Source: a virus
Virus record (IMG/VR): IMGVR_UViG_3300019755_000013
Location: 1 to 29,851 of that record
Reading direction: 5' to 3' (one strand)
DNA: 29,851 nt
Shown: positions 1 to 29,851 of the stretch, piece by piece
Layout: each line of letters begins with the position of its first letter
Position numbering within the stretch: the first letter of the stretch is position 1
Notes under the pieces: model-generated
What the model was told of the DNA's origin: nothing
Seen by the model: the letters and a program-made list of their open reading frames with translations, nothing else
Database searches by the model: none
Made by a program: the position numbers and the translations under genes

Positions 1-303
1 AACTGCTATACCCGTCAAAAGCATTCTTAACTCTGTTTTAGCCGTTAAATCATCCATTGCTATGCGAAGTACCAAAGCGCGAATTAACTCTTGTTCATCG
101 TCACATGCTTTATCTACTGTTGCCCAAAGCTCAACTTCACCTTCGCTAAACTCTGCTTCGCCGTGAATAAACAAATCAGCCATAGCCGTTTCGTTAAATT
201 CCATTTCTGCGCAAGCTTGGTTGTCTGCGTTTGCGTGTTCTGCTATTTGTTCGTTTATGTGACAAGTCATGATTAAATGATCTTTTGTATTAACTTGATA
301 CAT
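1..303 (-). CDS. Hypothetical acidic protein, partial (runs off left edge)
   Basis: Reading leftward from an ATG at 303, the frame stays open for 101 codons to the window edge. The visible part is acidic (many Glu/Asp, several Ala and Cys) with no membrane segment and no motif I recognise. Codon use resembles the neighbouring phage genes, and the opposite-strand frame (91-276) reads as a low-quality shadow. There is no clear Shine-Dalgarno before 303. A second in-frame ATG at codon 12 is an alternative start, also without a good ribosome site. The start codon lies inside a repressor-type palindrome (298-310), so this gene and the divergent cassette at 426 appear to share a control region. Function unknown; it may begin a leftward operon outside the window. 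Confidence 0.7.
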   Translation of the reverse strand, partial: MYQVNTKDHLIMTCHINEQIAEHANADNQACAEMEFNETAMADLFIHGEAEFSEGEVELWATVDKACDDEQELIRALVLRIAMDDLTAKTELRMLLTGIAV

Positions 304-310
304 AATGTAG
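298..310. promoter_or_regulatory. Operator-like palindrome O1
   Basis: The core TACATAATGTA (299-309) is a perfect palindrome apart from its central base. It overlaps the start codon of the leftward gene. The same 11-mer recurs at 333-343 and 2069-2079, and a variant with the same half-sites lies at 1946-1956. Recurrence in both divergent control regions of the immunity area suggests binding by the repressor (1452-1928) and/or the Cro-like protein (2095-2316). Binding itself is inferred. Confidence 0.6.
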
Positions 311-319
311 TTTATTGTA

Positions 320-347
320 TTGCTTTAGTCAATACATAATGTATAAT
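320..347 (+). promoter_or_regulatory. Promoter of the 426-1455 cassette
   Basis: There is a -35-like TTGCTT at 320-325, a 16-bp spacer, and a perfect -10 TATAAT at 342-347, giving a predicted start near 354 and a leader of about 70 bases before the ATG at 426. The operator-like palindrome at 332-344 overlaps the -10 box, so bound repressor should block it. On the opposite strand a TTGACT (332-327) is followed after 17 bases by a weak TACATT, which could serve the leftward gene; that reading is less certain. Confidence 0.55.
332..344. promoter_or_regulatory. Operator-like palindrome O2
   Basis: ATACATAATGTAT is palindromic over 13 bases except for the centre. Its flanks also match O3: both read AATACA-N3-TGTATAAT over 17 bases (331-347 and 1944-1960). 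It overlaps the -10 box of the rightward promoter at 342-347. Confidence 0.6.
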
Positions 348-425
348 TATTTGCAGTTATTAGATGTTGTACAAAAGATTTGTTATATTCTTTTTTCTTT
401 ACTTACAAAAAAAAGGAACGTAATG

Positions 426-629
426 ATGGAAATTGGATCTGTAGCAAGCGCTTCAGTGGTTAAAAATCAGCCTGCCAAATCGGTAGAAAGTGAAAATACT
501 ATTGAAGATACTGAAAAAAAACGCGATACTCTAAAAGAAGATGTGGTTACGTTAGGTAACGGTGGCGGTAATGAGCCACCAGTTTATTTATATAATAGTA
601 ATGGCGGAGGCAATGAGCCACCTAAATAA
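426..629 (+). CDS. Small acidic protein with repeated NGGGNEPP motif
   Basis: 67 aa. The ATG at 426 is preferred over the adjacent ATG at 423 because the AAGGAA at 413-418 is 7 bases away. The frame is open further upstream but has no ribosome site there. The protein has a charged, helix-prone middle part with Glu/Lys/Asp and no signal peptide or membrane segment. Its C-terminal third carries two copies of NGGGNEPP separated by about eight residues, the last almost at the end (…NEPPK). It is the first gene of a three-gene cassette with its own promoter, followed by two membrane proteins. I do not recognise a family. The repeated, exposed glycine/proline tail could be a binding or recognition peptide, but that is a guess; no modifying enzyme lies nearby. 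Confidence 0.75.
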   Translation: MEIGSVASASVVKNQPAKSVESENTIEDTEKKRDTLKEDVVTLGNGGGNEPPVYLYNSNGGGNEPPK

Positions 630-673
630 CTAAGCTGCCACAATTCTTGGAGTACTTTATTTAAGGATGGAAT

Positions 674-1171
674 ATGTGGCAATTGAATTTATTTCTAATT
701 ACGGTAGGTGGTGCAATTTCATGCGTTGCCTGCCTTTATTTTTATCTACGCGCAAGACGAAATGTCAGCTCTTTTTCGTTGTCTTTGTTTTTGTTTGTTG
801 TCTTTAGTTTAATAATGGTTCTTGTAGATCCAATTATTTATAGTGCGACAGGCGATATACACTTAGATAGGTTTATATGGTACGCAACATTTTCACTGTT
901 TGATGTGCTTGCTATATTATCTATAAACTTGGCACATAAATATTATCAAATAAACTTACACCGTGACTCATTAGTTATTGTAATCTTCTTTCTTCTGTCA
1001 ATGCTTCTCCAAGTATCAAGGTATATTGACAGAGATATTGTTGAAACAAATGCTTTGGGTGGCTTTTATGCTAGTTCATTGCAGTTTTTAAATGCTAGTG
1101 TTTGGTTATATTTAATATTTGTTACGGTGTTCCATGTTCTTCGGGCAAAACAAATTAAGGAGTTGAAATGA
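674..1171 (+). CDS. Five-helix integral membrane protein, unknown
   Basis: 165 aa; ATG at 674 with AAGGA at 663-667. Five hydrophobic stretches are visible at about residues 4-25, 33-55, 67-87, 98-113 and 133-157, joined by short loops, with positively charged RARR after the first and a basic C-terminal tail (RAKQIKELK). Loops are short, so it probably sits almost wholly in the inner membrane. No catalytic motif is recognisable. The next gene starts by an ATGA overlap with the stop codon, implying translational coupling and a joint function. Its place beside the repressor resembles lysogenic-conversion or superinfection-exclusion genes of temperate phages; this is inference from position only. 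Confidence 0.85.
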   Translation: MWQLNLFLITVGGAISCVACLYFYLRARRNVSSFSLSLFLFVVFSLIMVLVDPIIYSATGDIHLDRFIWYATFSLFDVLAILSINLAHKYYQINLHRDSLVIVIFFLLSMLLQVSRYIDRDIVETNALGGFYASSLQFLNASVWLYLIFVTVFHVLRAKQIKELK

Positions 1172-1455
1172 TAGGGATTTTGAGCATAGTTTTCTTTATG
1201 TTAATCGTTGTTATAGGATGTTTTGGTTTTTATGTGTCAGCAATCCATACAGATACAAAAGCATCCGATAGGTGTGATTCTGTGAACAACAACGAACAAC
1301 ATAATATTATTTTATTTAATGAATTAGCTAACGCTGTACACGATAGGGCATTGGCAGAGACTAAAGAAGATTTAGTTGAAAAGATTCTTCATATAAAAAG
1401 AAGTGATGAAAATATTATAAACCTATCTGAGCGCATCAAAGAAAAACGTGCTTAA
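1168..1455 (+). CDS. Single-helix membrane-anchored protein, unknown
   Basis: 95 aa; ATG at 1168 overlaps the preceding stop (ATGA), with AAGGAG at 1157-1162. Residues 2-25 form one hydrophobic helix. The remaining 70 residues are polar and helix-prone, with Glu/Lys-rich stretches compatible with a short coiled coil. There is no lipobox. Together with the five-helix protein upstream it probably makes a membrane complex. Its stop codon (1453-1455) overlaps the stop of the convergent repressor gene (1452-1454) through a shared TTAA, so no terminator separates the two. Function unknown. Confidence 0.85.
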   Translation: MIGILSIVFFMLIVVIGCFGFYVSAIHTDTKASDRCDSVNNNEQHNIILFNELANAVHDRALAETKEDLVEKILHIKRSDENIINLSERIKEKRA

Positions 1456-1928
1456 CCCGCTTTTCTAATTAGGTTTTGAATATTTAGTACCGCATCTATT
1501 TGAGCGGTACTATTGTTTCCTGCCTGCGATAATGCATTGGTAGCTTTGATTATATTGGAAGGTCCAATATTATTTAACACTTTGAGAAATGCCACTAAGT
1601 CTTCATTGTTGATTTTAGCTGTTCTGGCTAACAGCGATATAGCATCAATAAAATAACGTTCGTTGTCGCACTTTAATTCCATGCTGTTATTTATTTCTTC
1701 CTCTAAATTTAAGAGAGCGACTATTGAAATATCTAATTTTTTAGATAATGCAATAATGCTGTCAATTGATGGTTTTCTTCTTCCATTAAAATAATGTCCG
1801 ACAGCGCCAACGGTTTTTACGCCAAAAACATCTAATAGATCATCATTCTGCAATGATAATTCGTCCATTCTTTTTTTAGCTATAACAGCCCAAACAGGTT
1901 TCATTTCAACCAATCTCACTACGTTCAT
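1452..1928 (-). CDS. XRE-family phage repressor (CI-like), no peptidase domain
   Basis: 158 aa. ATG at 1928 with a strong GAGG ribosome site 5-8 bases before it on the minus strand. Residues about 24-73 form an XRE-type helix-turn-helix domain; the segment VGHYFNGRRKPSID is the usual recognition-helix and following-loop pattern. The C-terminal half is helical and probably mediates dimerisation. It lacks the Ser/Lys S24 (LexA-type) autopeptidase of lambda CI, so RecA-driven self-cleavage is not expected. It is divergent from a small Cro-like gene across a palindrome-bearing control region, the standard phage immunity layout. It probably keeps both this region and the 298-347 region off in a lysogen. 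An alternative start is Met9. Confidence 0.85.
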   Translation of the reverse strand: MNVVRLVEMKPVWAVIAKKRMDELSLQNDDLLDVFGVKTVGAVGHYFNGRRKPSIDSIIALSKKLDISIVALLNLEEEINNSMELKCDNERYFIDAISLLARTAKINNEDLVAFLKVLNNIGPSNIIKATNALSQAGNNSTAQIDAVLNIQNLIRKAG

Positions 1929-1944
1929 AATTACCTCTACAATA

Positions 1945-1957
1945 ATACACTTTGTAT
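1945..1957. promoter_or_regulatory. Operator-like palindrome O3 (repressor side)
   Basis: ATACACTTTGTAT keeps the half-sites of the TACATAATGTA family with a different 3-base centre. It lies 17-29 bases upstream of the repressor start codon, where it could mediate autoregulation. The repressor's own -35/-10 cannot be assigned with confidence; TAGAAT and TATTAT on the minus strand are possible -10 boxes. Confidence 0.55.
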
Positions 1958-1981
1958 AATTCTATCACAACATAACAAATT

Positions 1982-1996
1982 GTACAGGCAATGTAC
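1982..1996. promoter_or_regulatory. Possible variant operator with 5-base centre
   Basis: GTACAGGCAATGTAC is a 5+5 inverted repeat with a 5-base centre. It has the same TACA/TGTA half-sites as the other operators but spaced 2 bases wider. It lies midway between the repressor and Cro-like genes. The different spacing makes it a weaker candidate. Confidence 0.35.
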
Positions 1997-2036
1997 GTTA
2001 TTTTTTAATGTGTTTTGTATTTTGTATTTTTGATCT

Positions 2037-2064
2037 TTGTATTTTTATTTATTTGGTGTATCAT
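2037..2064 (+). promoter_or_regulatory. Putative early rightward promoter (PR-like)
   Basis: TTGTAT (2037-2042), a 16-bp spacer and TATCAT (2059-2064, five of six consensus bases) are followed by a predicted start near 2071. That start falls inside the operator at 2068-2080, as expected for a repressed early promoter. The stretch 1998-2056 is unusually T-rich. Confidence 0.45.
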
Positions 2065-2067
2065 GTT

Positions 2068-2080
2068 GTACATAATGTAT
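2068..2080. promoter_or_regulatory. Operator-like palindrome O4 (Cro side)
   Basis: GTACATAATGTAT contains the same TACATAATGTA core as O1 and O2. It lies between the putative early promoter and the Cro-like start codon at 2095, so a bound regulator would block early transcription. Confidence 0.6.
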
Positions 2081-2094
2081 CATGTGAGAGTAAA

Positions 2095-2316
2095 ATGAAA
2101 CTAGGTGTATATTACAGATCGCTTACGCAAACAGAAAGAAGCAAGTTCCTTTCTTTGCTTAGCGACGAATTAAGCAAAAGCGAAGTGACTATTCGCAGTT
2201 ATATAAATGGCAACAGAAAAATACAACCATCTCACGCTAACAAAATATCAGCGTTAACAAATGGTGAAGTTACAGTGGTTGAGCTTTGCCCTGATGTGTT
2301 CGGTGATGCTGCATAA
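2095..2316 (+). CDS. Cro-like helix-turn-helix regulator
   Basis: 73 aa. The frame is open from 2008, but that upstream part is a low-complexity hydrophobic translation of T-rich promoter DNA. The ATG at 2095, with GAGAG at 2085-2089, is the sensible start and yields MKLGVYYRSL…. The segment KSEVTIRSYINGNRKIQPSHANKI reads as a recognition helix with the asparagine/glycine turn typical of Cro/YdaS-like phage regulators. It is divergent from the repressor and is the first gene of the rightward early operon, so by analogy with lambda it should compete for the same palindromic operators. Confidence 0.75.
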   Translation: MKLGVYYRSLTQTERSKFLSLLSDELSKSEVTIRSYINGNRKIQPSHANKISALTNGEVTVVELCPDVFGDAA

Positions 2317-2327
2317 TTTATTCACCT

Positions 2328-2369
2328 GGTTGTTATTGGGTTTTCTGGACAGTTCCCACAATAGCAACC
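2328..2369 (+). other. Long stem-loop in early leader RNA
   Basis: GGTTGTTATTG (2328-2338) pairs with CAATAGCAACC (2359-2369) over 11 bp with one G·U pair, extended by two or three G-C pairs past a bulged A. The apical loop is about 16 bases. No T-run follows, so it is not a typical terminator. It lies just after the cro-like stop, where lambdoid phages carry nut or put antitermination elements. No N-like gene is visible in the window. Antitermination is a hypothesis only. Confidence 0.5.
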
Positions 2370-2419
2370 AAGGCGAGGGAATTCAATTTTAAACTGACCA
2401 CATTTAGCAGGGTTAAATA

Positions 2420-2614
2420 ATGGATTTAGCAGACGAAGCGCAAAAATTAGCGGATTTAGAGTTAAACATAGCACTAAGCAATAGATCACAAAGAATGCCT
2501 GAAACTGGTATTTGTTACGGCCCTGAGTGCGAAGTAATTATAGGTGTAGGTAACTTTTGCGGTCCTGATTGCCGTGATAGTTATGAATTAGAACAAAAAA
2601 GAATGAAGGGTTAG
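2420..2614 (+). CDS. TraR/DksA-like small zinc-finger protein
   Basis: 64 aa; ATG at 2420 with AGGG at 2409-2412. The N-terminal helix (DLADEAQKLADLELNIAL) is followed by a four-cysteine cluster, C-x4-C and C-x3-C, about residues 32-51. This combination matches the short phage zinc-finger proteins often annotated as TraR/DksA family or zinc-ribbon proteins. True TraR modulates RNA polymerase through its secondary channel; whether this shorter, diverged protein does so cannot be told. It is the second early gene after the cro-like regulator. Confidence 0.65.
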   Translation: MDLADEAQKLADLELNIALSNRSQRMPETGICYGPECEVIIGVGNFCGPDCRDSYELEQKRMKG

Positions 2615-2616
2615 TC

Positions 2617-2769
2617 ATGGTCAACAAAACACAGTTTTATAAATCAAAAATTTGTCTATCTGTTCAGTTCGCTTTAAGCGATAAGTATTTTTACAGCGAC
2701 AAAGAAGAAGGCGCAAGCGGTGCCGTTGACGATGGCTATGGCTATCTGGACGCACCAAGCAAAGAATAA
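2617..2769 (+). CDS. Small hypothetical protein (50 aa)
   Basis: ATG at 2617, two bases after the preceding stop, with GAAGGG at 2605-2610 as ribosome site. The 50-residue product has a basic N-terminal half and an acidic, Tyr/Gly-rich second half (DDGYGYLD near the end). No motif is recognised. Tight spacing and a good ribosome site support it as a real gene of the early operon. Confidence 0.6.
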   Translation: MVNKTQFYKSKICLSVQFALSDKYFYSDKEEGASGAVDDGYGYLDAPSKE

Positions 2770-2874
2770 CCATTGCTACGGATAGCACAGCGAGCCACGC
2801 GCTTATTTGATCCTTGGTGATCAGCGGGGAAAGAGTGGTACTGATCGATAATTTAATTTAGCAGTGAGTTATTA

Positions 2875-3060
2875 ATGATTTTATTTATATACGGGTTGTT
2901 TGGTTATGTTTTCCAAATCATAGCAGACCCGATAAACAGAATTGGCACATGCAACGCCAATACAAGAACCAAGAACGATAGCGACCCACCGCAGCGTGAG
3001 CCATCTAATGTGCAGCTTTCACCGCTTGGTTTTGGGCTGGGTATGGATAAGTTGCATTAG
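2875..3060 (+). CDS. Small hypothetical protein with N-terminal hydrophobic helix
   Basis: 61 aa; ATG at 2875 with AGTGAG at 2863-2868. Residues 1-18 are hydrophobic and could anchor or weakly insert in the membrane; the remainder is polar with several Pro and Asn. It follows about 105 bases without a gene (2770-2874), in which I see only a short TGATC/GATCA inverted repeat. No family is recognised. It could be spurious, but frame, ribosome site and operon position fit a small early gene. Confidence 0.5.
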   Translation: MILFIYGLFGYVFQIIADPINRIGTCNANTRTKNDSDPPQREPSNVQLSPLGFGLGMDKLH

Positions 3061-3074
3061 ATAAATTGAAAAAG

Positions 3075-3272
3075 GTTAGTGACGGCCTACTTGAGAATAG
3101 TCACTGACACTACGGAAAGACGTGTAGGTACGTTACTAAGCCGTTATGAGGAATTGCGCTTACCAGTTCGTAAGTTGTAACAGTAAGCAAAATAAGGTGT
3201 CCGGTAATGCAAAAGCACCACCGGACTGATACAAAAAAACCGCTTAATCCGTGGAAAGATTAGAAAGCGGTT
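3075..3272 (+). other. Structured non-coding region with four stem-loops
   Basis: About 230 bases (3061-3292) carry no gene but four successive hairpins: GTTAGTGAC/GTCACTGAC (3075-3083 with 3100-3108, one wobble); CTTAC/GTAAG (3159-3163 with 3170-3174); GTCCGGT/ACCGGAC (3199-3205 with 3220-3226, perfect); and AACCGCTT/AAGCGGTT (3238-3245 with 3265-3272), which also contains an inner AATC/GATT pair. None is followed by a proper T-run on the plus strand, so they are not simple terminators. Transcribed within the early operon, they could form a regulatory leader, an antitermination element or a small RNA. Replication-origin function is also possible given the initiator gene downstream. Confidence 0.45.
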
Positions 3273-3292
3273 AATTCACAACGAGGTCAATT

Positions 3293-3442
3293 ATGAAGAA
3301 GAATATTCACATTGTCAACGCTGATAGGCTAGCGCGTTTAATTGGGCGAGCGGCAAATCCTAGAGTTAAATCTACTTTGGTTAAAGCATGGGCTAATGAA
3401 ATACGTTTAGCATGTCGTTTAGCTGATAAGAGGGCTTGCTAG
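3293..3442 (+). CDS. Small basic hypothetical protein (49 aa)
   Basis: ATG at 3293 with GAGG at 3283-3286. The product is basic and largely helical (Arg/Lys/Ala-rich), with two Cys near its C-terminus. The stop codon TAG (3440-3442) shares its G with the GTG start of the replication initiator gene, implying translational coupling. No family is recognised; its size and charge would fit a nucleic-acid-binding accessory protein, which is a guess. Confidence 0.65.
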   Translation: MKKNIHIVNADRLARLIGRAANPRVKSTLVKAWANEIRLACRLADKRAC

Positions 3443-4260
3443 TGGCTGTTGTTCAATTTAAAAGACCAGCAAAGGTCGATGATAAAAGTAACGGTTTTGC
3501 AATGAATAGCAGAGATATTTTAAAAGCTAATTGGTATAAAAATATCAATGCAAGATTGGTTTATATTGATTTGAGTTTGCGTGTTACTCATTCTAAATAT
3601 GAAACCACATTTAATGGCAACAAAATAACGTTACAACCAGGTCAATATGTTACCAAGCTTGAAAACTTAGCTAAATCAATAAATGGCACTAAAGAGCAAG
3701 CGAGAAACGCATTAATAATACTTGAGAAACATGGTGTTATATCAAAATATACTGTGGGAACTCAGCGAAATAAATGCTCAATAATCACGTTGAATTCTAA
3801 CACACTAAATAACACACTAAATACACACTGCGAGCCAGTACAGAAAGGGTGTACAGATGTGGTTCAACACACAACGCACACACTAAACAACACAGTTAAA
3901 CAAGAAGAATATAAAACAATAAAAGAAACATACGTAAAAAACGATAACAAAAACGCTAGCGCGTTGTTGGTGCGTAACATCGTAAAATCTTACAACGAAA
4001 GTTTCCCTGAATTACCCTCAGTATCAAAAATAACACCTGGTAGAAAATCTAAATTAATAAAAATAATTAACGATAAATTTACGGTGAACGGTAATCCAGT
4101 GGAATTCAAAACACTACATGACTGGGAAGGGCTTTTTGCTTACTTGCAAAACAGCGATTTCTTGATGGGGCGTAGTAGCGATTGGCAAATGACGTTTGAT
4201 TTCATGATCAACTCAACAAATTTCGTAAAAATAATCGAGGGAAATTATGATAATAAATAA
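3442..4260 (+). CDS. Phage replication initiator / helicase loader (O-like)
   Basis: 272 aa from a GTG at 3442, chosen because AAGAGGG (3428-3434) is 7 bases upstream; a TTG at 3436 is the longer alternative. Residues about 25-115 resemble the N-terminal winged helix of phage replication proteins (ARLVYIDL…, then a helix-turn-helix around the TKEQARNAL segment). A polar Asn/Thr-rich linker follows. The C-terminus (residues about 225-272) carries the signature of phage O/DnaT-like proteins: a bulky FLMGRSSDW segment, then a Phe/Asn-rich stretch ending …KIIEGNYDNK. By family it should bind the origin and recruit the helicase encoded next, whose start codon overlaps this gene by 14 bases. Confidence 0.8.
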   Translation: MAVVQFKRPAKVDDKSNGFAMNSRDILKANWYKNINARLVYIDLSLRVTHSKYETTFNGNKITLQPGQYVTKLENLAKSINGTKEQARNALIILEKHGVISKYTVGTQRNKCSIITLNSNTLNNTLNTHCEPVQKGCTDVVQHTTHTLNNTVKQEEYKTIKETYVKNDNKNASALLVRNIVKSYNESFPELPSVSKITPGRKSKLIKIINDKFTVNGNPVEFKTLHDWEGLFAYLQNSDFLMGRSSDWQMTFDFMINSTNFVKIIEGNYDNK

Positions 4261-5641
4261 TCCCCCTCACAATTTGGATGCTGAACAAGCGATACTTAGC
4301 GCTTTATTGAAAGACGTTACAAACTCAAATTGCCGACAAGCGCTTGACTTACTAAGCGAAAAATCTTTTTACTCAAGATCACATCGAACTATTTACAAGA
4401 CGATTTTAACTACTGTCAACAAAGGTGACACAGTTGATTTGTTAACGATAGAGCGCTCATTAGAACAACAAAATGAGTTAGAACAATGCGGTGGTTTTAT
4501 CTATCTTGCTGAGCTAATGAGAAACTTTACGTGTTCAGCAAACGTTTTGGCTTATGTTGATTTAATCAATAAAACAGCGCAATCAAGAGATATTTTATCA
4601 ATTGCAAATACGATAAACGAATCCGTAGCTACCGAAGAACCTGACGAGCTTATAAATTTCATTGAAAACCAATTAAAAATTTTAAGTTCTCAGCAAAGCG
4701 GCAAAGAAATCAATCACATTTCTGAATTTGGTAATTCTTGGTTAGATGAACTTGATTTACGCATAGCAAACAAGGGCGGTTTTAGTGGTTTAGCAACGGG
4801 GATTACTGATCTTGATTCACGATTAGCAGGTTTCGACAAAGAAGCGTTGGTTGTTTTAGCTGGTAGGCCATCGATGGGTAAAACGCTTTTGGCGCAAGAT
4901 ATACTGGCAAAAGTTGGCGTAACTCAAAACAAACCATGTATGTTTTTCTCGATGGAAATGTCAGACAAGCAAGTTTACGAACGGTTCATTTCGGGTTTAT
5001 CAAATGTTGGGGCTAACAAGATCAGAACTGCTGATTTAAACGATGAGGATTGGGGTAGATTAAATGAGGGTATGCGCGTTTTAAACGAGAGTAATATTTA
5101 TGTTGATTCTGATCCGCGCTTATCGGTAGCTCAAATACGCGCAAGAGTACGCAGACAGATCGCTAAAAAAGGACAACAGGCTCTAATCGTTATTGATTAT
5201 CTTGGCTTGATGCAATTACCAAAAGCTGATAGGCATGATTTAGCGATTGGTGATGTGACTAGTTCGTTAAAAAATTTAGCTAAAGAAATAAAAACGCCAA
5301 TTCTATTGCTTGCACAGGCAAATAGAGCAACCGATCAGTCATCACGCCCAAGCATGAGCAATATTAAAGATTCAAGCGCCATTGAAGCGGATGCCGATGT
5401 TGTTTTATTTGTGCATCGAGAAGAAGTTACAGACCCTGACACTGAATTAAAAGGTGTTACTGAATTGATTATAGCGAAAGACAGGCACAACGATGGCAAT
5501 GGAACAGTCTACTTAGTGAAGCAAAACGGTGGATTTAAGCCAATGTGCCAACAAGCGGTAGCTGAAGCTTTTCATGCTGAAAACGCAAGGAAACAACCCC
5601 AAAAAAAACAACGCGGCTATGCTGCAAAAGGAGCTGCTTAA
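4247..5641 (+). CDS. dnaB: Replicative DNA helicase, DnaB family
   Basis: 464 aa; ATG at 4247 with GAGGG upstream. The N-terminal domain (residues about 5-145) shows the DnaB opening pattern (NPPHNLDAEQAILSALL). The RecA-like ATPase core has Walker A GRPSMGKT at 206-213, the FFSMEMS element at 233-239, Walker B LIVIDYLGLM with Asp317, the LLAQANR glutamine sensor near 357, and K411/R413 in the position of the arginine finger. The length equals typical DnaB. It unwinds the phage replication fork as a ring hexamer, probably loaded by the product of the preceding overlapping gene. The C-terminal 30 residues are Gln/Lys-rich. Confidence 0.95.
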   Translation: MIINNPPHNLDAEQAILSALLKDVTNSNCRQALDLLSEKSFYSRSHRTIYKTILTTVNKGDTVDLLTIERSLEQQNELEQCGGFIYLAELMRNFTCSANVLAYVDLINKTAQSRDILSIANTINESVATEEPDELINFIENQLKILSSQQSGKEINHISEFGNSWLDELDLRIANKGGFSGLATGITDLDSRLAGFDKEALVVLAGRPSMGKTLLAQDILAKVGVTQNKPCMFFSMEMSDKQVYERFISGLSNVGANKIRTADLNDEDWGRLNEGMRVLNESNIYVDSDPRLSVAQIRARVRRQIAKKGQQALIVIDYLGLMQLPKADRHDLAIGDVTSSLKNLAKEIKTPILLLAQANRATDQSSRPSMSNIKDSSAIEADADVVLFVHREEVTDPDTELKGVTELIIAKDRHNDGNGTVYLVKQNGGFKPMCQQAVAEAFHAENARKQPQKKQRGYAAKGAA

Positions 5642-6205
5642 ATGCTAAACGCAATAAGAAAAATACACGAAGCGCCCAAAATTTATCAACAAGATAAAAC
5701 AGATCCTTTGGGTTTATCAAAAGTCGATCGGCAAAACATGTCTGTTGCTGACGATACTGTAAAAAGTGTTTTTAACGCAATTAAAGAGAGTGTTGGTATC
5801 AGCCAATCAAAATTAATGAAACGCTGCGATAAAAGCAAAGAGACGATACGTCGCGCGTTAATCAGATTATTAAACGACGAGAAAATTTCACGCGTAGAAA
5901 CAGGTAAAAACGGAAAAAATTATATTTATTCTTATTTTGAATTTGGGAAAGAATTCAAGCCAAAAACAACTAATGAAAAATTTGCCGATGAAATTTTAAA
6001 ACTCTTATCAAACAAAGGCACTTTAACAAATAAACAATTAAGAGCGCTTTTAAATACAACTATCTATCGTGTCGGCATTGTAACAAAGCAGCTAGAAGCT
6101 ATGAATAAAATCACAACACAAACACGCGTTGGTGAACACGGAAATAATGAGTTTGCGCACACTATAAACAATCAGGAGGAATCATGTATATCACAACATC
6201 ATTAG
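5642..6205 (+). CDS. Winged-helix DNA-binding protein (two repeats)
   Basis: 187 aa; ATG follows the helicase stop directly, with AAGGAG upstream inside the helicase gene. Two similar segments can be seen: residues about 40-88 (…GISQSKLMKRCDKSKETIRRALIRLLNDEKISRVE) and about 115-165 (…GTLTNKQLRALLNTTIYRVGIVTKQLEAMNKI). Each reads as a winged helix with helix, turn, recognition helix and wing. The protein probably binds DNA, perhaps at the replication origin or as a regulator. No exact family is recognised. It overlaps the next gene by 22 bases. Confidence 0.7.
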   Translation: MLNAIRKIHEAPKIYQQDKTDPLGLSKVDRQNMSVADDTVKSVFNAIKESVGISQSKLMKRCDKSKETIRRALIRLLNDEKISRVETGKNGKNYIYSYFEFGKEFKPKTTNEKFADEILKLLSNKGTLTNKQLRALLNTTIYRVGIVTKQLEAMNKITTQTRVGEHGNNEFAHTINNQEESCISQHH

Positions 6206-6366
6206 TTTTATTGCTTGTCGTGTATGTAATCACGTTTTTATGCAAGCTAAACAAAAAGCGTTTTTATGACTGTAATCGCAGTGATGATATTCAAATTAAT
6301 ATTGCAGATATTGTGATTATTGTTGCTGTAACGGGGTTGTTTTTGTTTTGGGCGTTTTTGTTGTGA
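6184..6366 (+). CDS. Small two-helix membrane protein
   Basis: 60 aa with an excellent ribosome site (AGGAGGA at 6175-6181). Two hydrophobic helices lie at about residues 2-21 and 41-60, joined by a short loop with basic (KLNKKRF) then acidic residues. It overlaps the end of the winged-helix gene. Small membrane proteins of unknown role are common in early phage operons. A holin is unlikely because it lies far from the lysis genes and outside the late operon. Confidence 0.7.
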   Translation: MYITTSLVLLLVVYVITFLCKLNKKRFYDCNRSDDIQINIADIVIIVAVTGLFLFWAFLL

Positions 6367-6372
6367 GGGTGA

Positions 6373-6825
6373 ATGATGGCTAAGTGTTTCTTTGAAAAAA
6401 CAGCAGGGGGAATATTAATTCCAGCTGACGATGAAACAGCAGAATATTTAACATCAATAAAAACAGGAACGCATTTAAAGACAAATTTAACTAAAACACG
6501 AAACTATGAATTTCATAAAAAAGTTTTTGGGTTCTTTAATTTTTGTTTTGACCATTGGGCTGCTGAAATAAATTATCAGTACATGGATGAAACAGCGCAA
6601 AAGAATGCGTTTAGAAAACAGTTAACTATTTTAGCTGGTTATAGAAATGAGTTTTATAACTTAAGAAAAAAAACGATTGGCTACGAAGCAAAAAGCTTAG
6701 CTTATGAAAATATGGATGAAGATGAATTTAGGCAATGTTACGTAGCACTAACACAAGCCGCAATGGATAACATTTTTCACGGTTCTGATGAACTTGTTTA
6801 CAACAAATTAGTGAGTTTTTTTTAA
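6373..6825 (+). CDS. DUF1367 family phage protein
   Basis: 150 aa (or 149 from the second ATG at 6376); GAGGG at 6364-6368. The N-terminus (AKCFFEKTAGGILIPADDET) and the central FHKKVFGFFNFCFDHW segment match the DUF1367 family found between replication genes and the nin-like/Q region in lambdoid phages. The molecular function of DUF1367 is not known. The stop codon overlaps the next start (TAATG). Confidence 0.8.
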   Translation: MMAKCFFEKTAGGILIPADDETAEYLTSIKTGTHLKTNLTKTRNYEFHKKVFGFFNFCFDHWAAEINYQYMDETAQKNAFRKQLTILAGYRNEFYNLRKKTIGYEAKSLAYENMDEDEFRQCYVALTQAAMDNIFHGSDELVYNKLVSFF

Positions 6826-6992
6826 TGAAAACACCCGTGGTTAGTCATCATAGCGAAACATGCCATAAATGCAAAAACCCTATTTTACCAGGTGCGCCAC
6901 GGGTAATTTTAGACAGAAAAACATTTAAGTGTAATACGTGTTATTTAACGGAAAAATACGGTGAGACGTTACCAAAATATAGGGCGGTATAA
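6825..6992 (+). CDS. Small zinc-ribbon protein (55 aa)
   Basis: The ATG at 6825 overlaps the preceding stop, and the TAA stop at 6990-6992 overlaps the next ATG at 6992. Two CxxC knuckles (C13/C16 and C36/C39) separated by 19 residues make a minimal zinc ribbon. Small proteins of this kind are common next to DUF1367 and YbcO genes. No catalytic residues are visible; nucleic-acid binding is likely. Confidence 0.7.
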   Translation: MKTPVVSHHSETCHKCKNPILPGAPRVILDRKTFKCNTCYLTEKYGETLPKYRAV

Positions 6993-7291
6993 TGTTAATT
7001 CGCAGTAAGAAAATAAGAGAATCCGCTCGAGGCCAAGAATGCCAAGTTAGGTTGCCTGGTATTTGTAACTTTAACCCTGAAACTACGATTTTTGCTCATG
7101 TTGGCAGTGGTGGTGGCATGGGTTCAAAGGTAAGTGATATTCACGGTACGTATTGTTGCTCTAGTTGTCACGATGAATTAGATAGACGTACAAGAATTAT
7201 GAACGCTGAAACAGCAGAATTATTCGGTTGGCATGGCGTCCAACGAACACAAGAAATACTTTGCTATATGGAGTTAATAAAAGTCGCATGA
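6992..7291 (+). CDS. YbcO/DUF1364-family putative nuclease
   Basis: 99 aa. The sequence LIRSKKIRESARGQECQVR, then LPGICN, then SGGGMGSKVSDIHGTYCCSSCHDELD, is the DUF1364/YbcO signature. Likely metal ligands or catalytic residues are C17, C25, H36, C56, C59 and H60. YbcO of E. coli cryptic prophage DLP12 is classed as a putative HNH-like nuclease; activity here is inferred. It stands in the recombination/nin-like block just before a RuvC-like resolvase, and overlaps the next gene by ATGA. Confidence 0.85.
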   Translation: MLIRSKKIRESARGQECQVRLPGICNFNPETTIFAHVGSGGGMGSKVSDIHGTYCCSSCHDELDRRTRIMNAETAELFGWHGVQRTQEILCYMELIKVA

Positions 7292-7503
7292 TTTACCCAT
7301 TATATTACTACACAAATTATAAGCATGGAACGGATAAAAATTTTGTATTAGCAAGAATGAACGTAATACCAAGAGAGCATCAACAAAAAATAGCAGACAG
7401 GTACGAGCGAATATTCAGAGATAACAAAGGCAACAACAGAAAGCGCGCAAATACGTTTTTACATAAAGTAGCTAAATATTTTAGAAGTAAAGGGAAGGTA
7501 TGA
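7288..7503 (+). CDS. Conserved phage protein of unknown function
   Basis: 71 aa. The frame is open from 7228, but the ATG at 7288 overlapping the preceding stop (ATGA) is the natural start; translation is probably coupled because no close ribosome site is present. The protein is basic, with a Tyr-rich start (IYPLYYYTNYKHGTDKNFVL) and a Lys/Arg-rich helical end. Similar small proteins occur beside resolvase and Q genes in other temperate phages. Function unknown. The next gene overlaps by ATGA. Confidence 0.7.
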   Translation: MIYPLYYYTNYKHGTDKNFVLARMNVIPREHQQKIADRYERIFRDNKGNNRKRANTFLHKVAKYFRSKGKV

Positions 7504-7943
7504 AAATAATCATAGGCATTGATCCTGATATTGTAAAAAGCGGTTTGGCAGTAATACAAAACGGCAAGATAACTAATTTAGAATCATTATCTTTTGTTGA
7601 CTTGATAAATGCGGTTGATCATATTCCGAGCGGTAAAGACGGGTTCACTATCAAAATTGAAAATCCTGAAGCTATCAAACCGTTGTTTGGCGCTAAAACT
7701 AAAAATAAACGCGCAATACGCGAGAAAATCTGTCAAGACGTTGGCAAGTGTAAAGCTACCGCTCGTTTAATTTGTGAAGTATTGGAAAGTAAAGGTTATA
7801 TCGTTAACAAGATAAAACCGCTAACAGGCCCAACAAAAAAACAAGCCAAATCAGACGCAGAATATTTTAATAAAATAACTGGCTGGCAAGGTAGAAGTAA
7901 CGAAGATAAACGCGATGCCGCATTAATTGCACTATTTGGATAG
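7500..7943 (+). CDS. RuvC-like Holliday junction resolvase
   Basis: 147 aa; ATG at 7500 with AAGGGAAGG at 7491-7499. It has the RNase H-like fold markers of RuvC: GIDPDIVKSGLAVI with Asp8 at the start of strand 1, IKIENPEA with Glu54, and the C-terminal NEDKRDAALIAL with Asp136/Asp139. These acidic residues would bind two Mg2+ ions. It presumably cuts branched recombination or replication intermediates before packaging, the job RusA or RuvC-like enzymes do in other phages. Length is slightly shorter than cellular RuvC (about 170 aa). Confidence 0.85.
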   Translation: MKIIIGIDPDIVKSGLAVIQNGKITNLESLSFVDLINAVDHIPSGKDGFTIKIENPEAIKPLFGAKTKNKRAIREKICQDVGKCKATARLICEVLESKGYIVNKIKPLTGPTKKQAKSDAEYFNKITGWQGRSNEDKRDAALIALFG

Positions 7944-7951
7944 GATTATTT

Positions 7952-8548
7952 ATGATGTCGATACAACTGCTTTACAGCAGACAAGTACCAAGAACGATTA
8001 ATTGCGATATTAATATGTTAAAACGCAGCGTTAATGCGATAACAAGTGACGAGGTATTATCTATTTTAAGCAAGGTGCAAAGTAAACACCCTATCGGTAA
8101 TGCTGTTCTTGATGCTCAAATAGCATTAGACCCGATGGCTAGACGTTTATTAACAAAAACATTGACCGCAGCGCTAACCTATGAAAAATACGATAGTGAT
8201 ATTGCAAGCGCAATTGCAGAAGTTGCGGTTATGGAGGTTTGCGATAGTAATGTTTGCCCCATGTGCAAAGGTACTGGTGAATATATCAAGCAAGGCGAGG
8301 GCGTTGTTCAATGCTCAAGATGCAATGGGGTGGGTAGTTTTATATTAAGTAATCGTGCTTTACATAAAATGATAGTGAACTTGCTACCAGAAGAAAAACG
8401 CTTTTGTCGTGATACGTTTAGGCGCAAGTGGTACGATATTTATATGAGCGCAGTAGATAAACTACATCAATCGGCAGGTGATGCGTCAAGCTATGCTAAA
8501 AAGATTTTAAGAAAAATTGAAGATCAAGAAATTTCATTAATTAGGTGA
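7952..8548 (+). CDS. Q: Q-type late antitermination protein
   Basis: 198 aa (a second ATG lies at 7955); AGGA at 7943-7946. The centre carries two DnaJ-type CxxCxGxG knuckles at residues 102-109 and 121-128 (C102, C105, C121, C124), with helical flanks rich in basic residues, as in the zinc-containing Q family of lambdoid phages. Context supports it strongly: one gene and a short gap later comes a promoter (9127-9154) closely followed by an intrinsic terminator (9183-9213) and then lysis and head genes. Q would bind at that promoter, join paused RNA polymerase and let it read through the terminator. Family assignment is by pattern, not alignment. Confidence 0.75.
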   Translation: MMSIQLLYSRQVPRTINCDINMLKRSVNAITSDEVLSILSKVQSKHPIGNAVLDAQIALDPMARRLLTKTLTAALTYEKYDSDIASAIAEVAVMEVCDSNVCPMCKGTGEYIKQGEGVVQCSRCNGVGSFILSNRALHKMIVNLLPEEKRFCRDTFRRKWYDIYMSAVDKLHQSAGDASSYAKKILRKIEDQEISLIR

Positions 8549-8551
8549 CTT

Positions 8552-9007
8552 ATGAATAAAAAATCAATAGAAGATACATACACAGGATCATTAATCACAT
8601 GGATGGATTTAGAAAAACTTATATGTTGCCAAGCTGAAACTCTGAAAGCTGCGGTAAAAACAACTTTAGAGAACTATAAAAGGGATGCCCTGGAAGAGTA
8701 CAAAAACCAAACCAGACTAGATAAAACGAAAGGGCTTAGTCCTAGCTTAGTTATAGTTGATGATGTAAAGGATGGCTTTATAACTAAAACACAAGAAGAA
8801 ATAACAGACATAGAAACAAAAGCAAACGCATTACTAGAACTTGGTGAAGTGCAAAAACCAGTAGAAGACTATATTGAACTACTACAAGAAACAATTATGA
8901 CATACCAGGGAGAGTTGTATTCTAAAAATAGTGATATAGGTAGGTTAGAATTCAAAGTGAAAATGTTAGAAGAGGCCGCCAAGCGAGACAGCCTTGTTGC
9001 TGATTAA
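8552..9007 (+). CDS. Hypothetical coiled-coil protein
   Basis: 151 aa; ATG at 8552 with the weak TTAGGTGA at 8540-8547, four bases after the Q-like stop. The protein is rich in Glu, Lys, Leu and Thr; residues about 30-55 and 95-148 look like long helices, the last compatible with a coiled coil (…LEFKVKMLEEAAKR). No family is recognised. It is the last gene before the late control region. About 120 bases (9008-9126) then hold only a short CGTG/CACG hairpin (9077-9088) followed by T-rich DNA, a weak candidate for early-operon termination. Confidence 0.7.
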   Translation: MNKKSIEDTYTGSLITWMDLEKLICCQAETLKAAVKTTLENYKRDALEEYKNQTRLDKTKGLSPSLVIVDDVKDGFITKTQEEITDIETKANALLELGEVQKPVEDYIELLQETIMTYQGELYSKNSDIGRLEFKVKMLEEAAKRDSLVAD

Positions 9008-9126
9008 ATTTGCCCTTGTCGCCAATACGCGCGACTTGAATAAATTAAAACATTTTTTTTGGATGTGGAATTTATGCGTGTTTTCACGTGTTGTTTCAAC
9101 TTTTTTCTACAGAATAAAACCATCCC

Positions 9127-9154
9127 TTGACAATCGACCACTTTTTGATAGTAT
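9127..9154 (+). promoter_or_regulatory. Late promoter (pR'-like) with putative Q-binding element
   Basis: TTGACA (9127-9132) is a perfect -35; after a 16-bp spacer comes TAGTAT (9149-9154), a fair -10; predicted start near 9161. The spacer begins with ATCGACCACTTT (9133-9144). The same 12 bases recur at 26173-26184, again exactly 4 bases before a -10 box. In lambda, Q binds DNA between the -35 and -10 boxes of pR', so this 12-mer is a good candidate for the Q-binding element. The tight coupling to the terminator at 9183-9213 supports the assignment. Confidence 0.75.
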
Positions 9155-9182
9155 TTATCTACTCTAGGAAAACTACGTTTAC

Positions 9183-9213
9183 AGCCCGACTTTAACCAGT
9201 TGGGCTTTTTTTT
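9183..9213 (+). terminator. Promoter-proximal intrinsic terminator (tR'-like)
   Basis: GCCCGACT (9184-9191) pairs with AGTTGGGC (9198-9205) through 8 bp including one wobble, with a 6-base loop, directly followed by eight T (9206-9213). It lies only some 20-50 bases after the predicted late start site, so without antitermination only a short leader RNA would be made. Confidence 0.85.
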
Positions 9214-9235
9214 GGCTAAAATTTAGGTGAGACAA

Positions 9236-9751
9236 ATGAAAGGTAATTTACATATTGGCACTAAACTGGTTTTGGCTTTAGCTATGACCCGACTTGAATA
9301 TAACGAATATCGCGGTTGGGAATTGCCAGAAGACGAAGACGGAAATGATAGTGGTTACCTTGTTGAATATGTTGATGGTGGTGATTCAAACCATCCAAAC
9401 CATAAAGGTTATATTTCGTGGTCACCAGAAGAAGTATTCCATAACGCGTATAAAGTCTCTGGTGAAATGTCATTCGGCATGGCAATCGAATCCGCCAAGC
9501 GTGGCTATAAGATTGCCCGTTCTGGTTGGAATGGAAAGGGTATGTGGGTTATTTATAATCCTGGCAGTAATGGCGAAACCCATTCAATGTTTGATGGTAG
9601 CGTATATAAAAAACATGGTGTTGATGAATGTGAAATACTTCCACACTTTGATATGTATACTGTTAACTCTTCAGGTCGTAGAGCAATGTTACCTGGTTGG
9701 CTAGCTTCTCAAAGTGATATCGATGCTAATGATTGGATGATCATCGAATAA
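9236..9751 (+). CDS. DUF2829 (Tad2-like anti-defence) protein with N-terminal phage domain
   Basis: 171 aa; the ATG at 9236 is chosen because AGGTGA (9225-9230) is correctly spaced; an upstream GTG (9227) lies inside that ribosome site. Two parts are visible. Residues about 6-73 (IGTKLVLALAMTR…YRGW…GYLVEYVDGG…GYISWSPEEVF) form a domain seen alone or fused in many phage proteins, of unknown role. Residues about 78-171 match DUF2829: FGMAIESAKRGYKIARSGWNGKGMW and the closing GWLASQSDIDANDW. DUF2829 is the fold of Tad2, which sequesters signalling nucleotides of Thoeris and, in some homologues, CBASS. Anti-defence activity here is inferred from the family. Unusually, it is the first gene of the late operon, just before the endolysin. 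Confidence 0.85.
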   Translation: MKGNLHIGTKLVLALAMTRLEYNEYRGWELPEDEDGNDSGYLVEYVDGGDSNHPNHKGYISWSPEEVFHNAYKVSGEMSFGMAIESAKRGYKIARSGWNGKGMWVIYNPGSNGETHSMFDGSVYKKHGVDECEILPHFDMYTVNSSGRRAMLPGWLASQSDIDANDWMIIE

Positions 9752-10251
9752 TGAAACTAAACTTAAACAAACTAATTGCAGCAGGTTTATCTACTGTAGT
9801 TGCGTTTGTTGGGTTTAACATCGCACAGCATGAAGGTGAAGAATTCACGGGTTATATTGATCCTGCAGGAATAGCAACAACTTGTTACGGTCATACAAAA
9901 ACAGCAGTTGTTGGCAAAAGCTACACTGAAAATGAATGCGTTAGTTTGCTAGCTAAAGATTTAGGCGAACATAACACACAAATGAACAGTGTTATTAATG
10001 TTGATTTATCACCAGGTGAGCATTCAGCGTATTTGTCGTTTCATTACAACATTGGCCATGGCGCATTTACTCGCAGTACATTATTACGCTATCTAAATCA
10101 AAACAAGCGAGTTGAAGCTTGTAATGAATTATCTCGGTGGGTTTATGCTAAAGGTGTAAAGCTCCAAGGTTTAGTTAATCGACGAGAAAAAGAACGTGAC
10201 ATTTGTTTAAAATCATTAGCGAACGTAAACAGTGTTAAGTATATTTTCTAG
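9751..10251 (+). CDS. SAR endolysin, glycoside hydrolase family 24 (R21-like lysozyme)
   Basis: 166 aa from the ATG at 9751, which overlaps the preceding stop (TAATG). Residues about 6-26 are weakly hydrophobic and rich in Ala/Gly/Val, a signal-anchor-release segment. The catalytic triad has the classic spacing: E28-x8-D37-x5-T43, within HEGEEFTGYIDPAGIATT, followed by CYGHT. It cuts peptidoglycan glycan strands after release from the inner membrane. SAR endolysins reach the periplasm by the Sec system and need only membrane depolarisation by a pinholin, consistent with the holin-like gene at 12401. It overlaps the i-spanin start by 20 bases. Confidence 0.9.
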   Translation: MKLNLNKLIAAGLSTVVAFVGFNIAQHEGEEFTGYIDPAGIATTCYGHTKTAVVGKSYTENECVSLLAKDLGEHNTQMNSVINVDLSPGEHSAYLSFHYNIGHGAFTRSTLLRYLNQNKRVEACNELSRWVYAKGVKLQGLVNRREKERDICLKSLANVNSVKYIF

Positions 10252-10732
10252 CATTGAACGAATAATCATCGCTGTACTGTTAGCGTGTGTGATTTTTGTG
10301 AGCTACGTTGCATACAACACTAACAGAAATTACACAGAAGCGCGTAACACCATAAAAAACCAAGCGTTAAAGCTAGAAAACAGCGAAATTCAAAAAGAAT
10401 ACTTAACGAACAGTTTAAATTTATCTGAAAAAAGCAACGAAAAATTACTAAAAGAACGCGCATCTTTAGCAAAAATCAATGAGCAGTATAACGCTGAACT
10501 TATCACGTTAAACGCGCAGCATTCCAATTCACAACAACAAATAAAACTATTGAGGCAATCAACGAATGAAACCGTTAAAGATTGGGCTAATGATTGTGTG
10601 CCTTTTAGTGCTATCAGCTTGCTCAAGTATGCTAGAGCCAAAGATTGTCACAAGAACAGTCGTTCAAACGAAACTCAAATACGTAATACCACCGAAAGAA
10701 CTAATTCAACAGTGCCAAATACAGCACAGTAG
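10232..10732 (+). CDS. Rz: i-spanin (Rz-like)
   Basis: 166 aa from a GTG at 10232; a stop codon lies just upstream in frame (10226), and no ATG offers an alternative. Residues about 10-28 form a single N-terminal transmembrane helix, followed by a long periplasmic coiled coil (about 35-115) and a polar C-terminal tail. Together with the nested lipoprotein gene at 10566 this is the Rz/Rz1 two-component spanin that fuses inner and outer membranes in the last step of lysis of a Gram-negative host. Confidence 0.8.
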   Translation: MLSIFSSIERIIIAVLLACVIFVSYVAYNTNRNYTEARNTIKNQALKLENSEIQKEYLTNSLNLSEKSNEKLLKERASLAKINEQYNAELITLNAQHSNSQQQIKLLRQSTNETVKDWANDCVPFSAISLLKYARAKDCHKNSRSNETQIRNTTERTNSTVPNTAQ

Positions 10733-10847
10733 CATTTCTCGTAATGATGGTTTGTTGTCTTACGCTCGTTCGTTAGAGTCAACAATCGATGAGTGCAATC
10801 TAAACATTCAGCGCGTGCAACAATGGATTAGCGATAATGCAGAATAA
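10566..10847 (+). CDS. Rz1: o-spanin lipoprotein (Rz1-like)
   Basis: 93 aa, begun inside the Rz gene in another frame and extending 115 bases beyond it; GAGG stands about 10 bases before the ATG. The N-terminus (residues 1-18) is a hydrophobic signal with lipobox LSAC, so Cys19 should be lipidated and the protein held in the outer membrane. The mature part is short and less proline-rich than lambda Rz1. The overlapping arrangement is diagnostic for Rz/Rz1 pairs. Confidence 0.85.
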   Translation: MKPLKIGLMIVCLLVLSACSSMLEPKIVTRTVVQTKLKYVIPPKELIQQCQIQHSSISRNDGLLSYARSLESTIDECNLNIQRVQQWISDNAE

Positions 10848-10876
10848 TTCTAAAATTTTTAATAGTAGAGTAAATT

Positions 10877-11164
10877 ATGAGTACAACATTGAATAACATC
10901 GAGTTAACGCCAAATACACCCATTGATTTGTATGCGCATGCAACTGTAACCGGTGCTGGCATTACATCGGGAACTAAACTGTTAATTAAAAATTTAGGCG
11001 AGTATGACGTTCAGTTGTACAGTGGACCATCTTCACCAACTCCATCAAACGGTTACAAGCAAGTACCTGCCAAAAAAGAGGCTGTTAACACAACGGGCGA
11101 TGCTAAATGTTGGGTTACATCACCTGGTCATGTTGGTTTAGTTAATGTGTCAGTAGCGCCATGA
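10877..11164 (+). CDS. Conserved phage structural-type protein, unknown
   Basis: 95 aa; ATG at 10877 after a weak AGTAGAG site. It is beta-rich in character (LTPNTPIDLYAHATVTGAGI, then IKNLGEYDVQLYSG). This resembles a small family found near holins and tail genes in other phages, described only as hypothetical or structural. Its stop overlaps the next start (ATGA), linking it to the LamG-like protein that follows. A virion decoration or adhesin-adaptor role is plausible but unproven. Confidence 0.65.
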   Translation: MSTTLNNIELTPNTPIDLYAHATVTGAGITSGTKLLIKNLGEYDVQLYSGPSSPTPSNGYKQVPAKKEAVNTTGDAKCWVTSPGHVGLVNVSVAP

Positions 11165-11919
11165 GTTTTGTTGTTTTCACTAACGATGATTACATCATTG
11201 GCACGGGTGTTAATAGTATTAATTCTGATGCGGTTGATCCCGAACCACCAGCAATCCAACGCTACTTCACTCAACTTGACCCGGTTGCTAATGCTTATTA
11301 TGAGCTAGAAACACCTATCACGTTAACGGGTGATTTTGAGATTGAGGTTTGGTTTAGTAGCACATCAGTAGCTGCAAGTATGAATTTAATTTCAGGAACG
11401 ATAGTCACTGAAGATACTATCATACTTGATTTTACAAGCTCGAACACTATTCGGGCATTTGCTTACGTTGGTACTACGTTACAACCCATCACATCAACAT
11501 CATCATTACCTTATTTAGATGGTAAATTAAGAACGGCTGGTATTAGATATACAGGCACAACGGTAGAGTTATTAGTTGACGGTGTTGTTATGTCTAGCGG
11601 TACATGGGCGCTCAATGGAAATCAGAATATAGCATATAGTGGCGCAAGGGCTGGCACCACTAACTACTTAGACAGCATCCTATCTAACTTAAAAATCACA
11701 GACAAATCAGGCGCAGAAGATGTAACTACTACGTTTGCACTTGATAGTGGAAAAGGTGTTACTACTGAAAATAGTTTAGAGAATAATAACTCATTAACTC
11801 GCATAAACGTAGCTGACGAAGATATTGAACTATTCGAAAAATCAGGTAATCAGTGGGGTAACATATCACCATTGCCACAAGAGTTACCTGCTGTGATACA
11901 AATAGCTGAACAATCATAG
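11161..11919 (+). CDS. LamG/concanavalin-like domain protein (probable virion decoration or adhesin)
   Basis: 252 aa. Residues about 45-185 show the alternating beta-strand pattern of laminin-G/concanavalin A-like domains: FEIEVWFSS, then LISGTI, then the RTAGIRYTGTTVELLVDGV strand pair, and the closing SILSNLKIT strand. Such domains bind carbohydrate or decorate capsids and tails. The C-terminal 60 residues are polar and unmatched. The gene sits between lysis genes and the holin, translationally coupled to the preceding small protein, so the two likely act together. Ligand unknown. Confidence 0.7.
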   Translation: MSFVVFTNDDYIIGTGVNSINSDAVDPEPPAIQRYFTQLDPVANAYYELETPITLTGDFEIEVWFSSTSVAASMNLISGTIVTEDTIILDFTSSNTIRAFAYVGTTLQPITSTSSLPYLDGKLRTAGIRYTGTTVELLVDGVVMSSGTWALNGNQNIAYSGARAGTTNYLDSILSNLKITDKSGAEDVTTTFALDSGKGVTTENSLENNNSLTRINVADEDIELFEKSGNQWGNISPLPQELPAVIQIAEQS

Positions 11920-11929
11920 GGGTTAAGTT

Positions 11930-12343
11930 ATGAAACTGTATTACATAATGCACAAAGACTTTGCAGAGCCGTTATTAGCTAAACAACCTAAAGCTGCTTT
12001 ATATGATGAACAAACATTAGTGTTGGCAGTTACACCACCTAAAAACTTTGAAGGTGAAACAATTGAACTATATAAACTTGGCTTTACTGAACAAGAATGT
12101 GACGTAACACTAACAGAAATACTCACTGGTTTAGCTAACAGAGCGGAGTTTACCGAAGCCGATTTAGCAGTCATTGAGCGAATAAAAGCTAACGGAGGTC
12201 TATCACCATCGTTACTAACAGGCTTAATTGACTATATGAGAGCTGACATACCTACAGGTAAACTAATAGTAATCAGTAAAGCACAAGGGTGGTATTTATA
12301 TGAGAACCATCCTAATTTTATGCCTAAACAAACAGAAATATAA
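11930..12343 (+). CDS. Hypothetical protein (137 aa)
   Basis: ATG at 11930 preceded by AGGGG. The protein has no signal or membrane segment; it mixes beta-like (residues 1-50) and helical (60-110) stretches and ends with a Trp/Tyr-rich part (GWYLYENHPNF). No family is recognised. It is the last gene before an intrinsic terminator at 12345 and may belong with the two preceding structural-type genes, for example as an assembly factor; this is a guess. Confidence 0.65.
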   Translation: MKLYYIMHKDFAEPLLAKQPKAALYDEQTLVLAVTPPKNFEGETIELYKLGFTEQECDVTLTEILTGLANRAEFTEADLAVIERIKANGGLSPSLLTGLIDYMRADIPTGKLIVISKAQGWYLYENHPNFMPKQTEI

Positions 12344-12344
12344 C

Positions 12345-12366
12345 AATGCGCTTCGGCGCATTTTTT
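12345..12366 (+). terminator. Intrinsic terminator with TTCG tetraloop
   Basis: AATGCGC (12345-12351) pairs perfectly with GCGCATT (12356-12362) around a TTCG tetraloop, an extra-stable RNA loop, and is followed by T to 12366. The descending arm can also pair with ATGCGC at 12367-12372, an alternative hairpin that would break the terminator. Confidence 0.85.
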
Positions 12367-12400
12367 ATGCGCGAAATTTTAAAAACACTGGAACAACAAA

Positions 12401-12649
12401 ATGATGGATAAACAAACAGCGATAGCAAGTTACACAGCGAGCATTGGTACAGCGGCAGGCGGTTTGATGTCACTCAACAATATAGCGCTCATGTTGGGTA
12501 TTGCGTTTGCAGCAGGTACATTCATTGTGAATTGGTACAGTCATGCGCAAAAAATCAAAAGCGACAAAGCAAAGCGCAAAGAAGATGCGGAATTTCACGC
12601 AGCACGCATGGCATCATTGAAAAACAAATGTGACATAGATGAAATTTAA
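12401..12649 (+). CDS. Holin, class II / pinholin-like
   Basis: 82 aa with paired start codons (ATGATG). Helix 1 (residues about 6-25) is weakly hydrophobic and rich in Ala, Gly, Ser and Thr, like the SAR-type first helix of the S21 pinholin. Helix 2 (about 28-46) is more hydrophobic with small residues (LMLGIAFAAGTF). A charged, mostly basic tail follows. It would make small holes that depolarise the membrane and activate the SAR endolysin at 9751. It lies about 2.1 kb from the endolysin, just before the terminase genes, overlapping the small subunit gene by 11 bases. Confidence 0.75.
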   Translation: MMDKQTAIASYTASIGTAAGGLMSLNNIALMLGIAFAAGTFIVNWYSHAQKIKSDKAKRKEDAEFHAARMASLKNKCDIDEI

Positions 12650-13172
12650 AAAATACGACTGGACGGGCTTTTCAGATAGAGATCGCATTTTTTGTTACGA
12701 ATATTTAGTTGAAAAAAATAAAACTCAGTGTGCGATTAATGCTGGATTCTCTAAAAAATCAGCGCAACAACAATCACAGCGCGTTTATGCCAAATGCAAA
12801 GAGCGCATTATTGAAATGATGGAAGACATTGCAGAGCCGCACCAAGTAACAGCAGACAGAATTATTCAAGAGCTAGCAAAAGTTGGCTTTATGAATGCTC
12901 AAGATTTCTTTGATAATGACGGTCGTCCTATTCCAATTCAAAAGTTAGATGCTGATATATCGAGCAATATCGCAGGTATGAAAGTTCGCACTGAAAGTGA
13001 CGAAGAAGGCGATGTGTCTACAGTTATTGAATACAAGCTTTGCGACAAAATAGATGCGCTTAAGTTACTCGGTCAAAACCTACAAATGTTCACTCGTAAA
13101 CTAATCATAGACGATAAACGACCTAAAGTTATCGTTAAAGATATGACTGGCCGCAAAAAAAGGCTGAAATAA
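12639..13172 (+). CDS. terS: Terminase small subunit
   Basis: 177 aa; starts inside the holin gene. Residues about 10-60 read as the helix-turn-helix of the Terminase_2 family (FSDRDRIFCYEYLVEKN, then CAINAGFSKKSAQQQSQRV), followed by oligomerisation helices and a basic end (DMTGRKKRLK). It should recognise the packaging site and deliver DNA to the large subunit encoded two bases downstream. Confidence 0.85.
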   Translation: MKFKKYDWTGFSDRDRIFCYEYLVEKNKTQCAINAGFSKKSAQQQSQRVYAKCKERIIEMMEDIAEPHQVTADRIIQELAKVGFMNAQDFFDNDGRPIPIQKLDADISSNIAGMKVRTESDEEGDVSTVIEYKLCDKIDALKLLGQNLQMFTRKLIIDDKRPKVIVKDMTGRKKRLK

Positions 13173-13173
13173 T

Positions 13174-14679
13174 GTGTCAGAACAAACAACGTATGAGTTT
13201 TTATATGCACCGCAGGGCGATGTACTAGACGAGTATTATACAAGTCGAGATAGAGTTACGTTAATTATGGGGCCTCTTGGCTCTGGTAAAACAACTGTTT
13301 CTTGTATGCGAGTGTTTGATCAAATATGCGAGCAAGAGCCAGACGCACACGGAACACGTAAAAGCCGTTGGATAGCGGTTAGAAATACTTATCCTGATTT
13401 GACAGGCACAACGATAAAAGATTGGTCTGATTTATATCACAACGAGCATACCAATTTAGGCAAATTCAACAAAGACTTTCCACCTACACATCATTTAGAT
13501 TTTGATTTAGACGATGGTACGAGAGTGATTGCTGAAGTTGTTTTTCTCGCGCTTGACAGACCGGATTCAGTTAGAAAACTTCGCGGTTTACAGGCAACAG
13601 GATTCTGGCTAAACGAAGTTAAAGAGCTAGACAAATCAATTGTTGATATGTGTGATGGCCGCCATGGTCGTTATCCTAAAGATGTAAATCCCACGTGGCA
13701 AGGCATTATAGGCGATACAAACGCGCCTGACACTGACCATTGGTATTACGAGTTAGCTGAAACAAAAACGCCTGATGATTGGAAGTTTTTAAAACAACCA
13801 GGTGGTGTTATTGGTGAAGTTGTTGGTGATAATCCAGCAACACGAACAACAAAATGGAAACCTAACCTTAACGCTGAAAACATTAATAACCTGCCTGATG
13901 GTTATTACATAAAAATGATTCAGGGTAAAAAAGACGATTGGATCAGGGTTAACTTAGCCAACGAATACGGCAGCGTTTCAACGGGCAAACCAATTTATCA
14001 GGGTGTTTGGAATGATGCGTTGCACGTTTCTGCGCATCGTTTATTACCGATTCCAATAGTTAACAAACTCTTGTTAGGGTTCGATTTCGGTCGTACTCCT
14101 GCTTGTATTGTCGGTCAGTTAATGCCAAACGGTAAATTGCGTGTATTACGAGAATTGATTGCTACAAGTATGGGTATTCGCTCATTCATGGATAAGTCAG
14201 TTTTGCCTTGTTTGAAAAAAGATTTCCATATGTTTGATATTAAAGACATGGAGGCGTATGGCGATCCAAGCGGTATTGCCAAGTCAGGAAATGATGAGAA
14301 TAGTCCTATTGGGATTATGAACGATGAGTACAACTTAACCACTTACCCAACGGCGACAAACATTCCTCTTAGACGTTGGGAATCGGTGAATGATTTCTTG
14401 ATGAATACCATTGACGGCGTACAAGCGTTTGAGCTTAGTAATTGCTGTGCAGTGCTAAGAAAAGGCTTTAACGGTGGCTATCAGTTCAGGCGGTTAAACG
14501 TTTCGGGCGAAAAGTATGCCGAAGCAGCAGACAAAAACAAATTTTCTCATCCTCACGATGCGCTTCAATACTTGGCGCAGGGCGCGCAGGGTGAAATTAA
14601 CTACGAGTGGCTAGATCAACATTTAGCAAATAGCGACAGCAATCAATCAGTCATAGCAGATCAAACGAGCGGATATTAA
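13174..14679 (+). CDS. terL: Terminase large subunit
   Basis: 501 aa from a GTG at 13174, directly after the small subunit stop. The ATPase half has Walker A GPLGSGKTT at 33-41 and a Walker B-like FWLNEV with Glu148. The RNase H-like nuclease half shows acidic residues D304 (FDFGRTPA), D364 (YGDPSG) and D462 (HPHDALQYL). It powers DNA packaging into the prohead through the portal and cuts the concatemer. The portal start codon overlaps its stop (TAATG). Confidence 0.93.
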   Translation: MSEQTTYEFLYAPQGDVLDEYYTSRDRVTLIMGPLGSGKTTVSCMRVFDQICEQEPDAHGTRKSRWIAVRNTYPDLTGTTIKDWSDLYHNEHTNLGKFNKDFPPTHHLDFDLDDGTRVIAEVVFLALDRPDSVRKLRGLQATGFWLNEVKELDKSIVDMCDGRHGRYPKDVNPTWQGIIGDTNAPDTDHWYYELAETKTPDDWKFLKQPGGVIGEVVGDNPATRTTKWKPNLNAENINNLPDGYYIKMIQGKKDDWIRVNLANEYGSVSTGKPIYQGVWNDALHVSAHRLLPIPIVNKLLLGFDFGRTPACIVGQLMPNGKLRVLRELIATSMGIRSFMDKSVLPCLKKDFHMFDIKDMEAYGDPSGIAKSGNDENSPIGIMNDEYNLTTYPTATNIPLRRWESVNDFLMNTIDGVQAFELSNCCAVLRKGFNGGYQFRRLNVSGEKYAEAADKNKFSHPHDALQYLAQGAQGEINYEWLDQHLANSDSNQSVIADQTSGY

Positions 14680-16898
14680 TGAAACCAGAATCAAACAAAT
14701 ACGAGCATGATTACGATGAAGATAGCAAAATCGACATGCTTGCGATGGAGCTTGAGCGTAAATTAACGCAAGTGATCAACGATAGAACTGTTATTGATAG
14801 CCGCATGGTTGAAGATTTAAAAAACTACCACGGTAAATATGACGACAAAATAGTAAAAGAGTTGAAAGAGGCTAAACGCTCGCATCCTTTCATTAAATTA
14901 ACGCGCGCTAAAACAAACGCTGGCGAATCACAATTAGTTGATTTGTTATTTCCTAATGATGATAAAAACTACGGTATAGCGCCAACGCCAATGCCTGAGC
15001 TTGCAGCTAAAGCAGAAGATGACACTCTAGCAGAAATTGACGGCCAACAGTATCAAGATAAAGAAAAAAGTATTGTAACGCAAGGTGATTTGGCATCGCG
15101 TGAATTAGAAATGATTAAAGAACGCTGTGAAAGAATGGAAGAAACCATTGAAGATCAGCTCGTAGAAAGCAAGTACAACGCTAGAGCTAGGCAAACTATT
15201 CATGATGCGTGCGTGGTTGGTACAGGGATTTTAAAAGGCCCTGTTGTCATGGGGAAAATCGACAAGGTTTATCTTGAGCAAAACGGCACGTTTGAGCTTC
15301 AACTAAAAGAATCGTTTACGCCAGGTGTTGAAGTTGTTCGACCTTGGGATTTTTTCCCTGATTTATCCGCTAGTGATATTAGCGAAGCAGAGTTTACGTA
15401 TGAACGTAGATACATGAGCAAGCAGCAAATAGCAGATTTACCAAAACGCAAAGGTTTTAAAAAAGAGCAAGTGGCTCGCGTGCTTCAAATGACCGCGAAT
15501 CAAACACAGCATACAACTAGTTATCAAGATGATGTTAGAAAGCTCGCAGGGTTAAGCGATACTATCAATGACAGTCGTTTTGAAACATGGGAATACAACG
15601 GGCCTATTGATAACGAAGTTTTACTTGATGTTGGTGCGTTAGACGTTCCTGAAGATGAAGACGAAAGAACAGCTTATTTAGAAGAAGTTAGCGGCGAAGA
15701 AACATTGGCTACCGTATTCTATTGCGGTGGCATTGTCATGGGTGCGCGTGTTCACCTAATGACATACGAAAACTACATGCCGTATCGAGTGTTTAACTGG
15801 GAGCCAGACGATTCAAGTATATTTGGCTACGGCATTCCTCGTATGGTTCGTGACGAGCAAAGTATTTTAAATACGCTTTGGCGCATGATGCTAGATAATG
15901 GCGGTATTACAGCAGGGCCACAAATTGGCTTAAATAAAAAATACATATCTCCTGCTGACGGTAATTGGGAAATAACACCATTTAAACAATGGAATATGAC
16001 TGGCGGTGTCGATGATATTCGTAAAGTTTTTACAACAACTGAATTTAACAGTCATTTAAACGAGCTACAAGGCACGTATCAATTAGCACGAACATTGTTT
16101 GATGAAGTGTCAGGCGTGCCAATGCTACAACAAGGTGAGCAAGGGCAGTCAACGCAAACCCTTGGCGGCATGTCAATGCTAATGAATGCGGCTAACACAG
16201 TGCGCAGAAGACAAGTAAAAGACTGGGATGACAACATCACGAGTCCGTTAATTAGTGATTTTTATCACTGGAACATGAGCCATAACAAAGATACAGAAAT
16301 CAAAGGTGACTATCAGGTAGACGCACGCGGTACTAGTGCGTTACTCGTTAAAGAAACACAAGCCCAAGCATTAACAAACTTTATGAGTGTCGCAGGAAGT
16401 AGCCCAGTGTTTGCACCAGTGTTACAACTTAAAGCGGTTGATATTCTTCGTGAGTGGGTTAAAACGCAAGGTTTGCCAAACACTATCGTGCCAACTGACG
16501 ATGAGCTAGAAGCATACCAAAAACAACAACAAGAACAGCAAGAGCAACAACCGCAAGATCCACAGCTACTAATCGAACAATCACGCATGGAGCAACTTAA
16601 AGCTAAGCAAAATTTTGAAGCGCAAATGTTTGATAAACGCACTCAAATTGAAGCGCAAGAGCAGCAATCAAATATGCAACTGAAACAACAGCAGTTAGCA
16701 GCAGAAATGCAAGGACATCAAAGCAAAGAGCGCGTCGAAATGATGAAGCTTGCGCAAAACGACAAGATTAATAGTGAAAAATTACTCACTGAACTTAAAA
16801 AAGTACAAGCCAATAATGAACAGGATTGGGCTAAGTTTATTGCTGAATTGAAAGTTAAGCAGCAGTCAGGCGAAACAGCTAACTATGGTCTTGAATAA
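14679..16898 (+). CDS. Portal protein
   Basis: 739 aa, in the size range of large podovirus portals (P22 725 aa, N4-like larger). It begins with an acidic N-terminus, contains the usual mixed alpha/beta core (PWDFFPDLSA, …MPYRVFNWEPDDSSIFGYGIPRMV-type segments are typical of this portal family), and ends in a long Gln/Glu/Lys-rich helical region (about 610-735) that probably forms the barrel or crown. Twelve copies would make the packaging and ejection channel. It lies between terminase and scaffold as expected. Confidence 0.88.
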   Translation: MKPESNKYEHDYDEDSKIDMLAMELERKLTQVINDRTVIDSRMVEDLKNYHGKYDDKIVKELKEAKRSHPFIKLTRAKTNAGESQLVDLLFPNDDKNYGIAPTPMPELAAKAEDDTLAEIDGQQYQDKEKSIVTQGDLASRELEMIKERCERMEETIEDQLVESKYNARARQTIHDACVVGTGILKGPVVMGKIDKVYLEQNGTFELQLKESFTPGVEVVRPWDFFPDLSASDISEAEFTYERRYMSKQQIADLPKRKGFKKEQVARVLQMTANQTQHTTSYQDDVRKLAGLSDTINDSRFETWEYNGPIDNEVLLDVGALDVPEDEDERTAYLEEVSGEETLATVFYCGGIVMGARVHLMTYENYMPYRVFNWEPDDSSIFGYGIPRMVRDEQSILNTLWRMMLDNGGITAGPQIGLNKKYISPADGNWEITPFKQWNMTGGVDDIRKVFTTTEFNSHLNELQGTYQLARTLFDEVSGVPMLQQGEQGQSTQTLGGMSMLMNAANTVRRRQVKDWDDNITSPLISDFYHWNMSHNKDTEIKGDYQVDARGTSALLVKETQAQALTNFMSVAGSSPVFAPVLQLKAVDILREWVKTQGLPNTIVPTDDELEAYQKQQQEQQEQQPQDPQLLIEQSRMEQLKAKQNFEAQMFDKRTQIEAQEQQSNMQLKQQQLAAEMQGHQSKERVEMMKLAQNDKINSEKLLTELKKVQANNEQDWAKFIAELKVKQQSGETANYGLE

Positions 16899-17086
16899 TG
16901 AGCTTACTTAATTCAAACGCATGGAAACGCGTTATTAAACAGCTAAAAAAAGACCGTGCTGATTTGTTAGAGCAGCTTGTTCAGCCATTAGAACAGCGCC
17001 AAACAGATACATTACGCGGCAGAATTCAACAGATAGATGACATCATTGAGTGTTATCCGTCTCAAATTAAAAATAACGATACTTAG
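16898..17086 (+). CDS. Small helical protein between portal and scaffold
   Basis: 62 aa; ATG overlaps the portal stop (TAATG). It is almost entirely helical and charged (KRVIKQLKKDRADLLEQL), with two Leu/Gln-rich helices that could form a helical hairpin. Small proteins at this place occur in several podoviruses without known role. An intrinsic terminator follows within about 20 bases. Confidence 0.65.
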   Translation: MSLLNSNAWKRVIKQLKKDRADLLEQLVQPLEQRQTDTLRGRIQQIDDIIECYPSQIKNNDT

Positions 17087-17107
17087 CAACCGCTATCTAT
17101 CACAACC

Positions 17108-17135
17108 AAACCCACGCTTTGTCGTGGGTTTTTTT
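17108..17135 (+). terminator. Intrinsic terminator after portal block
   Basis: AAACCCACG (17108-17116) pairs perfectly with CGTGGGTTT (17123-17131) around a 6-base loop, leading into a run of T to 17135. It lies inside the late operon between portal and scaffold genes. Confidence 0.9.
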
Positions 17136-17167
17136 ATGACTGCAAGAAGCACTCACAAGGAAAATCC

Positions 17168-18097
17168 ATGAAAGAGCAAAATGAAAATCCACGTCTTGAA
17201 AGTAATAGCGAAAGCGACAACGAACAAGATGCGGCAGCGTTATTCACACAACTAGCAAGCCAAGACTCTGACGACTCCGAGCAAGCAAGTGACGAAGATA
17301 CGCTGGACAGTAGCGAAGAAGATAAAAACGACACTGATACAGAAGAAAGCGAACAAGTGAACGTTGAGCAAGGCCAAGCTGACGACCCTTGGGCGCAAGT
17401 AGATGAATCACTACGTAATGAATTTTTAACGTTACAGGCAAACCACAGCAAATTGCAAAACGACCATAAAGCTAATGCTGGACGAGTACAGGCGCTTAAT
17501 CAAAAAGTGGCTGAATTCCAAAAGCAAGTTGAACAGTCAGAGCAATCGCAAGGTAAGCCGACCAGTAATGGCCCTACTGCTGACGACTTAGAAGGTATGA
17601 GCTTCGAAGAAGTTGAACAAGAGTGGCCCGAAGTTGCTGGTTATTTAAAGAAACAACTAGAACAAGGTCAGGCGCAGCTATCAAAGCAGTTTGACGACAA
17701 GCTAAATCAGTTTGCCGAAAAGCTAAATCCTTATGAAGAAATGCGCCAACAGCAGCAGAATGCGCAGCAGCAGCAGCATGTAACAAACGAATTGGAAAGA
17801 CTCAAAAAAGTTCACCCTGATTATCAGCAAGTGGCTAATGACTCTAGATTCCAACAGTGGATTACATCACAACCTGAAACGGTTAAAGCGATGGCTCAAA
17901 GCACGTATGCGGCTGACAACATTGTTTTGTTGAATCTTTACAAAGGTAGTTCGAGCAATCCTGCCCGTACTACGCGATCAAACCTTTCAGATCATGCGGT
18001 CATTCCCAAAAAAGGAAGTGGCCAAAAAATTCAAACCGATCCGAACAACATTGATCCAGTCCAGTTATTTACACACTTAGCATCAAAGAAAAAATAG
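17168..18097 (+). CDS. Scaffolding protein
   Basis: 309 aa; AAGGAAAA before the ATG. Residues 1-75 are very acidic and Ser-rich. The centre (about 80-215) is Gln/Glu-rich coiled coil. The C-terminus is basic (…LASKKK), the usual feature by which scaffolds bind capsid protein. Position between portal and major capsid gene fits. The motif LFTxLAS occurs at both ends: residues 25-31 (LFTQLAS) and 300-306 (LFTHLAS). The family is assigned by composition and position. Confidence 0.8.
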   Translation: MKEQNENPRLESNSESDNEQDAAALFTQLASQDSDDSEQASDEDTLDSSEEDKNDTDTEESEQVNVEQGQADDPWAQVDESLRNEFLTLQANHSKLQNDHKANAGRVQALNQKVAEFQKQVEQSEQSQGKPTSNGPTADDLEGMSFEEVEQEWPEVAGYLKKQLEQGQAQLSKQFDDKLNQFAEKLNPYEEMRQQQQNAQQQQHVTNELERLKKVHPDYQQVANDSRFQQWITSQPETVKAMAQSTYAADNIVLLNLYKGSSSNPARTTRSNLSDHAVIPKKGSGQKIQTDPNNIDPVQLFTHLASKKK

Positions 18098-18106
18098 GAG
18101 ACTACC

Positions 18107-19126
18107 ATGTCTAACAATTATGGTGATTTAGGCGTCGAAGCAGGCGTTTACGCAGAAATGAAAATGCTTGAGCACGCTGAGCCAATTTTAGTTTTAAACA
18201 AATTAGGCGATCACAAGCCTATGCCGAAAAATGCGTCGAAAGTTATTAAATTTCGCCGTCCACAAGCGTTGCCTTTAGCAACAACCCCATTAACCGAAGG
18301 TGTTCGCCCTGCAGGTAGCAACTTTCGCTACGACCGTATTACCGCAACATTGCAACAATACGGCGATTGGATGGAGCTAACCGATGTTGTAGCTGATTTG
18401 CATGAGGATCCTGTTGGTTCTGATATGGCAATGATGGCTGGTGAGCAAGCAGCAGAAACCATTGAAACCGTTTGTTACGGTGAATTGATTGGTGGTACTA
18501 ACGTTATTTACGCTAACGGCTCAGCCCGTGGCGATGTTAATACAACCCTTTCTCTTGGTTCTATTCGTAAAGCTGTACGCACATTAATGTCGAACAAAGC
18601 TAAACGAATAACCAGTATCTTATCTGCCTCACCTATGATTGGAACATCACCAATTGAAGCGGCTTTTGTCGGTATTTGTCACACAGATATGGTGGCGAGC
18701 TTACGCAAAATCACTGGCTTTACTCCTGTTGCTGAATATGGTTCTCGTAAACCGTTATGCGCAGAAGAAGTTGGTAGTATTGAAGATGTACGCTTTGTGT
18801 CTTCGCCGCTATTCAATGCGTGGGCGGATGCTGGTGATGTGAAAGGCTCTGGCGCTACAGAAGCAATTTCAACCACTGGCACTGATGCTGACGTTTACCC
18901 TGTCATCATTATGGGTCAACACGCATTTGGTCACATTGCATTAAAAGGCAATAAAGATGCTGGTGGCGCAATCAAGCCAATGGTGCGCAACCCTGGTAAA
19001 CCAGAAAAAGGTGATGAACTTGGTCAAACAGGCTCAGTAGCGTGGAAAACTTACTACGTAGCTAAAATCTTAAATGATTTATGGATGGTTCGTATCGAGT
19101 GTACCGCGTTAGAAAACCCGTCTTAA
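18107..19126 (+). CDS. Major capsid protein, N4-gp56 family
   Basis: 339 aa; AGGAG ribosome site. The sequence has the HK97-fold N4-gp56 pattern: an early helix with YAEMKMLEHAEPILVL, the FRRPQALPLATTPLTEGVRP segment, the TLQQYGDWMELTDVV strand, and the later MGQHAFGHIALKG and TYYVAKILNDLWMVRIE elements. The length is typical of the family's shorter members. Terminators on both sides of the scaffold-capsid pair suggest it can also be transcribed or balanced separately. Confidence 0.92.
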   Translation: MSNNYGDLGVEAGVYAEMKMLEHAEPILVLNKLGDHKPMPKNASKVIKFRRPQALPLATTPLTEGVRPAGSNFRYDRITATLQQYGDWMELTDVVADLHEDPVGSDMAMMAGEQAAETIETVCYGELIGGTNVIYANGSARGDVNTTLSLGSIRKAVRTLMSNKAKRITSILSASPMIGTSPIEAAFVGICHTDMVASLRKITGFTPVAEYGSRKPLCAEEVGSIEDVRFVSSPLFNAWADAGDVKGSGATEAISTTGTDADVYPVIIMGQHAFGHIALKGNKDAGGAIKPMVRNPGKPEKGDELGQTGSVAWKTYYVAKILNDLWMVRIECTALENPS

Positions 19127-19149
19127 TCTAGAAAATTAACTCAGTAAGC

Positions 19150-19179
19150 AAAAAGCCCACCTAATCCGTGGGCTTTTTT
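19150..19179 (+). terminator. Intrinsic terminator after major capsid gene
   Basis: AAAAAGCCCAC (19150-19160) pairs perfectly with GTGGGCTTTTT (19168-19178) around a 7-base loop; the T-run ends at 19179. Confidence 0.92.
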
Positions 19180-19203
19180 ATTATTATTTTTGGAGAATAA
19201 CAA

Positions 19204-19689
19204 ATGAAAATTACAGCTAAAACAACTAAAGCTGAATTAATAGCATACGCAGCAACAAGCCTTGGCGCAGAATTAAGTGACAGTTTAAGTCGTGACGAAT
19301 TGATTGCCGAAGTTAAAAAACTTGAATCGTCATTAGGTATTGTTAGCGAAAACACAGAAAAAAAAGAGCATGAAGCAACTCAACCAAATGATAACGAAGA
19401 AGTTAAGCCGAAAGGTCGCCCAAAATTCGTTATGTTACGCATTCATACACCGCCAAACAACAATGCTGATGAAGATGCAGAAGAAGACACACACTGTATT
19501 GTTGGTTTTAATGGGCGTAATTATCAAATCGCTTATGATGTAGAAGAAGGCGTAAAAGTACCTTACGGTGTTTATGACATTCTAAAAAATGCAGTGCAAA
19601 AGAAATACCGCAAAGTTAAAGGTAAGCGTGAGTTAAAAGAAGTAAACGAGCAACGTTATAAATTTAACGTTGTAAAAGAAATCTTTTAG
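19204..19689 (+). CDS. Putative head-completion or head-fibre protein with HeH/LEM-like N-terminus
   Basis: 161 aa; GGAGAATAA before the ATG. Residues about 5-42 look like a HeH/LEM/SAP-type helical motif (TTKAELIAYAATS … SRDELIAEVKKLE), found at the N-terminus of several phage head-associated proteins. An acidic linker (45-75) follows, then a compact beta-rich domain (about 75-161) ending in FNVVKEIF. It lies directly after the capsid gene. Role inferred from position. Confidence 0.6.
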   Translation: MKITAKTTKAELIAYAATSLGAELSDSLSRDELIAEVKKLESSLGIVSENTEKKEHEATQPNDNEEVKPKGRPKFVMLRIHTPPNNNADEDAEEDTHCIVGFNGRNYQIAYDVEEGVKVPYGVYDILKNAVQKKYRKVKGKRELKEVNEQRYKFNVVKEIF

Positions 19690-19698
19690 TAGCGCATT

Positions 19699-20340
19699 AT
19701 GACTTTTTTAGAGTTATGCCAGCGTGCCCGACAAGAGTCGGGCATTTCGGGTGATGGTCCCGTTTCAGTACTTAACCAAAAAGCTATTTTACAAAAAGTA
19801 GTTGAGTGGGTTAGGCAAGCAGATATTGATATTCAGCGTTTACAGCTAGATTGGTTGTTTATGTGGCGCATGCAATCAATAACATTTACTGAAGATATTA
19901 ACGAATACGATGCTACAACGTTATTGCTACTTAACTTACGTGAGTTATTGTCAGTTGATATTGCAGGCAACGAGTTATGTTGTTACACGTGGGATGAATT
20001 CAAGCGCGAGAAATACCACTTAGCAACGGAAAAAGGACAGCCAACAGCATACACAATAAAACCCAATGGTTTAATTATGCTATACCCGATACCTAATGCT
20101 GACTATACAGCTACCGCAGAATACAGCTTAAAGCCTCAGTTGATGGTGAATGATGCTGATGTGTCGTTAATCCCTGAAAGCTACCACGACATTATTTTGC
20201 ATAAAGCGCTGATGTATTACTCAAGCCATGAAGAAGATCAAAATTTATATCAAGTCAGTGAATCACGATATGAAATGGTATTAAGTGAATTGGCCGCTAA
20301 TTACCTTCCTCGCATTAAAATGGCAGGTGGCATTCGATAA
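19699..20340 (+). CDS. Head-tail adaptor protein (SU10-adaptor-like)
   Basis: 213 aa, starting 9 bases after the previous gene. The N-terminus (MTFLELCQRARQESGISGDGP, then helices ending DIQRLQLDWLFMW) is characteristic of short-tailed phage adaptors that dock below the portal. A beta-rich middle (residues 60-150) and a C-terminal helix pair follow. The stop overlaps the nozzle-like gene start (TAATG). Confidence 0.8.
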   Translation: MTFLELCQRARQESGISGDGPVSVLNQKAILQKVVEWVRQADIDIQRLQLDWLFMWRMQSITFTEDINEYDATTLLLLNLRELLSVDIAGNELCCYTWDEFKREKYHLATEKGQPTAYTIKPNGLIMLYPIPNADYTATAEYSLKPQLMVNDADVSLIPESYHDIILHKALMYYSSHEEDQNLYQVSESRYEMVLSELAANYLPRIKMAGGIR

Positions 20341-21938
20341 TGGCTAGTAATACTAAAGTATCGAACATAGCGTTAACGGGTGGGTTAAATATAACATCGT
20401 CCGACCAAATGCTTGCCGAAGGTGAGTGTATGGAGTTGAAAAACTACGAGATAACAACCATCGGACGTTATAAGCGCGTTAAAGGATATGAACGTTTTAG
20501 TGGCGAACTACCGCCAAGCGAGGTTGTAGCCTCTGAATTACCTGGATTTCCTTTTGATACGACTAATGAACTGATCGATGCTATTTTAGCTGAGCAACTA
20601 GTTAGGCGTAATGCGATAGAGCAAGTTCCAGGGGCAGGCTCAGTGCTTGGTGTTTTTGGTTTTGATGGCGAGATATACGCTTTTAGAAACATTGAAGATG
20701 AAAGCGAAGCCAAAATGTACAAAGCCACGTTTGGCGGCTGGGTTGAGGTAACAACACCAGAACTTGAACCAAACGGTTATTACGAAGTACGCGAAGCAAA
20801 CTTTACAGGTTCGGTTGGAACGCGCGAGGTCATAGGTGTTGATGGTAAAAACCCTGCATTTAGATTTGACGGTACAACCTTTACGCAAATAACAACCGAT
20901 GTAACACCAGATGCGCCCACGCATTTAGAAATATTACCCAGTCAAATTTTACTATTGTCGTTTAGAGGCGGTAGTTTTTTATATAGCGCGGTTGGTGATC
21001 CTACAAAATTCAGTTCTGTTGATGGCGGTGGCGAAATTGCCGTTGGTCATGAAATTACAGGCATGGAAGTTCAAGCCGACTCTACAGTAGCGATATTTAC
21101 GCGCAATAGAACATTTATGCTATATGGTTCAAGTTCGTTAGATTTTCAACTAAAAGCCCTTGCGTTACGTTCAGGCGCATTAGAAAAAACTATTCAGTCA
21201 ATGGGTAGCACTATGTATTTAGATGATCGTGGATTAACACGATTAGACAGAGTGCAACAATTCGGTGATTTTGAAGGTGCAACCATTAGCCAAAAAGTAC
21301 AAACGTTACTTACTCAACGACTTCTTAATGTTCGTTGTAGTATGGTTTTAAGAGAAAAAAATCAATACCGATTATTTTTTAGTGACAATACCGCACTCAC
21401 ATTAACGCAATACGGAAGTGAAGTGCTTGGATTTACGCAGCTTAACTTAACCTTTACCCCTAATTGCGCGTGGTCTGGCGAAAACACCGAAGGTAAAGAG
21501 TCTTATTTTATCGGTGGTGAAGATGGCTATGTTTATCAAATGGAAAGCGGCAACAGTTTTGATTGCTACTCGTATGTTAGCTCTTTTCAAACTGGATTTA
21601 TCAATACTGGCGCACCAGAATACAAAAAACGGTGGCGAAAATTAGTGCTAGAAGCACAAAGCGTGTCAACACTAGAAGCACAATACAAGTGTTATTACGA
21701 CTATGCTGACCCAAACATACCTTTAAGCGATACCATGATAGGTAGTGGCGCAAAGTGGGATTTAAGCACATGGAATGATGCTATTTGGGGGGGTGCTAGT
21801 ACGTCATGGAGCGATCTATATATTGACGGTGTAAGCAGAAGCATATCGGTTTACATGAGAACAGAGTCAAATTATTACCCACCGCACGAATTAAGCCTTT
21901 TAATGTTGCATGCTAGCCCTCGCGGTCGCAGGAGATAA
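20340..21938 (+). CDS. Tail nozzle / stabilisation-type protein
   Basis: 532 aa, beta-rich throughout, no membrane segment. The start (ALTGGLNITSSDQMLAEGECMELKNYEITTIGRYKRVKGYERF) matches the opening of phage stabilisation or nozzle proteins that close the tail tube of podoviruses such as SU10-type phages. Repeated short strands with Gly/Asp turns (for example the DDRGLTRLDRVQQFG and YFIGGEDGYVYQM segments) suggest a beta-propeller. It probably forms the tail tip through which DNA leaves. Confidence 0.75.
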   Translation: MASNTKVSNIALTGGLNITSSDQMLAEGECMELKNYEITTIGRYKRVKGYERFSGELPPSEVVASELPGFPFDTTNELIDAILAEQLVRRNAIEQVPGAGSVLGVFGFDGEIYAFRNIEDESEAKMYKATFGGWVEVTTPELEPNGYYEVREANFTGSVGTREVIGVDGKNPAFRFDGTTFTQITTDVTPDAPTHLEILPSQILLLSFRGGSFLYSAVGDPTKFSSVDGGGEIAVGHEITGMEVQADSTVAIFTRNRTFMLYGSSSLDFQLKALALRSGALEKTIQSMGSTMYLDDRGLTRLDRVQQFGDFEGATISQKVQTLLTQRLLNVRCSMVLREKNQYRLFFSDNTALTLTQYGSEVLGFTQLNLTFTPNCAWSGENTEGKESYFIGGEDGYVYQMESGNSFDCYSYVSSFQTGFINTGAPEYKKRWRKLVLEAQSVSTLEAQYKCYYDYADPNIPLSDTMIGSGAKWDLSTWNDAIWGGASTSWSDLYIDGVSRSISVYMRTESNYYPPHELSLLMLHASPRGRRR

Positions 21939-21941
21939 TAC

Positions 21942-22562
21942 ATGAGTTGGACCCCTTGGAGTTTCACCGAGCCATTCATTGCTTATACGCCAATTTTAGC
22001 GGAAGAAATGAACCCTAAGTTAAATGGCATTAGCGCAAGCTTTACTTATGTAGCCAATGAGTTAAATAACTTTGTCCCTCGCTTACCTAATAACTTTACG
22101 GGTAGCGTTAATATGGCAGAAGGAACTTACACTAGCACACTTATGGCCATTGATGAAAATGGCGATGTTGCTTTAATTGATCAAGCATCATTCTTAGCGT
22201 CAATCGGTAAAGACTTCACCATTAAACCCGTAAGCGATGAAACGTTACTGGTGGGCGGTGAAAATCATGGCGATTGGTTTATGATGAATTACACAACTTT
22301 AGGTGAAGGGCAAATACAAGTTACTGTTGGTCAAGCTACAGAAATGATTGAGGGTGTTAGCGCAGAGGCAAAAGCAGCAACCATCATTTTTACGCAAGAT
22401 AGCGAAACGTCTCTTGTGTTTGTGGCGGCTCCTGGTGTAACTATTAAAAGTCCAGGGCATTTAATGGCCTATGGTAAAAACAGCACAGTTACACTGATTG
22501 CGGTTGATCAATACACTTGGGTAATGGGTGGCGATGTTAGACCTACTGAGTTGATTGTTTAG
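21942..22562 (+). CDS. Tail protein, probable fibre-attachment component
   Basis: 206 aa; ATG three bases after the nozzle gene. The N-terminus (SWTPWSFTEPFIAYTPILAEEMNPKLNGI) resembles the N-terminal region of tail appendage proteins following nozzle genes; the rest is beta-rich. It probably attaches fibres to the tail. Assigned by position and composition. Confidence 0.6.
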   Translation: MSWTPWSFTEPFIAYTPILAEEMNPKLNGISASFTYVANELNNFVPRLPNNFTGSVNMAEGTYTSTLMAIDENGDVALIDQASFLASIGKDFTIKPVSDETLLVGGENHGDWFMMNYTTLGEGQIQVTVGQATEMIEGVSAEAKAATIIFTQDSETSLVFVAAPGVTIKSPGHLMAYGKNSTVTLIAVDQYTWVMGGDVRPTELIV

Positions 22563-22565
22563 CGT

Positions 22566-23012
22566 ATGCCAATGTTATCAGTAATGACCGCTTTACAATG
22601 CGGAATGCACACAAGGCGAAAACCTGATTACCTTGTCAGGAAAGGCTTAGTTAGTGATTTATATCCCTTTAGTGTTACAGAAAATAGTACGATTTCTACG
22701 GCTGGAATATACACACCAGCGCAAGCAACGGTTGATACATCGAACTTTGGCGCAAGCTTGGTCGCAGTATTGGAAAGCCGACTGTTTACCTATGAAGAGA
22801 ACGACAGCTACACAGCAAGTGCTGATTTCTCTTTAAGTATGACAATCATTATTAATAATGAAAAAGAAGTTTTTGTTAACGACAACTACACCGCAAGCGC
22901 TGATTTCTCACTAACGCTGTCTCGCTACACAGTACAACGAATAGATTTAGAGATTAATGATGACAACTACACCGCAAGCGCTGATTTCTCTTTAAGTATA
23001 ACAATTTCATAG
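22566..23012 (+). CDS. Tail-associated protein with three YTASADFSL repeats
   Basis: 148 aa; the ATG at 22566 has no strong ribosome site. Residues 80, 106 and 133 each begin a copy of the unit D-(S/N)-YTASADFSL(S/T), spaced 26 and 27 residues; each copy would form a beta-hairpin. The N-terminal 75 residues are unrelated and contain a basic Cys-bearing stretch. The repeats suggest a trimeric or stacked beta-structure as in tail spikes. No family is recognised. Confidence 0.65.
   Translation: MPMLSVMTALQCGMHTRRKPDYLVRKGLVSDLYPFSVTENSTISTAGIYTPAQATVDTSNFGASLVAVLESRLFTYEENDSYTASADFSLSMTIIINNEKEVFVNDNYTASADFSLTLSRYTVQRIDLEINDDNYTASADFSLSITIS
22803..22999 (+). repeat. Three in-frame coding repeats
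   Basis: Units start at 22803, 22881 and 22962. Copies two and three are identical over 29 bases (22881-22909 and 22962-22990). Copy one differs at several third positions but shares a 20-base stretch across GCTGATTTCTCTTTAAGTAT with copy three. Spacings of 78 and 81 bases keep the reading frame. Confidence 0.9.
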
Positions 23013-23020
23013 GACATATA

Positions 23021-23980
23021 ATGACAGTTAAACATCATGGTCGATTTTCGATTAAAGTCACAAATACCGAAACGGGCGAAGTAAGAGAACTGCCAGAGCA
23101 AGAGAACTTAATATTAAACCAAGCGTTTTCATTGTCTGAATTCTCTCGAAGCAATAATTATATATATTGTCTTTTTGGTACTGGGGCTACAACGCCTAAC
23201 GTAACCGATACATCTCTTTCTGCTAAGGTTGGATATTTATCTAAAAATGTATTTGACGTTAATTCAACAAGAGATATGACCGACTTTACTAGCGAGACAA
23301 CCATAATATTCGAGGGAACAGCAGGCCAAATAACAGGCAATATAAGTGAGTTAGGTCTTAGTTTTTCGTCACTTGAATCCAAATTGTTTACTAGAGCATT
23401 AATTAAAGATGAATTTGGTGATCCTACTACGATTTCTTTAGGGGTAGGCGATATACTGACTGTTGAATATATATACGGATTTACTATTGATTTAACTACA
23501 TCATTAATAACAAGCAAAAGCGTCACTATTGGTGGGGTTAGTACCACAGTTGATCTTCATTGGGCTGATTATGATGTTAACAATGTTAATTTTGGATTGT
23601 GGGATACAGCAAACCCCTCATTACTTTTGTCAAAGCTCTCTAGAAACCCCATGTCTTTTTGCAAATACATGAATCCATTTACTGGTGTTATAAGTGATTT
23701 TTCTGACATAGATAGCCAGATTACGCCATTAAAAGTAAATTATTATGATACCCCTAACCCTGATGATGGATATGCTAACGGAACTTCTTCTGGGGTATCT
23801 ATGACAAGCGAGTCCTTCCCAGCAGGGAATTGCACGGGAACTTGGGATGGTGTTGCGTTTTACAGGCAAGATTTAAACTGTCTTTCTTGTGTTTTAACCT
23901 TCGATCCACCGCTAGTAAAGGGCGCAGACGATGTTTTTACTATCGATAGTTTAATCTTGGGTGCAATCAGAGGTTCGTAA
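23021..23980 (+). CDS. Tail/appendage structural protein A
   Basis: 319 aa; AGGA before the ATG. The N-terminus (FSIKVTNTETGEVRELPEQENLILNQ, then CLFGTGATTPNVTDTSL) has the pattern of minor virion proteins in diverse phages. A segment at residues about 108-155 (SELGLSFSSLESKLFTRALI … DILTVEY) resembles residues 98-136 of the next gene, so the two look like paralogues. Beta-rich, with four Cys in the C-terminal half. Probably part of the tail fibre or baseplate-like appendage. Confidence 0.65.
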   Translation: MTVKHHGRFSIKVTNTETGEVRELPEQENLILNQAFSLSEFSRSNNYIYCLFGTGATTPNVTDTSLSAKVGYLSKNVFDVNSTRDMTDFTSETTIIFEGTAGQITGNISELGLSFSSLESKLFTRALIKDEFGDPTTISLGVGDILTVEYIYGFTIDLTTSLITSKSVTIGGVSTTVDLHWADYDVNNVNFGLWDTANPSLLLSKLSRNPMSFCKYMNPFTGVISDFSDIDSQITPLKVNYYDTPNPDDGYANGTSSGVSMTSESFPAGNCTGTWDGVAFYRQDLNCLSCVLTFDPPLVKGADDVFTIDSLILGAIRGS

Positions 23981-24804
23981 TGATAAAAACAAAAGGCTTC
24001 TACCAAGTAAATATCGGTGATAGGTGGGTTAACTCTGCTAACATGCTATTAACTGGCTTTTATAATACAGATTTTAGCGGTAATATATTTTTAAGTATTG
24101 GTGACAACGACGATAGCGTGCTTTATGAAGATGTAATTAAACCAAACTTGGCCGATTCTGATAGCAAAATAGGGTTAACAGGTGGTACATCATTCATTGT
24201 TGACGAAGATGAATTTATTATTACTCAACAGCAAGACTTTAATTTTGGTTTAGGTCACGACTTTACTTTTTACGACATAGGATTAACGAGTAATAGTGTT
24301 TTAGTTAGTAGGGCGCTAATGCCTGAACCTATAACGGTTGAAGTTACAGATTCAATTCTAGCAAGATACATTATGAAGTACACCTTCTCACGAACACCAA
24401 TAATATCAAGCATCGAATACAATGGCGCCACGGTTGCCGCTAACATTTATTTTGTTAACCCTAGCAAGTGGAACAACACCAAGCTAGGGCAACCAATGAG
24501 CATATCAAATGCTGGTATAGGTAGTGGATGGAGTATTGATAGTAGCGCAAGCTTAAGCGGTAGCTTTGTTATTGATAGTATTGCTACAACTGATTCAACA
24601 GATAGTAGTGGCAATGTAAAAAAATACGCTGCTGGCTTTATTTCTGATTTAAGTGAGCTTACAGGAACGTTTGATCAAATAATTCTTTGTCACGGAGCAG
24701 CAGGGCCAGCCAATGCGCTAGTGCTAATTGATTTAGAATACTCCATAACAAAGACTAACATAGATACATTAAGTCTTACCCTTACCCTTACTCAGGAACC
24801 ATAA
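23980..24804 (+). CDS. Tail/appendage structural protein B (likely paralogue of A)
   Basis: 274 aa; start overlaps the preceding stop (TAATG). Beta-rich, Ser/Asp/Gly-rich. Residues 98-136 (YDIGLTSNSVLVSRALM … SILARYIMKYTF) align with the matching segment of the preceding protein. The C-terminal end (SLTLTLTQEP) is a Thr/Leu repeat strand. Its stop overlaps the next start. The row of end-to-end coupled genes implies a single assembly. Confidence 0.6.
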   Translation: MIKTKGFYQVNIGDRWVNSANMLLTGFYNTDFSGNIFLSIGDNDDSVLYEDVIKPNLADSDSKIGLTGGTSFIVDEDEFIITQQQDFNFGLGHDFTFYDIGLTSNSVLVSRALMPEPITVEVTDSILARYIMKYTFSRTPIISSIEYNGATVAANIYFVNPSKWNNTKLGQPMSISNAGIGSGWSIDSSASLSGSFVIDSIATTDSTDSSGNVKKYAAGFISDLSELTGTFDQIILCHGAAGPANALVLIDLEYSITKTNIDTLSLTLTLTQEP

Positions 24805-26162
24805 TGGCAATACCTGATTGGTCAACAATAGAAACGCTAGCGCCCTACATTAAGCCTAACGAGTTATTACCACCTGTAGATAAAGACTTAATGCAAAGTG
24901 TTTCAATAGGCCCTGTTAACTTAAATGACTCTAAAAGCCGTCTTGATAATCGTTACTGGCTTGTTTCTTATGACTCAGGTACGGTTTACATACAAGGCTC
25001 AGTAAATGGTGAATGGGGTACAATAACCGCGTTGTTTTTAGAGCCGATAGTAGTTGAACAAATTTCATTAACCTTTGATCAGCTTGGTAGGCCATTGGTT
25101 TTTTATCGTGTTGGTGAAGATAGCTTAAAATTATTTTGGTATAACCCTGTAATTGGTGCTAATGAAATTAGTTTAGTTGCTACAGGAATAGAGCCAAAAG
25201 CTGGTTTTGATGTGCCAGAAGATACGAGCGCATCATATTCTGACGCGCTTTTATTCTACGTTCGTGACGATAAAATATTTATGCGTACTCAACGAGATAG
25301 ATTCACTATAGAATATAGCACGCCTGTTAATGGTGTTGATATTGTTGCAGAAGGTGTAACGCTTGAGCATGTTGGCGCGAGAATAGATAACAGGTTTCAA
25401 GTGTCTTATTTGCAATTACCGTGGGATGGTTTCGAGCCGCCAGAATTTATACCGCCTGATCCAATAGAAATAAATTACCGCTATTACTATCGATTGGCAT
25501 CAACTGTTATTTGTTTTTACTTAGAAACACCGCTTATCACCGATCCTGAAATAAACGACATTCGTTTTGATTTTGATTTATTAGAATCCACAGGTATTAA
25601 GCGAAGTGGTTTAGCATTCCCTATTTATTGTGAGGGTGAACAATCAATTCCTTACCCTATTACCGCAACTTATAATAGCAACAATAATGGTGTGATCAGG
25701 CAAGAACAATTAAGTACAGCAAAACGTTTTAGCTTGTCTTTCATGTACAACTTAGCTAAAAAATTACAATTGGTGCTAGTGATTAATGGTACGGTAAATA
25801 TGTTTCCTATGCCTTTTGATTTTGAAGACGATAGATGGTCTGTAATCATTGAAGGCAGTAGTATTTCAGTTTTAAAAGATGATGTACAAGTGTTTAGTGA
25901 TACGATAGTGCGCGGCATTAACAATGAAGCCGATATTGTCTATCACGCTAAATTTGCAGCATTCAATATGCAAGCATCTAATAAAAATTGGATTGATAAT
26001 TTTACGGGTATCATGAGCGACATTAATACTAATATTGATAATTCTGAATATTTTTATCCAATAAATAACAATACGTCTGCATTGCAAGAATCAAGGCCTA
26101 GTGGTAATGATATAGTAATACAAAGTTACCGCTCAGCTAACTGGATTTATAAACAGTATTAG
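24804..26162 (+). CDS. Tail fibre-like protein with C-terminal LamG-type domain
   Basis: 452 aa. The N-terminal half (residues 1-210) has short beta-blades with Gly/Asp turns (DNRYWLVSYDSGTVYIQGSVNGEWGTI and the LVFYRVGEDSLKLFWYNP segment), as in beta-propeller receptor-binding proteins. Residues about 225-450 look like a concanavalin/LamG sandwich (RRFSL-type strands such as KRFSLSFMYN, LQLVLVINGTV, WSVIIEGSSISVLKDDVQVFSD, FTGIMSDINTNI). It is the last gene before the second late promoter and is the best candidate receptor-binding protein. Evidence is pattern only. Confidence 0.6.
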   Translation: MAIPDWSTIETLAPYIKPNELLPPVDKDLMQSVSIGPVNLNDSKSRLDNRYWLVSYDSGTVYIQGSVNGEWGTITALFLEPIVVEQISLTFDQLGRPLVFYRVGEDSLKLFWYNPVIGANEISLVATGIEPKAGFDVPEDTSASYSDALLFYVRDDKIFMRTQRDRFTIEYSTPVNGVDIVAEGVTLEHVGARIDNRFQVSYLQLPWDGFEPPEFIPPDPIEINYRYYYRLASTVICFYLETPLITDPEINDIRFDFDLLESTGIKRSGLAFPIYCEGEQSIPYPITATYNSNNNGVIRQEQLSTAKRFSLSFMYNLAKKLQLVLVINGTVNMFPMPFDFEDDRWSVIIEGSSISVLKDDVQVFSDTIVRGINNEADIVYHAKFAAFNMQASNKNWIDNFTGIMSDINTNIDNSEYFYPINNNTSALQESRPSGNDIVIQSYRSANWIYKQY

Positions 26163-26165
26163 CAC

Positions 26166-26194
26166 TTGGTTTATCGACCACTTTAGCTTATTAT
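26166..26194 (+). promoter_or_regulatory. Second late promoter sharing the 12-bp element
   Basis: TTGGTT (26166-26171), a 17-bp spacer and TATTAT (26189-26194, five of six consensus). The spacer holds ATCGACCACTTT (26173-26184), identical to 9133-9144 and at the same 4-base distance from the -10. It lies in an 84-base gap between the tail and ejection genes. Its -35 is weaker than that of the first late promoter, so it may depend more on an activator or on Q. Confidence 0.6.
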
Positions 26195-26246
26195 TTACCC
26201 ATACTGCTTATCTTGCGTATATTTCTTCACTTCAAGGTAAAATCAC

Positions 26247-27542
26247 ATGCAAACAATAACTCAACCTTCTGTTAACCAACAGATAGGACAAACTTTTGCG
26301 CCCAAAAAAAAGGCTGTCAATAAAACGGTTACACCTGTTAGTCAATCACCCGACTACAACCCCAATGCGAATAACACAGGGTTATTGTCGCATGTTAATA
26401 CACAGGAAGATCACACTCCTGCAGGGCAAGGAAGATGGAATAATAATCCTAGCAAAGCTAACGATGTTATTACTATGGAAGAACGCGAGGCGCAAAAAAC
26501 TACAGGGCAAAACAATCAACCTAACCAACCTGTTAATGCTGGTACGCCGCAAACATCTTATGCAGCTAATGAATACCAAAGAGATGGTTATACTGGTGTA
26601 CAAGGTAATGTTGATTACAATTACGACCCACGTAGTGAATCATTAGTACAAAACCAAATAACAGGTTTGCTTGACCCAAATAGTGCAATGATGCGTAAAG
26701 CCATTGCTCAAGCGCAAGGTTATAATGCTTCAAGAGGGTTACAGTCAAGCTCGCTTGGTAGTGAAGTAGCTTTATCATCAATGATAGATAAAGCACTACC
26801 GATTGCACAGCAAGACGCAGGAACTTACGCCACAGCGGATCAAACAGGATGGAATCAATCATTTACCGCAGATCAAAATAACCTAAGCCGAGAACATGAA
26901 GCATCAATGTTTGATAAGCAAGGAAAATTAACAACTGACTTGCAAAACGATCAACTTAGTTTCTCTAACATGCAAAGCAATGCAGACAGAGCACAGCAAA
27001 CCAACTTACAAAATTTACAACACGAACAAAATTTAAGTTTAACTGACAGACAAGCCGAAATTCAAACTAAGCGTGATGAATTAATGAATTCGTTTGATAT
27101 GTCTAAAATGGATAAAACTTATTTACAAGATTTAGAGAAAACGCAAATAACATGGGAACATGATGATGATGTTTTTACACGAAATCTTGACGGGCAAGTA
27201 GCGCTTGAATACAAAAACGCCACAGCAGAGGCTTACAATGCTTATCTTGAGCAGGTAGCCGCAGTTTACAGCAACCCTAACATGACGTCATCCCAACAAC
27301 TGGCAGGCGTTCAGAAACTGCAAGAAATGTATTCAACGCAACGCCAACAAATGCAAATTATTTACAGCATAACACCTGGCAATGAATCTTATATTGATTG
27401 GAGTAGCAATCAAGTATCAACCGACCCTGTATTAAACGAAGGTGTTTCACCTGAAGGAGCAGGACAGACCACAACAGATTTACATGATCCTTATAGTCCG
27501 TACAACCCATATTCCAACCCTAGCGGCTACATAACACCTTAA
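26247..27542 (+). CDS. Internal virion / DNA-ejection protein 1
   Basis: 431 aa; AAGGT before the ATG. The N-terminal 120 residues are polar, disordered-looking and rich in Asn/Gln/Thr/Pro. From about 125 the helical core begins (SLVQNQITGLLDPNSAMMRKAIAQAQGYNASRGLQSSSLGSE is split here by a family-typical Gly-Leu-Gln-Ser-Ser motif near residue 158), followed by long Gln/Asp-rich helices. The C-terminus is Pro/Tyr-rich (DPYSPYNPYSNPSGY). Such proteins sit inside podovirus heads and are expelled with the DNA. Assigned by position and composition. Confidence 0.65.
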   Translation: MQTITQPSVNQQIGQTFAPKKKAVNKTVTPVSQSPDYNPNANNTGLLSHVNTQEDHTPAGQGRWNNNPSKANDVITMEEREAQKTTGQNNQPNQPVNAGTPQTSYAANEYQRDGYTGVQGNVDYNYDPRSESLVQNQITGLLDPNSAMMRKAIAQAQGYNASRGLQSSSLGSEVALSSMIDKALPIAQQDAGTYATADQTGWNQSFTADQNNLSREHEASMFDKQGKLTTDLQNDQLSFSNMQSNADRAQQTNLQNLQHEQNLSLTDRQAEIQTKRDELMNSFDMSKMDKTYLQDLEKTQITWEHDDDVFTRNLDGQVALEYKNATAEAYNAYLEQVAAVYSNPNMTSSQQLAGVQKLQEMYSTQRQQMQIIYSITPGNESYIDWSSNQVSTDPVLNEGVSPEGAGQTTTDLHDPYSPYNPYSNPSGYITP

Positions 27543-27551
27543 GGAATTACG

Positions 27552-28004
27552 ATGATTCGCACAGCTACGTTAAATGATATACCTAGCATTATAGGTATTG
27601 GTCAAAAGATCATTAATAAGTCATCAACATACAACGTCAAAGTAAACCCTGATAAGGCCGCTTACATGATCAGAAGATCAATTAATGACAAAAAAATGGA
27701 AGTGTTTGTATCAGTAAAAGCCGACCAAGTAGTCGGCTTTTTAATAGCCTTAAAAGATGAATACTGGTTTGCAAAAAAACATTATGCAACAGACTTGGCT
27801 TTTTGTGTTTTACCTGAACATGCAGATCAAGGCGTTTGGTTGTTAAGACGTTTTATTCGTTGGTGCAAAAAACAAAAAATCGAAAGCATTCAACTTGGTT
27901 TAAGTACAGGTTTAGACCCCAAAGGTCGTACAGGTAAGCTGTACGAATCACACGGATTAACATTAGTAGGTGGTATTTACGCCACAATTAAAGAGGTTGT
28001 TTAG
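27552..28004 (+). CDS. GNAT-like N-acetyltransferase fold protein
   Basis: 150 aa; TAAGGA before the ATG. It shows GNAT architecture: an N-terminal IRTATLNDIPSIIGIGQ helix motif, central strands (MEVFVSVKADQVVGFLIAL), the strand with DLAFCVLPEHADQGVWLLRRFI in the acetyl-CoA-binding motif A position, and the closing SHGLTLVGGIYATI. The pyrophosphate-binding loop (Q/RxxGxG/A) is altered to HADQGVW, so activity is uncertain. Similar proteins lie among ejection-protein genes of other podoviruses; substrate unknown. Confidence 0.75.
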   Translation: MIRTATLNDIPSIIGIGQKIINKSSTYNVKVNPDKAAYMIRRSINDKKMEVFVSVKADQVVGFLIALKDEYWFAKKHYATDLAFCVLPEHADQGVWLLRRFIRWCKKQKIESIQLGLSTGLDPKGRTGKLYESHGLTLVGGIYATIKEVV

Positions 28005-28005
28005 T

Positions 28006-28986
28006 ATGAGCGGTATTAAAAAAGCATTTAAAAAAGCATGGAGACCAGTAGAAAAAGCGTTTAGCGCCATGAATCAATTTTCTACACTTGGGCTACATAA
28101 AAAAACGACAAAAATACGGCGTAAAATTTTAGGCTCTAAAGTTTTTAAAGTAGTGGCCGCAGCGGTCATTATTTATTTTGGTGGTGCCGCTTTACTGTCA
28201 ATGGCTGGTGGAGGTACAGCCGCCGCAGGGGTTGGTTCCGCATGGGCTGGCGCTCAAGGTGCTGGCTCAGCGGTGATGGCTGGTAATTTTAGTGGTGCGG
28301 CTTCGGCACTTGGTAGCGGTTTTACTGGTGGTGCGTCAGCTGGTGCGGCAGGTACTTTTAGTGCTGGTAAAGCGTTAACGGCAGAAGCAATTGCAGGGGA
28401 TGCCGCAATTACCGCAGGCACAACAGCAAGTACAGTGGCAACAGGTGAAGCTGCCACAACCGAAGCTGCTTTAGCTGATGGTGTAGCAACGAGCGCTGAT
28501 GTTGCAAGCTCTTTGGGTGAAAAGGCAGTTGAAACTGGTGCTAAACAAGCGGTAGAAGCAGGGGCAAGTGAATTGGCAACATCAAGCGATGTTGTTTCTG
28601 CACTTGGTGAAAATGCTGTTAATACTAGTGCTGTTAATGCTGGCGGAGGGGCAGCAGAAGGAGGAGGTTTACTTTCTAACGCATGGAATGGTTTAGGTGA
28701 ATACGGTAAAGCTGCCGTTGTTAGCGGTGGCATTCAAATGGCAGGAACCGCAATGGCTGGTAAGGCAGAACAAGAAGCAGCCGAAGCAGCCGCAGCCGAA
28801 GCACGCAAAAAAACATATTGGGGTATTGATGCCGATGGTAATGCCGCATTAAATGCAGGAGAGATTAACTTTGGCTTACTTGCCCCAACACCACAGGCAC
28901 CACAGGCATCAACCGCGCCAACATGGCAAACGTCACTTGATGATTTAATTCAAAGGCAAAAAGCAACCGTTGGGGGTTACGCATAA
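28006..28986 (+). CDS. Ejection protein 2, Ala/Gly-rich with membrane segment
   Basis: 326 aa from the ATG at 28006, chosen for its AGAGG site at 27993-27997; the frame runs on upstream to 27970 inside the previous gene. The N-terminus (1-42) is strongly basic and helical. Residues about 43-62 form a hydrophobic helix (VFKVVAAAVIIYFGGAALL). A long Ala/Gly/Ser/Thr-rich, low-complexity region (65-270) follows, compatible with glycine-zipper helices that insert into membranes. This profile matches podovirus internal proteins that build the channel for DNA entry into the cell. Assigned by composition and position. Confidence 0.7.
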   Translation: MSGIKKAFKKAWRPVEKAFSAMNQFSTLGLHKKTTKIRRKILGSKVFKVVAAAVIIYFGGAALLSMAGGGTAAAGVGSAWAGAQGAGSAVMAGNFSGAASALGSGFTGGASAGAAGTFSAGKALTAEAIAGDAAITAGTTASTVATGEAATTEAALADGVATSADVASSLGEKAVETGAKQAVEAGASELATSSDVVSALGENAVNTSAVNAGGGAAEGGGLLSNAWNGLGEYGKAAVVSGGIQMAGTAMAGKAEQEAAEAAAAEARKKTYWGIDADGNAALNAGEINFGLLAPTPQAPQASTAPTWQTSLDDLIQRQKATVGGYA

Positions 28987-29564
28987 TGGATCAGCCAATT
29001 CAACAGCAGGCGCAAGGTCAAGCTGAACAAAACGCAGCACCACAAGAGCCAATGCAAGATGGTGAAGTACAAGCCACTGAACAAGAACAAGCGATGCTTG
29101 AACAGCTTTACATGGTTAGTGATAGCATCATTCACAACGAAGGGCAAGCAGGCGATAAAATTGCTGAAATGGTACTCAAAGCACAAGACGTTAGTGTAGG
29201 TATTGGTAATGCTGCATCAACTGTTTTGATAGGTACTGAAAAGCAAACAGGAAAAATACCTGATGATATGAAAATTCAGTTATCAATGGAGATTATCGCT
29301 ACATTATCAGAGCTTGCTGTTAATGCTGGTGCTTTGGCAGAAGATGAGATTGATGATGATTTTATTGATGCTGCCACAAGCAATATGTATAGCTCCTACT
29401 TGACAGCGAAAGAATCTATGGGCGAATTAGATCCACAAGAACTTGAAAGCTCAGTATCAGAAGCAGAGCAACTAATGGGTGCCAGTGTTCGCAATCAAAA
29501 GTCGCAAGGTCAACCACAACAACCACAAGGCGGCTTACTGTCTATGGGGGGTAAAAATGTCTAG
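28986..29564 (+). CDS. Ejection-cluster protein 3
   Basis: 192 aa; start overlaps the preceding stop (TAATG). The N-terminal 35 residues are Gln/Glu-rich; the centre (about 40-150) is helical and acidic (SDSIIHNEGQAGDKIAEMVL, AEDEIDDDFIDAATSNMY); the C-terminus is a Gln/Pro linker ending LLSMGGKNV. Such small acidic helical proteins occur in podovirus ejection gene clusters. No biochemical role known. It overlaps the next gene by 8 bases. Confidence 0.65.
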   Translation: MDQPIQQQAQGQAEQNAAPQEPMQDGEVQATEQEQAMLEQLYMVSDSIIHNEGQAGDKIAEMVLKAQDVSVGIGNAASTVLIGTEKQTGKIPDDMKIQLSMEIIATLSELAVNAGALAEDEIDDDFIDAATSNMYSSYLTAKESMGELDPQELESSVSEAEQLMGASVRNQKSQGQPQQPQGGLLSMGGKNV

Positions 29565-29851
29565 TTGGGGATTGTTAGGCGGTGTAGGTCGTGGTTTATC
29601 TCAGTTTGGCAGCACATTACAACAAGGAATGTCAGCAGATATAACCGCGCAAAAACAACAAGAAGCAGAAGCACGGAGGCAAGCAAGTATTGAAAAGCGC
29701 TGGGCTAGGCAAGACGCCAAACAAGAAGCGCGCGAATTAAAAGCGGATGCTAGGCATGCTGAAGATAGAACGTGGCGTGAAGAGCGGGCGAAAGTTGGCG
29801 ATAAACAAAACGAACGAAGCATGCAATTACGTGAGTCTCAATCTATTGAAA
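29557..29851 (+). CDS. Large internal virion protein, partial (runs off right edge)
   Basis: ATG at 29557 with GGGGG at 29546-29550; the frame is open through the last base, giving 98 codons. The start (SSWGLLGGVGRGLSQFGSTL) is Gly-rich and amphipathic; the rest is a very charged Arg/Glu/Gln/Ala helix, probably coiled coil. This type of start occurs in the large ejection proteins closing podovirus clusters. The full length and any enzymatic domain (for example a muramidase) lie outside the window. Confidence 0.7.
   Translation, partial: MSSWGLLGGVGRGLSQFGSTLQQGMSADITAQKQQEAEARRQASIEKRWARQDAKQEARELKADARHAEDRTWREERAKVGDKQNERSMQLRESQSIE

Follow-up and report, generated by a model that had tools for sequence, protein, structure and literature searches.

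The locus at positions 26166-26194 raises the question of whether a phage antiterminator of the Q type may act at two late promoters of the same genome. The window, that is, the whole stretch of DNA analysed, is a complete IMG/VR record of 29,851 bases, and this record is probably a fragment. Its early region is lambdoid and encodes an O-like replication protein, a DnaB helicase, NinB, a Holliday resolvase, and Q; it is followed by a lysis region and then by a structural module of the short-tailed-phage type (terminase, portal/head-tail adaptor, major head protein, and tail fibre). This is a temperate phage of the Pseudoalteromonas type. The closest complete phage found was Pseudoalteromonas phage vB_Pun_Y3 (OR779980.1, hereafter Y3), which shows the same late gene order and is 40% identical to the window phage in Q and 90% in the capsid protein; the Shiga-toxin-converting podoviruses are possible distant relatives. 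Lambda-type late control is taught as a single promoter with a single Q loading site that gives one long transcript, and to our knowledge only one Q late promoter is known in the classical lambda-like phages.

The original prediction started from the sequence ATCGACCACTTT, present at 9133-9144 and 26173-26184 on the plus strand. An exact search of both strands of the window found these two copies and no third one, which agrees with what had been claimed by eye, and it was also borne out that both copies lie inside a promoter spacer and end exactly four bases before the -10 box. The first promoter, pR' (9127-9154, plus strand), is formed by a -35 box TTGACA (9127-9132), a spacer of 16 nt, and a -10 box TAGTAT (9149-9154), and a homologous promoter follows the Q gene in six IMG/VR contigs and in Y3. 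The second one, p2 (26166-26194, plus strand), includes a weak -35 box with 3/6 matches (TTGGTT, 26166-26171), a spacer of 17 nt, and a -10 box TATTAT (26189-26194); it belongs to a block conserved before the same gene in the related loci L031, L034, L035, L116, and L117, in Y3, and in prophage G777. The -35 box and the spacer length thus differ between pR' and p2, and the element and a pause-like sequence are common to both. The conserved core of the candidate Q-binding element, CGACCA, occupies 9135-9140 in the first copy (9133-9144), where CRACCACTT is kept at the pR' of eight relatives, and 26175-26180 in the second copy (26173-26184), whose decamer CGACCACTTT is also found at the p2 of L031, L034, and L035. 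Relative to the transcription starts predicted from the -10 boxes, near 9161 and 26201, the core of either promoter would span about -26 to -21. Five bases past the -10 box, pR' shows a -10-like element of the form NANNNT (TACTCT, 9160-9165, plus strand), a candidate sigma-dependent pause, and the same offset is observed at p2 and in the relatives. The element at p2 is CATACT (26200-26205, plus strand), and CATACTGC or a close variant of it is present in the aligned p2 regions and in G777. Such a location would fit the loading of Q onto a polymerase held at a sigma-dependent pause.

A repeated 12-mer proves little by itself, because the window contains 149 direct-repeated 12-mers; the weight of the argument lies in the register and in the conservation. 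That abundance, together with the fact that generic promoter matches are no commoner in the window than in shuffled sequence, could suggest that the second copy arose at random, in an AT-rich intergenic region whose letters happen to look like a promoter. However, only 0.0027 copies of ATCGACCACTTT are expected by chance in the window, the p2 block is conserved before the same gene in related phages, and a matrix built from other phages ranked p2 second of about 60,000 positions; we therefore consider a chance origin highly improbable.

This matrix, of 33 nt, was derived only from the pR' sites of other phages (leave-own-out), and the scan of the window covered about 60,000 positions. In the window, pR' ranked first (24.8) and p2 second (22.8), and the next site scored 7.6; pR' and p2 were also the two top sites in L034 and L031. 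For Y3, pR' (30.0) and p2 (16.1) ranked first and second, followed by a site with 10.9, and the Y3 p2 fell to rank 100 when the element alone was used. In the window, L034, and L031, in-register decamer copies with at least 9/10 matches were confined to pR' and p2, and in lambda, P22, and HK97 to pR'. Likewise, in the window, L031, and L034 the arrangement CRACCA-8 nt-TANNNT-5 nt-NANNNT was limited to these two late promoters, and a scan blind to the element (TTG, -10 box, and -10-like element) returned three sites in the window, two of which are pR' and p2. Identity to the own pR' as a single template was dropped as a measure, since p2 does not stand out from noise by it (20-22/33 is also reached in lambda, P22, and HK97); we relied instead on the in-register decamer and the leave-own-out matrix. 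A wide pattern, WTCGACCACTTTNNNNTANNAT, gave 15 matches in IMG/VR, none of them beside a visible late promoter, and these were judged to be chance. The sequence TCGACCACTT appeared once in each relative, a false negative for p2, since p2 reads CCGACCACTT in these phages. We conclude that p2 is very likely a real promoter.

The original prediction also placed a Q-type gene before the first promoter and a tR'-like terminator behind it, and both were confirmed. The gene at 7952-8548 (plus strand) encodes a protein of 198 aa with a zinc-binding CxxCxGxG motif that matches PHROG 127 (antitermination Q-like, E 3.4e-13), and one ORF (8552-9007) separates it from pR'. When the profile of this Q family was compared with the PDB, the best match was lambda Q (E 0.004). 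The AF2 model (pLDDT 76.6) matched lambda Q in the loading complex (Foldseek E 7e-5; VIA Z 10.6); AlpA was the next family (Z 7.4), and the match to phage 21 Q was weak (Z 3.9). By sequence and predicted fold, this product is a relative of lambda Q. Behind pR', an intrinsic terminator with a T-run was located at 9183-9213 on the plus strand (hairpin 9183-9206, -13.9 kcal/mol, z -4.95). The first ORF downstream of it (9227-9751) encodes a C-terminal Tad2-like (Thoeris anti-defence 2-like) domain (PF11195, E 1.4e-20).

Q homologues (61-63% identity) are encoded on the six IMG/VR contigs, and each of these contigs carries, downstream of Q, the sequence TTGACT-TTCGACCACTTATTGC-TACTAT as well as tandem terminators. 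The corresponding pR' reads TTGACT-TTCGACCACTTTGATA-TACTAT in Y3 and TTGACA-CCCAACCACTTTTAGG-TATTTA in the L038 phage, which is also found as a prophage of Aliidiomarina maris (L118); in L117 (Rheinheimera), no pR' was identified. An additional observation concerns the G047 prophage (loci L134/L135, contig position about 162027), in which the pR' spacer is different and includes a perfect inverted repeat, GCATAAATGTTATGC, as a candidate element; no second copy of this repeat was found in the late region of G047. Given that the element of the window is unlike those of lambda, phage 21, or AlpA, it could be argued that another phage or host regulator binds it at both late promoters, with a role for Q at pR' alone or at neither promoter. 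Against this proposal, the pR' pattern TTGACNNNCRACCACTTNNNNNTANTAT occurs in IMG/VR only in the six Q-bearing contigs, beside this Q, and the position between the -35 and -10 boxes with a pause element just behind is a hallmark of Q and AlpA promoters (PMC6606751, PMC7969949). Accordingly, we consider it quite unlikely that a different regulator recognizes the element.

The distribution of the element among the relatives was informative at p2. L031 and L008 are on one contig, and so are L034 and L007; hence both promoter sites are known for these two phages. From L035 only p2 is available, and the other four Q-bearing contigs stop before the p2 position. In L031, L034, and L035, which are near-identical at p2 and are thus not fully independent, CTTGGAATCCCGACCACTTTAGCCTATTATTTACCCATACTGCC precedes the gene located behind the tail fibre. 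The decamer CGACCACTT(T/A) is present at pR' and p2 of L031/L008 and of L034/L007, as well as at the p2 of the L035 fragment, and at p2 the element remains unchanged in the window and these three relatives while the neighbouring bases vary. The search in related phages was less conclusive beyond this group. In Y3, p2 reads TTGGCTTATCAGCCAGTTTAGCTTATTATTTATCCATGCTGCC, with the promoter retained and 3/10 bases of the element changed (CAGCCAGTTT). L116 (Arsukibacterium), L117, and G777 retain the -10 box and the pause-like element of p2, and in L116 and G777 there is no clear element match to their own pR'. The L038 phage shows CAACCA in the right register with a terminator directly behind its p2, a suggestive site that was not significant by the matrix (rank 60); G047 does not have p2, given that the gene directly abuts with no gap in front, and L039 and L041 provided no usable promoter pair. 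The same element at the same position of two promoters is kept in the window, L031, and L034 and partly in Y3, and conservation of p2 does not always entail conservation of the element, as illustrated by Y3 and the more distant prophages. When the six p2 regions were aligned, conservation peaked over the -10 box, the following five bases, and then the -10-like element.

These data bear on the possibility that p2 is a conserved sigma-70 promoter that boosts the distal late genes independently of Q, and that its spacer resembles that of pR' only in one clade, for example as a remnant of recombination. The decayed element of Y3 and the retention of the -10 box and pause region in L116 and G777, despite the mismatch with their own pR', are in line with this explanation. 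Nevertheless, the element is exact at the p2 of the window and three relatives amid differing flanking bases, the -10-like element typical of Q-type promoters is retained at every p2, and the -35 box is weak; altogether, we find a Q-independent p2 unlikely. In the window phage and its close relatives, p2 most likely shares the Q element of pR', and Q would act there. The reading that we favour, with a probability of roughly 0.6, is that p2 is a second Q-loading late promoter for the gene cluster located after the tail fibre. The interpretation in the original prediction, a Q-binding element at both promoters and a second unit under the control of Q, was supported independently by the common register of the element at both sites of two relatives and at the p2 of a third fragment, the shared pause-like element, the likeness of the protein to lambda Q, and a conserved terminator within the p2 unit.

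The second site had been proposed to start a cluster of ejection proteins. A gene cluster is indeed present behind p2; the term ejection is derived from its position, and of the five genes compared with PHROG and Pfam (26247-29564 region), all but the acetyltransferase gave no match. The first gene (26247-27542, plus strand) encodes a putative injected/ejection protein of 431 aa, 48% identical to the product of the Y3 gene in the same place and with no match in PHROG or Pfam; the second (27552-28004, plus strand) encodes a GNAT acetyltransferase (PHROG 1249, E 2.7e-27; Pfam GNAT). In relatives, a giant gene of about 2,200-3,400 codons (e.g., L030:24147-34412), annotated in Y3 as DdrB-like ParB, follows the short genes of this unit, beyond the end of the window.

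No terminator was found between p2 and the first gene in the window. Instead, an intrinsic terminator is located within the coding sequence of the acetyltransferase (27716-27742, plus strand; -14.1 kcal/mol, z -6.75), about 1.5 kb downstream of p2, and its hairpin and T-run are as strong as those of tR' (-14.1 vs -13.9 kcal/mol). In six phages, codon identity at silent sites was 96% at this terminator and 52% for the whole gene, a conservation that none of 300 shuffles reached; no comparable silent-site window was found in the other late ORFs (16 late ORFs, 14 testable). The stem is invariant except for one change that preserves G-U pairing, the T-run is kept despite an alternation between Leu and Phe, and the loop is variable, including at places where this alters the amino acid. 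Another hairpin with a T-run was noted at 20951-20975, inside the 20340-21938 ORF, and at the matching place in L034 (near 12896); its silent sites showed no such conservation. In addition, an intergenic terminator precedes the giant gene in several relatives. Therefore, given the terminators in this unit, polymerases starting at p2 would need antitermination to reach the distal genes. Because the acetyltransferase hairpin is also present in G047, which lacks p2, and is weaker in G777, it may also serve transcripts from pR', or determine the ratio between the first gene and the later ones.

According to the model that we propose, sigma-70 RNA polymerase would start near 26201, and the -10-like element (26200-26205) would be the place where sigma holds the enzyme. 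Q, the product of the gene at 7952-8548, would bind CGACCACTTT in the p2 spacer, at about -26 to -17, and load onto the paused enzyme. The Q-loaded polymerase would then resist termination and transcribe the cluster that follows the tail fibre, reading through the acetyltransferase terminator and, in relatives, the terminator before the giant gene; in parallel, transcription started at pR', at about 9161, would cover the genes for lysis and structure. The steps that we infer in this model are the activity of p2, the pause, the binding of Q, and the dependence on Q. More tentatively, the late region could be split into two units licensed by Q, one started at pR' (lysis, head, and tail) and the other at p2 (post-tail-fibre genes and giant gene) and guarded by the terminator inside the acetyltransferase gene, so that what are probably injected virion proteins would be started and gated separately; we hold this broader idea with somewhat less than even confidence. 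If true, a phage Q with two sites would represent a natural experiment on how Q reads DNA, as well as a route to raise or time the distal virion genes separately. The terminator frozen within a coding sequence constitutes a second prediction, which can be easily tested.

In the open-access literature searched, we found no precedent for a phage with two Q-dependent promoters. The action of one antiterminator at two promoters is already known from the bacterial AlpA, and the arrangement of the window is a variant of lambda-type Q control. At pR'/tR' of lambda, Q uses a Q-binding element (QBE) and a sigma-dependent pause (PMC6606751, PMC7171158); it requires the element between -35 and -10 plus a -10-like pause sequence (PMC6606751). 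The window resembles lambda in the Q fold, the position of the element between the -35 and -10 boxes, the -10-like element in the initial transcribed region, and the terminator behind pR'. It differs in the sequence of the element, in the distance of the -10-like element from the -10 box (five bases, six in lambda), in the presence of the element at two promoters, and in the terminator of the second unit, which lies inside a coding sequence. Phage 21 Q follows the same kind of mechanism (PMC6606751), but its element consists of two 6-bp direct repeats, to which two Q molecules bind, and repeats of this kind are not evident in the window. In Pseudomonas aeruginosa, the AlpA element is located at -25 to -20 and is common to two promoters, alpB and PA0807 (PMC7969949, PMC9371919). 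There, one processive antiterminator serves two promoters that share an equally placed element, as we propose for the window (element at about -26 to -21). In contrast, AlpA is a bacterial regulator and not part of a phage late system, its element (GGGACG) differs from that of the window, and both of its promoters have a terminator directly downstream, whereas p2 does not.
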